Positions 1 through 64,000 of a stretch of DNA of 64,000 nucleotides are shown here, in pieces. The position numbers and the translations under genes were made by a program. The stretch comes from Aminivibrio pyruvatiphilus (GTDB taxonomy: Bacteria; Synergistota; Synergistia; Synergistales; Aminobacteriaceae). Numbering within the stretch: position 1 is the stretch's first letter; each line of letters starts with the position of its first letter. The notes below the pieces were generated by a model, which was not told the origin of the DNA, ran no database searches, and was given only the letters and a program-made list of their open reading frames with translations. The stretch lies in assembly GCF_004366815.1 (NCBI RefSeq), contig NZ_SORI01000007.1, positions 62,001 through 126,000 on the forward strand, given 5' to 3'.

Positions 1-613
1 CCGCTCCGGGGATGGTGGTCCAGAGGGTGGACCTGATATGGTCCATGACGTCCACTTCCGCCACAGCGGCGGCGAGGACCGTGGTGTCCGAGACGGGACT
101 GAGCTTGTCGCCGAAGTAGGCGCCCCCCACGATGGCCCCGGCGGCGGCGGCGGCGGGAATGCCGAGGCCGCCGGCGACGGCGGTGAGGGCTACGCCGAAG
201 GTGGCCGCAGTACCCCAGGACGTGCCCGTGAGCAGGGAGGCGAAGGAGCAGAGGAGAAAGGCCGCGGGCAGGAAAATCCGGGGAGTGAGAAGATCAAGCC
301 CTGTGGAGACAAGGTAGGGAATGGTGCCGGAGAGGGTCCATGCGGCGATGAGGGGCCCCACGCTGAGAAGGATACCAAGGGCCCCGGACGCCCGGGAGAA
401 CATGGGGAGCACTCCGTCGACGAAGAGGAGCCTCCACCCGAAGCCGTACTGCAGCCGGAAAAAAGCCGTGGTGAATATCCCGCAGAGGGCCAGCAGCACG
501 GCGATATGAATTCCGAACGCCAGGGTGCCCCCGGCGAGGATGGCAAGGATGCCGCCGAGGGCGGTCAGCGCCCCGGCAGCGGAAATGTCGCCCTGCTGTT
601 CCTCTTTCGCCAT
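1..613 (-). CDS. nhaC: NhaC-family Na+/H+ antiporter, partial (3' end outside window)
   Basis: Integral membrane antiporter exchanging Na+ for H+ across the cytoplasmic membrane. Only the first 204 residues are present; the frame stays open through position 1. The start is the ATG at 613-611, giving MAKEEQQGDISAAGALTALG. The hydrophobic segments and the block GTSWGTAATFG (about residues 130-140) followed by GDKLSPVSDT (about 168-177) are the signature of the NhaC family, where this block forms part of the ion pathway. The downstream neighbour on the other strand (729) is divergent, so this gene has its own promoter between 614 and 728. Family assignment is firm; which organic or inorganic partner is exchanged is not determinable, since some NhaC homologues exchange malate/lactate. 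Confidence 0.88.
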   Translation of the reverse strand, partial: MAKEEQQGDISAAGALTALGGILAILAGGTLAFGIHIAVLLALCGIFTTAFFRLQYGFGWRLLFVDGVLPMFSRASGALGILLSVGPLIAAWTLSGTIPYLVSTGLDLLTPRIFLPAAFLLCSFASLLTGTSWGTAATFGVALTAVAGGLGIPAAAAAGAIVGGAYFGDKLSPVSDTTVLAAAVAEVDVMDHIRSTLWTTIPGA

Positions 614-728
614 GCCCGTCCATCCCCTTCCGTAAAGCTTCCGGAAGACCACTATACCAGAGAAGGAGGGTGCCGGCGGGAATAAAAAATGGTAGGATGT
701 CCGGAAGAAGAGCGAAGGAGGGTTCCCC

Positions 729-1442
729 GTGGCAGATTTTCAGGACAGGCTTCCCCCCTACGGCGTGGAATTCAGCAGCCGGAAAACTCTGCAGATTTCA
801 GTCCACCCCGGCGGCCGGGTGACGGTGAAGGCTCCGATGTTTCTGGACCGGGCCGCCGTGGACAGGGCTGTAGAGGAAAAAAGGGAGTGGATACTGAAAA
901 AACTGGAGTATTTCCGCTCCGTCCCCGCCCCCGTTTCCCGTGCTCCCCTGGGGCAGGGAAGCCCGATCCCCTTTCTGGGAAAAATCTACCCGCTTGATAT
1001 CAGGGAGGGGAAACGGTTTGACGCCCTGATCGAGGGCGGTACCCTGCGGGTCACCCTGCGCAAGGGCACGGAGCCCCAGGCGTCCCTGCCCGGGCTTCTG
1101 AACCGGTGGTATTCCCTCAAGGCCGCTGAGGAGTTTCCCCTCGCCATGAAGCGGTGTCTTCCCATGTGCTCTTCTTTTCTGAAGGATGAGCCGCCCCTCC
1201 GGATCCGGACCATGCGCTCCCGGTGGGGAAGCTGCACCGGAAAAGGTGTCGTCACCCTGAATACCCTGCTGGTGAAGGCTTCTCCCGACTGCATCGACTA
1301 CGTGCTGCTCCACGAACTCTGCCATACCGTCCATCCGGACCACGGCAGGGGATTTTACTCTCTGCTGGAAAGTGTCCTCCCGGAATGGAAGGACCGAAGA
1401 AAGGAACTCCGGGAACGGGCGAAGGACCTTCTTTTCGTCTGA
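729..1442 (+). CDS. YgjP-type (DUF45) M48-like zinc metallopeptidase
   Basis: Predicted cytoplasmic zinc metallopeptidase of the YgjP/WLM (DUF45) family, 237 residues, the usual family length. GTG start at 729 preceded by AAGGAGG at 715-721. The zinc motif HELCH is at residues 195-199, with a third candidate ligand H205 in HPDHGRGF, and the conserved WGSC segment lies about 25-30 residues upstream. The N-terminal half (PYGVEFSSRKTLQISV and following) is the family's usual beta-rich region. No signal peptide. It stands alone: the next gene on the same strand begins about 300 bases downstream. The biological substrate of this family is not known. Confidence 0.85.
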   Translation: MADFQDRLPPYGVEFSSRKTLQISVHPGGRVTVKAPMFLDRAAVDRAVEEKREWILKKLEYFRSVPAPVSRAPLGQGSPIPFLGKIYPLDIREGKRFDALIEGGTLRVTLRKGTEPQASLPGLLNRWYSLKAAEEFPLAMKRCLPMCSSFLKDEPPLRIRTMRSRWGSCTGKGVVTLNTLLVKASPDCIDYVLLHELCHTVHPDHGRGFYSLLESVLPEWKDRRKELRERAKDLLFV

Positions 1443-1744
1443 AAAAATTATCTTTTCCGCTCAAAAATTCTGCGGGCCAATTGCGAAAGAGGCTCATTCT
1501 GATACAATAAATCTGCATCTCAGGATATTAACCGTTTACTCATACTGCCCTGCAGCCCTTTGCCCCGGAACGGGGCGCCCGCAGCAGGATGAATTATATT
1601 CAGCGCTGTTATATTTTTTATTTATTTGTTTTTTCTTGAAATACTGTTTCATATAATGATAAAATACCGTGGTCTGTACCGGTCCCTCCCGATGGATCCT
1701 GTACCTTTTCCAGGAGGGGCACCATCCACCCGGGAGGCGGGGTA
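1443..1744 (+). promoter_or_regulatory. Intergenic region with candidate promoter for the binding-protein/HD-GYP operon
   Basis: A 302-base gene-free stretch. It contains a small perfect hairpin GCCCCG-GAA-CGGGGC near 1561-1576 that could end the upstream transcript, then a strongly AT-rich tract. Candidate promoter elements are TTGAAA at 1636-1641 and TAAAAT at 1660-1665 with an 18-base spacer; a TATAAT at 1652-1657 is an alternative -10. Which -10 is used cannot be decided from sequence. Confidence 0.35.
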
Positions 1745-2875
1745 GTGACAAAGCGCTGGGTAGTTTTTTCCGCGGCTTTTTTGTGTATAATTTCACTTTT
1801 TCTCTGGCGTGGTACGCCTGAGATTGTGCCGGTGGCACTTCTCTTCGACGAGCGGGACACTACCGGAGCGGTGGTTTCCCGGCAGGCCCTCCAGTCCGTG
1901 GTGCTGGCCATGGAATATTTCAATTCCCGCTCATCCTCCAGAAAATTTCAGCCGGTCCTCCTTTCGGAGACCGACCCCTCCTCCGCCCTCCGGACAGCCG
2001 CTGAACGGAACGTCTCGGCCGTGGTGGGGGGAATTTCCGTGCCATCCCCGTCCCTTCTCTCCGAAGCCTCAAACCGCTTCGGGATTACCGTCATCTCCCT
2101 CGCACCGGGATCATTCCTCGCCAAGGGGGACGATCTTGTCTTTCGGCCCAGGCCGGACAGCGGCGGCCGTTCTCTTGGATCGGAGGCTAAAAAGCGGGGC
2201 ATGACAAACTATTCCGCCATCGTGAGCGGCTTCGAGAGCGGCTACGTACAGGAGTTCATCCGGGACTTCGAGGCAGGAGCCGGTGCTCCTCCCCGGAGGA
2301 CCATGATTTTCAGCGGCGACCTGAACAAGCAGATCGAAGATTTCGGACGGGTCGCCTCCGGGATGGACGCCATGCTCCTCGTCCTGCCCGACTGGCTGGC
2401 TGCCATCGCCCTCAGGGAGCTCCGCCTCAGAACGCCCGGGCTGCCTGTCTACGCTTCCAACAGGGCCGTATCCCACCGGACACCCCTCCTCGCGGGCGAT
2501 ACCGGTGAAGGACTGCTCACCGCCGCCGTCCTTCCCCGGGAATGGTTCCCCGGAGGAAGCGGTTTCCCCGGTTTCGTGGCTGATACCTACGGGGAACACA
2601 TCCCCCCCATCACCCTCTCCATCGGGTACGACGCCATTGCCATGCTCGACGCCGTCCTTGACCGGGCGGGAACGACGGATGCCGGGGCCGTGGCCCGCGC
2701 CATGGCCGGACTGGAGCGGGTTGAATCTTCCGCCGGGCCTGCATCCCTCGACGCCGGGGGCGACCTGCCCCTGCCCCAGGGAATCTTCTCCCTGACGAAA
2801 CAGGGATGGATTCCCGTCTCCGGGTCTTCCTCCCCCCGTTTTTCCTCCGTCACTCCGGGAGAAATCCCGCGATGA
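1745..2875 (+). CDS. Periplasmic ligand-binding protein (Peripla_BP_6 / Leu-Ile-Val-binding type)
   Basis: Extracytoplasmic type I periplasmic binding protein, 376 residues, with a hydrophobic N-terminal signal or anchor (about residues 5-21) followed by the fold's typical first strand IVPVALLFDERDTTG. The chain resembles amino-acid receptors of ABC transporters (YFNSRSS, AVVGGISVPSPSLLSEAS, ITVISLAPGS). GTG start at 1745. There is no permease or ATPase nearby. Instead its TGA overlaps the ATG of the HD-GYP gene by four bases (ATGA, 2872-2875), so the two are translationally coupled. The inference is that it is the ligand sensor for the downstream membrane c-di-GMP phosphodiesterase rather than a transport component. 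The ligand is unknown. Confidence 0.8.
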   Translation: MTKRWVVFSAAFLCIISLFLWRGTPEIVPVALLFDERDTTGAVVSRQALQSVVLAMEYFNSRSSSRKFQPVLLSETDPSSALRTAAERNVSAVVGGISVPSPSLLSEASNRFGITVISLAPGSFLAKGDDLVFRPRPDSGGRSLGSEAKKRGMTNYSAIVSGFESGYVQEFIRDFEAGAGAPPRRTMIFSGDLNKQIEDFGRVASGMDAMLLVLPDWLAAIALRELRLRTPGLPVYASNRAVSHRTPLLAGDTGEGLLTAAVLPREWFPGGSGFPGFVADTYGEHIPPITLSIGYDAIAMLDAVLDRAGTTDAGAVARAMAGLERVESSAGPASLDAGGDLPLPQGIFSLTKQGWIPVSGSSSPRFSSVTPGEIPR

Positions 2876-5091
2876 AACGGAAGACCATTTCCCTCGGCGG
2901 CTTTTTCACCGCCATTCTCCTGTTCTTTCTGTGCATCATTCTCCTCGAGGGAGGGCTCACCGCCTACTTCCGGATCAGTTCCCAGCTTCAGGAGTTCACC
3001 GAGCGGGGGGAGACCTTTACCAGGGTGGGCTCCCACTTTCTGAAGCAGCAGGTCCGCCGGGGAGAGGCCTCCGTCCGGGGGCTCGTCAGGGGATGGTCAT
3101 CCCCCGACAGGGAAAACGGCGTGCTCCTGGCCGCCGTTATGGAAGACAGCGCCATTGCCTCCGTCCTGAAGGGCTGGCTGCCCGAGGGGATGATCCTTCC
3201 CCGTGAAATCCTCGCTCCCGGCTGGAAAATGAACGATCTCCTCGACCAGTTCGGGAGGAACCTTCTCACCGGCACCATGACCGTGGACGGAAAAACCGTG
3301 TTCGCCGCCCTGGACCTGGATCTCAACGAGCTGAACGTGGCGGGGACGCCGGACATCCTTCCGGTCCTCTCCACCCCCACGGGATCGGTGGTCTGGACAG
3401 GCTCCGGGGAAGAGTCGCCGGGCCTGGTCTCCCACATCCGCGCCCGGGGCCTCGTGGCCAGAAAAGAAAGCGCCGAGGGCGCCTGGTCCCTCCTCCCGTC
3501 ACACTACGGCGAGCGGGTGGTCCTCCGGCAGGAACCCTTTCTTTACGGTCTTCAGCTGAGTCTCGTCTATCCCCTGTCAAGCCTTATCCGCAGCGCCATG
3601 TACGGCGCCGCCTTCTCCGGCTCCGCCACCGTGGCCGCCCTGCTGGCCATTTTCCTCATCTGGTTCGTCTGGAGACGGGGAATCTACAGCAGCATCAGGG
3701 ACATCACGTCCCTCGCCGAGGACATGAGCGCCAGGCTGGGAGACCTTGAGGGAGGGGACCACATCAGGGCCGCCGAGGCCATGTATTCCCTTTCGAGACG
3801 CTTCGCCGACCTGAAGGAAACCTTCGTCCTCGAGATGAACGCCTTCACCGGCAATCTGCGGAACCTTTTCCAGGTCATCTCCCAGCAGCAGGAGGAACTC
3901 ACCGCCTTCAACGAGGAGACGGAGGCCATGAACCAGGAGCTTGAGAATGTGAACAACCGCCTCGTCATGAGGGAGGCCCTGTGGGAGAGAACCCTGGAGT
4001 TCTCCCACACCTTCGCCCGGAGCGAGGATTCCCACCAGGCCATTTCCTCCACCCTCCACACCATACGGAGGGACGTGGGGGCCTTCGGCGTGCTCCTCTC
4101 GTCAGTGGAGGGAGACCACTACCGGCTCACCGCGTCGAGCGGGTACAACGGCGAACTCGCCCCCTTCACCATCCCGAAGAACGGCATTGCCGCCACGGAA
4201 AGCGTTCTCACCGGCGCCCCCCTGTGGGTGGAGGACATTTCCCGGCACCCTTCGGCAAGCCCCGTACACCCCTCCGTGAAAAGCGAGCTCCTCGTTCCCC
4301 TCTTCCAGAGCGGGGAGGAGGAGGGAGTGCTGGAGATCGCCTTCGACCGGGTCTCGAAGAAGGATCCCTTCCTCATCGAAACCCTCGTTCCTGTGGCCTC
4401 CTACCTCGGCGGGCTTGTCCACGGAGAGAAGATGCGCCGGGAGGTGGAGGCATCCTACTCCTACCTCGCGGAAAAGCTCCAGTTCGTCACGGGGATCTAC
4501 CATGACGAGACGGAAAACCACATCGCCCGCATCGGGGAGTACTGCCGGATTCTCGCGGGAGAGCTGGGCAAAAGCCATGCGGAACAGGAAAAAATAGCCC
4601 TCTTCGCGAGGCTGCACGACATCGGCAAGCTCAAGGTCCCGAGGGAGATCCTCTCAAAGCCGGACATTCTCACCGCCGAGGAGTTCAGGGTCATCACGGG
4701 CCATCCGGCCTGGGGCGCTGATATTCTCGGCGACGCGGCGTGGCTTGCCATGGCCAGGAGGATCTGCCTCACCCACCACGAAAAATGGGACGGAAGCGGT
4801 TACCCCAGAGGCCTGAAAGGCAGGCAGATTCCCTGGGAGGGACAGGTCACCGCCCTGGCCGACGTGTACGACGCCCTCCGGTCGTCCAGGGCCTACAAGC
4901 CCCCCTTCTCCCACGAACAGGCGGTGGAGATCATCACCAGGGGCGACGGCAGGGTGGAGCCCGGTCATTTCTCTCCGGAAGTCCTCCTGGCCTTCATCAG
5001 GCGGAGCGGAACCTTCAGGGAGATTTTCGAAACCATGAAGGACAGGGAGTTCTCTCCCGGGGAGCGGGAGCTTTCTCCTGACCGTTCCTGA
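2872..5091 (+). CDS. Membrane-bound GAF/HD-GYP cyclic-di-GMP phosphodiesterase
   Basis: Predicted c-di-GMP hydrolase, 739 residues. The start is the ATG at 2872, overlapping the upstream stop; the frame extends further 5' but that part lies inside the binding-protein gene. Order of parts: TM helix near residues 10-28, a roughly 200-residue periplasmic region, a second TM near 240-262 (VAALLAIFLIWFVW), a linker and coiled coil (QQQEELTAFNEETEAMNQEL), a GAF domain near 375-520, and a C-terminal HD-GYP domain. Catalytic features are intact: HD at 582-583 in HDIGK, HHEK at 635-638, and DGSGYP at 640-645. The topology and coupling to the binding protein suggest a periplasmic signal controlling c-di-GMP breakdown. 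Confidence 0.9.
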   Translation: MKRKTISLGGFFTAILLFFLCIILLEGGLTAYFRISSQLQEFTERGETFTRVGSHFLKQQVRRGEASVRGLVRGWSSPDRENGVLLAAVMEDSAIASVLKGWLPEGMILPREILAPGWKMNDLLDQFGRNLLTGTMTVDGKTVFAALDLDLNELNVAGTPDILPVLSTPTGSVVWTGSGEESPGLVSHIRARGLVARKESAEGAWSLLPSHYGERVVLRQEPFLYGLQLSLVYPLSSLIRSAMYGAAFSGSATVAALLAIFLIWFVWRRGIYSSIRDITSLAEDMSARLGDLEGGDHIRAAEAMYSLSRRFADLKETFVLEMNAFTGNLRNLFQVISQQQEELTAFNEETEAMNQELENVNNRLVMREALWERTLEFSHTFARSEDSHQAISSTLHTIRRDVGAFGVLLSSVEGDHYRLTASSGYNGELAPFTIPKNGIAATESVLTGAPLWVEDISRHPSASPVHPSVKSELLVPLFQSGEEEGVLEIAFDRVSKKDPFLIETLVPVASYLGGLVHGEKMRREVEASYSYLAEKLQFVTGIYHDETENHIARIGEYCRILAGELGKSHAEQEKIALFARLHDIGKLKVPREILSKPDILTAEEFRVITGHPAWGADILGDAAWLAMARRICLTHHEKWDGSGYPRGLKGRQIPWEGQVTALADVYDALRSSRAYKPPFSHEQAVEIITRGDGRVEPGHFSPEVLLAFIRRSGTFREIFETMKDREFSPGERELSPDRS

Positions 5092-5098
5092 AGTTTTT

Positions 5099-5107
5099 TG
5101 TGGATAA
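5099..5107 (-). promoter_or_regulatory. Isolated perfect DnaA box
   Basis: TTATCCACA on the minus strand, a perfect match to the bacterial DnaA-box consensus, eight bases after the HD-GYP stop codon and upstream of the TolB-like gene. It lies about 12 kb from the dnaA-flanking clusters. Several further CCACA-like trinucleotides follow, but no second full box was seen here. It may be a DnaA-responsive regulatory or titration site, or chance. Confidence 0.5.
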
Positions 5108-5213
5108 CCTTCCCACACTGTCCACATTCCCGCCCGGATTGTTTCAAAATAAGCTCTTTCCTGTATCATGGAATGACAGAATTCCGGAAAGAACTCTGGG
5201 AGGAGGTCCGTCC

Positions 5214-6149
5214 ATGAAGGGAAAAACGCTCTTAATCCTTGCGCTCGCCTGCATTCTGGTCCTGCCTGCACCCTCCGCCGGCTCGCCGGAGGCAACCGGT
5301 CCCGTTCCCTTTGTGTTTTCAAGGGGTGACGGGCTGTTCCTCACCGACACGGAAGGAAACAGCCCGGCTCTTATTAGAAAAGGATACGATCCGGAGATCT
5401 CCCCCGACGGAACCGAAGTGGCCTTCACCGTCGCGACGGGAAAGGACGGGGGCGGAAGGCAGATCGGCCTGTACACCATCTCCACCGCGAAATCGAGAAA
5501 CTACAGGTCCGTCATCCCCGGGGAGAACAGCTACGGTCCGAGGTGGTCCCCCGACGGAACCATGATCGTCTTCAACCACTGGGACCCGGAGCAGTCCGAC
5601 TGGGTCCTGGGGCTCCTCACCCTCACCGACGGAACCTTCCGGGTGCTCGCTCCCGAACTGAAGGGGGTCTACTCTCCCTTCTGGTCCGACGACAGCGCCT
5701 CGGTCTACTGCCACGACCTGGAGAACTTTTTCCGCGTCTCCGTGGAGACGGGACGCACGGCGGCCCTCCGGAGGTTCTCGGAGATTCTCGGCGAAGCCAT
5801 GCCCACCAGCGCCATCCGCTTCGCCGTCTCTCCCGACGGAACCCGCTGGCTTTTCGACGGTGAAGTGAAGGACACGTCCGACTGGCTGAAAAGCGGCGAC
5901 GGTCTCATCTCCGCCCTTTTCCTCCATACCCCCGCCGACGGGACGACCCGCCGGATCACCGGCGACCGCATATGCGCCATCGGCCCGGCATGGCTGCCGG
6001 GAGGGAAGGACTTCCTGTTCTACGGGTACACGGAGAAGGAGATCAGCGGAGAAGGCTCGGGTTTCGCCGTCTTCCGGGGCACCCTGCCGGAAGGAAAGAC
6101 AACCCTTTTGGTGCCCGACGGAGGAACCCCCTCGGCACGGATCCGCTGA
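5214..6149 (+). CDS. Secreted TolB-like WD40/PD40 beta-propeller protein
   Basis: Exported beta-propeller protein, 311 residues. The start is the ATG at 5214 with GGGAGGAGG at 5198-5206; the open frame begins earlier but lacks a ribosome site. A signal peptide is clear (MKGKTLLILALACILVLPAP, cleaved after ...PSAG). At least five PD40-like blades are visible, each with the SPDGT-type turn: YDPEISPDGTEVAF, YGPRWSPDGTMIVF, YSPFWSDDSASVY, FAVSPDGTRWLF and GPAWLPGGKDFLF. TolB itself works with Pal at the outer membrane, but no tol/pal genes are nearby, and this protein lacks the N-terminal TolB domain, so the role is unknown. It converges with tspO ten bases away. Confidence 0.8.
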   Translation: MKGKTLLILALACILVLPAPSAGSPEATGPVPFVFSRGDGLFLTDTEGNSPALIRKGYDPEISPDGTEVAFTVATGKDGGGRQIGLYTISTAKSRNYRSVIPGENSYGPRWSPDGTMIVFNHWDPEQSDWVLGLLTLTDGTFRVLAPELKGVYSPFWSDDSASVYCHDLENFFRVSVETGRTAALRRFSEILGEAMPTSAIRFAVSPDGTRWLFDGEVKDTSDWLKSGDGLISALFLHTPADGTTRRITGDRICAIGPAWLPGGKDFLFYGYTEKEISGEGSGFAVFRGTLPEGKTTLLVPDGGTPSARIR

Positions 6150-6159
6150 CAGGAAAGAT

Positions 6160-6666
6160 TTATCCGAGGAGCGCCGGATTCAGCCTCCAGACCGAATAGG
6201 CGAGGACAGCGGCGAAGGTGGTCCAGGCGAGATAGGGAACCAGCAGCAGCGCGGCCGCCGGGCGTATTCTGCGAAATTGTTCCATGGTGGCCGCAAGGAG
6301 AACCAAAAGCAGGAGAATCTCCGTGAAGGCAAGGGCCCCGCGCCGCCAGAAAAAGAATATCCAGCTCCAGAGGGCGTTTGCCCCGAGCTGGAGAAAAAAG
6401 AGGCCGAAAGCGGCGGGAGCTTCGCGGAACCCCCTCTCCCGCCAGGCCGTCCATGCGGAGAGCCCCATCATCAGGTACAGGACCGTCCATACGGGGCCGA
6501 AAATCCATGCAGGAGGGGCCCATGAGGGCCTGGACAGCTCCCCGTAAAAGGAGGGTGCGGCCGCCGTCGCCGCCCCACCGGCCGCCGCGGCGGCGAAACA
6601 GAGGGCAATCCAGCCTGCAAGCCCGGCAGCGTCCTTCAACCCGGTCACCCGTCGTTTTTCAATCAT
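6160..6666 (-). CDS. tspO: TspO/MBR family tryptophan-rich sensory protein
   Basis: Five-helix membrane protein of the TspO/peripheral benzodiazepine receptor family, 168 residues, which binds porphyrins and related ligands. Diagnostic segments are LSRPSWAPPAWIFGPVWT (around residues 45-62), the NALWSWIFFF helix, and the C-terminal PYLAWTTFAAVLAYSVWRLN. ATG at 6666 is preceded by AAGGAGGGG. It begins 30 bases after the stop of the FmdE-family gene on the same strand, so the two are probably cotranscribed. In other bacteria TspO affects tetrapyrrole export or stress signalling; a link to the metal-binding FmdE neighbour is only suggested by position. Confidence 0.93.
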   Translation of the reverse strand: MIEKRRVTGLKDAAGLAGWIALCFAAAAAGGAATAAAPSFYGELSRPSWAPPAWIFGPVWTVLYLMMGLSAWTAWRERGFREAPAAFGLFFLQLGANALWSWIFFFWRRGALAFTEILLLLVLLAATMEQFRRIRPAAALLLVPYLAWTTFAAVLAYSVWRLNPALLG

Positions 6667-6696
6667 TGTTCGCCCCTCCTTGCCAACGGACCGGGA

Positions 6697-7227
6697 TCAC
6701 GTCCCGGAACAGGGAATGCACACGGTCCGGCCGTCAGGAAGGGAAAGAAGCCGCGTTTCCATGGCTCTCTCGCCGCAGAGGGCACAGACCCCCGATTTTC
6801 TGATCACGGCCTTTTCGGGCATGGGTTCCTTCGGCTCCCCCACGGTGAACAGAACTTCATCGGCCTCCTCCAGAAGTCGCGCCGCCGACTCCTCCCTCGT
6901 GAGCTCCCTTTCCGGGGCGTTGAGGACAAGCCGGACCCCCTTGCCGTCGGAGCGCCTGAAAACGGTGAAGGCTTGCTTGCCGTAGTCCCGGAAATGGAGA
7001 TTGCCCTTGCCGAAAGTGCATCCGAGGATGAACTGCACCGCGTCCACGCCGCAGGCGTCGTTCTCCGTCACGGCCACCATCTCCTCGTCCCTGTCGCGGG
7101 ACATGCCGAGAAGCTTCAGGGCAAGATTTGAGGCCCGCCACCCGATAAGCACGCCGGGGCAGAAATGCCCGTGAAAATCCACAAGGGGTTTCAGTTCTTC
7201 GGGAAGAGGAAAATCGTTTATATCCAT
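6697..7227 (-). CDS. FmdE-family protein with C-terminal zinc ribbon
   Basis: Homologue of formylmethanofuran dehydrogenase subunit E, 176 residues. The start is ATG at 7227 (MDINDFPLPEEL), with AAGGAG just upstream; an in-frame ATG seven codons earlier lacks a good ribosome site. The FmdE domain shows HGHFCPGVLIGWRAS and ENDACGVDAVQFILGCTFGKGNL, whose Cys and His residues are conserved in the family. The C-terminus carries CALC...CIPC, a zinc ribbon of the type found fused to FmdE in many non-methanogens. There are no formylmethanofuran dehydrogenase catalytic subunits here, so a molybdopterin or metal-related accessory role is likelier than methanogenesis. First gene of the likely fmdE-tspO pair. 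Confidence 0.85.
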   Translation of the reverse strand: MDINDFPLPEELKPLVDFHGHFCPGVLIGWRASNLALKLLGMSRDRDEEMVAVTENDACGVDAVQFILGCTFGKGNLHFRDYGKQAFTVFRRSDGKGVRLVLNAPERELTREESAARLLEEADEVLFTVGEPKEPMPEKAVIRKSGVCALCGERAMETRLLSLPDGRTVCIPCSGT

Positions 7228-7324
7228 TGTTGGTCTCCTTGAAATCATTCGGGGTGTAATGCCACGTTTTTAAAATTTCGTAGCATCATTGTATCACCTT
7301 TTTACCGGGCGCCACCCGGAATTT

Positions 7325-7394
7325 CTGATTTTCACAGTTTTTTTCTCTTTTTTTCTCCGGGAAAGAGAAAAAAACAAAATCAGTAATTTTACTG
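7325..7394. repeat. AT-rich compound inverted repeats between divergent genes
   Basis: A 14-bp perfect inverted repeat (GTTTTTTTCTCTTT at 7337-7350 and its complement at 7362-7375) is extended outward by an 8-bp pair, CTGATTTT at 7325-7332 and AAAATCAG at 7376-7383, with a 4-base bulge. A second 14-bp palindrome, CAGTAATTTTACTG, follows at 7381-7394 and overlaps it. The site lies between the divergent FmdE and LysM/M23 genes. It could be a cruciform-forming operator or an RNA hairpin in a leader; no regulator can be named. Confidence 0.55.
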
Positions 7395-7467
7395 AGAAGA
7401 ACCCGCCGCCTGTCCGATACCATAACGTAATCATCGGTAATGCATCCTTATCGAGGGAGGCGATCCT

Positions 7468-8232
7468 GTGCCTTTTTTCCGGCGTTTCGCTTTCTTATCC
7501 GTTCTTTCATTCTTTTTTTCCGTTCTTGCAGTTCTTTCCTTTTCTCCGGCCGTTTCGGCCAATTCCCTTCCGTGGGTGGAACATTCGGTTCGCAGCGGTG
7601 AATCCGTGGCCTTCATCGCGGGAAGATACGGCGTATCCCCCCGGACCATCGAACGGGCCAACGAACTGTCCGTCCGGGAGGATGACGTCCTCCCCGGCGA
7701 GAAGCTGCTCGTTCCAAGGAAGGATTCGGATCTCCTGGCCACCATGGCGGAGTACAGGGCCCGCCAGAGAGGGGAAACCCTCGTTCCGCTGATCCGCATC
7801 GAAGAACCCCTTCCTCCGCCCCCTCCGCCGAAAAAAGCGGAAGCGGACCTGGCAGACGGAATCGAGCCCCTGATCAGGCCTCTCGAGGGAAGGGTGACCT
7901 CACCCTTCGGGAAAAGAGGAGGCAGGCTTCATGACGGCATCGACATCCCGGCCAGGCCGGGAACTCCCATTCTGGCCGTCCGGTCGGGAAGGGTCATTTT
8001 TTCAGGTGTCATCCGCGGTTTCGGGAATACAGTGACCATCGACCACGGCAACGGGTTCGTCACCCGGTACAGCCACAACAGCACCAACCTCGTCAAAAAA
8101 GGAGCCTGGGTCCGTCGGGGACAGCCGGTCGCCAAGGTGGGAAAAACCGGACGGACAAACTGCCATCACCTTCATTTCAGCGTTCTGGTCAACGGAAAAC
8201 CAGTGAATCCCGAAAAATACCTGCCGAAGTGA
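7468..8232 (+). CDS. LysM-domain M23 (LytM-type) murein endopeptidase
   Basis: Secreted cell-wall protein, 254 residues, GTG start with GAGGGAGG upstream. A signal peptide (residues 1-31, ending AVSA-N) is followed by one LysM peptidoglycan-binding domain (about 36-80: HSVRSGESVAFIAGRYGV) and, after a proline-rich linker (PPPPPPKK), a C-terminal M23 domain. Zinc ligands are present: H155 and D159 in LHDGIDIP, and H236 in HHLHF; H203-region SHNSTN matches the family's second His. With all ligands retained it is likely an active endopeptidase rather than an EnvC-like activator. Followed immediately by a strong terminator hairpin shared with the convergent gene. Confidence 0.9.
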   Translation: MPFFRRFAFLSVLSFFFSVLAVLSFSPAVSANSLPWVEHSVRSGESVAFIAGRYGVSPRTIERANELSVREDDVLPGEKLLVPRKDSDLLATMAEYRARQRGETLVPLIRIEEPLPPPPPPKKAEADLADGIEPLIRPLEGRVTSPFGKRGGRLHDGIDIPARPGTPILAVRSGRVIFSGVIRGFGNTVTIDHGNGFVTRYSHNSTNLVKKGAWVRRGQPVAKVGKTGRTNCHHLHFSVLVNGKPVNPEKYLPK

Positions 8233-8269
8233 CTGAAGCGGCAGGCACCTCCCCCGCTTTTTTCGTCAA

Positions 8270-8307
8270 TAACAGAAAACCCCGGACCTGTCCGGGGTTT
8301 TCTGTTA
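8270..8307. terminator. Bidirectional intrinsic terminator
   Basis: Perfect 17-bp stem (left arm 8270-8286, right arm 8291-8307) with a CCTG loop and AAAA/TTTT within the outer stem, so both strands give a hairpin with a U-rich flank. It separates the convergent LysM/M23 gene (ends 8232) and the minus-strand gene whose stop codon abuts it at 8310-8308. Confidence 0.9.
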
Positions 8308-9084
8308 TCAGTCCCAGGGAATGAAGAAGGGATCCCTTTCCTCCACCACGGCGTAGATCCTTCCCCTCTTCCGGTCCCAGGCGTACCTTCCGTTGGACTG
8401 AGGGCTCCCCGCGCCGTCAAGAAAGACCATATCCTCCGAAAGGGCTCTTCCATAGGTCACCCAGCCGCGGACCGGGGCGGCGAAAGGCAGCGTGCCCGCC
8501 ACGGTGCTCTCCGGCCATTTTCCGAAGGAGGGAAGAAGGCCACGGGCGGTCATTTCCGACGCCAGGGTATCGTACTCCGCCGGTCCCGTGGTGAGAAAGA
8601 AGTGCTTTGCCCGGGACGACTGGAGAAGTCCTTCGAAGAGAGAGGCCGCCAGGTGACCAGCCATGTCCTCCTCCATGCGGAGGAGATACAGGGCTGCCAT
8701 GTAGACCGCATCGGCAGCGGCAAGGGGTTTCGGCGTCTCGGAAGGGTAGAAGAAGCCGGAGGCTGTGTCCCACAGGGCAGGATCCCCGTCCTTCACAAGA
8801 AGGGAGAGAAGGGAGAGGGCGTTTGCCGCCCCTTTCTCCGGCTCCGTCCCGGGGCGGAAAAGGGACCGCCAGAGTTCGTAGGGCGACATCCTGTCGGCCC
8901 GGGACTCGAGAGCGTCCCGGTACTCCGCGGCCCCTGCCCTGGCTTCGGTCCGGGCGCCGTACCGGAGGACAAGATCCTCAAACCGCTTTTCCACCGTTTC
9001 CGCCGCCGCACCTCCCGCAAAGGCCAGGAAAACAGCCGTCATGGCAATCCACGAGAAGAAGCGAATTCTCCCTTTCTTTTCCAT
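8308..9084 (-). CDS. Secreted protein of unknown function
   Basis: 258 residues; not recognised. The start is ATG 9084 (MEKKGRIRFFSWIAMTAVFL), chosen because GGAGGAGG lies 8 bases upstream; two earlier in-frame ATGs overlap that ribosome site. A classical signal peptide ends near AAAETVE. The mature part is mostly alpha-helical (ALSLLSLLVKDGDPALW, ADAVYMAALYLLRMEEDM) and has a beta-rich C-terminus ending PFFIPWD. No cysteines, lipobox, repeats or membrane anchor are evident. It converges on the terminator at 8270-8307 and is divergent from the hybrid kinase gene starting at 9233, so about 150 bases between them carry both promoters. Confidence 0.75.
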   Translation of the reverse strand: MEKKGRIRFFSWIAMTAVFLAFAGGAAAETVEKRFEDLVLRYGARTEARAGAAEYRDALESRADRMSPYELWRSLFRPGTEPEKGAANALSLLSLLVKDGDPALWDTASGFFYPSETPKPLAAADAVYMAALYLLRMEEDMAGHLAASLFEGLLQSSRAKHFFLTTGPAEYDTLASEMTARGLLPSFGKWPESTVAGTLPFAAPVRGWVTYGRALSEDMVFLDGAGSPQSNGRYAWDRKRGRIYAVVEERDPFFIPWD

Positions 9085-9232
9085 CGCTGCCGCCTCCTCC
9101 ATATTCATCAGGTATGATCAGTCATTATACCCTCTTTCAATGTTAAATCCCATTGCGGAAAACCCTGTTTTCGTGCAGAAGAGTGTATTTTCAGGTAGAA
9201 TTTCAATACTTCTCCGCTGGAAGGGTGGGATC

Positions 9233-12200
9233 ATGATGGAAGAAAACCGTTCCCGGCAGCCCGACACAGTGCTTTCCGGCATTCTGGCCGTTCAGCCCCT
9301 GCTTGATTCCCTGGGGCACGAACTCTCCCTCCTGGACACGAACATGAGGTACCTCTGGGTTTCTTCGTCCATGGCCGGGCGGGCAGGAAAACCGAGAGAG
9401 GACCTTATAGGCATGACCTGCCATTCCCTCCACCACCGCTCCTCCGCCCCGTGCGGCGGCTGCCCCGTCCATGAAGCCCTCGTCACCGGTGAACCCGGGG
9501 AAAGGGTTATCATCTCCAACGGAAAAGTTTTCCTTTCCCGCGGGATTCCCGTAAAAGACGAATCCGGTACTGTGTGCGCGGTCTTCGAATGCGAGCGGGA
9601 CATCACCCTGGAAAAAGAAAAGGAGAAGAGTTACGTCGATCTGGAAAACCGCTACATCGAACTGGTGGAGAACGCCCCCATCGGCATGTACAGGGTCACC
9701 TTCGACGGAAAATACCTCTCGGCCAACATCCACCACGCCCGGATTCTCGGCTACCCTTCCCCCGCCGTCCTCATGGAGGAAGTCAACAGGACGTCGGCAA
9801 CGGTCCACTATGCCGAGCCGGAAGCCCGGAAAGGGGTGGTGGACCATCTGCGCAGCAATCCGAACCGGTGGCTGGAACGGGAGACCGTCTTTCTTCGGAG
9901 GGACCGCTCCCCCATCCACGTGCACCTGTACCACCGGAGCGTCTTTTCTCCGGACGGGGAGCCCCTGTACATCGACGGCTTCCTGGAGGACATCACGGAA
10001 AGGAAAAAGCTGGAGGAAAAGGTCCGTTCCGAACTGGAGCTGAGGCAGCAGATCTTCGACGCCGTTCCCGTCCATCTTTACCTGAAGGACAGGGAGGGAA
10101 GGTACACCTTCGGGAACAGGGCCTTCACGGAGTTCCGGAACCTGCGGAACGAGGACATTATCGGCAGGACGACCTTCGGTGTCCTTGGTGAGCCCGCCGC
10201 ATCCATAGCCCGAGAGGAGGACAGGGAAGTGCTCCGCACGGGCAGGCCGCTCCGGGACCGGGAGCGGCGGGTGGAGGGCCGCGGAGGGGAATTCTGGTAC
10301 AGGATCACCAAGAGCCCCATCCTCGATGAAAAAGGAAACGTGGAGGGCATCGTGGGGTGCGGGTACGACATCACCTCCCTCAAGGAGATTTCCCAGTCCC
10401 TGGCCGAGAGCGAAAAGCGGTTCCGGTCCCTGGCCGAGGATATGCCGATCCTCATCTCCACCATCCTTCCCGACGGTACAATCCTCTACGCCAACTCCGC
10501 GTACTGCCGGTGGTTCGGCAGGGAACACCAGGATATCCTGGGAGTTTCCTTCCTGGATTTCCTTCATCCCGACGACCGGGCGGCAGTGGAGAAAACCCGT
10601 TCTTCTCTCTCTCCGGAACAACCGTCCTTTTCCATGGAGCAGAGGGTGTTCGCCCCCGACGGTTCCCTGCGGTGGCAGCGCTGGATCAACAGGGCTTTCT
10701 TCGACTCATCGGGAAAGCTCCAGTTCCTCCAGGCCGTGGGGGAGGACATCACCGAGAGAAAAAACGCAGAGGAAGAGATCAGGGCCGCCAGGGACGAGGC
10801 AGAAAGGGCGAGCGCTGCCAAATCGGAGTTCGTGGCCAACATAAGCCACGAGATCCGGACGCCCATGAACGGCGTCCTCGGCATGTCGGAACTTCTTCTG
10901 CAGACACCTCTCGACCCGTCCCAGCACAATCTTGCCGGGATGATCCACGAGAGTGCCGAGCACCTCCTTACCGTCCTCAACGACCTTCTCGACTTCTCCA
11001 AGATCGAGTCGGGGACTTTCGGCCTCTCGGTGCTTCCCTTCCCCATCCGCAGAACACTGGAAGATACGGTCGTCCCCTTTCTGCCCGAGGCGGCGGAAAA
11101 GGGACTGCCTCTCTCCCTGGAAGCGGACCCTGCTCTCCCGGCCGTCCTGATTGGGGATCCCATCCGGATACGGCAGATACTCACGAACCTTCTCAGCAAT
11201 GCCCTGAAATTCACGGAAAAGGGATCCGTCACCCTTTCGGTCCGGCTCCTCGGCAGGGAAGACGGGGAGGCAAAAATAGCCTTTTCGGTCACCGACACGG
11301 GCATCGGTATCCCGGAAGAATTTCTGGGTGAAATTTTCACGCCCTTCAGGCAGGGGGAAGCGTTCCGGACCAGAAAGTACGGCGGCACGGGGCTCGGTCT
11401 CTCAATTTCCCGGAAACTCGTGGAGATGATGGGGAGCGGCCTGTCGGTGGAAAGCACTCCCGGAAAGGGTTCCGCCTTTTCCTTCGTCCTGTCGCTGAAG
11501 ACAGGGGATTCCGCCGGCGAGAGCGACAAACCCTGGCAAAGTTCCTTCGTTCCGGCGTTCGGAAAGGAAGCGGGGGTAAAGAAACCATCCGTTCTCGTGG
11601 TGGATGACAACAGGGTGAACAGGGAACTGGTGCGGCTGCTTCTGGAAAAAGGGGGCTATCTGGCTGAGACTGCCTCCGACGGAAGGACGGCAGTTGAACG
11701 GCTTTCCCGGACACGGTTCGACCTGGTGCTCATGGATATCCAGATGCCCGAGATGGACGGCTACGAAGCCACCGCATTCATCCGGGATCCCGGGTCTCCC
11801 GTGCTGGACCACCAGGTTCCCGTGGTGGCCCTCACAGCCCATGCGGGAAAAGGGTTCGCCGAGGAGTGCCTGAAAAAGGGAATGAACGACTACCTTCCCA
11901 AGCCCTTTTCATCGAACGAACTCCTGGGACTGCTCTACAAGTGGATTCCTCCTTCGGGAACTCCGGTCCGGGATACCGGGTCGCCTCCCTTTTCGCAGGA
12001 GGAACTGAAAAAGGAAGAAAATACCCTTTTCGACGGGGACAGTTTCTTCGCCAAGCTCCTGGGAGACAGGGACGAGGGGAAAATGCTCCTCGAACTGTTT
12101 CTGGAGGCGGTGCCGGAGGACCTGGAGGCCCTGGGCGACGCCATTGAAAGGGAGGATGTGCGTGCCTGCGCGAAAATAGCCCATACCATCAAGGGAACGG

Positions 12201-12358
12201 CCTCCAACGGGTGCGCCCCGGAACTCAGCCGAGTAGCGAAATCCATCCAGGCGGAGGCGGAAAACGGCCGTCCGGAAGAGCTTCCTGAGCTGTTTTCCAG
12301 GCTCCGGTTTTATTTCTCCCTCACGGCGGAGGCCATGAGAAAAGAGCTGGACCGCTGA
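9233..12358 (+). CDS. Multi-PAS hybrid sensor histidine kinase with receiver and Hpt domains
   Basis: Cytoplasmic phosphorelay protein, 1041 residues, no TM segments. Start ATG at 9233 after AAGGGTGGG; the frame continues upstream without a ribosome site. Order: four PAS/PAC modules (about 25-520, each closing with a DITxxK/R-type PAC end such as GFLEDITERKK), HisKA with phospho-acceptor H539 in ISHEIRTPMNG, HATPase (N box NLLSNALKF, G boxes DTGIGIP and GGTGLGLS), receiver with D835 in LMDIQMPEMDG, and a C-terminal Hpt domain with H984 in HTIKGTASN. The first PAS carries C63, C74 and C77 (C-x10-C-x2-C). The complete His-Asp-His chain implies transfer to an external response regulator; none is adjacent. 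Confidence 0.93.
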   Translation: MMEENRSRQPDTVLSGILAVQPLLDSLGHELSLLDTNMRYLWVSSSMAGRAGKPREDLIGMTCHSLHHRSSAPCGGCPVHEALVTGEPGERVIISNGKVFLSRGIPVKDESGTVCAVFECERDITLEKEKEKSYVDLENRYIELVENAPIGMYRVTFDGKYLSANIHHARILGYPSPAVLMEEVNRTSATVHYAEPEARKGVVDHLRSNPNRWLERETVFLRRDRSPIHVHLYHRSVFSPDGEPLYIDGFLEDITERKKLEEKVRSELELRQQIFDAVPVHLYLKDREGRYTFGNRAFTEFRNLRNEDIIGRTTFGVLGEPAASIAREEDREVLRTGRPLRDRERRVEGRGGEFWYRITKSPILDEKGNVEGIVGCGYDITSLKEISQSLAESEKRFRSLAEDMPILISTILPDGTILYANSAYCRWFGREHQDILGVSFLDFLHPDDRAAVEKTRSSLSPEQPSFSMEQRVFAPDGSLRWQRWINRAFFDSSGKLQFLQAVGEDITERKNAEEEIRAARDEAERASAAKSEFVANISHEIRTPMNGVLGMSELLLQTPLDPSQHNLAGMIHESAEHLLTVLNDLLDFSKIESGTFGLSVLPFPIRRTLEDTVVPFLPEAAEKGLPLSLEADPALPAVLIGDPIRIRQILTNLLSNALKFTEKGSVTLSVRLLGREDGEAKIAFSVTDTGIGIPEEFLGEIFTPFRQGEAFRTRKYGGTGLGLSISRKLVEMMGSGLSVESTPGKGSAFSFVLSLKTGDSAGESDKPWQSSFVPAFGKEAGVKKPSVLVVDDNRVNRELVRLLLEKGGYLAETASDGRTAVERLSRTRFDLVLMDIQMPEMDGYEATAFIRDPGSPVLDHQVPVVALTAHAGKGFAEECLKKGMNDYLPKPFSSNELLGLLYKWIPPSGTPVRDTGSPPFSQEELKKEENTLFDGDSFFAKLLGDRDEGKMLLELFLEAVPEDLEALGDAIEREDVRACAKIAHTIKGTASNGCAPELSRVAKSIQAEAENGRPEELPELFSRLRFYFSLTAEAMRKELDR

Positions 12359-12368
12359 AAAAAGCTCC

Positions 12369-12854
12369 CTACTTGTCGGGAAACCGCATGCGGTAGAGGG
12401 TCATGAGGGAAGCAAACCTCCGGGCGAGGTTCTCCCGCTCCGGAGAAAACTTCTCCTTCACTTCTTCGAAAGCCCTGTCCACATCCTCTTTTTTCGGCTT
12501 CACCAGTGCCGGTTTCCCGCGCTTTCCGGCCCTGGGAGGGGGAGAGGTCTTCCCCACCACCACTTTCACGGCGGTCACTTTCACTCCCGAAATTTTCGAG
12601 GCCTCCCGGGCCACGGAGGCCCCCCTCATGGAGAGGGCCTTCGCCGAAGAGGGGCTGTCCGCCTTCACGAGCAGAACGCCTTTTTCAATGTCGTCCGGCC
12701 AGGTTTTTTTCGCCAGCATGGGGCCCACCGCGGAGGCCCATTTGTCCCTCAGGCCGGGAAGGGCGAGCTTTTCCTCCGCTCCCCTGGGCATGACCAAATC
12801 CAGGAGGGCGGCCACAGGTCCCGGAACTCCTTTACTGCGCCTGATATTCCTCAT
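12369..12854 (-). CDS. dciA: DciA-family (DUF721) protein, probable replicative helicase loader/operator
   Basis: DUF721/DciA homologue, 161 residues. DciA is the ancestral bacterial partner that loads the replicative helicase DnaB. The domain is seen as a compact fold around residues 12-110 (LRDKWASAVGPMLAKKTWPDD, KGVLLVKADSPSSAKAL). The remainder is a basic linker (PPPRAGKRGKPALVKPKKED) and a helical C-terminus. ATG at 12854 with GGAGGG upstream; it overlaps the end of mnmG by 23 bases, so translation is probably coupled. It is the last gene of the dnaA-dnaN-recF-mnmG-dciA block, a placement consistent with a replication role. Assignment rests on fold-like sequence features and context; sequence conservation in this family is low. 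Confidence 0.75.
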   Translation of the reverse strand: MRNIRRSKGVPGPVAALLDLVMPRGAEEKLALPGLRDKWASAVGPMLAKKTWPDDIEKGVLLVKADSPSSAKALSMRGASVAREASKISGVKVTAVKVVVGKTSPPPRAGKRGKPALVKPKKEDVDRAFEEVKEKFSPERENLARRFASLMTLYRMRFPDK

Positions 12855-14739
12855 CGTCCGCTTCCCTCCGCGACAGAGAATTGAGGTACACCGACAGAAG
12901 GTGAATGTCCGTGGGAGTCACGCCGGAAATGCGCCCCGCCTGCCCCAGGGTGAGGGGACGGAGGGCCTCCAGCTTCTGCCTGCTTTCGGCGAGGAGGCCG
13001 GAAATGGAGGAATAGTCGAGACCGGATGGAAGACGTACTTCTTCCATCCTCGAGAGCCGTGCCACCTGCCGGTGCTGTCGTTCGATATACCCCTCGTATT
13101 TGATTTCCACCTCGAGGGCCTGCACTTCCTCCCCCCGGGGAGGTTCCGGCGACGGAGAAAACCGCTCCACCAGGGAATAGGGAACCCTCGGCCGGCGCAG
13201 CAGGTCAGCCGCCGACACCGTCTCCGAAAGGGGAGCCGATCCCAGGGCCGCCAGGGCGGCGTTCAGTCCCTCAGAAGGGGAAACCTTCGTTTTTTCGAGC
13301 CTTTCCGCTTCAGTATCGATCCGCTTCCACCTGGCAAGGAGGACATTCCACCGTTCATCCCCGATGAGGCCGATCTTCCTCCCGATGGGAGAGAGCCTTC
13401 GGTCGGCATTGTCATGGCGCAGGAGCAGCCTGTGTTCGCACCGGCTGGTGAGCATCCGGTAGGGTTCCTTCGTTCCCTTGGTGACCAGGTCGTCCACAAG
13501 CACCCCGAGATAGGCCTCGGAGCGGGAAAGAACCACCGGCTCCTCTCCCCTGGATTTCAGGGCGGCGTTGATGCCCGCCAGGAGCCCCTGGGCGGCGGCC
13601 TCCTCGTACCCCGACGTGCCGTTGATCTGCCCGGCGCAGAAAAGCCCTTCCACCCTCTTTGTCTCCAAATAGGGGTGGAGCTGGGTAGGGATGACGTAAT
13701 CGTACTCTATGGCGTACCCGGGCCGGGTGATGTGGGCAGAGGCGCACCCGGGAAGGGAATGGACCATGGCAAGCTGTACATCGTAGGGAAGGCTCGTGGA
13801 GAAATTCTGCACGTAGACCTCCCTGTTTCCCCGGGACACAGGCTCCAGGAAGATGAGATGGCTTTCCTTCTCCGGAAACTTGATGACCTTGTCCTCGATG
13901 GAAGGGCAGTACCGCGGTCCCGATCCCTCCATCCAGCCCATGTAGAGGGGAGACCTGTGGAGGTTTTCCCTGATGATGCCGTGGGTCCGGGGATTGCTCC
14001 TCGTAAGGTGGCAGAAATACCCCTCGTGGATCTTTCCCTTCCCCCAGAGGGAGAAGGCCAGAGGTTCCGCTGCGCTGCCCTGGGCGGTAAGGGAAGAAAG
14101 GTCCAGGGTATCCATATGAAGCCGGGGAGTGGTATCGGTACGGGTCCTCGCCGTCTCAAGACCCGCTTCCCGGATGGACCGGGAGAGTTCCTCCGCGGGA
14201 ACCTGCCCGAGAGGACCGGAAGCAAAACTGTCCTCCCCGATGTAGACCTTGCCTCCGAGATAGGTTCCCGTGGCGAGCACTACCGTTTTTCCCTCGTAGA
14301 CAAGACCGTACTTCGTCCGGACACCCCTGATCCTGCCCTTTTCCGTCCAGAGATCCGTCACCACGTCCTGGTGGATGTCCAGGTTCTTCTGGGTCTCCAC
14401 GGCGAGGGTGTAATGGGCAGCATAATCCCGGAGGTCGCACTGGGCCCGGAGAGCCCGGACGGCAGGTCCCTTGGACGTGTTCAGCCAACGGACCAGCATG
14501 GCGGAGCTGTCGGCGGCCTCTGCCTGCTCTCCTCCGAGGGCGCTTCCTTCCCTGACGAGGTGCCCCTTTGCCGGCCCCCCTATGGAGGGATTGCATGGCA
14601 TGAGGGCCGTGTTGTCCAGGTAGAGGTTGAGCTGGAGCACCGCCGCTCCCATCCGTGCCGCGGCAAGAGCCGCCTCGCACCCGGCATGGCCTCCTCCCAC
14701 CACGATGACATCATATTTTTTATCGCACACTGCTGCCAT
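12832..14739 (-). CDS. mnmG: tRNA uridine-5-carboxymethylaminomethyl modification enzyme MnmG (GidA)
   Basis: FAD-dependent subunit of the MnmE-MnmG complex that installs the cmnm5 group on U34 of certain tRNAs. 635 residues, full family length. The Rossmann FAD motif is VGGGHAGCEAALAA near residues 14-27. The family signatures NPSIGGPAKGHLVRE and ATGTYLGG are present, as is the C-terminal helical MnmE-binding region with RPRVPY and RISGVTPTDIHLL. ATG at 14739 preceded by AGGAAGAG. It sits between recF and dciA in a compact minus-strand operon. mnmE is not in the window. Confidence 0.97.
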   Translation of the reverse strand: MAAVCDKKYDVIVVGGGHAGCEAALAAARMGAAVLQLNLYLDNTALMPCNPSIGGPAKGHLVREGSALGGEQAEAADSSAMLVRWLNTSKGPAVRALRAQCDLRDYAAHYTLAVETQKNLDIHQDVVTDLWTEKGRIRGVRTKYGLVYEGKTVVLATGTYLGGKVYIGEDSFASGPLGQVPAEELSRSIREAGLETARTRTDTTPRLHMDTLDLSSLTAQGSAAEPLAFSLWGKGKIHEGYFCHLTRSNPRTHGIIRENLHRSPLYMGWMEGSGPRYCPSIEDKVIKFPEKESHLIFLEPVSRGNREVYVQNFSTSLPYDVQLAMVHSLPGCASAHITRPGYAIEYDYVIPTQLHPYLETKRVEGLFCAGQINGTSGYEEAAAQGLLAGINAALKSRGEEPVVLSRSEAYLGVLVDDLVTKGTKEPYRMLTSRCEHRLLLRHDNADRRLSPIGRKIGLIGDERWNVLLARWKRIDTEAERLEKTKVSPSEGLNAALAALGSAPLSETVSAADLLRRPRVPYSLVERFSPSPEPPRGEEVQALEVEIKYEGYIERQHRQVARLSRMEEVRLPSGLDYSSISGLLAESRQKLEALRPLTLGQAGRISGVTPTDIHLLSVYLNSLSRREADDEEYQAQ

Positions 14740-14774
14740 TCCGTTCTCTTCCTTTCAGGATCCCATTTCTTTTC

Positions 14775-15830
14775 TCAGCGGCAGGGGAGCACGGCTCCCT
14801 CCTCCACTTTCCACATGCTGCCCGGCCACTCGTCTGCCGTCATCTCCGCCGCAGCGGCCACTACCTGCCATCCCGTTCCCGCCAGGGAGGCCATGGTGAT
14901 CTTCCGTCCCTCCCGGTCAAGCTCGGAGGCTATTTCATCGAGAAGGATCAGGGGCTTCCGTCTCAGCCGTGCCTCCACGGCCTTGCCCGCCGCGAGCATA
15001 AGGGCGACGGAGGCCCTCCGTATCTGGCCCCTGCTGAAAAAAGCCGCCGCTTCCCGTCCGCCCGTCCGGACCATAAGGTCGTCCCGGTGAGGCCCCACCA
15101 GGGAAAGGCAGCTTCTCCTTTCCCTCTCGCTCCAGGTTTCCAGGGACTTCCACCAGTCATCGAGGGGATTTTCCGTTCCCGAACCCCCTCCCCGGACATG
15201 GGCAAGCTCCAGGGGAGCGGGGGAAAGGTCAGGAAAATGGGCCAGCCCGAGGGAAAGAAGCCCCGCCGCCTCGTCCCTGCACGACCATATCCATGCCGCC
15301 AGGGGAGCCATGGCCCTGGATACGGACTCCGTTCTTTTTCCCGCCCTGAGGAGAAGGGTCCTGTGACGGACCACCCTCCGGAAATCGCTGATTCTCCTGG
15401 CGTACAGGGGGAAGAGGAGGGCACATAATTTATCCAGAAAATTCCGACGAATAGTAGGAGATCCGTCCAGCAGAGCCATATCCCCGGGAAGGAAGGCCAG
15501 AGCGGGCACCCTCGCCCTGACCTCGGGAAAAGAAACCCGCTTTCCGTCGCACTTCACCACGGTGGAACCGCCGACGGCCATGGCGAGAAACAGGTCTTCC
15601 TCGCCGCAGAAGGTACCGGTGATATACGCCCTGTCTCCTTCATTCCGCCATGAGGGAAGGTCTTTTCTTTCGCCGAAAGGACCCCATCCCGTCAGCAGAT
15701 GGAGTCCTTCAAGGCAGTTGGTTTTACCCGCCCCGTTTTTTCCCGTGACCAGGTTCAGGCCGGGATCCCAGGAAATCCGGACCGGAGAAAGATTGCGGAA
15801 ATTCCGGACGAGATACTCGGAACACCACAT
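14775..15830 (-). CDS. recF: DNA replication and repair protein RecF
   Basis: SMC-like ATPase that helps load RecA at single-strand gaps with RecO and RecR. 351 residues, normal for the family. Walker A GKNGAGKT at about residues 30-37, Walker B LILLDEIASELD near the C-terminus, and the N-terminal LVRNFRNLSPVRISW typical of RecF. Starts three bases beyond the dnaN stop codon, so translational coupling with dnaN is likely. The ABC-type signature helix lies at GQIRRASVALML. Part of the canonical dnaA-dnaN-recF origin cluster. Confidence 0.95.
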   Translation of the reverse strand: MWCSEYLVRNFRNLSPVRISWDPGLNLVTGKNGAGKTNCLEGLHLLTGWGPFGERKDLPSWRNEGDRAYITGTFCGEEDLFLAMAVGGSTVVKCDGKRVSFPEVRARVPALAFLPGDMALLDGSPTIRRNFLDKLCALLFPLYARRISDFRRVVRHRTLLLRAGKRTESVSRAMAPLAAWIWSCRDEAAGLLSLGLAHFPDLSPAPLELAHVRGGGSGTENPLDDWWKSLETWSERERRSCLSLVGPHRDDLMVRTGGREAAAFFSRGQIRRASVALMLAAGKAVEARLRRKPLILLDEIASELDREGRKITMASLAGTGWQVVAAAAEMTADEWPGSMWKVEEGAVLPCR

Positions 15831-15833
15831 GCC

Positions 15834-17018
15834 CTATTCTGTGGGAAAATCCTCCTCTTCCCCGGCGTCTTCCTCGAAGGAGAGGTCGCTTTCCGTCAGC
15901 TTGATGGGCATAACCATGTACAGAAAGTCCTTCTGGTCCGGCCGGAGCATGGTCATCTGTCCCTCGGGGCCGTTGAAGCTGATGAAGGCCCGGTCGCCGT
16001 AGAGGGCTTTCAGACCGTCGAGGAGAAAACCCACGTTGAAGGCCACCGTCAGGGGCTCGCCTTCGATCTTTCCGTCAAGAATTTCTTCCACCGCTCCCGT
16101 TTCAGGAGCTTTACCCGTGAGGACGAGATCTCCCTGGGGTGAGAGGCGGAAAAGTACCATGCGGCTGAATTCCCTGACGATAACATCCACCCGCTCAAGG
16201 GCGGCCGCAAGGACGTTTCTGTCTATGTCCAGGCTTGTGGTGCTCTGAGGGTTCAGAATCTTTTCGTAGTTGGGGAATGCCGCCTCCACCCTCCGGACGG
16301 AAAATTCCAGGCTGCCCATCTGGAAGAACACCAGGGTGGTATCGGCGAGAACCCGTACGTGAGTTTCACCGTCCATGGAGGAAAGCAGACGCTGAAGCTC
16401 CTTCAGGCCGGTGATCGGCAGGAGAAAATCACCGTCTTCTCCTTTTTCCGCCGGATAGCATTTGGACAGGGAGAGCCGCCGTCCGTCCGTAGAAATGACC
16501 CGGAGCTCCCCGTCCTTCATCTGGAAGAATGCTGTGCCGAGATACTTGGGAAATTCCTCGCCGACGGTGCTGGCCACTGTTCCTTCCGAAATGGTCCGGA
16601 GCAGCTCCGAGGCGCTTATGGAACAGAAAAAAGGAGCGCTTTCCGATATGGGAAGAGTGGGAAATTCCCTGGAAGGGTAAGTGGTGAACTTGTACCGGTT
16701 CCTTCCCGCGATGATCAGCCCCTTCCCGTCGGTGACGGAGACGGTGAAGACGCTTGTGGGCGCTTTTTTGAAGAGTTCCCCCACCACCTTGACCGGCAGG
16801 ACCGCTTCTCCCTCTTCTTCCACCAGGATTCCCCTGGAGATGCATTTTACAGATGTTTTCAGGTCGGTGGCCTCGAGACGGACTGTGTTTTCGTCGTCCT
16901 CGCCGGAGGCTTTCAGCAGTATGCCCGTAAGAGAGCTGATGGTGCTTTTCGAGCTGGTGCTCCTTTCGGCAATCTGCCAGTTTTTCATGAACTCTCCCTT
17001 GTTGATCTGAAGTCTCAC
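15834..17018 (-). CDS. dnaN: DNA polymerase III sliding clamp, beta subunit
   Basis: Ring-shaped processivity clamp of the replicative polymerase. The start is the GTG at 17018 (reads (M)RLQINKGEFMKNWQIAERS), 394 residues, because GGGGAGGG lies 7-8 bases upstream and the family begins at this strand; an ATG eight codons earlier (17042) overlaps the ribosome site. Three clamp repeats are evident: N-terminal (KSTISSLTGILLK), middle (ISASELLRTISEGTVAS) and C-terminal (DRNVLAAALERVDVIVREFS), ending in the conserved MVMPIKL segment. Located directly downstream of the dnaA-dnaN intergenic DnaA boxes, so its expression is probably subject to DnaA. Confidence 0.96.
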   Translation of the reverse strand: MRLQINKGEFMKNWQIAERSTSSKSTISSLTGILLKASGEDDENTVRLEATDLKTSVKCISRGILVEEEGEAVLPVKVVGELFKKAPTSVFTVSVTDGKGLIIAGRNRYKFTTYPSREFPTLPISESAPFFCSISASELLRTISEGTVASTVGEEFPKYLGTAFFQMKDGELRVISTDGRRLSLSKCYPAEKGEDGDFLLPITGLKELQRLLSSMDGETHVRVLADTTLVFFQMGSLEFSVRRVEAAFPNYEKILNPQSTTSLDIDRNVLAAALERVDVIVREFSRMVLFRLSPQGDLVLTGKAPETGAVEEILDGKIEGEPLTVAFNVGFLLDGLKALYGDRAFISFNGPEGQMTMLRPDQKDFLYMVMPIKLTESDLSFEEDAGEEEDFPTE

Positions 17019-17042
17019 AATGTTTCCCTCCCCGAAGTACAT

Positions 17043-17248
17043 CTTTTATTGTTTTTTGGTTTTAGTGACAGTAATGATAATAGGTGGTGTGAATACTGTG
17101 GATAACCTGACGGCCGGGCCGGATGACGGGATTTCCTCCTGTGGATAAGATTCCATCCGGACGGCAAAGTTATTCACAGTATCCACAGGAAAAATTAAAA
17201 CCGTTCCATACCGGTCAGGTTATCCACACACAGGAAGGTTCATTCACA
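17043..17248. other. oriC segment between dnaA and dnaN: DnaA-box cluster, trio-like repeats and AT-rich tract
   Basis: DnaA boxes seen: TGTGGATAA at 17097-17105 and 17140-17148, TTATTCACA at 17170-17178 and TTATCCACA at 17220-17228. One-mismatch copies lie at 17088-17096, 17179-17187 and 17240-17248. The copies at 17088-17096 and 17097-17105 are directly abutting. Leftward of that pair come a 4-base G-rich spacer, then the triplet run TAG TGA CAG TAA TGA TAA TAG (17063-17083), then an AT-rich tract (17043-17062). This order (tandem boxes, short GC cluster, DnaA-trio-like triplets, AT-rich DNA) resembles the B. subtilis unwinding element; only four of seven triplets fit the published trio consensus. 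The unwinding assignment is an inference. Confidence 0.75.
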
Positions 17249-18569
17249 GTTTCCCCTCGATAGTATCCACAATCTGCCGGATCCGGGGCTGTTCCTTCAC
17301 CATCTGGCTGATCTTCCTGTGCGCGTGGAGTACGGTGGTGTGATCCTTTTTCCTGAAGGAAAGGCCGATCTGCTGCAGGCTGACCTCGGTGAGCTTGCGG
17401 CAGAGGAACATGGCGATCTGCCTGGCGAGGGCCAGGTCGGATGTTCTCTTGGCGCTCAGGAGATCGTCCACGCTCATGCTGAAAAATTCGGCCGTCGCGT
17501 GCTGGATGGCATCCACGCTCACAGGCCCGCGGATATCCTTGCGGATCACGTCCTTGAGCCACTCTCCCGTGTTTTCCTCCGTGATGGGCTCGCTGGAAAG
17601 CTCGGCGCACGCCACCACCCTGTTGAGGGCGCCCTCCAGCTCCCGGATGTTGCTCGGGATATTGACGGCGAGAAAGTTGATCACCTCGTCGGGGATGTCA
17701 TACCGCCGGAGCTGGGCTTTTTTCTGCAGGATGGCTATCCTGGTCTCCAGGTCCGGGGACTGGATGTCCGTGACAAGCCCCCACTCGAAGCGGCTCACGA
17801 GCCGGTCCTCGATGCTCTGGATATCCTTCGGGGGTCTGTCGGAACAGATGACGATCTGCTTTTTGGAGGTGTGGAGCTGGTTGAAGGTGTGGAAAAATTC
17901 CTCCTGGCTGCTCCCCTTGTTTCCCAGGAACTGGATGTCGTCGATGAGGAGGATGTCCACGCTCCTGTACTTGGACTTGAACTCCTGGGTCTTGTTGTTC
18001 TTGATGGACTGAATGAACTCGTTGATGAACTTTTCCGAGCTCACGTAGGTCACCTTGTGGTTCGGGTTCCTGTCGAGGACGTAATGGCCGATAGCGTGCA
18101 TGAGATGGGTCTTTCCCAGGCCGACGCCTCCCCAGATGAAGAGGGGGTTGTAGGCTTCCCCCGGGGTTTCCGCCACGGCGAGACTTGCCGCGTGGGCCAG
18201 CCTGTTGGACTTTCCCACCACGAAGGAGTTGAAAAGATAGCCCTGATTGAGCCCTCCCCGTGATTCGGCTGAGCCGCCCGAGGCAGCCTTCTGGGCCCGC
18301 TTCTGCTCGTCCTTTTTCGTTTCCGACCCCACCCGGAGCTCGATGTCGTCGCTTTTGCCCGTCTCCCTGCAGATGCGGACCAGGTCCTTCAGAAACCGGG
18401 AGGAAATCTGCTCTTTCACGAAAACGTTGGGAACGTCGAGAACGAGGGATCCCTCCACAAGGTCGGTGGGGATACAGGTTTTTAGCCAAAGGTCAGCGGT
18501 TCCCGCGGGAAGGGACTGGGACGCTTCCGCCAGAATTTCTTCCCACAGCCGGTTGAGATCTTTTTCCAC
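17244..18569 (-). CDS. dnaA: Chromosomal replication initiator protein DnaA
   Basis: AAA+ initiator that binds DnaA boxes and melts oriC. 441 residues, GTG start at 18569 with GAGGTG upstream. Domain I residues 1-90 (LWEEILAEASQSL), short linker, AAA+ domain with Walker A GGVGLGKT at 147-154 and Walker B VDILLIDDIQFL, sensor region RLVSRFEWGL, and C-terminal helix-turn-helix SLQQIGLSFRKKDHTTVL. The HTH keeps the DHTTV box-recognition residues, but the usual Gly-Gly-Arg just before them is RKK here. DnaA-box clusters flank the gene on both sides, so autoregulation is expected. Confidence 0.98.
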   Translation of the reverse strand: MEKDLNRLWEEILAEASQSLPAGTADLWLKTCIPTDLVEGSLVLDVPNVFVKEQISSRFLKDLVRICRETGKSDDIELRVGSETKKDEQKRAQKAASGGSAESRGGLNQGYLFNSFVVGKSNRLAHAASLAVAETPGEAYNPLFIWGGVGLGKTHLMHAIGHYVLDRNPNHKVTYVSSEKFINEFIQSIKNNKTQEFKSKYRSVDILLIDDIQFLGNKGSSQEEFFHTFNQLHTSKKQIVICSDRPPKDIQSIEDRLVSRFEWGLVTDIQSPDLETRIAILQKKAQLRRYDIPDEVINFLAVNIPSNIRELEGALNRVVACAELSSEPITEENTGEWLKDVIRKDIRGPVSVDAIQHATAEFFSMSVDDLLSAKRTSDLALARQIAMFLCRKLTEVSLQQIGLSFRKKDHTTVLHAHRKISQMVKEQPRIRQIVDTIEGKL

Positions 18570-18599
18570 AATGCTTCACCTCATGCTGAGAATGGCACC

Positions 18600-18940
18600 A
18601 TATTATCACAAGGAGCGGAATGTGGATAACTCGGGAAGAAGGCATCCGCAGGAAAAGAAGAGTTTTTTCCTTTCCGGTTCTGTGGATGAAAGGAGGATGG
18701 AGAATATGTTGTCCACAATACTTGTCCACATATCCACAATCGGGGTTTATTTTTGTGGATAGGTAAAAATACGGATGCTGTCCGCTGGAACAAAGTTGTT
18801 ACAAAATTCTCCGTCCGTCACACAAATTTTGAGCCGCTTACGGGAACAGGTCTTGCGGGTTATCCACAACTTGCCCACAGTTGTGCACAAGTTCATTTTT
18901 CCTCCCTCCCCGCAGGCGGAGAAAACCGCCTGTGGACAAC
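18600..18940. other. oriC segment upstream of dnaA: second DnaA-box cluster
   Basis: Gene-free region between dnaA (starts 18569, minus) and the DHH gene (19017, plus). Perfect boxes: TGTGGATAA at 18621-18629 and TTATCCACA at 18860-18868. One-mismatch boxes: 18681-18689, 18709-18717, 18722-18730, 18730-18738, 18754-18762, 18881-18889 (TTGTGCACA) and 18931-18939. An AT-rich stretch lies at 18744-18770 and another at 18790-18830. Together with the dnaA-dnaN intergenic cluster this makes a bipartite origin. The promoter of dnaA must lie here, within the boxes. Confidence 0.85.
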
Positions 18941-19016
18941 TTTCGCTTCATGATGGAAAATGAACTCGGTCTTCGGATAAGAAACTCACTTTGGTTATTT
19001 CGGAGGAGAAAGAGAT

Positions 19017-20018
19017 ATGAGTTCTTCCCTTCTTCATGTAATAAGTCACACGGACCTCGACGGCATCGCTGCGGCGGCGGTTGCATGGCACCGGTGGCGG
19101 CGGGAGCGTCCCCTGAAGGTCTCCCTGGCCGGGTACGGGTCAGTGGACGGCCTGATCCTGGAAAGCATCGCCGCAGGGCAGGAATTCCTCGTGGCGGATC
19201 TCTTCTGCCAGGACAGCCGGACCGTGGATGCTCTCGACAGGCATTATTCCGAGGGGGAAGACCCCTTCGTCTTCGACCACCACGAAACCACGGCGGCCCG
19301 GTACGGGGGCCGTCCCTGGGCGGTGGTGGATACGGCCTTCTGCGCGGCGAAGGTCTATTACCGCTGGCTTGTCGGAAGGGGAGACCCGGGAATGGAGCGG
19401 CTCTCTCCCCTGGTGGAGCTTGCCAACGACAGGGATCTCTGGATCAACGAAAATCCCGACAGCCGCCTCTGGCAGGCCCTCATCACCCTCTGCGGCCCCT
19501 ACAGCCTCCTGGCAAGGCTGGCGGAAAACCCGGACCCCTCTCTCGCTCCCCACGAGCGGGCCACGGGGGAGGATTTCGTGGAAAAGCAGGAAAAACGGTT
19601 CGCCCTCGCTGTGGAAAAAATGGGGAAGGGCTCGGGTGACCTGGCCTTCGTCGAGCCGGGAGTTCTGGAGTTCGGCGACGTGTCCGATTTCGGCGGCCTC
19701 GTGCTGGACCGGATGGCGGAACCGCCTCTTCTGGTGGCCGTGGCGGCGAAGCGGTTTTCCGGCGAATGGGCCGTCTCCCTCCGCAGCCGGAGCGAGATGG
19801 CGGGCAAGGTGGTCGGCATGCTCCGGGACGGAAAAAAGGTGCGGGGTGGGGGGCACGACGATTCGGCGGCCCTCTATTTTCCGCCCTCCTATAGCCCGGA
19901 CCAGATCTGGACCACCCTCCAGGCGGCCATGCGGACCATCCGGGACCAGGAGCGCCCCACGGGAGTCACCCTGGGAGACCTTTTCAAGACCGGCGGCCAG
20001 AACGAATCAGGCGGCTGA
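19017..20018 (+). CDS. DHH/DHHA1 family phosphoesterase
   Basis: Cytoplasmic metal-dependent phosphoesterase, 333 residues. N-terminal motif SHTDLDGIAAAA (H11, D13, D15), the DHH motif at 87-89 (FDHHETTA), and C-terminal DHHA1-type GGGHDDSAA near 279-287. These provide the usual two-metal site. ATG with GGAGGAG upstream (aggagaaagagat region, 19001-19015). Substrates in this superfamily include nano-RNA, pAp, cyclic dinucleotides and polyphosphate; nothing here decides between them, although the short form lacking CBS or GGDEF-like domains argues against GdpP and PPase types. First gene to the right of oriC, 36 bases before pcp and likely cotranscribed with it. Confidence 0.85.
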   Translation: MSSSLLHVISHTDLDGIAAAAVAWHRWRRERPLKVSLAGYGSVDGLILESIAAGQEFLVADLFCQDSRTVDALDRHYSEGEDPFVFDHHETTAARYGGRPWAVVDTAFCAAKVYYRWLVGRGDPGMERLSPLVELANDRDLWINENPDSRLWQALITLCGPYSLLARLAENPDPSLAPHERATGEDFVEKQEKRFALAVEKMGKGSGDLAFVEPGVLEFGDVSDFGGLVLDRMAEPPLLVAVAAKRFSGEWAVSLRSRSEMAGKVVGMLRDGKKVRGGGHDDSAALYFPPSYSPDQIWTTLQAAMRTIRDQERPTGVTLGDLFKTGGQNESGG

Positions 20019-20054
20019 AGAGAAACGGGCTGCGGCCTGAAGGAGGATTCCATC

Positions 20055-20696
20055 ATGAAAGTGCTTGTTACGGGCTTCGACCCCTTCGGGGGCGAGCCGG
20101 TCAATCCCGCCTTCGAGGCGGTGAAGCTCCTGCCCAGGACAACTGCCGGGGCGGACGTGGACATCCTGGAGATTCCCACGGTGTTCCACAAGTCCATCGA
20201 GGCGGTAGTGAAGAGGGCAGAGGAAATGTGCGCGGACAGGATCCTCATGGTCGGCCAGGCCGGAGGGCGCTTCGAGATCACCGTGGAACGGGTGGGCATC
20301 AACGTGGACGACGCCCGGATCCCGGACAACGAGGGCAACCGGCCCGTCGACGTGCCCATCGACCCCGACGGCCCGGCGGCATATTTCGCCACCCTTCCGG
20401 TAAAGGCCATGACGGAGCGGATCCGTTCCCGGGGCATTCCAGCGAAGGTGTCCAACACCGCGGGGACCTTTGTGTGCAACCACGTGCTCTACGGCGTGCT
20501 GAACGCCGCAGCGAAGAAGGGTCTCCCGGTGAAGGCGGGCTTCATCCATGTTCCCTATCTTCCGGAACAGGCTGCGGGAAAGGACAGCGTCCCGTCCATG
20601 TCCGCGGTCACCATCGCCGCGGCCCTGGAAGCCGCCGTGGAGGCCATGGCGACCACAGGCGAGGACGTGAAGGTCTCCGGCGGAAGGGAACACTGA
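20055..20696 (+). CDS. pcp: Pyroglutamyl peptidase I (pyrrolidone-carboxylate peptidase)
   Basis: Cysteine peptidase (family C15) removing N-terminal pyroglutamate from peptides. 213 residues, normal length. N-terminal MKVLVTGFDPFGGEPVNPA is diagnostic. Catalytic residues in family order: E78 in ITVERV, C141 in NTAGTFVCNH and H165 in GFIHVPY. ATG follows GGAGGA at about 20041-20047. It precedes the branched-chain amino-acid ABC operon by 144 bases, a sensible pairing for an organism growing on peptides, although a separate promoter for the liv genes is visible in the gap. Confidence 0.96.
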   Translation: MKVLVTGFDPFGGEPVNPAFEAVKLLPRTTAGADVDILEIPTVFHKSIEAVVKRAEEMCADRILMVGQAGGRFEITVERVGINVDDARIPDNEGNRPVDVPIDPDGPAAYFATLPVKAMTERIRSRGIPAKVSNTAGTFVCNHVLYGVLNAAAKKGLPVKAGFIHVPYLPEQAAGKDSVPSMSAVTIAAALEAAVEAMATTGEDVKVSGGREH

Positions 20697-20742
20697 GGAG
20701 GAGGAATCTTTCGGCCTTCCCGTTTTTTCTGGGCGGCGAAAG

Positions 20743-20751
20743 TGCTAGAAT
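20743..20751 (+). promoter_or_regulatory. Candidate extended -10 promoter for the liv operon
   Basis: TGCTAGAAT (TGn plus TAGAAT) in the 144-base gap between pcp and livH, about 90 bases before the chosen livH start. No good -35 is seen, which is tolerable for extended -10 promoters. Proposed from sequence only. Confidence 0.35.
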
Positions 20752-20840
20752 AACGGCGCCGGCTAAGGACCCGACACAGACAAATACCGGTTATGTATAG
20801 TTTTTTCGATGCCATTCCTGCGGGGAGGTTTTCACCGGCC

Positions 20841-21704
20841 ATGCAGCTCTTCTTTGAGCAGTTGCTCAACGGCGTCGCCATGGGGGCGATCTATTCCCTC
20901 ATCACCCTCGGCCTCGCCCTGGTGTACGGCGTCATGCGCATTCTCCACGTGGCCCACGCCGCGGTGTACACAGCGGGCGCCTACGTGGGACTGTACGTTT
21001 TTTCGATTACCGGCAGCCTGCTACCGGCAGTGCCCGCGGCCATGGCGGCCTGCGCCCTTCTGGGAACTGCCATCGAGCGGCTGGTCTACACTCCCCTGCT
21101 GAAATACCCGCCCTTCGTGCCCCTCATCGGGAGCATCGCCGTCTTTCTCGGCCTGGAGGAGATCTTTCGCCTCGTGGGCGGCCCGTACATCCTCTCCTTC
21201 CCCGCCGAGTTCCCCTTTCCGGGGATCACCGTCCGGGGGGTGGTCATCTCCCCGGCCATCATTTCCATCTACGCCGTCAGCGCGGCGGTGCTGCTGCTCC
21301 TCTGGTTCATCGTGACGAAGACGGAGCTCGGCCTCGCCATGCGGGCCACGTCCCAGGACCGGGAGATCGCCGGCGCCATGGGCATCAACAGCTCCTACAC
21401 CATCAGCATGACCTTCGTCCTCGGATCGGCGGTGGCCGCGGTGGCAGGAATCCTCGTGGGGATCTACTTCAACCAGGTCTACCCCACCATGGGAGCCGTC
21501 CCCGCCTACAAGTGCCTCGCCCTCATCGTGGTGGGGGGCCTCGGGTCCCTGCCCGGCGCGGTGCTCGCCTCTCTGCTTCTCGGGGTGGGGGAGACGCTGC
21601 TCATCGGGTACGCCAATATCCCCCTGCCGAGGGATTCCCTGGCCTTCATCGCCATGATCGCCGTGCTCCTCTGGCGTCCCCAGGGACTCCTGGGCAACAG
21701 GTAG
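20841..21704 (+). CDS. livH: Branched-chain amino-acid ABC transporter permease LivH
   Basis: Inner-membrane permease of the LivHMGF importer, 287 residues, about eight TM helices. Start chosen at ATG 20841 (MQLFFEQLLNGVAMGAIYSL), since the family begins with this QLLNGxxxGAxYaL pattern and GGGGAGG lies upstream; an ATG 16 codons earlier has no ribosome site. The loop EIAGAMGINSSYT is the conserved coupling region contacting the ATPases, and GGLGSLPGAVLASLLLGVGE is the typical C-terminal helix. First of five genes livHMGF plus binding protein. Confidence 0.93.
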   Translation: MQLFFEQLLNGVAMGAIYSLITLGLALVYGVMRILHVAHAAVYTAGAYVGLYVFSITGSLLPAVPAAMAACALLGTAIERLVYTPLLKYPPFVPLIGSIAVFLGLEEIFRLVGGPYILSFPAEFPFPGITVRGVVISPAIISIYAVSAAVLLLLWFIVTKTELGLAMRATSQDREIAGAMGINSSYTISMTFVLGSAVAAVAGILVGIYFNQVYPTMGAVPAYKCLALIVVGGLGSLPGAVLASLLLGVGETLLIGYANIPLPRDSLAFIAMIAVLLWRPQGLLGNR

Positions 21705-21717
21705 GGAGGGAAGGATC

Positions 21718-22602
21718 ATGAACGACTATTCCATCACCATCCTGACCTTCATCGCCATCCAGGCCATCGTGGCCTGCGGCCTCAACGTCATCGTGGGGTA
21801 CGCCGGGCAGATATCCCTCGGCCACGCCGCCTTTTTCGGCATCGGGGCCTACTCCTCCGCCCTCCTCACCACGAAGGCCGGCCTCACGTTCTGGACGGCC
21901 CTCCCGCTGGTGATCCTTCTCACGGGCGCCATCGGGCTGGTGCTCGGCATGCCGAGCCTCCGGCTCCGGGAGGACTTCCTGGCGGTGACCACCATCGGCA
22001 TCAACTTCATCGTGGAATCGGTCTTCCTGTACGTCCCCTTCTTCGGGGGGGCCCTGGGGCTGGGGGGAATACCGAGCATCACCCTCCTCGGCACGAGGCT
22101 CCGGGGACCGAATTTCCTGTACCTATGCCTCGCCTTCCTGGCCGTGGTCCTCTTTCTCTCCCGGCGGTTCACCAGGAGCTGGGGGGGCCTTGCCTGCTTC
22201 GCCCTCCGGGAGGAGGAGACGGCGGCCTCCAGCATGGGGGTCTCCCCCATCCGCTTCAAGCTGCTGGCCTTTGTCATCGGAACGGCCATGGCGGGATTGG
22301 GCGGTGCACTGTACGCACACCTCATGCGGTTCATCAGCGCCACGGACTTCGGCTTCACCCTCTCGGTCTCCATGATGTCCATGGTGGTCCTGGGGGGGAT
22401 CGGCACCCTCTGGGGCCCGGTGCTCGGCGCCCTGATCCTCGGCGTCCTGCCCGAGGTCTTCCGTCCGCTGATCGACTACCGCATGCTGCTCAACGCCGCC
22501 ATCCTGCTGCTTATGATCCGGTTCCAGCCCGCGGGGCTCCTCGGCGAGGGAAGCCTTCTGCGGCGGCTGTTCCGTCCGGGGAGGGATTCGGCTCATGAAT
22601 GA
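21718..22602 (+). CDS. livM: Branched-chain amino-acid ABC transporter permease LivM
   Basis: Second permease of the importer, 294 residues with about eight to nine TM helices. Diagnostic N-terminal GYAGQISLGHAAFFGIGAY and C-terminal GGIGTLWGPVLGALILGVLPE. The coupling loop is REEETAASSMGVSPIRFKLL. ATG after GGGAGGG, 13 bases past livH. Its 3' end overlaps livG by 8 bases, so the genes are translationally coupled. Confidence 0.95.
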   Translation: MNDYSITILTFIAIQAIVACGLNVIVGYAGQISLGHAAFFGIGAYSSALLTTKAGLTFWTALPLVILLTGAIGLVLGMPSLRLREDFLAVTTIGINFIVESVFLYVPFFGGALGLGGIPSITLLGTRLRGPNFLYLCLAFLAVVLFLSRRFTRSWGGLACFALREEETAASSMGVSPIRFKLLAFVIGTAMAGLGGALYAHLMRFISATDFGFTLSVSMMSMVVLGGIGTLWGPVLGALILGVLPEVFRPLIDYRMLLNAAILLLMIRFQPAGLLGEGSLLRRLFRPGRDSAHE

Positions 22603-23362
22603 CATCCTGCTCCGCCTCGAAGGCGTTTCGCGCCATTTCGGCGGCCTGAAGGCCGTGGACGACGTCTCCTTCTCCCTCGCCCGGGGGGAGATCCTGGGCC
22701 TCATCGGCCCCAACGGCGCGGGAAAGACCACCTGCTTCAACCTCATCTCCGGCGTCTACGCCCCCACGAAGGGGGACATCGTGCTTGAGGGAATCTCCAC
22801 CGCCGGCTTTCCTCCCTACCGCATGGCGGCCATGGGAGTGGGGCGGACCTTCCAGGTGGTGAAGCCCTTCTCCACCCTTTCCGTGCTGAACAACGTGCAG
22901 GTGGCCCTCGGCCTGACCCGCTACGGGAGCGTCCTCTCCTCCCTGGGCCCCTGGGACACAAAGGCCTCCAGGAACGAAGCCCTGGAGATCCTGGAGGAGG
23001 TGGGCATCGCCCATCTCGCCGGAACGCCTTCCGGGCAGCTTCCCCTGGGAAACCAGAGGCGCCTCGAGCTCGCCCGGGCCCTGGCCCTGAAGCCGAAGCT
23101 CCTGCTGCTGGACGAGACCTTTTCCGGCCTCCGCCACGAGGAAGCGGCCATGCTCTCGAAGCTGGTGCTCGGGGTGCGGGCCAGGGGTATTTCCGTCCTC
23201 CTCATCGAACACAACATGAAAGTGGCCATGGGGCTCTCGGACCGCCTCGTGGTCCTCGACCACGGCAGGCTTCTCGCCGAGGGAAAACCGGAAGACATCC
23301 GGTCCGATCCCCGGGTCGTGGAAGCCTACCTCGGGAAGGGGGCATCCTCCCATGCTTCTTGA
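22595..23362 (+). CDS. livG: Branched-chain amino-acid ABC transporter ATPase LivG
   Basis: One of the two cytoplasmic ATPases powering the importer, 255 residues. Walker A GPNGAGKTT at 38-46, signature LPLGNQRRLELARAL and Walker B LLLLDETFSGL, switch His in LLIEHNMKV. The residue after the catalytic Asp-Glu is Thr where LivG proteins usually have Pro; this should not abolish activity. The C-terminal extension (EDIRSDPRVVEAYLG) is typical of LivG/LivF. It overlaps livF by 11 bases. Confidence 0.95.
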   Translation: MNDILLRLEGVSRHFGGLKAVDDVSFSLARGEILGLIGPNGAGKTTCFNLISGVYAPTKGDIVLEGISTAGFPPYRMAAMGVGRTFQVVKPFSTLSVLNNVQVALGLTRYGSVLSSLGPWDTKASRNEALEILEEVGIAHLAGTPSGQLPLGNQRRLELARALALKPKLLLLDETFSGLRHEEAAMLSKLVLGVRARGISVLLIEHNMKVAMGLSDRLVVLDHGRLLAEGKPEDIRSDPRVVEAYLGKGASSHAS

Positions 23363-24062
23363 ACTGCGGGATCTCCAGGTCTTCTACGGGGACATCCACG
23401 CCCTGGACGGTATCTCCCTGTCCGTGGCGGAGGGAGAGCTCGTTTCAGTCATAGGCGCCAACGGCGCCGGGAAAAGCTCCCTGCTGAACTGCCTCATGGG
23501 GGTCGTTCCCGCGAAGGGCGGCTCGGTGACCTTCGCGGGGAAGGATATTTCCTCCATGCCGGTCCACGGGCGGGCCCGGAGCGGCATCCGCATTGTTCCG
23601 GAACGGGCAAGGGTCTTTCCCAGGCTGTCCGTGTATGAAAACCTCCTCACAGGGTGCTTCGGAATGAGAAACACCATCGACCTCGCCGGCAAGCTGTCCT
23701 GGCTCTACTCCCTCTTCCCCGTCCTGGAGGAGCGGAAATCCCAGCTCGCCTCAACCCTTTCGGGAGGGGAACAACAGATGCTGGCCATCTCCAGGGCACT
23801 CATCGCGGACCCGAAACTCCTGCTGGTGGACGAGGTCTCCATGGGGCTCATGCCCATGCTGGTGGACAAGGTTTTCGAGGTGCTCTCCATGCTCAACCGG
23901 GACCACGGCCTCACCATCCTGCTGGTGGAGCAGAACGCCCTGGCCTCCCTGGGCATTTCCTCGAGGTCCTACGTCCTCGAGACGGGCAGGATCGTCCTCG
24001 AAGGACCTTCCGGCCGGCTTCTCGAGGATCCCAGGGTCCGGGAGGCCTACCTCGGCCTGTAG
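23352..24062 (+). CDS. livF: Branched-chain amino-acid ABC transporter ATPase LivF
   Basis: Second ATPase of the importer, 236 residues. Walker A GANGAGKSS near 36-44, Q-loop region GIRIVPERARVFPRLSV characteristic of LivF, signature LSGGEQQMLAISRAL and Walker B LLLVDEVSMGL, switch region ILLVEQNALASL. It has Val after Asp-Glu rather than the usual Pro, parallel to the Thr in livG. Followed 79 bases later by the binding-protein gene. Confidence 0.95.
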   Translation: MLLELRDLQVFYGDIHALDGISLSVAEGELVSVIGANGAGKSSLLNCLMGVVPAKGGSVTFAGKDISSMPVHGRARSGIRIVPERARVFPRLSVYENLLTGCFGMRNTIDLAGKLSWLYSLFPVLEERKSQLASTLSGGEQQMLAISRALIADPKLLLVDEVSMGLMPMLVDKVFEVLSMLNRDHGLTILLVEQNALASLGISSRSYVLETGRIVLEGPSGRLLEDPRVREAYLGL

Positions 24063-24141
24063 TGAAAAACGGCTGTACGGGACAGGATGGCCTGTCCCGG
24101 GAGAATAGAACGGCAACTCTCAAATTTTCGGAGGTGGGAAA

Positions 24142-25293
24142 ATGCGTATTCTGAAAACGGCAGTACTGGCTCTGTGCGCGGTGCTTCTTGTCTCGTCCGC
24201 GGGCTTCGCCGCGGATACGGTGAAGATCGGCCTGCTCGTTCCCCTGACCGGCCCGGCGGCGGCCGACGGCACGAGCGCCCTCTATTCGGTCCAGATCGCC
24301 CTCGACCAGGTCAACGCGGCGGGAGGCGTCCTGGGCAAACAGGTGGAACTGGTGTACTACGACGACAGGGCCGACGCCAAGGAAGCGGTCGCCCTGGCCC
24401 ACAAGCTCATCGAGCAGGATAAGATAGCAGCCTTCGTGGCTGGGTCGTACAGCCTTCCCACCCGGGCCGTGGCCCCCATCTTCCAGGAGGAGGAAATTCC
24501 CCTCGTGGCGGCCTACGCCATTCACCCCGACGTGACCCGGGCCGGAGATTTTTGCTTCCGGAACGGCTTCCTGGGCATGGTGGAGGGAAAGGCGGCGGGA
24601 TACACCGCCCACAAGCTCCTCGGCGGAAAGACCGTTGCCCTTCTGACCAGCGACAACGACTTCGGCCGGACCCTCGTGGAGGGCTTCAAGGAGTACGCCT
24701 CCAAGTTCGCCCCCGACCTCAAGATCGTCAGCGAGCAGGCCTACCCCTTCTCCGAGAAGGACTACAAGCCCTATCTCTCGAAAATCAAGGAACTCAACCC
24801 CGACGTGATCTTCGCCAGCGGATACTACTTCCAGACCGGCCCGCTTCTCCGCCAGGCCAGGGAGCTGGGCATCCAGTCCAAGATCCTCGGCGAGGAGGGC
24901 GCCGACTCCCCGAAGCTCATGGAGATCGCCGGCGACGCCGCTGAAGGGTTCTATATCGTCACCAACTTCGACCGGGACGACCCCCGTCCCGTGGTGCAGG
25001 GCTTCCTCGCGGAATTCCGGAACCGCCACAAGTTCGAGCCCGACATGGTGGGTGCCTCCGCCTACGATGCCTTCATGATCATCATGGACGGAATGAAGAC
25101 GGCAGGGAGCACCGACGGCAAAAAGGTCCGGGACGCCATCGCCGCCGTGAAGGACTATAACGGTCTCACCGGCATCATCGGCGGCTTCGACGAGATTGGT
25201 GAAGTCGTCAAGCCCGTCCAGGTGCAGGTGGTAAAGGAAGGGCTCTTCCGGCACTTCGGCGTGGTCACCGACCCCGAGCTCATCAAGCCCTGA
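24142..25293 (+). CDS. livK: Periplasmic branched-chain amino-acid binding protein (LivJ/LivK type)
   Basis: Solute receptor for the upstream permease/ATPase set, 383 residues. Signal peptide MRILKTAVLALCAVLLVSSA with cleavage after GFA; the mature chain opens DTVKIGLLVPLTGPAAADGT, the standard Peripla_BP_6 start. Ligand-site features of the family include GSYSLPTRAVAPIFQ and the late tyrosine region ASAYDAFMIIMDG. GGAGGTG precedes the ATG. Placed last in the operon, 79 bases after livF, and followed by an intrinsic terminator at 25329-25358. The amino acid bound cannot be specified from sequence. Confidence 0.93.
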   Translation: MRILKTAVLALCAVLLVSSAGFAADTVKIGLLVPLTGPAAADGTSALYSVQIALDQVNAAGGVLGKQVELVYYDDRADAKEAVALAHKLIEQDKIAAFVAGSYSLPTRAVAPIFQEEEIPLVAAYAIHPDVTRAGDFCFRNGFLGMVEGKAAGYTAHKLLGGKTVALLTSDNDFGRTLVEGFKEYASKFAPDLKIVSEQAYPFSEKDYKPYLSKIKELNPDVIFASGYYFQTGPLLRQARELGIQSKILGEEGADSPKLMEIAGDAAEGFYIVTNFDRDDPRPVVQGFLAEFRNRHKFEPDMVGASAYDAFMIIMDGMKTAGSTDGKKVRDAIAAVKDYNGLTGIIGGFDEIGEVVKPVQVQVVKEGLFRHFGVVTDPELIKP

Positions 25294-25322
25294 CCTGAAC
25301 GGTTCTGCGGCGGAAGCGATTA

Positions 25323-25358
25323 TAAAAAAAGCGTCCCCCCCTGGGGGGCGCTTTTTTT
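25323..25358 (+). terminator. Intrinsic terminator of the liv operon
   Basis: GC-rich hairpin (AGCG-CCCCCC arm at about 25330-25341, GGGGGGCGCT arm at 25343-25352, one bulged T) flanked by seven A on the left and seven T on the right. It lies 36 bases past the binding-protein stop. Confidence 0.9.
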
Positions 25359-25433
25359 AGGGAATCCGTTTTTCAAAGGACAGGATTCGCCGCCCGCCTT
25401 CATTTTACGCGGCGCTCCAGGGATTCCTTTGTT

Positions 25434-25480
25434 GGAAAAACCCCGGCAAGGGACCCGCAGGGGTGATTATCGGGGTTTCC
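25434..25480 (-). terminator. Minus-strand terminator after the small coiled-coil gene
   Basis: Arms GGAAAAACCCCG (25434-25445) and CGGGGTTTCC (25471-25480). Read on the minus strand the hairpin is followed by TTTTT. It sits directly after the stop codon at 25485-25483. Confidence 0.7.
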
Positions 25481-25482
25481 AT

Positions 25483-25773
25483 TTATTTCCCGGTTGTGAG
25501 GACAGCATTGTTCACGGCAGTCTTCAGCTCGCTCCATAATTCCTCGGACGCGTCGTCGATATTCTCCCAGGCCTCGTCTCCAGCTTCGAAAAGCTCATTC
25601 AGTCGCTCTCTCGTCTCTCCTATTTTCTTTTCAAGATCACGTATTTCCTTGGGACTCCCGGCAGCCGAATGTGCGTTCTTCTCCTTCAATTCCTTTAATT
25701 TTAACAGTGCGTGAGCAAAACCCAATTGAGCCTGTATTTTACGTCTGTAGGCTGCCTTTGTAATTGCATACAT
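25483..25773 (-). CDS. Small coiled-coil protein, Sll1863-like stress family (paralogue 1)
   Basis: 96-residue soluble, highly charged helical protein. Start ATG 25773 (MYAITKAAYRRKIQAQL) with AGAGGAG upstream; the longer open frame has no ribosome site. It is homologous to the next gene: both open with an (A/E)xYxxKIxAxL helix, share the central EIRDLEKKI / EIQDLEKNV stretch, and end W...LKTAVNNA / W...LKTSVSNA. The heptad pattern suggests a coiled-coil bundle. Similar proteins are annotated as stress-responsive coiled-coil proteins, but their biochemical role is unknown. Last gene of a four-gene minus-strand set, with its own terminator and a terminator separating it from its paralogue. Confidence 0.75.
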   Translation of the reverse strand: MYAITKAAYRRKIQAQLGFAHALLKLKELKEKNAHSAAGSPKEIRDLEKKIGETRERLNELFEAGDEAWENIDDASEELWSELKTAVNNAVLTTGK

Positions 25774-26007
25774 TGCGCCATCTCCTCTTATCGCTTCCCA
25801 AGTCCTTTCCAGATTTTCCCGATACGCCTGAAACCGAGCCACCCTGACCGGGCATCCGATGTACCGGGATATTGTGATCGTTTTCCTGTCTCCAAAAACG
25901 GAGGCACTCTCCTGGGCCGGAATAGTGTTCGACACCGCCGGAAAACAGCACGAAATCATATCCAGCCTTTTTTCTGTAACCCGGACCTATGGGACAGGAG
26001 AGGTCCG

Positions 26008-26055
26008 AAAAAAAACCTCGGCAAGCCCCCCGAGGAGGCGCCGGCCGAGGTTTCC
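26008..26055 (-). terminator. Minus-strand terminator after coiled-coil paralogue 2
   Basis: Arms AACCTCGGC (26014-26022) and GCCGAGGTT (26044-26052), perfect 9-bp stem; the minus-strand transcript continues into a run of eight U. It lies 33 bases after the stop of the gene at 26088-26387, so paralogue 1 may depend on read-through or on its own promoter. Confidence 0.8.
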
Positions 26056-26087
26056 TTATAACGTATCTTCTGAGATTTTCCTTTTAC

Positions 26088-26387
26088 TTACTTATGAAAC
26101 CTGGCGGCGGCATTGCTGACGGAAGTCTTCAAAGCGCTCCAGGCGTGGTCCGCACCCTCTTTGAAATCTGTCCAGGCGGTATCGTCAGCCGCTGACAGTT
26201 CCTTTATCCTGGTCTTCGTGTTGCTCACGTTCTTTTCAAGATCCTGAATCTCTTTGGTGAATTCGATAGCCGCATCAGCCGAAGAAATCTTTGCCTGAGC
26301 CTTCAGTTGATCCAATTGAGCCTGGGCCAGTTCCAGTTCCGCCTCGATCTTATTTTTATAGGCTTCCCTTGTACTCACACCAATCAT
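26088..26387 (-). CDS. Small coiled-coil protein, Sll1863-like stress family (paralogue 2)
   Basis: 99 residues, almost entirely helical and charged (KNKIEAELELAQAQLDQLK, KEIQDLEKNVSNTKTRIKEL). Clearly paralogous to the gene at 25483-25773, sharing the same length and the C-terminal W-x2-LK(T)xVxNA pattern. ATG follows GGGAGATGATT. No signal peptide or membrane segment. Neighbours are two tiny membrane proteins of families that rise in general stress in other bacteria, so an envelope or osmotic stress role is a reasonable guess from context, not demonstrated. Confidence 0.75.
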   Translation of the reverse strand: MIGVSTREAYKNKIEAELELAQAQLDQLKAQAKISSADAAIEFTKEIQDLEKNVSNTKTRIKELSAADDTAWTDFKEGADHAWSALKTSVSNAAARFHK

Positions 26388-26476
26388 CTCCCTTTTTCGA
26401 TGCCCTCTTTTTCAAAAAACGCACCTCTCCATCCGCCCCAAAGACATCATCTTGGAGGGTACTCAACATGCGGGGG

Positions 26477-26698
26477 TTAGAGAAATTTCCCTCCGAAGAA
26501 CAGAGCCACGCCGCCGACAGCGATCGACGTCATGCTGATCCACACCGGGATGGAGACACTGCGATTCTCGTCCACAGATACTCCGATCGGTCCCAACTGG
26601 GCCTCATGGGTTGCCTGCGTATAGGTGAAACCTCCGTAGGCCAATCCCAGCACGCCGGCCACGATCAACAGTATTGCCAAAGTTTTCATTATACCCAT
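26477..26698 (-). CDS. DUF3185-type small membrane protein
   Basis: 73 residues, start ATG 26698 (MGIMKTLAILLIVAGVLGLA) with AAGGAGG 8 bases upstream. Two TM helices (about 4-21 and 52-70) flank a short extracytoplasmic loop containing LGPIGVSVDENRSVSIPVWI. The pattern VAGVLxLAYGGxTYT...LGP is that of DUF3185. Function is unknown. Part of the minus-strand cluster led by the promoter at 27041-27069. Confidence 0.75.
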   Translation of the reverse strand: MGIMKTLAILLIVAGVLGLAYGGFTYTQATHEAQLGPIGVSVDENRSVSIPVWISMTSIAVGGVALFFGGKFL

Positions 26699-26786
26699 TT
26701 CACTTCCTCCTTCAGGAGAAAACCTTCGATTACGCTTTGAACGCCGGAACGACAGCATCATCGTTCGTGCGGAAGCGAACGAGCCG

Positions 26787-26936
26787 CTATATAACCCTTC
26801 TGCCTTGAATCACGCGAATCACAATTACCACGGCTGCTATGACAAGGAGGGCATGTATCAGTCCCCCCATGGTGGTGGATGAGACCATACCCAGAATCCA
26901 GAGTACAATCAGTACAACAACAACTGTTTCAAGCAT
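26787..26936 (-). CDS. Lmo0937-family tiny membrane protein
   Basis: 49 residues, start ATG 26936 after GGGGAG (an ATG 14 codons upstream lacks a ribosome site). Two hydrophobic helices separated by SSTTMGGLIH and ending VIRVIQGRRVI, matching the Lmo0937 family (LWxLGxxxSxTxGGxIHxLLVIA...RxxQGRR). No known function; members are often stress-induced. First gene after the strong minus-strand promoter, about 100 bases downstream of its -10. Confidence 0.8.
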   Translation of the reverse strand: MLETVVVVLIVLWILGMVSSTTMGGLIHALLVIAAVVIVIRVIQGRRVI

Positions 26937-27040
26937 GTCTTTTCTCCCCTTTCCATCGAAAGCGTACGATACGTTCACGGGTTAATGCGACTTCCTTCGA
27001 TAGCATTTGTCGGTTCAGTACGTTCGCTTCTAAGAAAATA

Positions 27041-27069
27041 ATTATACACTATTTAGAAAATAAAGTCAA
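27041..27069 (-). promoter_or_regulatory. Strong sigma-70-type promoter for the small stress-gene cluster
   Basis: On the minus strand, TTGACT (27069-27064), a 17-base spacer and a perfect TATAAT (27046-27041). It faces the Lmo0937/DUF3185/coiled-coil genes and leaves a leader of about 100 bases. Confidence 0.8.
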
Positions 27070-27101
27070 GAATAATAAGTCAGTTGTGTTTAAATAAATA
27101 A

Positions 27102-27307
27102 TTGACATTATATTTTTACTGTTGCGGCGAAAGTCCTTTGGGGAGGGATTTTGAAGGGGGTATCTTTATGGAGATTCATTTCATTGTCGGCCCTTTTTAT
27201 GGGTCCGTCAATTCCGGGGACGGAAACAGCCGGAATTCACTCGCAGGACGGTGGCGCGGGCTCTTGAGTGAAAGGCTCCCCTGAAGACAGGAGAGCCTTT
27301 TTCTTCC
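27102..27307 (+). ncRNA. Candidate structured RNA ending in an intrinsic terminator
   Basis: No convincing gene lies in 26980-27328. On the plus strand three successive inverted repeats occur: AATTCCGG (27210-27217) with CCGGAATT (27230-27237); TTCACTC (27236-27242) with GAGTGAA (27266-27272); and a 13-bp stem (27271-27283 with 27288-27300, one mismatch) followed by TTTTCTT. A TTGACA occurs at 27102-27107, but no good -10 follows it. The final hairpin also lies 29 bases past the stop of the minus-strand beta-helix gene and may terminate that as well. A 38-codon frame (27168-27284, GAAGGGGG upstream) overlaps the structures. The RNA call is speculative. Confidence 0.35.
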
Positions 27308-27328
27308 GCGTTCGAGGTGCTCATTCCG

Positions 27329-28399
27329 TTACTTTTTCAGCAGCAGGAACCCCATGGGAATAAGAAGGAAAAGCATGGCGGGCGTCGGGATTCCCGCGGT
27401 GCATCCCCCTCCGCCGCCCGAGGGAGGAGCCGGGGTAGCAGGGTCGCTCGTCAGCCATGGATTATAGTCTACATAGGACGAGACCCTGTTGCCGGTACCG
27501 TTGGGGTTGTTGTAGTTCGGTGTCCCGGGAAGCGTTTTCTGGTCCCTGGGTCCGCTGGAGTGGCCCCACCAGTTTCCTCTTGAATCGATCGTTTTCGTAT
27601 CGCAGTACATACCGTACTGCGTGTTTCCGACGATGCTGTTCCCTTCGGCAGTAACCGAGGATGTTGTATCGTTCGCCACGTAGATGCCGTATTCCCCGTC
27701 CCTGACGATGTTGTCGTTAATGGAGACCGTTGACGAGAGGAACACGCCGATATCTATTCCCGTGCCCGATCCTTCGAAGGTGTTGCCGTCGATCCGGATC
27801 GTGCATTGAGACAATCTTTCAAGAAATACCCCGGTCGCGGAATTCTTCACGGTATTGCCGGTGAAGGAAAATGTGTTGTCCGTCATGTACCCTACGCCTT
27901 CAATGCCCCAGACACCGTGGAAACCGTAGGAGGTGAAGCCATCGAGGGAATTGTTCTTGATCGTGACCGCGTTTGCAGGATTGCCGCCCGTGTGGACGAT
28001 GCCCGATGCGTTCAGGACGGATCCGGGAGTGATGGAAAATCCGTCGATGGTAACTCCGAGGCTGGGGCCGATGAATATGGTCGCTCCACCGTCGGGAATC
28101 GCCTCGGGTTTCAGACCGGAAAAGGCAGTTATCGACGATCCCCGAAGTACGGCTTTTCCCGGTCCGTCGATCGAGACGAGCGTGAGGTTATCAGTGGAAA
28201 TATAGATACTTTCATTGTAGGTCCCTGTTCTCACCTGGATCACGTCACCCTGACCAGCCGCATTAACGGCTCCCTGGATCGTGGAGTAGGTGTCGGGAAC
28301 CACCCTGTTCGCCGCATGGACACCCCCTACGAGAGTTAAAACAAACAGTGCGAGAGTCGCCGCGAAAAGCAAAAGCGTTCTTTTGGCATATCGTTTCAT
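27329..28399 (-). CDS. Secreted right-handed beta-helix (NosD-like) protein with Synergist-CTERM tail
   Basis: 356 residues, ATG 28399 with AAGGAGGAG. Signal peptide (residues 1-28, ending VHA-A) leads into PDTYSTIQGAVNAAGQGDVI, the usual opening of secreted parallel beta-helix proteins. NosD/pectate-lyase-like coils follow (FTGNTVKNSATGVFL, ISINDNIVRDGEYGIYV-type repeats, GNSIVGNTQYGMY) and a WWG segment near the end. The C-terminus is SGGGGGCTAGIPTP, then a hydrophobic helix and KK. This matches the Synergist-CTERM sorting signal, in which Cys precedes the membrane helix. Likely surface-anchored; ligand or enzymatic activity is unknown. Last of three exported proteins on this strand. Confidence 0.85.
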   Translation of the reverse strand: MKRYAKRTLLLFAATLALFVLTLVGGVHAANRVVPDTYSTIQGAVNAAGQGDVIQVRTGTYNESIYISTDNLTLVSIDGPGKAVLRGSSITAFSGLKPEAIPDGGATIFIGPSLGVTIDGFSITPGSVLNASGIVHTGGNPANAVTIKNNSLDGFTSYGFHGVWGIEGVGYMTDNTFSFTGNTVKNSATGVFLERLSQCTIRIDGNTFEGSGTGIDIGVFLSSTVSINDNIVRDGEYGIYVANDTTSSVTAEGNSIVGNTQYGMYCDTKTIDSRGNWWGHSSGPRDQKTLPGTPNYNNPNGTGNRVSSYVDYNPWLTSDPATPAPPSGGGGGCTAGIPTPAMLFLLIPMGFLLLKK

Positions 28400-28501
28400 G
28401 CCACACTCCTCCTTCTTTTTTCGGGAACCTCTGAAAAACCCCGTCTTCCCGGGCGCGATATCCTGTTGACCGGATAACGCCGGGATCCTTTCCCGTTTTT
28501 C

Positions 28502-28541
28502 AAAGCGGGAATGAAGAGCATTTGCTCTCCATCCCCGCTTT
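28502..28541. terminator. Hairpin between the four-repeat protein and the beta-helix gene
   Basis: 18-bp stem with two mismatches (28502-28519 and 28524-28541), TTTG loop, starting 8 bases after the stop of the upstream minus-strand gene. The U-run is on the plus-strand side (TTTTT), so on the minus strand it may act as an attenuator or mRNA-stabilising stem rather than a full terminator. Confidence 0.6.
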
Positions 28542-28548
28542 TTCACCG

Positions 28549-30315
28549 TCAGCTTGTCGCTGTAGTCACGGTGCCGTCGCTCCATGTCACGGAGATTCTG
28601 AAGTTCGACGCGCCCTGGCGGAGGCTGCCGTTATCCTCCATGAACAGCTGGAGGTTGTGGTTGGGAGGAACCTCGAAAGATACGGATCCGTCGTAGTTGT
28701 TCAACAGTCCCTTCCCCCCTTTTCCGGGAAGAACCACGCCAAGAGCCCAGTTGCCGTTTCCGGGAACGGTGTCCCAGACGCCGGAGGCCGTGCCGATGCA
28801 TTCAACCATAATCGCTTTCACTTGTCCCTTTCCCGTGATCTGAAACTCGAAGAGCCAGTCAAAGCTGCCGTCCGGTCCGATGCGCTCGCGAGCGCCGACG
28901 TAATCGCTGCTGGAGGCCCGTCTGGGACCGGAGAAGCGCACCTCTCTCCTGCCGTCCTGCCTCTCTCCCCGGGCCGGACGATCCGACCCGACCCGGCGGA
29001 CGATCTCCCGTGAAAGCGTCCTTCCGTCGTCATACATCAGCGTTATGTGCGACACGACGTCGCGGTCGCCGAGAGAACCGTTGTCCTCTATCCAGAGGAC
29101 GAGTTCGGTTTCCCTGGAAATGGAGATCAGGACTGATCCGTCGGACCGGTTCAGGATGGTGCCGTTCGGTTCCGTAACCCCGATGAGCCAGCGCCCGTTT
29201 CCGGGGATCGTGTCCCAGTGTCCGGCGGAACCGGAGGCGTTTTCGATTTTCATCCCCTTCAGAGTACCCGGGGTGCTCACCTTGAGATCCACCTTCCAGT
29301 CGTTCGTGCCGTTGCCTCTCCTGTGTTCGTTATTACCTACCAGATCACGCGTACCGGAGCCGCTGAGAACCGCCGATCCGGAAAACGTCCCTTCCGAAGC
29401 ACTCGCCCCTTCGGTTTCCACAACTCGTGCAGCAACGGCTCCATCCGAGAATGTGAAACTGACTTCAAAACGGGACTTCCCGTTCGCAATGGCGCCGTTG
29501 TCCGTTACCAGCAGATCGAGAGCGGATTTTCCTCGAAGCTGTATATTTATGCTCCCGTCGGGCTTGTTCAGCACTTTATCGGACTGCATGACAGCCACAA
29601 GCCATGAATTGCTGTTCGTAAAGGTGTCCCATTGTGCCGATTCCCCTTCGATACTTCGTACGGTCACTCCCGTGAGGGTTCCCGCCCCCTGGAGGACAAC
29701 CTGCATGCCGTAATCCGCGGTGCCGTCGCCGCGAAGCCGCTTGTTGCGCCCCGTGAGATCTCTCGTTCCTTTTCCCGTCATTCGGGCGTACACAATTTCA
29801 ACATCGCCGGCTGCCGGTGAAACTGCTTTTGCGGTGCCGGGAACCGAAATTGTGGAATGGCTTTCGGAACCGTCCACAAATCTCGCCGTGACGGTGAATT
29901 TCCCGCCCCTGGCGATCGATCCGTCGTCAGGGACAATGAGCGTAATTCCCATTCCCATAAGGAACGGCGTCAGGGACATTCCTCCGCTGCTCTCCGCTAT
30001 CACTTTACCTCCGCTTTCCGTTACCTTTATTCCGGGGATGCCGTTGCCTGCGACGGTGTCCCAGGATGACCGACCATCCTCATACTGCAGAGAGATGCCG
30101 GAGAGAGCACCTCCGATTCCCGACAGATTGAGGGAAAACGATGCATCCGGGTTGCCGTCGGGGGTGGCATTTTCACCCGAACCGAGGACATCTTCCGGTC
30201 CTATCCCGTGAAATGTAAAGTTCTGCACCTCTCCCATGGCGGCCCATCCGAACGACGCCGTCAGCAGAAGGAATAGAACCGAACCCACCATGATGTGAAT
30301 ATATTTTTTTCTCAA
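28549..30315 (-). CDS. Exported protein with four internal ~140-residue repeats, no recognised family
   Basis: 588 residues; not recognised. TTG start at 30315 with GGAG 9 bases upstream, and a signal peptide ending GWA-A near residue 25. The mature chain is four tandem modules (about 31-160, 171-303, 308-440, 455-586). Each has an opening 'F-G-G.RDL.G.N..RG(D/N)GT.D' segment (modules 2 and 3 best), a central WDT motif at residues 85, 229, 367 and 514 followed by GN/SN-G-W-x-(I/L)-x-V, then DGS(V/I) and DNG(S/A)(I/L) turns and a final dG strand. The predicted fold is all-beta, with Asp/Gly turns that could bind calcium. There is no anchor. Lies between the PQQ-propeller and beta-helix genes, 84 and 149 bases apart. 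Confidence 0.8.
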   Translation of the reverse strand: MRKKYIHIMVGSVLFLLLTASFGWAAMGEVQNFTFHGIGPEDVLGSGENATPDGNPDASFSLNLSGIGGALSGISLQYEDGRSSWDTVAGNGIPGIKVTESGGKVIAESSGGMSLTPFLMGMGITLIVPDDGSIARGGKFTVTARFVDGSESHSTISVPGTAKAVSPAAGDVEIVYARMTGKGTRDLTGRNKRLRGDGTADYGMQVVLQGAGTLTGVTVRSIEGESAQWDTFTNSNSWLVAVMQSDKVLNKPDGSINIQLRGKSALDLLVTDNGAIANGKSRFEVSFTFSDGAVAARVVETEGASASEGTFSGSAVLSGSGTRDLVGNNEHRRGNGTNDWKVDLKVSTPGTLKGMKIENASGSAGHWDTIPGNGRWLIGVTEPNGTILNRSDGSVLISISRETELVLWIEDNGSLGDRDVVSHITLMYDDGRTLSREIVRRVGSDRPARGERQDGRREVRFSGPRRASSSDYVGARERIGPDGSFDWLFEFQITGKGQVKAIMVECIGTASGVWDTVPGNGNWALGVVLPGKGGKGLLNNYDGSVSFEVPPNHNLQLFMEDNGSLRQGASNFRISVTWSDGTVTTATS

Positions 30316-30399
30316 TTCTTCCAGCTCCTTTTTTCTCTTTGTTGCTGTTGTTTCAGGTATTTGCTGAGAATATGGCTATGCCGCCGAACAGGGCGGAGT

Positions 30400-31461
30400 C
30401 TATTCGAATGCGTAGACTTTTCCGTCAAAACCGCCGAAATAGAGCACGCCGTCCACAACTACAGGATCCGACATAATCTCCCTGCCCGATTCGAACTTCC
30501 ATACTTCCCGCCCGCTTGCGGCGTCAAGGCCGTAAAAATTGCCTCCGTCGCTTCCAAAGAAAACTATTCCATCGTGCACCGCCGGTGTGGAGTGAATGCC
30601 CCCCGGAACGGCGAACTCCCAGATCCGGTTGCCAGAGGCTTTATCGAGAGCGATCATCTTTCCGTTTATCGTGCCGAAGAAAAGCCGCCCTCCGGCTGCC
30701 GCGGCGGACGTTGTAATGGATTCGCCCGCGTCAAATTTCCACTGGGGAACCACTCCCTTGATGAGTACGGCTTGAAGTGTGCCGTCCCAACTGCCGAAGT
30801 ACACCACCCCATCGGATACTGCCGCGGCTGAACCTATTGCACCGCCGCTTCCGCCGCCCCACTCCCTGTGGCCGGTTTTCGCGCTCAGGGCGTGGAAGAC
30901 GCCTTCGTACGCTCCGATGAAAACAAGGCCGTCGCTGTACGCCGGAGCGGATCGGAGCCCCCTGCCCGTGTCGTAGTTCCAGAGAAGATCCCCCGTGCTG
31001 CCGCTGAGGGCATACACTTTGCCGTCGACGCTGTTAAAATAGACGCGCCCGTCGCCTGCCGCCGGGGATGACCATGATCCTCCCGGAGTGTTGGCTTCCT
31101 TCGGACTGTAGCGCCAGCGTTCGGTCCCGGAATTCACATCCAGGGCAAAAAAGGTTCCGTTCGTACCGCCGAAATAGACGGTTTTTTCGATGACTGCGGG
31201 CCGGCCTTTGATTGAAGCCCCCGTGTTGAATGACCACAGCGCCTTGCCCGAATTCTTGTCGAGGGCGTACAGTTTCCCGTTGTTGTCCCCTATAAGAAGA
31301 ATGTTTCCTGCGACGATGGGGGACCCGGAGACGCTTGTTTCCGCGCCATAGACCCATTTCTGCACTCCCTGCCATGCCTGAGCCGGAGCGGAGCAAAGTA
31401 AACCGATGACCGCCGCCGCTAAAACCAACCCGTACATCGGGCGCCTTGTGACCTTCTTCAT
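30400..31461 (-). CDS. Exported PQQ-type beta-propeller (BamB-like) protein
   Basis: 353 residues, ATG 31461 after GAGGTGATACC. Signal peptide ends PAQA-W. The rest is a run of PQQ/pyrrolo-quinoline-type blades, each with G-(K/T)-x-(Y/F)-A-L-D-x-x-(S/T)-G-x-x-x-W: KLYALDKNSGKALW, TFFALDVNSGTERW, KVYALSGSTGDLLW, VFHALSAKTGHREW, KMIALDKASGNRIW and NFYGLDAASGREVW. The chain closes with KVYAFE, giving a seven- or eight-bladed propeller. There is no lipobox, unlike BamB. As an unaccompanied propeller it is more likely a binding or scaffold protein than a quinoprotein dehydrogenase. First gene of the exported trio. Confidence 0.85.
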   Translation of the reverse strand: MKKVTRRPMYGLVLAAAVIGLLCSAPAQAWQGVQKWVYGAETSVSGSPIVAGNILLIGDNNGKLYALDKNSGKALWSFNTGASIKGRPAVIEKTVYFGGTNGTFFALDVNSGTERWRYSPKEANTPGGSWSSPAAGDGRVYFNSVDGKVYALSGSTGDLLWNYDTGRGLRSAPAYSDGLVFIGAYEGVFHALSAKTGHREWGGGSGGAIGSAAAVSDGVVYFGSWDGTLQAVLIKGVVPQWKFDAGESITTSAAAAGGRLFFGTINGKMIALDKASGNRIWEFAVPGGIHSTPAVHDGIVFFGSDGGNFYGLDAASGREVWKFESGREIMSDPVVVDGVLYFGGFDGKVYAFE

Positions 31462-31788
31462 GGTATCACCTCTTCCTTCATAAATTTCCAATATTCCTAA
31501 ATTTCAGAACTACACTATAGCACGAAATTTAACTCTTGTATATCTTTATAATAGTAGAATGGTTTGTATATTTAATACTTATATTCATTTTCTTTTGGTT
31601 CTGGTGTTGTTTTTGTCCTGAAATCCGACGTATTGGAGGTATTCCCGCTGGCCTTTTAATTCATTAAACAGCTCTCTGCAAGGCTTTCTTTAAAAATACG
31701 GAAAATAAAAAATTTTTAACTTCTTAATACTATGTTGTGGTATAATATGGAACGTGTCAGAGATTGAAAACGAATGGGGGCTTCACTG
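31462..31788 (+). promoter_or_regulatory. AT-rich divergent intergenic region with extended -10 promoter for the SYLF gene
   Basis: 327 bases without a gene between the exported trio (minus) and the SYLF gene (plus). A clear extended -10, TGGTATAAT, lies at 31738-31746, about 45 bases before the SYLF start. On the minus strand TATAGT near 31514-31519 could serve the PQQ-propeller gene. The base composition is much more AT-rich than the surrounding genes. No repeats or RNA motifs recognised. Confidence 0.55.
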
Positions 31789-32490
31789 ATGAAACGTAAC
31801 ACAAGAATGTTTTTGGCGGCCGTTTTCTCGTTCGCGCTGATTTCCTGCGCCGGTTCCGCGGGCAGGGCTTTTGCTGCCGCACCGAAAGGGCTGATACAGG
31901 ACTCGGTGACAATCCTGCGTGAGATGTCTGCGCAGGAGGATGCGGGAACAATGGGTGACCTTCTCCATCACGCCAGGGGCGTGGCGATTTTTCCGTCCGT
32001 TCTCAAAGCGGCTTTTGTGTTCGGCGCCCAATACGGTGAAGGGCTGGTGCTCCGCCGCGACCCCGATACCGGCAAGTGGTTCGGACCTTCCTTCGCCTCG
32101 GTGACGGGTGTTTCCTACGGGCTGCAGATAGGCGCTCAGTCCATCTCTCTGGTTCTTGTGATCACCAACGACCCCGGTTTCAAAGGATTTATGGAGAACA
32201 ACGTAACCCTCGGAGGCGATATCGCAGTGGCCGCAGGCCCCGTGGGACGCAGGGGAGAGCTTGGAACCGACTATAAGTTCGACGCGTCGATTTACAGCTA
32301 TTCCATGACAAAGGGATTGTTCGCCGGAATATCTCTCAAGGGAGCTGCCGTCGGAGTGAGCGACCAGACGAACGAAGCCTATTGGGGAAAGCCCATTACC
32401 GCCGAAGAAGCCTTAAACAGACCGGCTTCCTCCGCTGACATGCAGCCTCTTATCGCAGAACTGAACAAGCTGATCCGGGAAGCGAAGTAG
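31789..32490 (+). CDS. SYLF-domain (Ysc84/DUF500) lipid-binding protein, probable lipoprotein
   Basis: 233 residues; ATG 31789 chosen over 31774 because GGGGG lies 9 bases upstream. N-terminal MKRNTRMFLAAVFSFALISC fits a lipobox (LISC, C20), although an Ala-X-Ala site follows, so ordinary secretion is possible. The SYLF core is complete: GVAIFPSVLKAAFVFGAQYGEG, GPSFASVTGVSYGLQIGAQS, the acidic TLGGDIAVAAGPVGR, and IYSYSMTKGLFAGISLKGAA. The domain binds phosphoinositides in eukaryotes; the bacterial role is unknown. Monocistronic, ending in a perfect palindrome. Confidence 0.87.
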   Translation: MKRNTRMFLAAVFSFALISCAGSAGRAFAAAPKGLIQDSVTILREMSAQEDAGTMGDLLHHARGVAIFPSVLKAAFVFGAQYGEGLVLRRDPDTGKWFGPSFASVTGVSYGLQIGAQSISLVLVITNDPGFKGFMENNVTLGGDIAVAAGPVGRRGELGTDYKFDASIYSYSMTKGLFAGISLKGAAVGVSDQTNEAYWGKPITAEEALNRPASSADMQPLIAELNKLIREAK

Positions 32491-32495
32491 TCTTT

Positions 32496-32553
32496 CGCGT
32501 ACAACAAGACGGAGCCCGCCTCTTAAGAGGCGGGCTCCGTCTTGTTGTACGCG
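32496..32553. terminator. Perfect 58-bp palindrome at the end of the SYLF gene
   Basis: Left half 32496-32524 and right half 32525-32553 are exact reverse complements (29 bp per arm, centre CTCTT|AAGAG). The inner part is GC-rich (GGAGCCCGCC and complement) and the outer part contains TTGTTG, so as RNA it can act as a terminator in either direction. It begins six bases after the SYLF stop. The length and perfection far exceed a usual terminator stem. Confidence 0.85.
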
Positions 32554-32718
32554 GTTGCCGGGAGGGAAGAATACCGGGCGGCTGTCCGTTTGGAGGGATT
32601 CGGGCCTTTTCCCTCCCGGCGGGCTTGGAGTACAATATCCTGCAGGCTGGCAGAATGCAGCCGGTACCTTTTTCCGGTTCCGGCACTGAAGTGCCGGGTT
32701 TCCAGAGGAGGTCGGGCA

Positions 32719-35466
32719 ATGATAGGAGAGTGGGGGGCGCTTCGCCGCCTTGAAGAGAAGGAAGGAATTGACGTTTTCGACGAGAGGAGCGTGGACAGCT
32801 TTCTCTCGGACGCCCACGTGGGAGCGGCCGTTATCTCTCCCGACCTGAAGGTGCTGTGGGCGAACTCCTTTTTCCGGGAAGTCTTCGGCGCTGCGGAAGG
32901 GCGCTTCTGTCATAGTGTTTTTTTCGGCGAGGATGGGCCCTGTGGCGAGTGCGGCGTCCGGGAGGTGACTGAGGGCGGGGCCGGGCGGTACGTGGCCAGG
33001 AAGAGGCCGCGGGTATCGGGGGAATGGTTCCAGGTGGTGTACACCCCCCTCCGTTCGCCGTCGGGGAAGGTGGTGGCCGCCCGGGCTCTCGCTCTGCCCA
33101 TTACGGACCTTCTCCGCACCGAGGAGGCCCTCCGGACGACCCAGTCCAATCTTCTCGCCATGCTCAACAACTCCCTCCAGAGTTTCGTCCTTCTCGACAG
33201 GGATCTCCGCATCCTCGCCTTCAACCTTGAGGCGGAGGGTGACCTTGTGCGGCTTTTCGATGCCCGCCCCGCGGAAGGGGTTCCCTTTCTCGAGCTTGTT
33301 TCTCCGCCCGTGGCCAGGACGCTCTCCTCCATGTTCTCCTTTTCTCCCGGCGAGGGAAGGAAACGGGAGAATTTGGCGGTCTCATCCTACAGCGGCGAAA
33401 TTTTTCATTACGAGGTGGAGACCATTCCCATCCTGGACGGGGAAGGAAACCGGACCGCCTGCCTTCTGTGCGCCCGGAACGTTACCGAAAAAGAGCAGAA
33501 CAGGCAGCATCTCGAGGACCTTCTGGCTCTCCTGCCCCTGGTGATGTGGTCCTGGGACCTGCGCTCCTCCCGCCTGGTGCAGGTTTCCGGAGCCTGCGAG
33601 GAAATTCTCGGCTTCGCACCGGAGCGATTGCCCCGGGAGGGAATTCCCCCGGAGGCGTTCCTCTGTGATGAGGACCGGCCTGGTATAAGGGCTTTCCTCG
33701 ACTCCATCCTCAGGGAAGGGAAGGCTTCGGGAGAATACAGGGTGCGCCGGGCCGACGGGACCTTCCGGTGGCTCTTCTCCCGGGCTTCTCTCGCCCGGGG
33801 GAATGACGGCGCCCCTCTCCGGGTGAACGGGGTGAGTTACGATATCACTTCCGTCAGGGATCTGGCTTCCCGCCTCTCGAAGACGGAGGCGAGATATCGT
33901 GCCGTGATCGGCACCACGTCCCAGGGCTTCCTTCTCCACGACCTCTCCGTGGTGGAGTCGGTGAACGACGCTTTTTGCGCCATGCTCGGAATGAACCCCG
34001 GAGAAATCATCGGAAAGAGCCCCGGCGACATCGTCTATCCGGAAGACTATCCCCTGTGGGAAGAGGCCCGGAAAAAGATTACCGTCACCGATCACAGAAA
34101 TTACCCCATCCGGCTCATGCGAAAGGACGGGTCCCCCCTCCCGGTCCAGGTGAGCGCCACCACCCTCCGGGACGGCGCCGGAAAAGCCGTGGGAGCTTTC
34201 TCATTCTTCACCGACCTGTCGGAACGGACGGCCATGGAGGAAAAGCTTCGGGAGGCCCTGGCCGCGGCGGAAGAGGCAAACCGGGCGAAGAGCGCCTTCC
34301 TGGCCAACATGAGCCACGAGATCCGGACGCCAATGAACGCCATCCTCGGCATGACGTCCCTCGTCCTGGAAACGGATCTCTCCCCGGAGCAGAGGGAGCT
34401 CCTGGAGATGGTGGACGCCTCGGGAAAAAAGCTCATGACCCTGCTGAACGACATACTGGACCTCTCCCGCATCGAGGCCGGAAAGCTGAGCCTGGCCAGG
34501 GAGCCCTTTTCCCTCCGGAAGACGGTGGACCAGGTGGTGAAGCCCCTGTTCCTCCCGGCGGTGCAGAAGGGGCTGTTCTTCACAGCGGACGTGGATCCCT
34601 CCCTGGGCGACAGGTTTCTCGGCGATTCCCTCAGGCTGAGCCAGGTGCTCCTGAATCTCTGCAGCAACGCCCTGAAGTTCACGTCCCGGGGCGGTGTCTC
34701 CGTGGACGTGCGCCCTGAAGAACCGGGGCGGACGGGGATGGTCCTTTTTTCCGTGGCGGATACGGGTATAGGAATACGGGAAAACCAGAAGGAAAAACTC
34801 TTCCAGTTTTTCTCCCAGCTCGACCAGTCACGATCGAAGCAGTTCGAGGGGACGGGGCTCGGACTCGCCATCTCCAGGGAGCTGGTGACCGCCATGGGGG
34901 GGCGCATCTGGGCCGAAAGCAGGGAAGGACAGGGAAGCATTTTCCATTTCACCATCCCCCTCGAACCGGCTGAAAGTCCCCTGCCCGCCGGGCCGGAGAA
35001 AGGAACATCCGGCCCGGCGGTCCCCGGGAAGAAGAAAAAAACCGGCGCTCCGGCAGTCATGCCCGAAAAGGAAGGCAGAAGAATTCTCCTTGCGGAGGAC
35101 AATCCCGTGAACGCCATCTTCGCAGAAAAGGTCCTGACGTCGGCAGGGCACACCGTGGTCCGGGCGTCGTCGGGGCAGGAGGCCCTTGATGTCCTGTCCG
35201 GAGACGGCCCCTTCGACCTGGTCCTCATGGATGTCCAGATGCCGGGAATGGACGGGCTGGAAGCGGTGAAGCGCATCCGGGCCATGGAACAGGATTCGGG
35301 AGCCCGTCTCCCGGTGGCCGCCCTCACCGCCTATGCCCTGGGTGAGGACAGGGAACTCTGCCTTGCGGCGGGCATGGACGACTGCATCACGAAGCCGGTG
35401 TCACGGGACGCTCTCCTCGCCGCGGTGGACAGGCTCTCTTCCGGCAGCGGGGAAAGGCAAGGCTGA
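32719..35466 (+). CDS. Multi-PAS hybrid sensor histidine kinase with receiver domain
   Basis: Soluble phosphorelay protein, 915 residues, ATG 32719 after GAGGAGG (the frame extends about 59 codons further without a ribosome site). Order: PAS with C64, C75 and C78 (C-x10-C-x2-C), two or three further PAS/PAC modules to about 510 (NVTEKEQ, YDITSVRDL and FFTDLSERT closures), HisKA with H533 in MSHEIRTPMNA, HATPase (NLCSNALKF, DTGIGI, GTGLGLAIS) and a C-terminal receiver with D838 in LMDVQMPGMDG and the late KP pair in CITKPVS. There is no Hpt domain, unlike the kinase at 9233, so an external Hpt or the second kinase could complete a relay. The next gene, trkA, follows 118 bases later. Confidence 0.92.
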   Translation: MIGEWGALRRLEEKEGIDVFDERSVDSFLSDAHVGAAVISPDLKVLWANSFFREVFGAAEGRFCHSVFFGEDGPCGECGVREVTEGGAGRYVARKRPRVSGEWFQVVYTPLRSPSGKVVAARALALPITDLLRTEEALRTTQSNLLAMLNNSLQSFVLLDRDLRILAFNLEAEGDLVRLFDARPAEGVPFLELVSPPVARTLSSMFSFSPGEGRKRENLAVSSYSGEIFHYEVETIPILDGEGNRTACLLCARNVTEKEQNRQHLEDLLALLPLVMWSWDLRSSRLVQVSGACEEILGFAPERLPREGIPPEAFLCDEDRPGIRAFLDSILREGKASGEYRVRRADGTFRWLFSRASLARGNDGAPLRVNGVSYDITSVRDLASRLSKTEARYRAVIGTTSQGFLLHDLSVVESVNDAFCAMLGMNPGEIIGKSPGDIVYPEDYPLWEEARKKITVTDHRNYPIRLMRKDGSPLPVQVSATTLRDGAGKAVGAFSFFTDLSERTAMEEKLREALAAAEEANRAKSAFLANMSHEIRTPMNAILGMTSLVLETDLSPEQRELLEMVDASGKKLMTLLNDILDLSRIEAGKLSLAREPFSLRKTVDQVVKPLFLPAVQKGLFFTADVDPSLGDRFLGDSLRLSQVLLNLCSNALKFTSRGGVSVDVRPEEPGRTGMVLFSVADTGIGIRENQKEKLFQFFSQLDQSRSKQFEGTGLGLAISRELVTAMGGRIWAESREGQGSIFHFTIPLEPAESPLPAGPEKGTSGPAVPGKKKKTGAPAVMPEKEGRRILLAEDNPVNAIFAEKVLTSAGHTVVRASSGQEALDVLSGDGPFDLVLMDVQMPGMDGLEAVKRIRAMEQDSGARLPVAALTAYALGEDRELCLAAGMDDCITKPVSRDALLAAVDRLSSGSGERQG

Positions 35467-35584
35467 CGGGGCAGTTCCCGGTCATGTATACCCGGAAGGG
35501 GATGGCGTTTTTTCTCCGGATGGGGTATGGTATCGGCGCTATCAATGGGCCCGGAACGAAGGGGCCGGCGGAGGGAATGAAAGA

Positions 35585-36949
35585 GTGAAGATTGTCGTCG
35601 TTGGCGGAGGAGAAGTGGGCTACAGCGTGGCGGAGACCCTTTCCGAAGAAGGGCACGACGTCACCGTGGTGGAGGAGGACGAGGAACGGGCGGCCAGGGT
35701 CGACAATGAACTGGACGTGATCACCGTCAAGGGAAATGGAGCCAGGCCCCAGGTTCTCGAGGAGGCCGGAATCGTTCCCGGGTGCGATGTGGACATCCTC
35801 GTGGCCTGCACCGATCATGACGAAGTGAACATCCTCGCCTGCTGGATCGCCAAGCGCGCCGGGGTGAAGCGGGTCATCTCCCGGGCCAGGGGGCTCGAGT
35901 TCACCGACAGCCCCACCTGGGCGAAGGACCTGGGAATTGACGTGATGAATTCTCCCGAGCGGTCCGTGGCGAGGGAGATCCTGGAGCTGCTGTTCGTCAG
36001 CTCCGCCGTCCACACGGCAGAGCTTCTCGACGGCCGTTCAGGCATATATGCCTTCCGGGTGGCCCCGGATTCCGCTCTCGTGGGGGTGGCTCTGAAGGAA
36101 CTCCGGACCCTCTACCCCCATTTCGTCGCCATCATCGTCTACATCGAGCGGAACGGCACCGGCTACATACCCTACGGCGACATGAGGATCGAGGCAGGAG
36201 ACCTCTGCTATATCGTCACCTCCAGGGAACAGGCCTGGAAGATGGAAGAAATCTACCAGAAGAAGAAGAGCCGGCCCCTGAAGAAGGTCATCATCATCGG
36301 CGGCGGAAAGCTTGGCTTCCAGGTGGCCTGGAAGCTGGAAAACCAGTTCCGCAACCTGGACATCCGCCTCATCGACCATAACAGGGAGAAATGCGAACGC
36401 CTGGCCGGCGAACTGAAGCGGACCCTGGTGCTGTGCGGCGACGGAGCCGATGAAAACCTGCTCCGCCAGGAAGGCATCGAGGAGGCCGACGGCCTGGTGT
36501 GCGCCACGGAGAGCGACGAGACGAACCTCCTCTTCTCGGTGATCGGCAAGGCCCTCGGCGCCCGGAAAACCATCGCCGTGGTGCGCCACAAGATCTACAT
36601 GAAGCTGGACAACTACATGTCCGTGGATTCCATCGTGAACCCCAACAGCGCCCTGGCATCGGTGATCCTCCGGTACGCCCGCTACCCCACCGGTTCCGGC
36701 GTGCTTTCCATCATCGAGAAAATCGACGCCGAGATGCTTGAAGTGGTCATTCCCGAGCGGAGCCCCGCGGTCGGTCGGACCATCATGAGTCTGGGCCTCC
36801 CAAAGGGAATTCTCATCGCCCTCATCGTGAGGAAGGGAGACACGTTCGTACCCGTGGGGGCCACGGTACTTCAGAAGGGAGACAAAGTCATCGTCTTTGC
36901 CACGTCGGACCTCATGTCCGAGGCGATGGAATCCCTTGGAGTGATCTGA
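35585..36949 (+). CDS. trkA: Trk system potassium uptake regulatory protein TrkA
   Basis: Cytoplasmic NAD(H)/nucleotide-binding gating ring of Trk/Ktr potassium channels. 454 residues; GTG start at 35585 (reads (M)KIVVVGGGEVGYSVAE) with GGAGGG upstream. Two tandem RCK units: Rossmann folds start VVVGGGEVG and VIIIGGGKLGFQ (about 5 and 235), each with an acidic ribose-binding position, and each followed by an RCK_C domain (about 135-220, and 370-454 containing VIPERSPAVGRTIMSL). The double-RCK form is TrkA rather than KtrA. Overlaps no gene but is only 2 bases from the first trkH. Confidence 0.95.
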   Translation: MKIVVVGGGEVGYSVAETLSEEGHDVTVVEEDEERAARVDNELDVITVKGNGARPQVLEEAGIVPGCDVDILVACTDHDEVNILACWIAKRAGVKRVISRARGLEFTDSPTWAKDLGIDVMNSPERSVAREILELLFVSSAVHTAELLDGRSGIYAFRVAPDSALVGVALKELRTLYPHFVAIIVYIERNGTGYIPYGDMRIEAGDLCYIVTSREQAWKMEEIYQKKKSRPLKKVIIIGGGKLGFQVAWKLENQFRNLDIRLIDHNREKCERLAGELKRTLVLCGDGADENLLRQEGIEEADGLVCATESDETNLLFSVIGKALGARKTIAVVRHKIYMKLDNYMSVDSIVNPNSALASVILRYARYPTGSGVLSIIEKIDAEMLEVVIPERSPAVGRTIMSLGLPKGILIALIVRKGDTFVPVGATVLQKGDKVIVFATSDLMSEAMESLGVI

Positions 36950-36951
36950 CC

Positions 36952-38403
36952 GTGCATTTTCCCGTCGTTTTCAGGGTTCTTTCCCTTCTCTCGGCCATAG
37001 TATCTCTCTCGATGATTCTCCCCCTGGGGTGGGTCGCATGGGACGGGAGCGCCGACGGAAAAGCCTTTCTGCTGTCCATTGCCGCCGGACTTCTGGTTTC
37101 AGGAGCCTTCTTTCTTGCAGGAAAGAAGGCCGGCAGTTACGACCTCGGCATAAAGGACAGCTTTCTCGTCGTCGCCCTCATCTGGATCCTGGCGTCCTTT
37201 ATCGGAGCCCTCCCCTTTTATCTCAGCGGAACCGTTCCTACCTTTACCGACGCTTTCTTCGAATCATCCTCGGGCTTCACCACCACCGGAGCGTCGGTCC
37301 TCTCCGACATCGAGGCCGTTCCCCGGGGAATCCTTTTCTGGAGAAGCCTGACCCACTGGCTCGGAGGCATGGGTATCATCGTCCTCAGCCTGGCGATTCT
37401 CCCCTTCCTCGGGGTGGGGGGGATGGAACTGTTCAAGGCGGAAGTGCCGGGTCCCATACCGGAAAAAATCACTCCCCGGATACAGCAGACAGCCCTGTAC
37501 CTCTGGGGCGTGTATGCCTTTCTCACCGCGGCGGAAACGGCGCTTCTCCTTCTGGGGGGGATGAACCTTTTCGAGGCGCTGACCCACACCTTCGGCACCG
37601 TGGCCACGGGAGGCTTTTCCCCGCTCAACAGGAGCGTGGGGCAGTATGGCTCCGCCTACTTCGAATGGGTCATCACCATTTTCATGTTTCTTTCCGGGGT
37701 AAATTTTGTCCTTCATTACCGCATGCTCCGAAGGGATTTCCGCCCCTTAGCCAGGGACGAGGAGTTCAGGCTCTACCTCTGGATCGTCCTGGGCTGCACC
37801 GCCGTCATTTCAGCGGTTCTGCTATTCGGGGGGCATTACGACTCCATAACCGAAGCCGTCCGGTACAGCGCCTTCCAGGTGGTGAGCATCATCACCACTA
37901 CCGGGTTCGCTACCGCTGACTTTGAGCTCTGGCCCGTTTTCGTCCAGATTGTCCTTCTGCTCCTCATGTTTGCCGGGGCATGCGCCGGATCCACGGGAGG
38001 GGGCATGAAGATCCTCCGGCTCCTGGTCCTCGGGAGGCACACCCGGGCGGAACTGAAGCGGGTTCTCCACCCCAGCGCCGTGGTGTCGGTAAAAGTGGGA
38101 GGAAAAGCGATCGACGACAGTATCCAGTCATCGGTGACCTCCTTTCTGATACTCTACGTGACCATTTTTATCGCCGGGGTTTTTTTCATCGCATCTCTCG
38201 GCATGGACCTGCTTTCAGCCATCTCGGGAGTGGCCGCTTCACTGGGCAACGTGGGTCCGGGCCTAGGGTCCCTGGGCCCCATGGACAACTACGGCGCCGT
38301 TCCCGCAGCAGGCAAATGGGTCTTTTCTTTCCTGATGATCACCGGACGCCTGGAACTCTACACGGTAATCCTTCTCTTTCTTCCGGAGACGTGGAGAAAA
38401 TAG
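36952..38403 (+). CDS. trkH: Trk/Ktr potassium channel subunit TrkH (copy 1)
   Basis: Membrane pore subunit, 483 residues, GTG start. It is a four-repeat M1-P-M2 protein; the four selectivity-filter loops are readable: SSGFTTTGASVLS, GTVATGGFSP, SIITTTGFATADF and SLGNVGPGLG. Mid-membrane gating region and the terminal LPETWRK are typical. Starts 2 bases after trkA, so coupled to it. Forms a tandem pair with the gene at 38443, which shares length and order and the flanking motif HWxGGMGIIVLSLAILPF. Confidence 0.95.
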   Translation: MHFPVVFRVLSLLSAIVSLSMILPLGWVAWDGSADGKAFLLSIAAGLLVSGAFFLAGKKAGSYDLGIKDSFLVVALIWILASFIGALPFYLSGTVPTFTDAFFESSSGFTTTGASVLSDIEAVPRGILFWRSLTHWLGGMGIIVLSLAILPFLGVGGMELFKAEVPGPIPEKITPRIQQTALYLWGVYAFLTAAETALLLLGGMNLFEALTHTFGTVATGGFSPLNRSVGQYGSAYFEWVITIFMFLSGVNFVLHYRMLRRDFRPLARDEEFRLYLWIVLGCTAVISAVLLFGGHYDSITEAVRYSAFQVVSIITTTGFATADFELWPVFVQIVLLLLMFAGACAGSTGGGMKILRLLVLGRHTRAELKRVLHPSAVVSVKVGGKAIDDSIQSSVTSFLILYVTIFIAGVFFIASLGMDLLSAISGVAASLGNVGPGLGSLGPMDNYGAVPAAGKWVFSFLMITGRLELYTVILLFLPETWRK

Positions 38404-38442
38404 CGTCATGATGAACAATGTCCGGGGGGGTGCCGGTAAAGC

Positions 38443-39897
38443 ATGAACGGATTCCTGGTGGCCAAATTTCTGTCCTTCATCACAGGGATCGTCTCAGTCT
38501 TCATGATATGGCCCATCCTGTGGGCTCATTTCGACGGGAGCGGCGAGGTCAGGAGCCTTGTCTACTCCATGGTTCTCGGCCTTACCTTTTCAGGCCTTCT
38601 CTTTGCCGCGGGAAGGCACCATACCAATTACAAAAGCGTCGGGATCCGCGACGCCTTCGCCGTGGTCTCCCTTTCCTGGGTGTGCGCGTCTTTTATCGGG
38701 GCTCTCCCCTACTATATCTATGGAATGACCCCCACCTTCACCGACGCTTTTTTCGAGGCCATGTCCGGGTTTACCACCACCGGGGCCTCGATCCTGACAG
38801 ACATAGAGATCCATCCGAAAAGCCTCCTCTTCTGGAGGGGACTGACCCACTGGATCGGAGGCATGGGGATCATCGTCCTCAGCCTCGCCATACTGCCCTT
38901 TATCGGCGTGGGAGGGGTCCATCTCTTCAAGGCGGAAGTTCCGGGCTTCGGTCTTGAAAAAATGACGCCGAGGCTCCACCAGATGGCCATCAGGCTGTGG
39001 GGCATCTATTTCGGCCTGACGGCGGCGCAGACGCTCCTCCTCCTTCTTGGAGGGGTGAGCCTCTTCGAAGCTCTCACCCACTCCTTCAGCACCATCGCCA
39101 CCGGGGGCCTTTCTCCGCTGAACAAAAGCATCGGCCATTACAATTCACCCTACATCGAATGGGTGACCACCTTTTTCATGTTTTTTTCAGGGGTGAATTT
39201 CGTCCTCCACTACCGTTTTATTCTCAGGCAGCCCGGGGCGTACCGCGACGACGAGGAATATCGGCTCTACGCCTTCATCGTCCTTTTCAGCATTCTCTTC
39301 ACCGCTGCGGTGCTTCTGCTCAGGGGATATTACGGTTCCGTCGAGGAGGCCCTCCGCTACAGCGCCTTCCAGGTGATCAGCATCATCACCTCCACGGGTT
39401 TTTGTACTGCCGATTACGAGCTCTGGCCGGTATCGGTCCATTTTCTGTTCATCCTCCTCATGTTCGCGGGAGGATGCACCGGTTCCACCGCCGGAGGCAT
39501 CAAGAGCCTCCGGATTCTCGCCCTCGCCCGGCACGTAAAATCAGGTCTTGTCATGTCTCTCCACCCCAGGGGGATGTTCCGGATAAAAATCCGGGGAAAA
39601 ACCGTGGGGCAGGACGCGGTAGCCTCGGTGACCGCCTTTTTTATCATCTACCTGCTGGTCTTCCTGGGAGGAGCCCTGTTCATGGGAGCCCTGGGCGTGG
39701 ATTTCGTCACGGCCGTGAGCAGCGCTGCGGCATCCATCGGGAACACGGGTCCCGGGTTCGGAACGGTCGGTCCCACCGAGAATTTTTACCACATCCCGGC
39801 GGCAGGGAAATGGGTTCTCTCTCTCCTCATGCTTATGGGAAGACTTGAACTCTACACCATGGTTCTCCTGTTCTTTCCCGGGACGTGGAGAAAATAG
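38443..39897 (+). CDS. trkH: Trk/Ktr potassium channel subunit TrkH (copy 2)
   Basis: 484 residues, a paralogue of the preceding gene. Filter loops: MSGFTTTGASILT, STIATGGLSPL, SIITSTGFCTADY and SIGNTGPGFG. The third loop has Ser and Cys where copy 1 has Thr and Ala (TSTGFCT against TTTGFAT). ATG 38443 lies 39 bases beyond copy 1. One TrkA for two TrkH implies that both channels share a gating ring or that they differ in ion affinity; the sequence does not decide. Ends FPGTWRK. Confidence 0.95.
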   Translation: MNGFLVAKFLSFITGIVSVFMIWPILWAHFDGSGEVRSLVYSMVLGLTFSGLLFAAGRHHTNYKSVGIRDAFAVVSLSWVCASFIGALPYYIYGMTPTFTDAFFEAMSGFTTTGASILTDIEIHPKSLLFWRGLTHWIGGMGIIVLSLAILPFIGVGGVHLFKAEVPGFGLEKMTPRLHQMAIRLWGIYFGLTAAQTLLLLLGGVSLFEALTHSFSTIATGGLSPLNKSIGHYNSPYIEWVTTFFMFFSGVNFVLHYRFILRQPGAYRDDEEYRLYAFIVLFSILFTAAVLLLRGYYGSVEEALRYSAFQVISIITSTGFCTADYELWPVSVHFLFILLMFAGGCTGSTAGGIKSLRILALARHVKSGLVMSLHPRGMFRIKIRGKTVGQDAVASVTAFFIIYLLVFLGGALFMGALGVDFVTAVSSAAASIGNTGPGFGTVGPTENFYHIPAAGKWVLSLLMLMGRLELYTMVLLFFPGTWRK

Positions 39898-39926
39898 ATT
39901 TTCAGGTACCTGTATTTCCTCCCGGA

Positions 39927-39935
39927 TGATATAAT
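39927..39935 (+). promoter_or_regulatory. Extended -10 promoter for the cupin gene
   Basis: TGATATAAT (TGn plus TATAAT) about 35 bases before the cupin start codon, in the 72-base gap after trkH copy 2. No convincing -35. Confidence 0.55.
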
Positions 39936-39969
39936 ATATTCCAACAATTAAACAGGGGAGGGATTTTCC

Positions 39970-40296
39970 TTGAAACTCGTCGACATGAACCGGCTGGAAA
40001 AGGAAAACGTTCTTCCCGGCCTCAGGGCCAGGTTCGTCCACTCGGAGAACATGACGGTGGCTTACTGGGACATGGATGCGGGAGCGGTTTTCCCCCTTCA
40101 TGACCACTCCCACGAACAGGTGGTGAACGTGGTATCCGGAAAGGTGGAGATCTCCGTCAGGGGAGAGAAGATTCTCCTCGACGAAGGATGTGTCCTGGTT
40201 CTCGCGCCGGGGGAGCCCCACGCGGTGCACGCCGTGACAGAAAGCTTTGTGATCGACGTGTTCCATCCCATCCGCCAGGACTACAAAAGAGCGTGA
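39970..40296 (+). CDS. Single-domain cupin protein
   Basis: 108-residue cytoplasmic beta-barrel, TTG start with GGGGAGGGA upstream. Cupin motif 1 is GAVFPLHDHSHEQVVNVVSGK (His-x-His at positions near 38-40, Glu four residues later) and motif 2 is VLAPGEPHAVHA; the His/His/Glu/His metal ligands are all present. Small cupins of this type bind a metal and a small carboxylate or sugar; enzymatic function is unassigned. Monocistronic: its own promoter upstream and a strong terminator directly downstream. Confidence 0.85.
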   Translation: MKLVDMNRLEKENVLPGLRARFVHSENMTVAYWDMDAGAVFPLHDHSHEQVVNVVSGKVEISVRGEKILLDEGCVLVLAPGEPHAVHAVTESFVIDVFHPIRQDYKRA

Positions 40297-40303
40297 AAAC
40301 CTC

Positions 40304-40338
40304 GGGAGAGCGGCTTTCTGCCTGCTCTCCCTTTTTTT
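40304..40338 (+). terminator. Intrinsic terminator after the cupin gene
   Basis: Stem GGGAGAGC (40304-40311) with GCTCTCCC (40324-40331), followed by seven T. Insulates the Rrf2 operon promoter from upstream transcription. Confidence 0.9.
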
Positions 40339-40360
40339 ACTCTTTTTCAGGACCGTCCCC

Positions 40361-40399
40361 TTGACATATTCAGGAATTAAGGTACCATAATGCCTGAAT
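40361..40399 (+). promoter_or_regulatory. Promoter with overlapping 32-bp palindromic operator for the Rrf2-hcp operon
   Basis: A perfect -35, TTGACA, at 40361-40366 is followed by a 32-bp interrupted palindrome (40368-40399, centre GGTACC at 40381-40386) in which 14 of 16 pairs match: ATTCAGG...CCTGAAT. The likely -10 (CATAAT at 40386-40391, or TACCAT at 40383-40388) lies inside it. A dyad covering the -10 of an Rrf2-family gene is the expected position for an autorepressor site. Confidence 0.75.
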
Positions 40400-40418
40400 T
40401 AAGAAAGGGGCCCTGAAA

Positions 40419-40829
40419 ATGAGCGGAGTGGTTGCTGTGTCGGAAGCGGTATCCCTGGCCTTTCACGGAATGGGTCTTCTCGCTTCCGGAAAGCGGATGA
40501 GCGCGAAGGAAATGGCGGAAGCCGTGAACGTCTCCGAGGCCCACCTGGCCAAGGTCTTCCAGAAACTGGTGAAGGAAGGGCTGGTGACCTCCGTCCGGGG
40601 GCCGGGAGGCGGATTTCAGCTTGCCCGTGATCCCGGAGAGACCTCCCTTTTCCACATCTACACCGCCATCGAAGGCGTTCCTAAACACGACTACTGCCTG
40701 CTCCACAGCGAGAGATGCCCCTTCGGCGGCTGCATTTTCGGTTCACTGCTCGGGAAAATGACGGACGAATTCGTGGAGTACCTGAAAAATACCACCCTGA
40801 AGGATCTACAGAGAGGAGAAACCCGATGA
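40419..40829 (+). CDS. Rrf2-family transcriptional regulator, probable Fe-S NO/redox sensor
   Basis: 136 residues. N-terminal winged helix (KRMSAKEMAEAVNVSEAHLAKVFQKL, then the wing SVRGPGGGFQLARDP), which is the standard Rrf2 DNA-binding region, and a dimerisation helix at the end. Three cysteines, C93, C100 and C105 (CLLHSERCPFGGC), match the Fe-S-binding loop of NsrR/IscR-type members. It begins the operon with a ferredoxin-like protein and the hybrid-cluster protein, overlapping the next gene by ATGA. The likely role is NO- or redox-responsive repression of its own operon via the palindrome at 40368-40399; the sensed signal is inferred from the Cys loop and from hcp. Confidence 0.9.
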   Translation: MSGVVAVSEAVSLAFHGMGLLASGKRMSAKEMAEAVNVSEAHLAKVFQKLVKEGLVTSVRGPGGGFQLARDPGETSLFHIYTAIEGVPKHDYCLLHSERCPFGGCIFGSLLGKMTDEFVEYLKNTTLKDLQRGETR

Positions 40830-41593
40830 CCAAGGTAATGCGGAGAATCATAACTATCGACGAGGACAAGTGCGACGGCTGCGGCATCTGCGCCGAAGCC
40901 TGCCACGAGGGAGCCATCCGGATCATTGGCGGCAAGGCGAAGCTGGTCAGCGAAACCTACTGCGACGGTCTCGGCGACTGCATCGGCGAATGCCCCGTGG
41001 GCGCCATCACCTTCGAGGAGAGAGAGGCCGACCCCTACGACGAGGAAGCGGTGAAGAAGCACATGGCGGCGAAGGCCGCGGCCGGGCCGCTCCCCTGCGG
41101 CTGCCCCGGGTCCATGGCCCGGGATCTCCGGAAAAAGGAACCGGAGCCCTGCGCGGCTTCCCAGGCGTCCCCCGCTCCCGCAGCCCTGAAATCCGCCCTT
41201 GCCAACTGGCCCGTCCAGATCCGGCTGGTGCCGGAGACGGCTCCCTATCTCAGGAAGGCGGACCTCGTGATCGCCGCGGACTGCACCCCTTTCGCCTTCG
41301 CCGATTTCCACCGGACTTTTCTCGCCGGAGAGAACACGGTCTGCCTCATAGGCTGCCCCAAGCTCGACGACGCCCAGGCCTACGTGGAGAAGCTCACCAG
41401 GCTGATCTCCTACAATGAAATCAGTTCCGTCACCGTGGTCCGCATGGAAGTCCCGTGCTGCGGCGGCATGACCAGGATTCTCGAGGCGGCCTGCGGGGCG
41501 GCCGAACATAACGTCTCGCTGAAAATCGTCACCATCGGAGTGGGCGGAGAAATTACGGACAGGGAGACCATCAGGTTCTCCGTGAAGAAGTAA
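40826..41593 (+). CDS. Ferredoxin-domain protein, probable Hcp electron donor
   Basis: 255 residues, ATG 40826 overlapping the Rrf2 stop by 4 bases. The N-terminal ferredoxin domain has C16-x2-C19-x2-C22-x3-C26 and a second cluster region C46-x5-C52-x3-C56 (YCDGLGDCIGECPVGAI) with an unusual spacing. A proline/alanine linker containing LPCGCPGS follows, then a C-terminal domain of about 130 residues (ADLVIAADCTPFAFADF, VCLIGCPKLDD, MEVPCCGGMTRIL) with further conserved cysteines. Such proteins are often encoded beside hcp and are thought to pass electrons to it. It lies between the Rrf2 regulator and hcp in a tight operon. Confidence 0.85.
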   Translation: MTKVMRRIITIDEDKCDGCGICAEACHEGAIRIIGGKAKLVSETYCDGLGDCIGECPVGAITFEEREADPYDEEAVKKHMAAKAAAGPLPCGCPGSMARDLRKKEPEPCAASQASPAPAALKSALANWPVQIRLVPETAPYLRKADLVIAADCTPFAFADFHRTFLAGENTVCLIGCPKLDDAQAYVEKLTRLISYNEISSVTVVRMEVPCCGGMTRILEAACGAAEHNVSLKIVTIGVGGEITDRETIRFSVKK

Positions 41594-41619
41594 ACAATAC
41601 CAAGGAGGAGATGCGAGCC

Positions 41620-43266
41620 ATGTTTTGTTACCAGTGTGAACAGACGGCAAAGGGAACCGGATGCACCGCGTTCGGAGTCTGCGGCAAGAGCCCCGAGGTG
41701 GCGGACCTTCAGGATCTTCTGATTTATCTCGCCAAGGGAGTTTCCATGTACGCCCACCGGGCAAGGCAGCTCGGCGCTGTGGACAGGAACGTGGACGTCT
41801 TCGTCGTGGAAGCCCTCTTCACCACCATCACCAACGTGAACTTCGACGAAGCCCGCATGGAAGCCATGATCCGGAAGGCAGGAGAAGTCCGCGAGGCGGC
41901 GAAGAAACTCTACGAGGATGCCTGCAGGAAAGCCGGGAAGACCCCCGAGACCCTCGGCGGCCCGGCGGTCTTCCCCGTGCCCTCCTCCAGGAGCGAGATG
42001 ATTAACGCCGGGGAGAAGGTCAACCCCGAGGCGGGCAGCGAGGTGCACGGAGAAGTGGTCCAGGGGCTGCGGGACCTTGTTCTGCTCGGCCTCAAGGGCA
42101 GCGCTGCCTACATGGACCATGCCAAGGTCCTCGGCTACGAAAAGGACGAGCTCTACGGATTCATCCACGAGAAGATGGACTTTCTCGCCGGCGAGTCCTT
42201 CACCGTTGACGGCCTCGTGGGCCAGGCCATGGATGCGGGCAAGTGGAACATCTCCGTCATGGAGCTCCTCGATGCGGCCAACACCGGCGTGTACGGCCAT
42301 CCGGAACCCACGAAGGCCCGGGTCACCGGCGTGAAGGGCAAGGCCATCCTCGTCTCCGGCCATGACCTCAAGGACCTCGATCTCCTCCTCCAGCAGACGG
42401 AAGGAAAGGGCATCAACATCTACACCCACGGTGAAATGCTTCCCTGCCTCGCCTATCCCGGGCTGAAGAAGTACAAACACCTCGTGGGGAACTACGGCAG
42501 CGCATGGCAGAACCAGCGGGAGGAGTTCGAAAAGTTCCCCGGCGCCATCCTCATGACCACCAACTGCATCCAGAAGCCCAAGGATTCCTACCTTGCCCGC
42601 ATCTTCACCACCGGGCTCGTGGCCTGGCCGGGCGCCACCCACATCGGTGACGGCAAGGACTTCTCCCCCGTGATCGAGGCCGCCCTCGCCGCCCCCGGCT
42701 TCGACGAGGATGAGGAACCCCACTTCATCAACGTGGGTTTTGCCCGGAACACCGTCATGTCCGTGGCCGGCAAGGTCATCGACCTCGTGAAGGCCGGAAA
42801 GCTCCGCCACTTCTTCCTCATCGGCGGCTGCGACGGCGCCAAGCCGGGACGGAGCTACTACACCGACTTCGCCACTTCCGTGCCGGACGACTGCGTGATC
42901 CTCACCCTGGCCTGCGGCAAGTACCGGTTCAACAAACTCGAGTTCGGCGACATCGACGGCATTCCCAGGCTCCTTGACGCCGGCCAGTGCAACGACGCCT
43001 ACTCTGCGGTGCGCATCGCCCTCGCCCTCGCCGACGCCTTCAAGACGGACATCAACGGACTGCCCCTGTCCCTGATCCTGTCCTGGTACGAGCAGAAGGC
43101 CGTCTGCATCCTCCTCTCCCTCCTGTACCTGGGAGTGAAAAACATGAGGATCGGACCCACCCTTCCCGCCTTCGTGAAGGAACCCGTCTTCAAGGTCCTC
43201 CAGGAGAAGTTCAACCTCCAGCCCGTCACCACGGTGGAGCAGGACCTGAAGGCAATCCTCGGCTAA
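41620..43266 (+). CDS. hcp: Hybrid-cluster protein (Hcp, hydroxylamine/NO reductase), class I
   Basis: 548 residues; start ATG 41620 (MFCYQCEQTAKGTGC) is preferred over 41611, since the ribosome site AAGGAGG (41602-41608) is too close to the earlier ATG. N-terminal [4Fe-4S] ligands C3, C6, C15 and C21 have the spacing of the class I proteins of strict anaerobes. Hybrid-cluster ligand regions are visible in order: YTHGEMLP, TTNCIQKP, IGGCDGA, LACGKYRFN and DAGQCNDAYS. Hcp reduces NO to N2O (and hydroxylamine in vitro), so the operon is a nitrosative-stress defence. A terminator follows at 43288. Confidence 0.96.
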   Translation: MFCYQCEQTAKGTGCTAFGVCGKSPEVADLQDLLIYLAKGVSMYAHRARQLGAVDRNVDVFVVEALFTTITNVNFDEARMEAMIRKAGEVREAAKKLYEDACRKAGKTPETLGGPAVFPVPSSRSEMINAGEKVNPEAGSEVHGEVVQGLRDLVLLGLKGSAAYMDHAKVLGYEKDELYGFIHEKMDFLAGESFTVDGLVGQAMDAGKWNISVMELLDAANTGVYGHPEPTKARVTGVKGKAILVSGHDLKDLDLLLQQTEGKGINIYTHGEMLPCLAYPGLKKYKHLVGNYGSAWQNQREEFEKFPGAILMTTNCIQKPKDSYLARIFTTGLVAWPGATHIGDGKDFSPVIEAALAAPGFDEDEEPHFINVGFARNTVMSVAGKVIDLVKAGKLRHFFLIGGCDGAKPGRSYYTDFATSVPDDCVILTLACGKYRFNKLEFGDIDGIPRLLDAGQCNDAYSAVRIALALADAFKTDINGLPLSLILSWYEQKAVCILLSLLYLGVKNMRIGPTLPAFVKEPVFKVLQEKFNLQPVTTVEQDLKAILG

Positions 43267-43287
43267 ACGGCCCCGAAGAAACAAACA

Positions 43288-43325
43288 AGCAGGGAAAAGG
43301 CTTTGCGCCTTTTTCCTGCTTTTAT
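43288..43325 (+). terminator. Intrinsic terminator of the Rrf2-ferredoxin-hcp operon
   Basis: 14-bp stem (43288-43301 with 43307-43320, one G-U pair) followed by a T-rich run. 21 bases past the hcp stop. Confidence 0.85.
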
Positions 43326-43397
43326 TATTTTCCCCGGAAAATTTCGGTCCGCCTCAGGGAAAATGAGCAGGATTTTACAGCCTCACCTTTTCCGTAA

Positions 43398-43426
43398 TTG
43401 CCGAAGACTTGCCGAAAGGTTATAAT
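43398..43426 (+). promoter_or_regulatory. Candidate sigma-70 promoter for the first chemoreceptor gene
   Basis: TTGCCG (43398-43403), 17-base spacer, perfect TATAAT (43421-43426), 110 bases before the chemoreceptor start. No flagellar sigma-28-type motif was seen here. Confidence 0.55.
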
Positions 43427-43535
43427 AATTTTCCTGTTTGTTTGGTTTCACCACTCTGAAGGGGTCTCCCCAAAGGTCCCGGAGAGCGAAAGAATGGAAT
43501 CGATTTCCCTTACAGCATTCAAAGGAGGACTGAGA

Positions 43536-45311
43536 ATGAATTTCTTCAGTAACACGAGCACCAGGGGAAAAATCCTGGCGCTGGTCGCGGTGATGGCGTT
43601 TCTCCTCGTATCGGTGGGGTACATTGGATACCGTTTCACCACAAAGGGGGCTGAAGATACGAGATTTATGTACTACGACCGCCTCCTGCCGGTGGACTGG
43701 CTGAACAACACCGCCACCAACGCCACGGGCATCAAGGCTAACGTCTTCGCCCTCATGACTGCGGCGGACGAGACCGTCAGGAAAAACCTCAACGACGAAA
43801 TATCCGAGTTCGTCCGCCGGAACGACCGCAATCTGGAACAGATCGGCCGCCTGGAACTGGAAACGGCTGACCGGGAGAACCTCTCAAGGATTCTGGCGGC
43901 CCTGGAGGTCTGGCGCAGGGAATGGGGGCATACCCGCACCCTTATCGGGGAGAACAAAAGGGAAGAGGCTCTGGACTATTTCCTGAAAAACGGCCTTGCC
44001 GCAATTTCGGCCTTCCAGGGGGAGATTCAGAAACTGCTTGACCGCTACCATTCCCTCGGGGAGAAAGCCTACCGGGAAACTGCGGACGATGCTGCTGCGG
44101 CCATCAGCCTCATCCTCGGGATCTCGGCAGGGGCCGTGATTTTTGCCGTGCTCCTGGGGCTGTTCATCGCCTCCCGCATCGCGGGGCCCCTCAACCGTCT
44201 CCGGGCGGGGGTCGAGAAGTTCGCCGGCGGAGATCTCACCGTGCATTTCGAGGCAAGGACGAAGGACGAAATCGGCCGCATGGGGGCGTCTCTCGAGGAG
44301 ATGGCAGAAACGCTTCGGGACTCTATGAAATCCATCGCCGCAGCGGCAGACCGCCTCGGGAACAACGCCGAGGACTTTTCGGCCATCGCCGAGGAGTCCA
44401 ACGCCGGGGTGGAGGAATCCAGGGCAGGGGTTGACGACGTCTCCTCCCAGATGGACAGCCTTGCTGCCGCCAGTGAAGAGATCAATGCCTCCGTGGAGGA
44501 AGTGGCGAGCGGCGCCCAGTCCTCCGCCCAGAAGAGCACCGAGATGGCCACGGAAGTGGAACACGCCCGCATGGCGGGGGAAGAGGGAATGAAGGCCGTC
44601 AACCAGGTGGTGTCCAGCGTGGCCGGAGTGGCGTCTGAATCGGAGCAGGCGGCGAAGGAAGTGAAGAGCCTCGGCGACCGTGCCCGGGAGATCCAGAGCT
44701 TCGTCTCCCGGATCGGCGGCATCGCCGACCAGACCAACCTGCTGGCCCTGAACGCGGCCATCGAGGCGGCCCGGGCCGGAGAGGCCGGACGGGGATTCGC
44801 CGTGGTGGCGGAGGAAGTGCGGAAGCTCGCCGAGGAGAGCAACGAGGCGGCGAAGAAGATCGCGGAGCTTGCGGGAGTCATCACCAAGGATCTGGACAGA
44901 GTGGTTGCAACGTCTGAAAAGAGCGCGAAGAACTCTCATACCTCGGCGGGACTCGCCGAGGGGACCCGGGAGACCATAGGGAAGATGATGGAGGCGCTGT
45001 CGCTCATTTCATCGGCGACCCAGGATCTTGCGGCGGTTTCCCAGGAACAGGCGGCGTCGAGCGAGGAGATCGCCGGGGCGGTTCAGAACATAGTGTCCAG
45101 AGTGAGCGCCGCGGCTGCGTCTTCGGACATTGTCCGGGACCAGATGGGTGAAGTGGCCGCATCGGCGGAGCGGGTGGCTCAGGGTTCCGAGGATCTTGCG
45201 AAACTGTCGGTGGAACTGCGGAAGCTGGTAGAGCGTTTCCGGTTCGACCACGGAACGGAGAGCCGGGGGCTGGTCCCCGCTGCACACAAGCCTGTCCGCG
45301 GGAAAAAATAA
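43536..45311 (+). CDS. Methyl-accepting chemotaxis protein, 4HB sensor (tandem copy 1)
   Basis: Transmembrane chemoreceptor, 591 residues, ATG 43536 with AAAGGAGG. TM1 about residues 13-32, helical 4HB-type periplasmic domain to about 190 ([23 protein letters not shown]), TM2 about 190-212, HAMP ([20 protein letters not shown]), then a long cytoplasmic helical bundle with the hairpin tip [18 protein letters not shown] that binds CheA/CheW, and methylation helices. The cytoplasmic half is nearly identical to the receptor at 45734, down to the tail [13 protein letters not shown], whereas the sensor domains differ. The C-terminus lacks a CheR-tether pentapeptide. No che genes are in the window. 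The ligand is unknown. Confidence 0.93.
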
Positions 45312-45338
45312 CCGTCCCCCTGCGTGAGAATTAAGAGA

Positions 45339-45375
45339 CTGAGGCGGAGATTCTTTCCGCCTCAGTTTCTTTTTG
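45339..45375 (+). terminator. Intrinsic terminator after chemoreceptor copy 1
   Basis: 10-bp perfect stem CTGAGGCGGA (45339-45348) with its complement (45356-45365), then a T-rich run. The same element follows copy 2 at 47537-47575. Confidence 0.9.
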
Positions 45376-45403
45376 CAGGGAACCGGCGGTCCTCTTCTCC
45401 TGA
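45362..45403 (-). pseudogene. Relic of the 3' end of the diguanylate cyclase gene
   Basis: Reads on the minus strand as SGEEDRRFPAKRN plus stop. The intact diguanylate cyclase gene at 47562 ends SGEEDRRFPAKRG plus stop in the equivalent place after chemoreceptor copy 2. Homology starts inside the shared terminator and ends abruptly at 45400. It marks the boundary of the duplication that produced the second chemoreceptor. The rest of 45404-45733 holds no gene that I can recognise, only the leader and ribosome site of the next receptor. Confidence 0.75.
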
Positions 45404-45733
45404 TCCCGACAATGAAGTGTTCATCGGGATTCAGGGAATCAGGAAGCCGGAAATCGACACCGAAGAGGCGTGGGAGCCGGCGGTCCTGTCTCCGGTTCAC
45501 CTTTTTTCTGTTCCTTTATCAAACTCACCGGCATATTTCCATGAAGAAAAAACTTTTTGAGAGCTTTTCCATTTTTAGGAGTTGCCGGAGAGAAGACTGC
45601 AGGTGTAAAATGAATCCGAATTTTCAAGTGTTCCGTGTTTTTATTCCCTGAAATACCACCTCATAAACCCCGAGAATCACGGAGCTTCACAGGATATGCA
45701 AGAATGCACCGCATCCAAAGGAGGACGAAAGAG

Positions 45734-47509
45734 ATGAGCAGTTTCGGAAACATGAACACCAGGAGCAAAATCCTGGCGCTGGTGGCGGTGATGGCGGTGC
45801 TTCTCGGTTCGGTAGGGTACATAGGGTACGTTTCCGAGAAAGAGGCGGTGGAGGATATGGGGGTACTCTACGCTGACTCCCTCGTCCCCATCGCCCTGGT
45901 CTACGACAGCCTCGTCCACGGCAGGGCCATCCAGGCGAACCTCTACGCCCTCATGCTCACCACCGACGAAAAGGAGAACCAGGCACTGCTCGCCGACAAT
46001 CAGAGGCGCAGGGACACGGTGGACAGCAATATCGCCGCCTACGAAAAAACCAACCTCACGGATTTTGAAAAAGAACACCTTCCGAAGGCGAAGGAGTTTC
46101 TGATGCAATACCGCCCTCTTCTCGCAAAAGCCACGGAACTGGCAGTAGCGAACAAAAACGCTGAAGCCTACGAACTCTTCAAAACCCAGGCCCTTCCGGT
46201 CTTCGCCAAGTACCAGGCGGAGATGCGGGCCCTGGGGGAGTTCAACAGAAAGAACGCGGAGGAGGTCTTCAGGGAGAATCAGCGGCAAGCCCAGCTGGCC
46301 CTTCGCCTCATCCTCTGGATCTCCATCGGCGCTGTTATCCTTGCCGTACTTTTAGGCCTCTTCATAGCCTCCCGGATCGCGGGGCCCCTCAACCGTCTCC
46401 GGGCAGGGGTAGAGCAGTTCGCCGGCGGCAACCTCACGGTTGCCTTCGAGGCGAAAACAAAGGACGAAATCGGCCGTATGGGCGCAGCCCTTGAGGAAAT
46501 GGGGGAAAAGCTCCGGGACTCCATGAAGGCCATCGCCGCGGCCGCCGAGCGCCTGGGAAGCAACTCCGAGGAGTTCTCCGCCCTCGCGGAGGAATCCAAC
46601 GCCGGGGTGGAGGAATCCAGGGCCGGTGTGGACGACGTCACTTCCCAGATGGAAAGCCTGGCCGCAGCAAGCCAGGAAATCAACGCCTCCGTGGAGGAAG
46701 TGGCCAGCGGCGCCCAGTCCTCCGCCCAGAAGAGCACCGAGATGGCCACAGAAGTGGAGCACGCCCGCATGGCGGGGGAAGAGGGCATGAAGGCCGTCAA
46801 CCAGGTGGTGTCGAGCGTGGCCGGAGTGGCCTCCGAATCGGAGCAGGCGGCGAAGGAAGTGAAGAGCCTCGGCGACCGTGCCCGGGAGATCCAGAGCTTC
46901 GTGTCCCAGATCGGCGGCATCGCCGACCAGACCAACCTTCTGGCCCTGAACGCCGCCATCGAAGCGGCCCGGGCCGGAGAGGCCGGACGGGGGTTCGCCG
47001 TGGTGGCGGAAGAAGTGCGGAAGCTCGCCGAGGAGAGCAACGAGGCGGCGAAGAAGATCGCGGAGCTTGCGGGGATGATTACAAAGGATCTGGACCAGGT
47101 GGTCTCCGCGGCGGAAAAGAGCGCGAAGAACTCCCACGCCTCGGCGGGGCTTGCCGAGGGAACCCGGAAGACCATAGGGAAGATGATGGAGGCGCTGTCG
47201 AAGATATCGTCAGCCACCCAGGACCTTGCGGCTGTCTCGGAGGAACAGGCGGCGTCGAGCGAGGAGATCGCCGGGGCTGTGCAGAACATCGCGTCCCGTG
47301 TCAGCGCCGCCGCGGCTTCGTCTGACATGGTCCGGGGACAGATGGCGGAGGTTGCGACGTCGGCGGAACGGGTGGCCCAGGGGTCCGAAGAACTGGCAAA
47401 CCTTTCCATGGAGCTGCGCAAGCTGGTGGGGTACTTCCGGTTCGAGCACGAAGGGGAAAAACGGGGGCTGGTCCCCGCTGCACACAAGCCTGTCCGCGGG
47501 AAAAAATAA
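45734..47509 (+). CDS. Methyl-accepting chemotaxis protein, 4HB sensor (tandem copy 2)
   Basis: 591 residues, exactly the length of copy 1. ATG 45734 ([20 protein letters not shown]) follows CAAAGGAGGACGAAAGAG. TM1 about 13-31; periplasmic 4HB domain with a different sequence ([20 protein letters not shown], ...[15 protein letters not shown]); TM2 about 190-212; [24 protein letters not shown]; signalling tip [18 protein letters not shown]; same terminal [13 protein letters not shown]. The stretch from HAMP to the terminator is a near copy of the first receptor. Converges on the diguanylate cyclase gene. Divergence limited to the sensor suggests duplication followed by change in ligand specificity, or recombination homogenising the signalling half. 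Confidence 0.93.
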
Positions 47510-47536
47510 CCGTCCCCCTGCGTGAGAAGTGAAAAA

Positions 47537-47575
47537 GGCTGAGGCGGAGATTCTTTCCGCCTCAGCCTCTTTTTG
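47537..47575. terminator. Shared terminator between chemoreceptor copy 2 and the convergent diguanylate cyclase
   Basis: 12-bp perfect stem GGCTGAGGCGGA (47537-47548) with its complement (47556-47567), then TCTTTTT. The stop codon of the minus-strand cyclase (47564-47562) is inside the right arm. The minus-strand side reads into AAAAA/TTTTTC, so it can serve both genes. Confidence 0.85.
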
Positions 47576-49010
47576 CAGGGAACCGGCGGTCCTCTTCTCC
47601 CGATGTCTCAGGAGAGAAGAAGCAGTAGGTGTTTCTCCCCCGGGACTTGGCCATGTACATTGCCAGGTCGGCGTTCTTCAGAAGGGATTTCGGGTCACGG
47701 CCGTCCCCGGGGAAGAGGCTGATGCCTATGGAGGGACTGATTCCCAGATCATTGCCGTCAATGTTGAATGTTTCGGACAGGGCAAGGATGATCTTTTCCG
47801 CCAGGCGGGAGGCGAAAGGAGCCGCGGGAAGGCCGGGAAGGACTATGATGAACTCGTCTCCTCCTATCCTTGCCACGGGGTCGGATTTCCTCACCTGCGC
47901 CCTCAGGCGGCCCGCGACCAGAACGAGGAGCCTGTCCCCCGTCTCATGCCCCAGCGTGTCATTGATGGTCTTGAAAAAGTCCAGGTCGATATAGAGAACG
48001 GCCAGCTCCTGTTTCTGAATCCCGGCCTCGGAGAGGAGCCTGTCCAGCCGTATGTCGAGAGAGCGCCTGTTGAGCAGGCCCGTCAGGGGATCTTTGTTCG
48101 CCATGGACCGGAGTTCCCGCTCCAGGGCCTTCCGGCGTTCGATGTCTTTCGCGAGAAGAGCGTTGCTCTCCTCCAGCTGCTCCGTCCTCATCCTGACCAC
48201 GGACTCGAGGTTTTCGTTCTGCTTCAGCAGTTCGGCCCTCGCCTCGAAGATTCGGCTGAGCAGCTGCTCAAGGGCTCCGTATACCCGGCCGATGTCGTCG
48301 GGGCCTTTTTTTGCCCTCAGCGAGGCAATCTGCGCCATCGACAGGCTGCCTATGGAATCCGCCGTCCTGACCAGTTCGGCGAGAGGCTCCTCCACAATTC
48401 GGCGGAACAGGCGATTCTGGATGATCAGGACGCCGGCAAGCATCAATATTCCTGCCGCGGCAAGCCTGAAGACGGAGCGAAGGGTGTTGCGGAGGATGGC
48501 CCCGCGGTTGACGGACACCGCTGCAAAACCGAAGAGGGTATTATCAGTCCCCGTGATGGCATGCAGGACAACTTGCTCCATTGTGCCCTTCCCTTCCTGC
48601 AGGGTGCGGGTAACCTCGCCGCATGGAAGTTCCGGCGGAACGCCGTACCCGGCCTCACTTCCGTAGAGCAGGCGGCACTGCGTGTCATAAACAGCCGCAC
48701 TCAGCAGCAGGGGGTTGTTCGCCGTGGTGCCTTCGCAGACTTCGTCAAAGGCCAGAAAATCAGTTAGGCTGAGTCCCATCCGCAGAAGCTGCCCGGCCTT
48801 GCCGGCCAGTTCCGCCGCGGCGAGCCTTGCGTGGGATGCCCCATGTTCCTGGTGGAGCCGGTAATGTATCGCTCCGCCCCCGGCGATGATGAACAGGGCC
48901 ACCATGGCCGAGAACATCAGGGAGAGAAGGTTGAGTCTCCTGTGAATTCGCAGGGTACTGAGCAAACTCCAGCCGCCTTTCAGAAAGTCGCGGCGCGTCA
49001 GGCTGATCAT
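47562..49010 (-). CDS. Membrane-bound GGDEF diguanylate cyclase
   Basis: 482 residues. TM1 about 28-47 (LLSLMFSAMVALFIIAGGG), periplasmic region to about 160 with two cysteines, TM2 about 180-198, a HAMP-like and coiled-coil segment (EARAELLKQNENLESVVRM), then a GGDEF domain. The active-site motif GGDEF is intact at 383-387, and RKSD lies five residues upstream, the position of the product-inhibition I-site. It should therefore make c-di-GMP and be feedback-regulated. Its ATG overlaps the stop of the upstream periplasmic binding protein by 4 bases (ATGA at 49010-49007), so the two are a coupled pair. Its C-terminal codons lie within the duplicated terminator region. Confidence 0.93.
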   Translation of the reverse strand: MISLTRRDFLKGGWSLLSTLRIHRRLNLLSLMFSAMVALFIIAGGGAIHYRLHQEHGASHARLAAAELAGKAGQLLRMGLSLTDFLAFDEVCEGTTANNPLLLSAAVYDTQCRLLYGSEAGYGVPPELPCGEVTRTLQEGKGTMEQVVLHAITGTDNTLFGFAAVSVNRGAILRNTLRSVFRLAAAGILMLAGVLIIQNRLFRRIVEEPLAELVRTADSIGSLSMAQIASLRAKKGPDDIGRVYGALEQLLSRIFEARAELLKQNENLESVVRMRTEQLEESNALLAKDIERRKALERELRSMANKDPLTGLLNRRSLDIRLDRLLSEAGIQKQELAVLYIDLDFFKTINDTLGHETGDRLLVLVAGRLRAQVRKSDPVARIGGDEFIIVLPGLPAAPFASRLAEKIILALSETFNIDGNDLGISPSIGISLFPGDGRDPKSLLKNADLAMYMAKSRGRNTYCFFSPETSGEEDRRFPAKRG

Positions 49011-50062
49011 TGATCCCAGGAAAAACCGGACAGCACCGTCGAGCCGAGCAGCAGGCCGGAACGGATCCTGATGCCGAGTTTTTTTGCCCTGGCAAGGGAG
49101 ATCATCGGCCGTCCCTTTGACGATGCTTCCGGGGGAATGTCCGAAGGGGGGATTTTTTCGAGAAGAATCCTCCTGGCCATTCGTCCGGCAGCAAGTCCCT
49201 GCTCCGTTCCGCTCACGGTGAGGGCGCAGAGGGTACCCCGCTCCACCCTGGTATCCCAGAAGGAGAAATCCGGCAGGCTGCTGTTTTCCGTCACCCAGCG
49301 CAGCACCGTTTCGTAGTCGGTGAAGCCTCCCCCGTCCGCGGCAAAGCGAAAAATACCAAGGAGTCCTACGGCGTCAACGGTTTGTTCGAGGCGGCTCATG
49401 ACAGTCTTGAATTCCTCGAAGCTTTCGGGCTGAATCCATTCGACCGATTCCAGTCCGAGATCCTCACAGGCGGCGACGGATTCCCCGATGCGCTGCCGGA
49501 CACCTTTCCAGGTCGGATCATCGTCGGTGACCACTGCGATCCGGCGTATTTCTCCGGGCCAGATTTCCCGGAGGAGCCGAAGGGTACCGGCGAAGTGTTC
49601 CCTTTCGAAGACGCCGGTGACATTGGGCGCACCGGAAAGGCCCAAATCTCCGGGAGTCTTGTTCACTCCCGAGAAGACGAAGGGGATGGGGCCATTGACG
49701 AAATGGACCGTGACCTCGGCCTGTGCGGCATCATCAGTGACGAAGACAAGGTGAGGTCCCCAGCCTTCGATAAGCTCACGGGCTCTCTGCGCAGCCGCTC
49801 CCACGGACTCGTCGGTCTGGTTTTTCACATCCATGTCCACGGTTCTGAATTCGGCGTCCACCCCGCCAAGACCGGCTTTGAAGCCGTCAGTCTGTTCCCG
49901 GACCCAGATCCAGTCCGAGCTGTAGCTGTTCACGATGAGGATGCGGAAAGGGGCGGCTGCCGAAAAAGCAGGCAGAGCCATCGCCAGGAGAAGGCCTGCC
50001 GTGAAGGATGTTATTGAAAATGAAAACAACCGTTTTAATGCCGGGCTGCTCAAAGAAGACAC
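49007..50062 (-). CDS. Periplasmic binding protein of the ABC_sub_bind (PF04392) type
   Basis: 351 residues, exported: signal segment SFTAGLLLAMALPAFSA then AAPFRILIVNSYSSDWIWV. The mature chain has the two-lobed type I fold of the ABC_sub_bind family (LVFVTDDAAQAEVTVHFV, IPFVFSGVNKTPGDLG, RIAVVTDDDPTWKGVRQRI, GTEQGLAAGRMARRIL). No permease or ATPase is nearby. Its stop overlaps the diguanylate cyclase start, suggesting that it delivers a ligand signal to the cyclase's periplasmic domain. The GTG start at 50062 is the outermost possibility and has no clear ribosome site; a TTG a few codons in is possible. Confidence 0.8.
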   Translation of the reverse strand: MSSLSSPALKRLFSFSITSFTAGLLLAMALPAFSAAAPFRILIVNSYSSDWIWVREQTDGFKAGLGGVDAEFRTVDMDVKNQTDESVGAAAQRARELIEGWGPHLVFVTDDAAQAEVTVHFVNGPIPFVFSGVNKTPGDLGLSGAPNVTGVFEREHFAGTLRLLREIWPGEIRRIAVVTDDDPTWKGVRQRIGESVAACEDLGLESVEWIQPESFEEFKTVMSRLEQTVDAVGLLGIFRFAADGGGFTDYETVLRWVTENSSLPDFSFWDTRVERGTLCALTVSGTEQGLAAGRMARRILLEKIPPSDIPPEASSKGRPMISLARAKKLGIRIRSGLLLGSTVLSGFSWDQ

Positions 50063-50415
50063 CAGAAGAAACGGGAATATACATAATGTAAAATTTCTGA
50101 CCGCATATCAAAAACTCCCGAAAACAAAGCTGAATTTATATAGCGAATATTTAAATTACTCCTGACAAATTGCTCCCGAAAAAGATAGCACTTTTTTCCG
50201 CAAAAATAAAGAGGGAGCTGATGCTCCCTCTGTAAAAGGGTGCCGGCTGCTTTCCCGGTCCGGAACGCTCGCCGGGCACGGGTGCTCGGACCTGCAAAAG
50301 ATCCCCTCCCCTGAGGATAAAGGGAAAAAAGCCGGAGTTGGCAAATCACTCCAGCTCCGGTTTTTTATTCTGTCCGTGAAACCGGATCTGCCGCTTTGAG
50401 CGGGTCGGGAATGAT
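50063..50415 (-). terminator. Intergenic region with two minus-strand terminators
   Basis: 353 bases without a recognisable gene. Terminator A: stem AGAGGGAGC (50209-50217 region) with GCTCCCTCT (to 50229), TGAT loop, followed on the minus strand by TTATTTTT. Terminator B, just past the glutamate synthase stop: CCGGAGTTGG (50332-50341) with CCAGCTCCGG (50351-50360), followed on the minus strand by TTTTTT. The 100 bases between them are GC-rich and contain a GGTCCG (50258-50263) with CGGACC (50287-50292) pair. The part 50063-50207 is AT-rich and should carry the promoter of the binding-protein gene. Confidence 0.75.
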
Positions 50416-51969
50416 TTACAGCTTTGCGATCTCCTCGTCCGCGATCTCCTTGTAGGTCTTCAGGCCCGTCACCCTGGCGGCAAGCTCGGTGAGGGGGACG
50501 ATATCGTTTCTCCCGATATGCTTCAGGGTAAATTTCCTGTTCAGGCCCATCATCTGGCGCAGCCCCGCGGAAATTCTGCGGAGATAGGAGTACACGCCGA
50601 TCGCCCCCGTGGATATGTCCTTCACATCGTTCCCGTAGAACTCCTTCAGCTCCCGGACGCCCTCGAAAATTTCATCCCGGGTGGAGCCGAAGGCCTGGAG
50701 ATTCTTGGGGACGTTCCCTTCTTCTATCATTTTGCCGATCTGGCTGCCCGTCATGGCGGCAGCCATGGCAGCCCTGCCCACGCCCACGAGGCCGATATAG
50801 GGCGCACCGAGGGCCAGCCCCTTGTATATCTGGTCTTCCAGGGCGAAACCTCCCGCTATGACGACCTGGGGCAGAGGGTAGTTTTTCTCGTCCATTTTCT
50901 TCAGCATGTCAAAGAGCAGGCTCTCCATATAAACGGTAGGAATTCCCCATTCATTCATCATCTTGGCGGGGCTGCTGCCCGAGCCGCCCCCGCCGCCGTC
51001 GAAGGTGACCATGTCGACGCCGGCTTGTGACGCGGCCTTGAGGATTCGGAGGAGATCCCGGGGATCGAAGGGACCGACTTTGAAGCAAACCCTCTCCGCT
51101 CCCAGCTTTCTGAGTTCCGCAACCCTCTGCACCAAAAAGTCTTCGTCCCAGAAAGGAAGCTGCCCCAGCCGCTCAAAGACCTGACCGATGCCCTTTCGAT
51201 GGTTTTCCGCCACTTGGGGGTCAGAGGGGTCGGGATAGACCAAATATCCTCTTTTCCTGAACTTCAGGGCCTCCCCGAAATCCGTAATGCGGTTCATTCC
51301 CTGGATGCCCTTCGAGCCCTGGCCGAATTTCAGCTCCACGGATTTTACGCCCAGCCTGGTGATTCCGTAGTCGAGGGCTTTATGCCTCTCGTCGTCGTAA
51401 TTGGCCTGGAGGATGATGTCGCCGTATCCCCGGTGGAGTCTGCGGAAAGCCGACAGCATTGCCTCCATTAAAGGAGAGGACTGGACGAGCCCGTTTTCAA
51501 GGACGAGATCCCCGTCCTTCGCTATAACGTCTTCACCTATCACCACGGCGACGCCGGCCAGGGCTGCTCCCGCGTAGTAGTCCTGCCAGTTGAGTTTTGC
51601 CATGGCGGGAAAGACGATGGGGGCGGTCAGGTTCACTTTGTTTTTCAGCCCGAAGGCGGCATCGAGCTTTACCTTTGCCCAGGCCGCGCTTTCGGCGTTT
51701 TCATCCGTTCCGAAGGCGCCGAAGACCCGGCCGTTGATGTTGAAGTGGGAAAAATCCAGGGGGTAGTTCTTTTCCGAGGCGAACTGGTTGATATTCGTCC
51801 TGTAGGGGTAGATGGCCTCGGTTCCCCTCACTGCGGACAATCCGATCTCGCAGGGCCCGATGCAGTCTGCGGCGCAGACAGTGCACATTCCGGAGAAAGG
51901 GGAGACGTTATCGGGCGTACGCATTCTGGTGTTCGTCATGGAACTTCCTGCGGGGGGGCTGTATGTCAC
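50416..51969 (-). CDS. FMN-binding glutamate synthase-family protein (archaeal-type GltB)
   Basis: 517 residues; GTG start at 51969 with AAGGAGG 8 bases upstream (a longer frame is open but has no site). It corresponds to the FMN/Fe-S synthase half of glutamate synthase: N-terminal cysteines in MCTVCAADCIGPCEIG, a TIM barrel, and the FMN-phosphate signature FDGGGGGSGSSPAKMMNEWG with IAGGFALEDQIYKGLALGA. It lacks the glutaminase domain and the glucan-binding-like domain of bacterial GltB, as in archaeal-type and stand-alone forms. Probable role: glutamate formation from 2-oxoglutarate with ammonia from another subunit, or a related flavin oxidoreductase reaction. No partner subunits are adjacent. 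Confidence 0.85.
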   Translation of the reverse strand: MTYSPPAGSSMTNTRMRTPDNVSPFSGMCTVCAADCIGPCEIGLSAVRGTEAIYPYRTNINQFASEKNYPLDFSHFNINGRVFGAFGTDENAESAAWAKVKLDAAFGLKNKVNLTAPIVFPAMAKLNWQDYYAGAALAGVAVVIGEDVIAKDGDLVLENGLVQSSPLMEAMLSAFRRLHRGYGDIILQANYDDERHKALDYGITRLGVKSVELKFGQGSKGIQGMNRITDFGEALKFRKRGYLVYPDPSDPQVAENHRKGIGQVFERLGQLPFWDEDFLVQRVAELRKLGAERVCFKVGPFDPRDLLRILKAASQAGVDMVTFDGGGGGSGSSPAKMMNEWGIPTVYMESLLFDMLKKMDEKNYPLPQVVIAGGFALEDQIYKGLALGAPYIGLVGVGRAAMAAAMTGSQIGKMIEEGNVPKNLQAFGSTRDEIFEGVRELKEFYGNDVKDISTGAIGVYSYLRRISAGLRQMMGLNRKFTLKHIGRNDIVPLTELAARVTGLKTYKEIADEEIAKL

Positions 51970-52458
51970 TATGAAAACCTCCTTCAATATTTTTTTTGCC
52001 TGGGTACACCGTGGAGTGAAAAAATCCGGTTCGGAGACAGCCGTCACACTTTTTTCCAATCACCTTCTCACCTTTTTTCCGAAAGGGACGATGTTATTTT
52101 TCTGACTTTTCCCCAGTATATACCCGGCAGGATATTTTTCAATTCCGGCGTGCATGCCTCAAGACTCCCGCAAAATGATTCTCACTGACGCCGGGTGTCT
52201 TTTTCGCCTGAAAAAGAAGGCCGGTAAGGGAAAAGGTAGCGCAGAACAGTCCGTGAATATCGCCCGAAAAATCGAAAAGAGCGGTTGTGGAAGAGGAAGG
52301 TACGCTGTCGGACTCCTTTTCCATTTCTCCTTTTATTGTTATAATTCCCATGCCAAAAAATGTATATTCCGGAGGTGAGATCATGGCGCGGTTCTTTACA
52401 TGACGGGCCTCCCGGTGCACGGGATGCATTTTGGAATACACCGAAGGAGGGGAACCCT
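51970..52458 (+). promoter_or_regulatory. Divergent intergenic region with extended -10 promoter and six-codon leader ORF
   Basis: 489 bases between the glutamate synthase-like gene (minus) and the PPC gene (plus), AT-rich in parts. An extended -10, TGTTATAAT, lies at 52337-52345 for the plus strand. About 38 bases on, a strong ribosome site (GGAGGTGA) precedes ATG at 52383, which encodes only MARFFT before TGA (52401-52403); the PPC start codon follows 55 bases later. A short CCCG...CGGG hairpin lies between them. Nothing else is recognised; a 74-codon frame at 52154-52378 looks random. Confidence 0.45.
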
Positions 52459-52902
52459 ATGACCGATTTGAACAACGCCGGGTCCGCCGGCCGTTTTTTT
52501 GCCTTCAGGCTCTTTCCGGGGGAGGATCTGCTTGAGGGGATCCGGAAGGCTGTCAGGTCCGAAGGCGTACGGGCAGGTTTCGTGGCGGCCGCCGTGGGCA
52601 GCCTGTCCAGGGCCTGCCTCCGGTATGCCGGGAAACCGGACGGAACGATCCTTGAAGGGTGTTTCGAAACGGTCTCCCTCTCGGGAACGGCGGAAGAGGG
52701 AGGGGAGCACCTCCACGCTTCCCTCTCCGACCCTGAAGGCAATGTCGTCGGCGGGCATGTTCTCGAGGGGTGCGTCGTGCGCACCACCATGGAGATCATC
52801 CTCGGGGAGCTCCCGGAGCTGCGGTTCTCGAGGGAGTACTGCCCGTCGTCAACCTATATGGAGCTGGCGGTTCACCGCCGCACTAACGAAAAAGGAGAAT
52901 GA
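52459..52902 (+). CDS. PPC/DUF296-domain protein
   Basis: 147 residues, ATG 52459 with AAGGAGGGG. The single PPC (DUF296) domain is recognisable from RLFPGEDLLEGIRKAVRSEG, a GSLSRACLRYAG strand, and HLHASLSDPEGNVVGGHVLEG with the conserved His and Gly-Gly-His, ending in TTMEIILGELPEL. In plants the domain is attached to AT-hooks; stand-alone prokaryotic forms are soluble trimers of unknown role, some binding metal. It is followed 3 bases later by the ECF S-component gene, so it is probably cotranscribed with the ECF transporter; a ligand-related role is possible. Confidence 0.87.
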   Translation: MTDLNNAGSAGRFFAFRLFPGEDLLEGIRKAVRSEGVRAGFVAAAVGSLSRACLRYAGKPDGTILEGCFETVSLSGTAEEGGEHLHASLSDPEGNVVGGHVLEGCVVRTTMEIILGELPELRFSREYCPSSTYMELAVHRRTNEKGE

Positions 52903-52905
52903 AGG

Positions 52906-53469
52906 ATGAAAAACAGAACCCTGGTACTTATCGCCTTGTGCATCGCGCTGAACATCGGCCTCGGGCAGGCGGCCTCAACCCTGAAGCTGCCCATCTTCCT
53001 CGATTCCATCGGCACCGTCCTGGCGGCCCTCCTCATGGGCCCGTGGATCGGAATGGCCACGGGGCTCGTCACCAACCTGCTGTGGGGCGTCATTTCCGGG
53101 CCCGTGGCGGCGGCCTTCGCTCCCGTGGCCATGGTCATCGGTCTCGTGGCAGGACTGGCGGCCCGGAAGGGGCTGTTCCGCAGCCTCGCGGGCGCCGTGA
53201 TTGCCGGAGTGGTGATCACCCTTTTCGTGACTCTCGTCGCCACGCCCATACGGACCTACCTGTTCGGCGGCGTGACCGGGTCGGGGGCGGATTTCTTCGT
53301 GGCCTACCTGACCGCCGTGGGGCAGAGGCTTCTCCAGTCCGTCGCCCTGACGGTGATCTGGACCAACCTTGTGGACAAGATCGTGGCCTGCCTTGTGGCC
53401 CAGGCCGTGGTGCGCCAGCTTCCCGGGCGGATCCGGAGCCTCTTCCCCGGTGCCGAAAACGTGGCCTGA
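52906..53469 (+). CDS. ECF transporter substrate-binding (S) component
   Basis: 187-residue membrane protein with about five to six TM helices, typical of an ECF S subunit. N-terminal LIALCIALNIGLGQAASTLKLPIFLDSIGT resembles the CD3073-type S-component family, with the LDSIGT stretch after helix 1 and GPWIGMATGLVTNLLWG in the middle. The substrate of that family is not established. It is followed 6 bases later by a single large gene encoding both energising modules, so S, T and both A functions are in two adjacent genes. Confidence 0.8.
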   Translation: MKNRTLVLIALCIALNIGLGQAASTLKLPIFLDSIGTVLAALLMGPWIGMATGLVTNLLWGVISGPVAAAFAPVAMVIGLVAGLAARKGLFRSLAGAVIAGVVITLFVTLVATPIRTYLFGGVTGSGADFFVAYLTAVGQRLLQSVALTVIWTNLVDKIVACLVAQAVVRQLPGRIRSLFPGAENVA

Positions 53470-53475
53470 GCGGAC

Positions 53476-55548
53476 GTGAGGAAAATAGGCCCCTTCAGGT
53501 CCTTTCTCCTCTGGGCAGTGTGGGTCGGGGGCTCCATGGGGCTCCCGGCCTTTCCCTTTGCCGCCGTCATGGCGGGACTCTCCGCGGGAGCGGTCCTCCT
53601 CTGGCCGAGGGCGAGACGCCGTGCCAAGGCCGTCGCCCTCTTCATGCTCCCCCTGGCCTTCGGTTTCTGGCTGATCCACGGCGGCGCCCTCCAGCTTTTT
53701 CCGGGGGTGGCCGCCCAGCCGTCCCGGGCCGTGTGGGCTTTGGGACTGTGGCTCCGCATTCTCTCCGTGATCTCCGCGAGCCAGCTCTGGCTTGAATACG
53801 TTCCTCCTCCGGTGCTGATCCGTTCTCTCTTCGCGGGCAGGCTTCCTGCCTCCTGGGCCTTTCTCCTGGCCAGCCCCCTGCTGCTGGCCGGGCAGATACG
53901 GGCCCGGGCCGCCCAGGTGCGGGAGGCCCAGCTTTCCCGGGGGGTCCCGGTCCACGGCACCTTCTTTGAACGGGCGTCTTCCCTGACGGCGCTGGTCTTT
54001 CCCCTGGTGCTCGGCCTGCTGAACGAACTGCCCGCCAGGAGCGCCGCTCTCGACATGAAGGGCTTCGGACTCTTTCCCCGCAGGTCGTCCCTCGCCGGGG
54101 AGGAGAAGACGGGGCCCAGGCCTGCCAGCGAACCGGCTCCTCCGAAATACCACGGGGCAATGGCCGCAGTGAGGGAGGCCGCTTTTCTTGCCCCGGGAGA
54201 AACAAAACCCGTCCTGGAGATTCCGGAGTTTTCCGTTTCGCCTGGAGACACCGCATTCCTTGAAGGGGGCAACGGGAGCGGAAAATCCACCCTAGCCTCC
54301 ATGCTCTCCGGGGCCGTGCCGGAGCACAGGGGCGGCTCCATCGCCGGAGAGGTCCGGGTGCTCGGGGAAGACGTGACATCGAGGAGCTGCCTCGCCTGGT
54401 CGCCGGACGTGCAGGCCGTGCAGCAGAACCCCGTCCTGTCTCTCTCCGGATGCACCTTCACGGTCCGGGAGGAGGTGGCTTTCGGTCCGGAGAACCTTGC
54501 CCTCCCCCCGGCGGAAATCCGTTCCCGGGTGGAACGGGCCCTTGATCTCGCGGGCATCGCCCACCTCGGGGACCGGAATCCGGCGTGCCTTTCGGGCGGG
54601 GAAGCCCAGAAACTGGCCCTCGCCTCCGCCCTGGCCATGAACCCCCGGCTGCTGGTGCTCGACGAGGCTTTTTCCCGGATTCATCCCGCCGACCGGCACT
54701 CCCTCGCCTCCGTTCTCCGCCGGCAGGCCATGGAAACGGGCTCGGCCCTGGTAGTCCTCGAAAAGCCGGGGAACGCCTCTTCATCGTGGTCCGCCCCGGC
54801 AGGGCATTTCCGGGACGGCCGCCTTCTCCCCGGCTCCTCGCCTGTTCCGGTCAAGCGTCAGTCATCAGGTCCTTCTCTTTCTTCCGGAATAAATGATGAC
54901 CAACCGGTGCTGGAAATTGAAAATCTCTCCTTCCGGTGGAAGGGTGAATCCTCTCCCCTCCTCCGGTCGGTGAACGCCGTCCTCCGCCCGGGAGAGCGGG
55001 CCGCCCTCACGGGACCGAACGGCGCCGGAAAATCCACCCTTATGCGCCTGTGCGCGGGGCTCATCGAACCCGAAAGGGGGGCGGTGCTGCTGGGAGGCGT
55101 GCCCGTGGGCTCCATGGCTCCCGGAGAACGGGCCGCCCGGATAGGCTTTCTCTTCCAGGACGCCGAACGGCAGATCTTCCACTCCACCGTTGCCGGGGAG
55201 GTCCTCTTTTCCCTCAGGAACTCGCCTCTCTCGCAGGACGAGCGCATGGAGCGCATGCGGCAGGCCCTGGAGGTCACGGGGCTTTCCGGGAAGGAGGAGA
55301 AGCATCCCCTCGACCTGAACGCCGCCGAGCGGAGGATGGTGGCGGTGGCTTCCCTTTCCGTCCGGGAGGGAGATCTCCTGCTGCTGGATGAGCCCACCAG
55401 GGATTTCGACCCCGAATGGCAGGGCCGGTTCGAGGAGTGGATGCTTTCCCGTCCGGAGGCCATCGTGGCGGTCAGCCACGATCCAGAGTTCTCCGGACGG
55501 CTTTTTCCTGCCGTCTGGAGCCTGGACAGCGGCCGCCTCACAACCTGA
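53476..55548 (+). CDS. Fused ECF transporter energising module: EcfT + two ABC ATPase domains
   Basis: 690 residues, GTG start 7 bases after the S component. Residues 1-200 are EcfT-like: several TM helices and the cytoplasmic coupling motif QLSRGVPV at 152-159. ATPase domain 1 is at about 245-450: Walker A GGNGSGKST (264-272), signature LSGGE (372-376), Walker B LDE (395-397), but the switch-His position reads VVLEKP (426-431) with no His. ATPase domain 2 is at about 478-690: Walker A GPNGAGKST (513-521), Walker B LLDEP (636-640) and SHD (667-669) intact, but its signature is LNAAE (614-618) instead of LSGGQ. The defects fall in one of the two composite nucleotide sites. Normally T and the two A proteins are separate. 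Confidence 0.9.
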   Translation: MRKIGPFRSFLLWAVWVGGSMGLPAFPFAAVMAGLSAGAVLLWPRARRRAKAVALFMLPLAFGFWLIHGGALQLFPGVAAQPSRAVWALGLWLRILSVISASQLWLEYVPPPVLIRSLFAGRLPASWAFLLASPLLLAGQIRARAAQVREAQLSRGVPVHGTFFERASSLTALVFPLVLGLLNELPARSAALDMKGFGLFPRRSSLAGEEKTGPRPASEPAPPKYHGAMAAVREAAFLAPGETKPVLEIPEFSVSPGDTAFLEGGNGSGKSTLASMLSGAVPEHRGGSIAGEVRVLGEDVTSRSCLAWSPDVQAVQQNPVLSLSGCTFTVREEVAFGPENLALPPAEIRSRVERALDLAGIAHLGDRNPACLSGGEAQKLALASALAMNPRLLVLDEAFSRIHPADRHSLASVLRRQAMETGSALVVLEKPGNASSSWSAPAGHFRDGRLLPGSSPVPVKRQSSGPSLSSGINDDQPVLEIENLSFRWKGESSPLLRSVNAVLRPGERAALTGPNGAGKSTLMRLCAGLIEPERGAVLLGGVPVGSMAPGERAARIGFLFQDAERQIFHSTVAGEVLFSLRNSPLSQDERMERMRQALEVTGLSGKEEKHPLDLNAAERRMVAVASLSVREGDLLLLDEPTRDFDPEWQGRFEEWMLSRPEAIVAVSHDPEFSGRLFPAVWSLDSGRLTT

Positions 55549-55692
55549 TTTCTCCGTCCCGCTTTTTTCCTGCATAGATTACTGATTTTGTAGGAATTGG
55601 ATTTCCGGGAGTGGAAAAAATACCCATCATGGTATATTATTTTGCCGTGGAAGTTTAGAAGATCGAACATTTCTTTTCGAGGAGGCAAAACC

Positions 55693-55893
55693 ATGGCACA
55701 ATTTGTTTTTTCCGTTCCCGACATGTCCTGCGGCCACTGCAAAATGAGAATCACCAAGGCTCTCGAGGAAGCGGGGTTTTCCGGTTTCGACGTGGCGCTG
55801 GAGACGAAGACCGTTACCGTCGAGGCCGCCGACAGCGAGGCTGTTCGGGCCGCCATCGACGAAGCGGGCTATGACGCCGTTCTGAAGCAGTAG
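55693..55893 (+). CDS. Heavy-metal-associated (HMA) copper chaperone, CopZ-like
   Basis: 66-residue ferredoxin-like HMA domain, ATG 55693 with GAGGAGG. The metal-binding MSCGHC motif (residues 10-15 region, CGHC) and the fold's beta-alpha-beta pattern (KTVTVEAADSEAVRAAIDEAGY) are clear. Cytoplasmic Cu+ carrier that would deliver copper to the ATPase encoded 71 bases downstream. The Gly-His between the cysteines is a variant also found in other CopZ proteins. The intervening gap has a weak hairpin. Confidence 0.9.
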   Translation: MAQFVFSVPDMSCGHCKMRITKALEEAGFSGFDVALETKTVTVEAADSEAVRAAIDEAGYDAVLKQ

Positions 55894-55918
55894 ACGGGCC
55901 TGTTCGAAGGTCATCAGA

Positions 55919-55946
55919 CCCCTTTTCTTCGCGGAAAGGGGCTTTT
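55919..55946 (+). terminator. Weak hairpin/attenuator between the copper chaperone and CopA
   Basis: CCCCTTT (55919-55925) pairs with AAAGGGG (55935-55941 region) around a TTCG-containing loop, followed by CTTTTCATTTTT. It may set a higher level of chaperone than of ATPase. Confidence 0.6.
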
Positions 55947-55964
55947 CATTTTTCGGAGGTTGCC

Positions 55965-58121
55965 ATGAACGAAACGAAAGATCAGCAGTTCAAGACGAGC
56001 CTCACCGTCACGGGGATGACCTGCGCCACCTGCTCCCGCATGGTGGAGCGGTCCCTGAAGAAGGTGGACGGCGTGGTGTTCGCGGCGGTGAACCTGGCCA
56101 CAGAGACGGCCTTCGTGGTCTCCGAACGGGACATTCCCCGGGAAATACTCGAGACCGCCGTGAAGAACGCCGGATATTCCGTGTCGGACGAGCGCCCCGA
56201 GGACCTGGAGAAGACCCGGTACAGGAGGATAAAAAAGAACGTGGCCGTGTCGTGGCTGGTGACGGCACCTCTCATGGCCCTCATGGTGCTCCACATGCTG
56301 GGCCGCCATGTTCCCTTCTACCACCCCCTGGAGTTCCTGGGCGGCGCGCTGGTTATTTTCTGGGCGGGAAGGGATTCCCTGAAGGGGGCGTGGATCGCCC
56401 TCACCCATTTCCACGCCAACATGGACGTTCTCGTGGTGGCGGGCTCCACTGCGGCGTGGGCCACGAGCGGACTCGCCTATTTCGGCCTTCCCGTGGCCTC
56501 CTTCGGGGCGGTGGGAGCCATGATCATGGCCCTTCATCTCACGGGGCGGTACATCGAGTCCCATCTCCGGGACAAGGCCTCCAAGGAGATACGCTCCCTC
56601 CTGTCAATCCAGGCCCGGGAGGCCCGGGTGCTTGAGGCCGACGGCCGGGAAATCATGATCCCCATCGAGGCCGTGAAGGAGGAGATGGTGCTCCTGGTGA
56701 AGCCGGGGGAACGCATTCCCGCCGACGGTGCTGTAACTGAGGGGGCCACGTCGGTGGACGAGTCCATGATCACGGGGGAATCCCTTCCCGTGGCCAAGGG
56801 AAGCGGGGACGACGTCACCGGCGGGTCGCTGAACCTCACCGGCCCCTTCCGCATGAGGACCACCCGGGTGGGAGAGGACAGCTTCCTGGCGAAGATGGTC
56901 TCCCTCATCCAGGAAGCCCAGGGGGCCAAGGTACCCATCCAGGCCTTCGCCGACCGGGTGACCAACTACTTCGTTCCCGGCGTGGCGGTTCTCTCCCTGG
57001 TGAGCGCCTTCTTCTGGTACCGGGGTGCGGAACGGTTCGGCTCCTTCCTCGACGGTGCCGGGCAGTGGATCCCCTGGGTGACATCCGTGCGGGACCCCCT
57101 CTCCCTTGCGGTCTTCGCCTTCATCACCACCATCGTCATCGCATGCCCCTGCGCCCTGGGGCTTGCCACGCCCATGGCCCTCATCACCGGCACGGGGGCG
57201 GCCTCCCGCAAGGGGCTCATCATCCGCAACGCCGAGGCCATCCAGACGGCCCGGGACGTGTCCGTGGTGGTCCTGGACAAGACCGGCACCATCACCGAGG
57301 GAAGCCCCTCCGTGGTCGGGACAGACCTTTCGGCGGACGACCTGGCGGCGGCGGCTTCCGTGGAGGCCTTCTCCAACCATCCCCTGGCCAAGGCCATCGC
57401 ATCGGCTTCCGATGAGCGTCGCCCCGTCTCCGACGTGGAGGAGATCACCGGCGAGGGTGTCCGGGGAACGGTGGACGGGGTGGAATACTTCGTCGGGAAG
57501 CCCGGAGACCCGGCACGGTACGACGAACATCTCTCCATGGGCCGCACCGTGGTGGAAGTCCGGCGGGCAGGAGTGCTCGCGGGTTTTCTCGCCGTGGAGG
57601 ATCCCCTCCGGGAGGACGCGGTTGAGGGCGTGAAGCGCCTGTCCGGCATGGGCATCACCTGCGTCATGGCCACGGGGGACAACGAAAAGACCGCCCGGGC
57701 TGTGGCGGCCCGGGTTGGGATCGGCGAAGTGCACGCCGGGGTCCGGCCCGACGGCAAGCTGGACCTGGTACGGCAGCTCCAGGCCCGGGGGGGCAAGGTC
57801 CTCATGACCGGCGACGGCATGAACGACGCCGCGGCCCTCAAGGGCGCCGACATCGGCGTGGCCGTCGGGTCGGGCACCGATCTCGCCATCGACAGCGCCG
57901 ACATCGTCATCGTCAGGGGAGGCATCTCCCGGCTGGCCGACGCCGTGGCCATTTCGCGGAAGACCTTCACCGTGATCCGGCAGAACCTCTTCTGGGCCTT
58001 CGCCTACAACGTGGTGGCCATTCCCCTGGCCATGGCGGCCCTGCTCCATCCCGTCATCGCGGAGGGAGCCATGGCCTTCAGCTCCATTTCGGTGATCCTG
58101 AACTCCATGCGGGTGAAGTGA
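55965..58121 (+). CDS. copA: Cu+-exporting P1B-type ATPase CopA
   Basis: 718 residues, ATG 55965 with TCGGAGG. One N-terminal HMA domain (TVTGMTCATCSRMVERSL), eight TM helices, the CPC transport motif in IACPCALGLATPMALITG, phosphorylation site DKTGT in VVLDKTGTITEG, an actuator TGESLP motif, the P1B-specific HP in FSNHPLAKAI, and hinge GDGMNDAAALKGADIGVAVG. The terminal helices carry YN and MAFSS, the residue set of Cu+/Ag+ exporters (group 1B-1). Works with the chaperone upstream in copper efflux. No CsoR/CueR regulator is in view. Confidence 0.96.
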   Translation: MNETKDQQFKTSLTVTGMTCATCSRMVERSLKKVDGVVFAAVNLATETAFVVSERDIPREILETAVKNAGYSVSDERPEDLEKTRYRRIKKNVAVSWLVTAPLMALMVLHMLGRHVPFYHPLEFLGGALVIFWAGRDSLKGAWIALTHFHANMDVLVVAGSTAAWATSGLAYFGLPVASFGAVGAMIMALHLTGRYIESHLRDKASKEIRSLLSIQAREARVLEADGREIMIPIEAVKEEMVLLVKPGERIPADGAVTEGATSVDESMITGESLPVAKGSGDDVTGGSLNLTGPFRMRTTRVGEDSFLAKMVSLIQEAQGAKVPIQAFADRVTNYFVPGVAVLSLVSAFFWYRGAERFGSFLDGAGQWIPWVTSVRDPLSLAVFAFITTIVIACPCALGLATPMALITGTGAASRKGLIIRNAEAIQTARDVSVVVLDKTGTITEGSPSVVGTDLSADDLAAAASVEAFSNHPLAKAIASASDERRPVSDVEEITGEGVRGTVDGVEYFVGKPGDPARYDEHLSMGRTVVEVRRAGVLAGFLAVEDPLREDAVEGVKRLSGMGITCVMATGDNEKTARAVAARVGIGEVHAGVRPDGKLDLVRQLQARGGKVLMTGDGMNDAAALKGADIGVAVGSGTDLAIDSADIVIVRGGISRLADAVAISRKTFTVIRQNLFWAFAYNVVAIPLAMAALLHPVIAEGAMAFSSISVILNSMRVK

Positions 58122-58191
58122 GCCCTTTGTTTTCCGGAAAAACCATGATATGGTCATCCCAACGATCTTTTTTTAGACAGGGGTGCTTTTT

Positions 58192-59856
58192 GTGAAGACA
58201 GGAAACGTGCTGAGGGAAAACTGGATCGAAATCGTTTTTTTCGCGGCTGCGGCGCTTCTCGGGGGAGGGTATTTTCTGTACGGCGGTTCCATGCTGAGCC
58301 CATCGTGGTTCGTGGCCGGGTTTCTTCTCCTTTTTGCCATGATGCTGATGAGGAGCATCTCCGGCTGTTCCGGTCCCGCCGCGACGGTGACTGAATGGAT
58401 AGCCCGGCTTTCACGGTCCGAGTCCGTGGATCTGCGCCGGACGGTGGATGTGCCCGAGGGGTCGAAACTGAGCTCCGTGGCGAAAGCGCTCAATGCGTTC
58501 ATTCATTCCATACGGATGCATTTTTTGAGGATTATCCAGGGGCTTCACAGGTTCACGTTCAACTTCTTCCGTCTCGAACGGCAGCTCGGAGATTTCTTCG
58601 AGGCATTTTCCGCCATGTCCGCAGAAGTGAAGGAAGGAATAACCTCGGGAGAGACCGTGTCGCACGCCATGGAAAGCCAGTATGCCGCGTCGGAGGAAAT
58701 TTCCGCCACGGCACAGGGCCTTGCCGGACTGGCGGCTGAACTGAACCAGGCTGTCGCCGTCGTGGGAGACAAGGCCGACGCAGGGACCAGGCGCCTCCGG
58801 GAGATGGAGCGGACTTTCTCTTCAGTTGTGGAGCAGACGGAGGCCCTCTCCTCAGAGGCCAGAATCCTCTCCGGCAAGGTGGACCTTATCCAGGGAGTGG
58901 TACATGCCATCACGGGGATTGCCGAGCAGACGAACCTCCTTGCCCTCAACGCTTCCATAGAGGCGGCGCGGGCCGGTGAAGCAGGCAGAGGATTTGCCGT
59001 CGTCGCCGACGAGGTCCGAAAACTGGCCGAGGAGAGCAAAACGGCGGCCGAGACAATCTCGAAAAATCTGCAGGAGCTTGTCTCCGGAGTGCACACAACT
59101 TCGGGGGGCGTCGAGACGATGGCGGTCAGCATGAGAGAAGCCGACGGGAATGTTCAGGTCATCCTCTCGGAGATTTCCGCGGTACTCGAGGGGATTGCCG
59201 GAATTTCCGACTCTTCGGAGCGGGTTGCGGCAAGCGCAGAAGAGCTGGGGGCATCGTCGGAAGAAATGGCGGCTTCCGCCGAGACCGTCACCAGGGAAAC
59301 GGAGAAAATGCGTTCCATTTTCGGCTCCATTGAAGACCACATATCCTCCCTCTCCTTCACAGCGGAAGGGCTCAAGAAAACATCCGGCGAGGGAGCCTCG
59401 GACGCTTCCTCCCTGATCGGGGGACTTTCAGCCCTGAGAGCGATGAAAGCGGAGGATTTTGCCGTCATCGCCGAAGATGCCGTCAAGGCACACCAGGGAT
59501 GGATGGCCGACCTGAAGAAGTTCGTCGAGGGCGGCCGGTGGAACCTGGAGACAAACCCCAGGCGCTGCCGTTTCGGCATCTTTCTCTCGTTTGTGGAGCG
59601 TCCCGAGGGAACCCCGGAAGAACTGTGGAATAAAATAGTTGCCATGCACGAGAAGCTCCACGGTCTGGGACATACAGTCAATGATGCGGTACACCGCGGA
59701 GACAGCAGTCGGGCCCGGGAGCTTTTGAAGGAGACCGAGGCTCTCAGTGCGGATCTTTCCGCTTCGCTGCTCCGGGTGGCGGACATCTGCCGCGGGCAGG
59801 GGAAGCGGGAAGACAGCCCCGGCGCTCTCCGTGCCCTTCCGGGAAGAACAGTGTAG
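58192..59856 (+). CDS. Chemoreceptor with minimal membrane anchor and C-terminal CZB zinc-binding domain
   Basis: 554 residues. GTG start at 58192 with AGGGG 8 bases upstream. Two TM helices (about 13-31 and 36-54) are separated by only a few residues, so there is no periplasmic sensor. Then a cytoplasmic bundle with the signalling tip [19 protein letters not shown], and a C-terminal CZB domain whose His-Cys-His-His ligand set is present: H434 (HQGW), C459 (RRCRFG), H486 and H490 (HEKLH). CZB domains bind zinc with very high affinity and are reported to sense zinc and hypochlorous acid. It lies 70 bases after copA, ending at a strong terminator, so it may be part of a metal or oxidant response. 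Confidence 0.9.
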
Positions 59857-59883
59857 TCCTGGAGAATTGGGGAGAACAAAAAG

Positions 59884-59919
59884 CCGGAGCATCCCGCAGG
59901 GGGCGCTTCGGTTTTTTTT
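59884..59919 (+). terminator. Intrinsic terminator after the CZB chemoreceptor
   Basis: Hairpin CCGGAGC...GCTTCGG (59884-59911, with wobble pairs) followed by eight T. Confidence 0.88.
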
Positions 59920-59960
59920 GCTTTCCGGTGAGCGGCTGAGCGGATCCTGTTCGGTCTCCT

Positions 59961-61241
59961 TTATTTCAGCAGGGCCGGCAGCCATGTGGAGACGGTCGGC
60001 ACGAAGGTGACCAGCAGCAGTATAAGCACGTTGCAGATGATAAAGGGCAGGGCATGGACGAAAATCTCCGTGATGGGCTTCTTGCAGATCTTGGTGCAGA
60101 CGTTGAGGCACATCCCTACCGGGGGCGTCACCAGGCCGATGGCCATGCCGGTTATCATGATGGCGCCGAACTGGAGGTCGTCGACGCCGAGTCCTCTCAT
60201 GACGGGGAGCAGCACCGGGCAGAGGAGCATGATGGAGGGGGCCACGTCGACGAAGAGGCCGACGACCAGGATAAGTACGTCCAGAAAGAGAAGGATCCAG
60301 AAGGGATGGACGTCGAGGCCGAGCATGAAGGCGCTCACCATGGCGGGGACCTGTTCCACGGAGAGAATCCAGACGTAAATTGTGGAGAATCCCACGACGA
60401 ACATGATGGAGCTTGAGCTGAGCACGGTTTTCTTGAGCATGCCCCCGATCTGTCCCAGGTCGAGCTCCCTGTAGACGAAAAAGCCGAGGACCAGGGCGTA
60501 GAGGACGGCAACCCCCGCCGACTCGCTGGCGGTGGCGATGCCGAGCGAGACGGACAGGACGATGATCACCGGCATGATGAGCGCCAGGACGCCGTCCTTG
60601 AAGGTGTTTTTGAAATCGGCGGCGTCGAAGGGGGTCCGGGGAGGATGGTATCCTCTCTTCCGAGAAATGACCCAGACGAGAGCCATCTGCGACAGGCCGA
60701 TGAGTATTCCCGGAACGAGCCCGGCGAGGAAGAGAGATCCCACGGAGGCCCCGGAGACCATGGCGTAGAGGAGCATGGGAATACTGGGGGGGATGATCAT
60801 GCCCATGGTGGACGAGGCGACGGTGACGCCGGCGGAGAATCCCGTATCGTACCCGGCTTTCTCCATCTCCGGAATCAGGATGGAGCCGATGGCTGAGGTA
60901 TCGGCCACGGACGAGCCGGTGATGCCGCCGAAGATCATGCTGGCGATGACGTTGACCTCTCCGAGCCCGCCGCGGATGGGGCGGACGAGATAAAGGCTGA
61001 ATTTCAGGATGCGGCGGGTGATGCCGCCGCTGTTCATCAGTTCACCCGCCAGGATGAAGAGGGGCAGGGCGATAAGGACGTAGCTGCCGGAGCCTGCCCA
61101 GACTCTCTGGGTGAAGATTCCCGCCAGGGACGGCTTGAGCAGAAGGAAATAGGCCGCAGCTGAAGCCCCAAGGGAATAGCAGATGGGAACTCCGATGACG
61201 ACGCAGACGAGCAGGGTGGATAACAGAATGAAAACGGCCAT
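59961..61241 (-). CDS. dctM: TRAP transporter large membrane subunit DctM
   Basis: 426 residues, about twelve TM helices, the transport subunit of a TRAP (tripartite ATP-independent periplasmic) importer that uses an ion gradient. Diagnostic segments: GVPICYSLGASAAAY, LPLFILAGELMNSGGITRRI, GGITGSSVADTSAIGSILIPEM, IIPPSIPMLLYAMVSG and the late GLVTPPVGMCLNVC. ATG 61241 is 13 bases after the dctQ stop. Last gene in the kduI-dctPQM set; on the basis of kduI the cargo is probably a uronate or its unsaturated derivative. Confidence 0.95.
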   Translation of the reverse strand: MAVFILLSTLLVCVVIGVPICYSLGASAAAYFLLLKPSLAGIFTQRVWAGSGSYVLIALPLFILAGELMNSGGITRRILKFSLYLVRPIRGGLGEVNVIASMIFGGITGSSVADTSAIGSILIPEMEKAGYDTGFSAGVTVASSTMGMIIPPSIPMLLYAMVSGASVGSLFLAGLVPGILIGLSQMALVWVISRKRGYHPPRTPFDAADFKNTFKDGVLALIMPVIIVLSVSLGIATASESAGVAVLYALVLGFFVYRELDLGQIGGMLKKTVLSSSSIMFVVGFSTIYVWILSVEQVPAMVSAFMLGLDVHPFWILLFLDVLILVVGLFVDVAPSIMLLCPVLLPVMRGLGVDDLQFGAIMITGMAIGLVTPPVGMCLNVCTKICKKPITEIFVHALPFIICNVLILLLVTFVPTVSTWLPALLK

Positions 61242-61254
61242 GGGGTTTCCTCCG

Positions 61255-61767
61255 CTATACCGGTTGGATTTCGTTCTCTGCCGTTCCCGTGCAGGCGGGG
61301 AGCTTCTTTCCCCTGAAGAGGGAGACGAGCCGGACGGATTCGTAAAAAGTCACGATGACGGCGTTGACGGGAAACATCACATAGAGAAATTTCACCGGAA
61401 TGCGCAATCCGGGGGTCAGTGTACCTCCGACCTTGGCAATCCAGTTGATGCCCATCCTGAGCAGAAAGACCTGGAGGAGGATGACCACCACTATCTGCAG
61501 GACCTTCACCGGACGTTCTAGGGAAGGGGGCATTTTTGAGGTGAAATAGTCGATGCGGATATGCTCGTCGCAGCGGACGCCAAGGGCGGCGCCGAAGTAG
61601 GTGGTTGCGTAGAAGAGCACCGATATGGATTCCTCGGCCCAGATGAAGGTTATTTCAAGGACGTAGCGGCTGAACACGAGGGTAATGACGGCGATGGTCA
61701 TTGCCCCTGTCAGGAGTACGCACCAGAAAGTGAGCAGCCTGTCGAATCTCTCCAGAAATTTCTCCAT
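61255..61767 (-). CDS. dctQ: TRAP transporter small membrane subunit DctQ
   Basis: 170 residues with four TM helices, the usual DctQ size. Features: RLLTFWCVLLTGAMTIAVI (TM1), the conserved FIWAEESISVLFYAT after TM2, GVRCDEHIRIDYF, and a PGLRIPVKFLYVMFPVNAV TM4. GGGGAACC-containing leader with weak ribosome site before ATG 61767. Placed between dctP and dctM, as in most TRAP operons. Confidence 0.92.
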   Translation of the reverse strand: MEKFLERFDRLLTFWCVLLTGAMTIAVITLVFSRYVLEITFIWAEESISVLFYATTYFGAALGVRCDEHIRIDYFTSKMPPSLERPVKVLQIVVVILLQVFLLRMGINWIAKVGGTLTPGLRIPVKFLYVMFPVNAVIVTFYESVRLVSLFRGKKLPACTGTAENEIQPV

Positions 61768-61835
61768 GGTTCCCCTCCGATAGGGACGGGCAGGGAAGCC
61801 TGTTCCCTGCCCGCAGGTATTTTGAACCGATGCCG

Positions 61836-62846
61836 CTACCGGGAGGCTGCCTCCCGCATCCTGTCAAGCATTTCCTGGGTGAACATGCCCTTGGCGATGT
61901 AGTAATCGTAGACGGGCTGCACCGCCTTGACGAAGGCCGCGTGCTGCTCCTCGGTGAGGGTGGTGATTTCCATCTTGTCCTTCAGGAATTCAAAGCACTT
62001 GGCGTCATCCGTCGCGATGATCTCGTCGCTCATGAGCATCATCTCTTTGGCGGCCGCTCTGAGGATCCCCCGGTCCTTTTCGGAGAGGGCCTCGAACCAG
62101 TCCTTGTTCACGTAGAACATCTCCGCGTGGTATTGGTAGTTTACCAGCGTAAGGTACTTCTGCACTTCGTGGAATTTCATGGAGACGATGTTGGTCAGCG
62201 GGTTTTCCTGTCCGTCGGCAACGCCGGTCTTGAGGGCCATGTAGGTCTCGACGAAGGGGATGGAGACCACGTTGGCGCCGAGGGTTTCCATGGTCTTGAC
62301 GATGGTGGACATGGGCGGGGTCCGGATCTTGAGTCCCTTCATGTCCTCTGGTTTCGTGATGGGACGGACGTTGTTCGAAATGTGGCGGAAGAGTCCGGAA
62401 TCTCCCGTGGCGATAATGAGAAGTCCCGCCGGTTCGGCTGCCTTTGCGATCTCCTCGCCCAGGGGGCCACGGGTGATGTTGTGGATTCCCTTGACGTCCG
62501 TGAAGAGGAAGGGCATGGAGTAAATTTCGAGCAGAGGGGCCGCCTCTTCGAAGCCGCCGCTCCGGAAACCCTCCACGGTTCCCAGCTTGACCGCTTCCAG
62601 GGTTTCCATCTCCGTGCCGAGCTGCCCTGACGGGTACAGTTCCACCACGACCCGTCCCTCGGTCTCCTTTTCCACTTTTTCCTTGAACATGAGCAGCGAT
62701 CTGTGGCGGAATGTTTCTGCGTTCATGGAGTGCCCGATCTTCATGGTCGCCTGTGCCGCCAGGGCGCTCTCGGCGAGAACTCATCCCAGCAGGACGCAGA
62801 CTACCGCCGCTGCAGCCAGGACCATTGTTCGTGCGCTTCTCTTCAT
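61836..62846 (-). pseudogene. dctP: TRAP solute-binding receptor dctP with in-frame TGA in the signal peptide
   Basis: The reading frame from ATG 62846 (GGGAGGTG 9 bases upstream) gives an ideal signal peptide, MKRSARTMVLAAAAVVCVLLG, then TGA at codon 22 (62783-62781), then VLAESALAAQATMKIGHSMN and an uninterrupted DctP protein to 61836. Downstream parts are intact: the DctP fold (FKEKVEKETEGRVVVELYP, GLKIRTPPMSTIVKTME, GVADGQENPLTNIVSMKFHEV) and no further stops or frameshifts. Without read-through, only an internal start at 62744 (ATG, no ribosome site) is available, which would make an unexported protein. Causes could be a recent nonsense mutation, a sequencing error, or programmed read-through. 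DctQ and DctM remain intact. Confidence 0.8.
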
Positions 62847-63003
62847 CTTTCTGCACACCTCCCTGAAAAAGTGACTACGGACTGCCTAATTGCGGTGCGT
62901 ACTTCGCTGAATCTTTCGGGCAGACAACCGGCCCCGGCGGGGCCGCCTCGGCCTGTATGCCTCCGGCGAACTGCTGTTTATCACTCCTTCCGCGCCGGGC
63001 TTT
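62847..63003 (-). promoter_or_regulatory. kduI-dctP intergenic region with GC hairpin
   Basis: 157 bases between the kduI stop (63004) and the dctP start. It contains a 6-bp GC stem, GGCCCC (62930-62935) with GGGGCC (62939-62944), but no U-run, so it is a possible mRNA processing or stabilising element rather than a terminator. Confidence 0.35.
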
Positions 63004-63837
63004 TTACTTCATGACCGACATGGGTACATGGTCCATGTCGGTGAATTCCTGGTTCTCCCCCACCATGCTCCAGATGAAGCTGTAGCAGGATGTGCCTGCC
63101 GCGCTGTGGATGGACCAGCTCGGGTTGATGACGGCCTCTTCATTTCGGACGACGATATGGCGGGTTTCTTCAGGCCTGCCGAAGATGTGGAACGTCACGC
63201 CGTCCTTGGGGATGTCGAAATAGAAATAGACCTCCATCCGCCGTTCATGGGTATGGCACGGCATGGTGTTCCAGACGCTGCCGTTTTCAAGCTGGGTGAG
63301 ACCCATCATGAGCTGGCAGGTACTGCAGACCTCCGGATGGATATACTGGTTGATGGTGCGGACATTGGCTTTTTCCGGCTCGCCCATTTTGACTTTTTTC
63401 GCCTTTTCGATGTCGATATAGCAGTTGGGGTGGGATGTGTGGGCCGGGGCGCTGCTGAAGTAGAAATGGGCGTGGTCGTCGTGATTGTCGCTTTCGAAAA
63501 TGAGGTTCCTGATTCCGGCGCCGAGGTAGAGACCGTCCAGCTTCTTGAGGGGGAACCGTTCTCCGTCGGCGATGACTGTGCCCGGTGCCCCCACGTTGAT
63601 GATCCCCATCTCCCGGCGCTGCAGAAAGAACTCCGTCCCGATCTCCCTGCCGCATTCCAGCGACAGCGGGATTGTCGGGCAGGCCCCTCCGGTGATGATG
63701 CGGTCGATGTGGCTGTAGGTCATCCTGATCTCCCCGGGAACGAAAAGGCGGGTGACGAGGAAGTCATTCCGGAGCCGATCGGTATCGTAGTGCATGAAGT
63801 CGTCCGGGTTTGCTCCGTACCGGATGTCGAGTTTCAC
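63004..63837 (-). CDS. kduI: 5-dehydro-4-deoxy-D-glucuronate isomerase KduI
   Basis: Cytosolic zinc enzyme converting 5-keto-4-deoxyuronate to 2,5-diketo-3-deoxygluconate in pectin, alginate and glycosaminoglycan breakdown. 277 residues, the standard length. Zinc ligands in cupin-like order: H195 and H197 in MPCHTHERRMEVYFYF, E202, and H244 in PSWSIHSAAGTSCYSF. Other family marks are KKLDGLYLGAG and FGRPEETRHIVVRNEEAV. GTG start at 63837 with AAAGGGGGG upstream, 23 bases after the IclR stop, so it is cotranscribed with the regulator. The following enzymes (kduD, kdgK, kdgA) are not in the window. Confidence 0.96.
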   Translation of the reverse strand: MKLDIRYGANPDDFMHYDTDRLRNDFLVTRLFVPGEIRMTYSHIDRIITGGACPTIPLSLECGREIGTEFFLQRREMGIINVGAPGTVIADGERFPLKKLDGLYLGAGIRNLIFESDNHDDHAHFYFSSAPAHTSHPNCYIDIEKAKKVKMGEPEKANVRTINQYIHPEVCSTCQLMMGLTQLENGSVWNTMPCHTHERRMEVYFYFDIPKDGVTFHIFGRPEETRHIVVRNEEAVINPSWSIHSAAGTSCYSFIWSMVGENQEFTDMDHVPMSVMK

Positions 63838-63860
63838 GGGAAATCCCCCCTTTGAAATTT

Positions 63861-64000
63861 TTAGAGGCCGCCGGGGCCTCCGTTTGTACTGTAGCCGAGT
63901 TCGTAGGAAATGATCCTGGCCGTTCCGAAAACCCGTTTCCCGACGGTCTCCACCCTGTCGTCGGTAAAGCGGAAGACCGGTCCTGCCACGCTGACCGCAC
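63861..64000 (-). CDS. IclR-family transcriptional regulator, C-terminal end only
   Basis: The last ~45 residues of a minus-strand protein that begins beyond position 64000. The visible chain is AVSVAGPVFRFTDDRVETVG, then KRVFGTARIISYELGYSTN, GGPGGL and TAA (63863-63861). This is the end of the IclR effector-binding domain (AxSVxGPxxRxT followed by the last helix ARxISxELGY). IclR/KdgR-type proteins control uronate genes, so it is the probable regulator of the kduI-dctPQM operon it heads. The DNA-binding half is not visible. Confidence 0.85.
   Translation of the reverse strand, partial: AVSVAGPVFRFTDDRVETVGKRVFGTARIISYELGYSTNGGPGGL

Follow-up and report, generated by a model that had tools for sequence, protein, structure and literature searches.

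The window analyzed here, a stretch of 64,000 nucleotides from the genome of Aminivibrio pyruvatiphilus, contains a kduI-dctPQM operon for a TRAP transporter in which the signal peptide of the receptor, DctP, is interrupted by an in-frame TGA. We consider this stop to be probably the result of a single recent nonsense substitution, namely an ordinary loss of function affecting one of the 34 DctP receptors encoded by the genome. The relevant features are the following, all on the minus strand.

63004..63837, minus strand: kduI, 5-dehydro-4-deoxy-D-glucuronate isomerase, intact (NCBIfam PRK00924, 3.3e-122)
62784..62846, minus strand: dctP leader before the stop, MKRSARTMVLAAAAVVCVLLG, with the basic n-region and hydrophobic h-region of a signal peptide (translation)
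62781..62783, minus strand: dctP leader codon 22, an in-frame TGA with G as the next base (translation)
62745..62780, minus strand: portion of the signal peptide downstream of the TGA, VLAESALAAQAT, the c-region (ESALA-A) (translation)
61836..62744, minus strand: intact mature DctP, 302 amino acids from the internal ATG (Pfam DctP, TIGR00787, dN/dS about 0.09)
61255..61767, minus strand: dctQ, small permease, intact (Pfam DctQ, 1.2e-22)
59961..61241, minus strand: dctM, large permease, intact (Pfam DctM, 1e-108)

Translation of the minus strand from 62846 to 61836 gives MKRSARTMVLAAAAVVCVLLG-stop-VLAESALAAQATMKIGHSMNAE..., the TGA at codon 22 (62783-62781) being the sole internal stop and the next one in the frame the TAG at 61836. 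Because the signal peptide spans the TGA, with its n- and h-regions before the stop and its c-region after it, the dctP frame must formerly have been continuous; the signal-peptidase I site likely lies after ALA in VLAESALAAQAT. In profile searches the body of the protein matches Pfam DctP (PF03480) at 2.6e-80 and NCBIfam TIGR00787 above its cut-off. These data confirm the original prediction of a signal peptide starting at ATG 62846, broken at codon 22 and resuming in the same frame into an intact DctP. The frames of kduI, dctQ and dctM are open and each matches its Pfam family, so that these operon partners are indeed undamaged. This dctP thus resembles other TRAP receptors (PF03480, TIGR00787) in having a complete domain that scores above the curated cut-off and in forming an operon with dctQ and dctM, but differs from them in that its export signal is broken by the TGA. 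Upstream of ATG 62846 lies an AGGGAGG site with a calculated anti-SD pairing of -14.8 kcal/mol, the strongest of the five starts that were compared, whereas the internal ATG 62744 has a weak ribosome site (-5.2 kcal/mol). (An open reading frame in another frame, 62005-62856, was judged to be a shadow frame of G+C-rich coding DNA and not a gene).

Comparison of the window dctP with its orthologue in either of two Dethiosulfovibrio-type genomes (G047 or G055) yields pN of about 0.10, dS of about 1.2 and dN/dS of about 0.09, and no second lesion is present in the body of the gene; dctP and dctM are conserved to the same degree (82% and 81%). By these sequence measures the DctP body is under purifying selection, and the gene was functional over most of its history, the stop being either recent or tolerated.

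Orthologues of dctP are rare. None was found in the 82 other genomes of the family that were searched (83 including A. pyruvatiphilus), and elsewhere in the order the orthologue occurs only in five genomes (G047, G055, G114, G117 and G118) belonging to one genus of another family (Dethiosulfovibrio-type); contig L008 represents G117 again and was counted once. The leader is open in four of these five and is deleted in the remaining one, G114, and in none does it contain a stop. An ungapped count upstream from the MKIGH motif, which the sequences have in common, pairs the TGA with TGG (Trp) in three genomes (G047, G055 and G118) and with TTG (Leu) in G117, whereas MAFFT places a two-residue gap at this position and aligns the stop with the gap. 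The exact ancestral codon is consequently not secure, the more so since the same-genus genomes searched yielded no direct orthologue from which it could be taken; TGG to TGA would be the simplest guess for the change. What is secure is the stop-free leader of the four orthologues. The TGA interrupts a frame with homology before and after it, and sense codons take its place in these four leaders, as expected for a pseudogene. The Met encoded by ATG 62744 is conserved in the orthologues too, but it follows a full signal peptide in them, which disfavors the possibility, also raised in the original prediction, that relatives genuinely start at the internal ATG.

Of note, the dctP of G117 (L166 and L008) has an in-frame TAA at codon 192 counted from MKIGH, where the other orthologues have TAC or CAC. 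We give it little weight because the stated coverage of this low-coverage MAG is only 2.2, and it is possibly an error.

The operon itself is decaying in these relatives. In G047 and G114 dctQ lacks its 5' part, removed by a common deletion bounded by two TCCGGCAGGAG repeats (in the dctP-dctM region of L145 in the case of G047), and G114 has additionally lost most of the signal peptide of dctP through an out-of-frame deletion of 167 bases between two ACAGCT repeats (L164, 4180-5310), besides showing an altered C-terminal end of DctM. The operon is intact in G118 and in G055, which is a close sister of G047 (dS 0.13). Taken together, the comparisons indicate that the kduI-TRAP operon is patchy in distribution and has been lost repeatedly, decaying independently in relatives by deletions between short direct repeats.

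The genome of A. pyruvatiphilus is very rich in TRAP transporters, with 34 DctP and 47 DctM domains by our count. No internal stop is present in the matched domains of any of the 34 DctP or 47 DctM proteins, and the 29 other DctP paralogues whose leaders were read have no stop in either leader or domain; the TGA-bearing dctP is exceptional within its own genome. A second cluster, on contig 2 (L171, 6283-12875), has the order iclR-kduI-dctM-dctP-kduD and shares 50% identity in iclR, 54% in kduI, 39% in dctM and 33% in dctP; its kduD relative matches a Dethiosulfovibrio-type protein at 67%. This cluster may handle the same substrates and compensate for the broken operon. With regard to the wider context, the assembly is a draft of 3.35 Mb in 62 contigs, a scan for viral contigs found nothing and a search for plasmids returned only distant, short matches. 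Just beyond the window, contig 7 carries two near-alike trpB-like genes (393 and 395 amino acids; L143, 5319-8558), which lie close together and adjoin trpA.

Since the genome has selA, selB and tRNA-Sec, the TGA had to be evaluated as a possible selenocysteine codon. The dctP gene shares with bacterial selenoproteins an in-frame TGA in a genome with the required machinery, and the sequence LLG-U would look like a lipobox, but it differs from them in having neither a SECIS-like structure nor Cys in close homologues and in not being a redox site. Bacterial SECIS elements lie directly downstream of the UGA (PMC1088965), and the fold predicted downstream of this TGA is no better than those of shuffled sequences (z 0.54, -0.13 and -0.36) and does not resemble a SECIS; the Rfam search found no SECIS element either, and in close relatives the residue opposite the TGA is Trp or Leu, never Cys. 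Insertion of selenocysteine is thus extremely improbable. Genome-wide reassignment of UGA was rejected, given that RF2 (prfB) is present, no stop occurs in the remaining DctP and DctM domains and genes of this genome terminate at TGA (in a mechanical count of stop codons that includes shadow frames).

The original prediction had left undecided whether the TGA represents a recent loss, an assembly error or a site of read-through. Of these options recent loss is now favored, because the leaders of the orthologues are sense-coded, the operon is redundant in this genome and decaying in relatives, and no recoding signal accompanies the stop; the other two are rated lower. It must be considered, against our preferred reading, that a lone stop followed by a perfect body would fit a base-call error or tolerated read-through equally well. 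The idea that the TGA is a sequencing or assembly error in an intact gene agrees with the lack of other damage in dctP and with the draft state of the 62-contig genome, but the assembly is not error-rich, since no internal stop interrupts the domains matched in the remaining 33 DctP and in all 47 DctM proteins. The lesion, moreover, sits in an operon undergoing independent decay in relatives; we find an error unlikely. Low-level read-through of the UGA, for instance by tRNA-Trp, would allow a little receptor to be exported and turn the stop into a damper of expression. Purifying selection on the DctP body, the Trp that relatives have at the ungapped-equivalent position and the proposal that tolerated stops are common in bacteria (PMC7918605) are all compatible with this idea, yet the TGA is conserved in no orthologue, the structure downstream of it is nothing unusual and a recent mutation accounts for the dN/dS value as well, so that read-through seems rather improbable. 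Its stronger version, in which the UGA would be maintained as a low-level read-through stop controlling how much TRAP receptor is exported, is very improbable.

Even if tolerated, the stop in dctP would have ample precedent, because conserved genes of bacteria are reported to contain in-frame stops widely, in many cases with purifying selection still acting on the gene body (Belinky et al. 2021, PMC7918605). The present case resembles those of that study in combining a conserved gene, one in-frame stop and a low downstream dN/dS, but differs in that the study centers on stops common to at least two species, whereas the dctP TGA is known from one genome. Literature searches for stops in TRAP genes and for pseudogenes returned nothing relevant. 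The remaining alternative, that the true start of DctP is the internal ATG 62744 and the protein either uses another export route or functions in the cytoplasm, draws on the conservation of this ATG in the orthologues and on its being the likely choice of a gene caller. Against it stand the pairing energies given above, the absence of a hydrophobic stretch after ATG 62744 and the signal peptides found upstream in orthologues as well as in the paralogues that were read, and we hold such a start to be scarcely credible.

Under the preferred reading, recent nonsense mutation, the substitution would be both real and recent and termination at it efficient. Translation would begin at 62846 and stop at codon 22, leaving little or no exported receptor and at most a leaderless cytoplasmic protein made from the weakly initiated ATG 62744; the kduI-dctPQM transporter would then probably be non-functional, or nearly so. 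The earlier claim that export is lost for the entire transporter is somewhat overstated: dctQ and dctM are each preceded by a separate ribosome site, and only the receptor is directly affected. Such a loss could be tolerated in view of the patchy distribution of the operon and the presence of a second kduI/TRAP cluster in the genome.

The case matters mainly for annotation: a gene caller that starts dctP at 62744 would record a leaderless receptor as intact and mask a broken transporter, as the original prediction anticipated. It also illustrates how a TRAP/kduI operon present in few lineages has been lost repeatedly.
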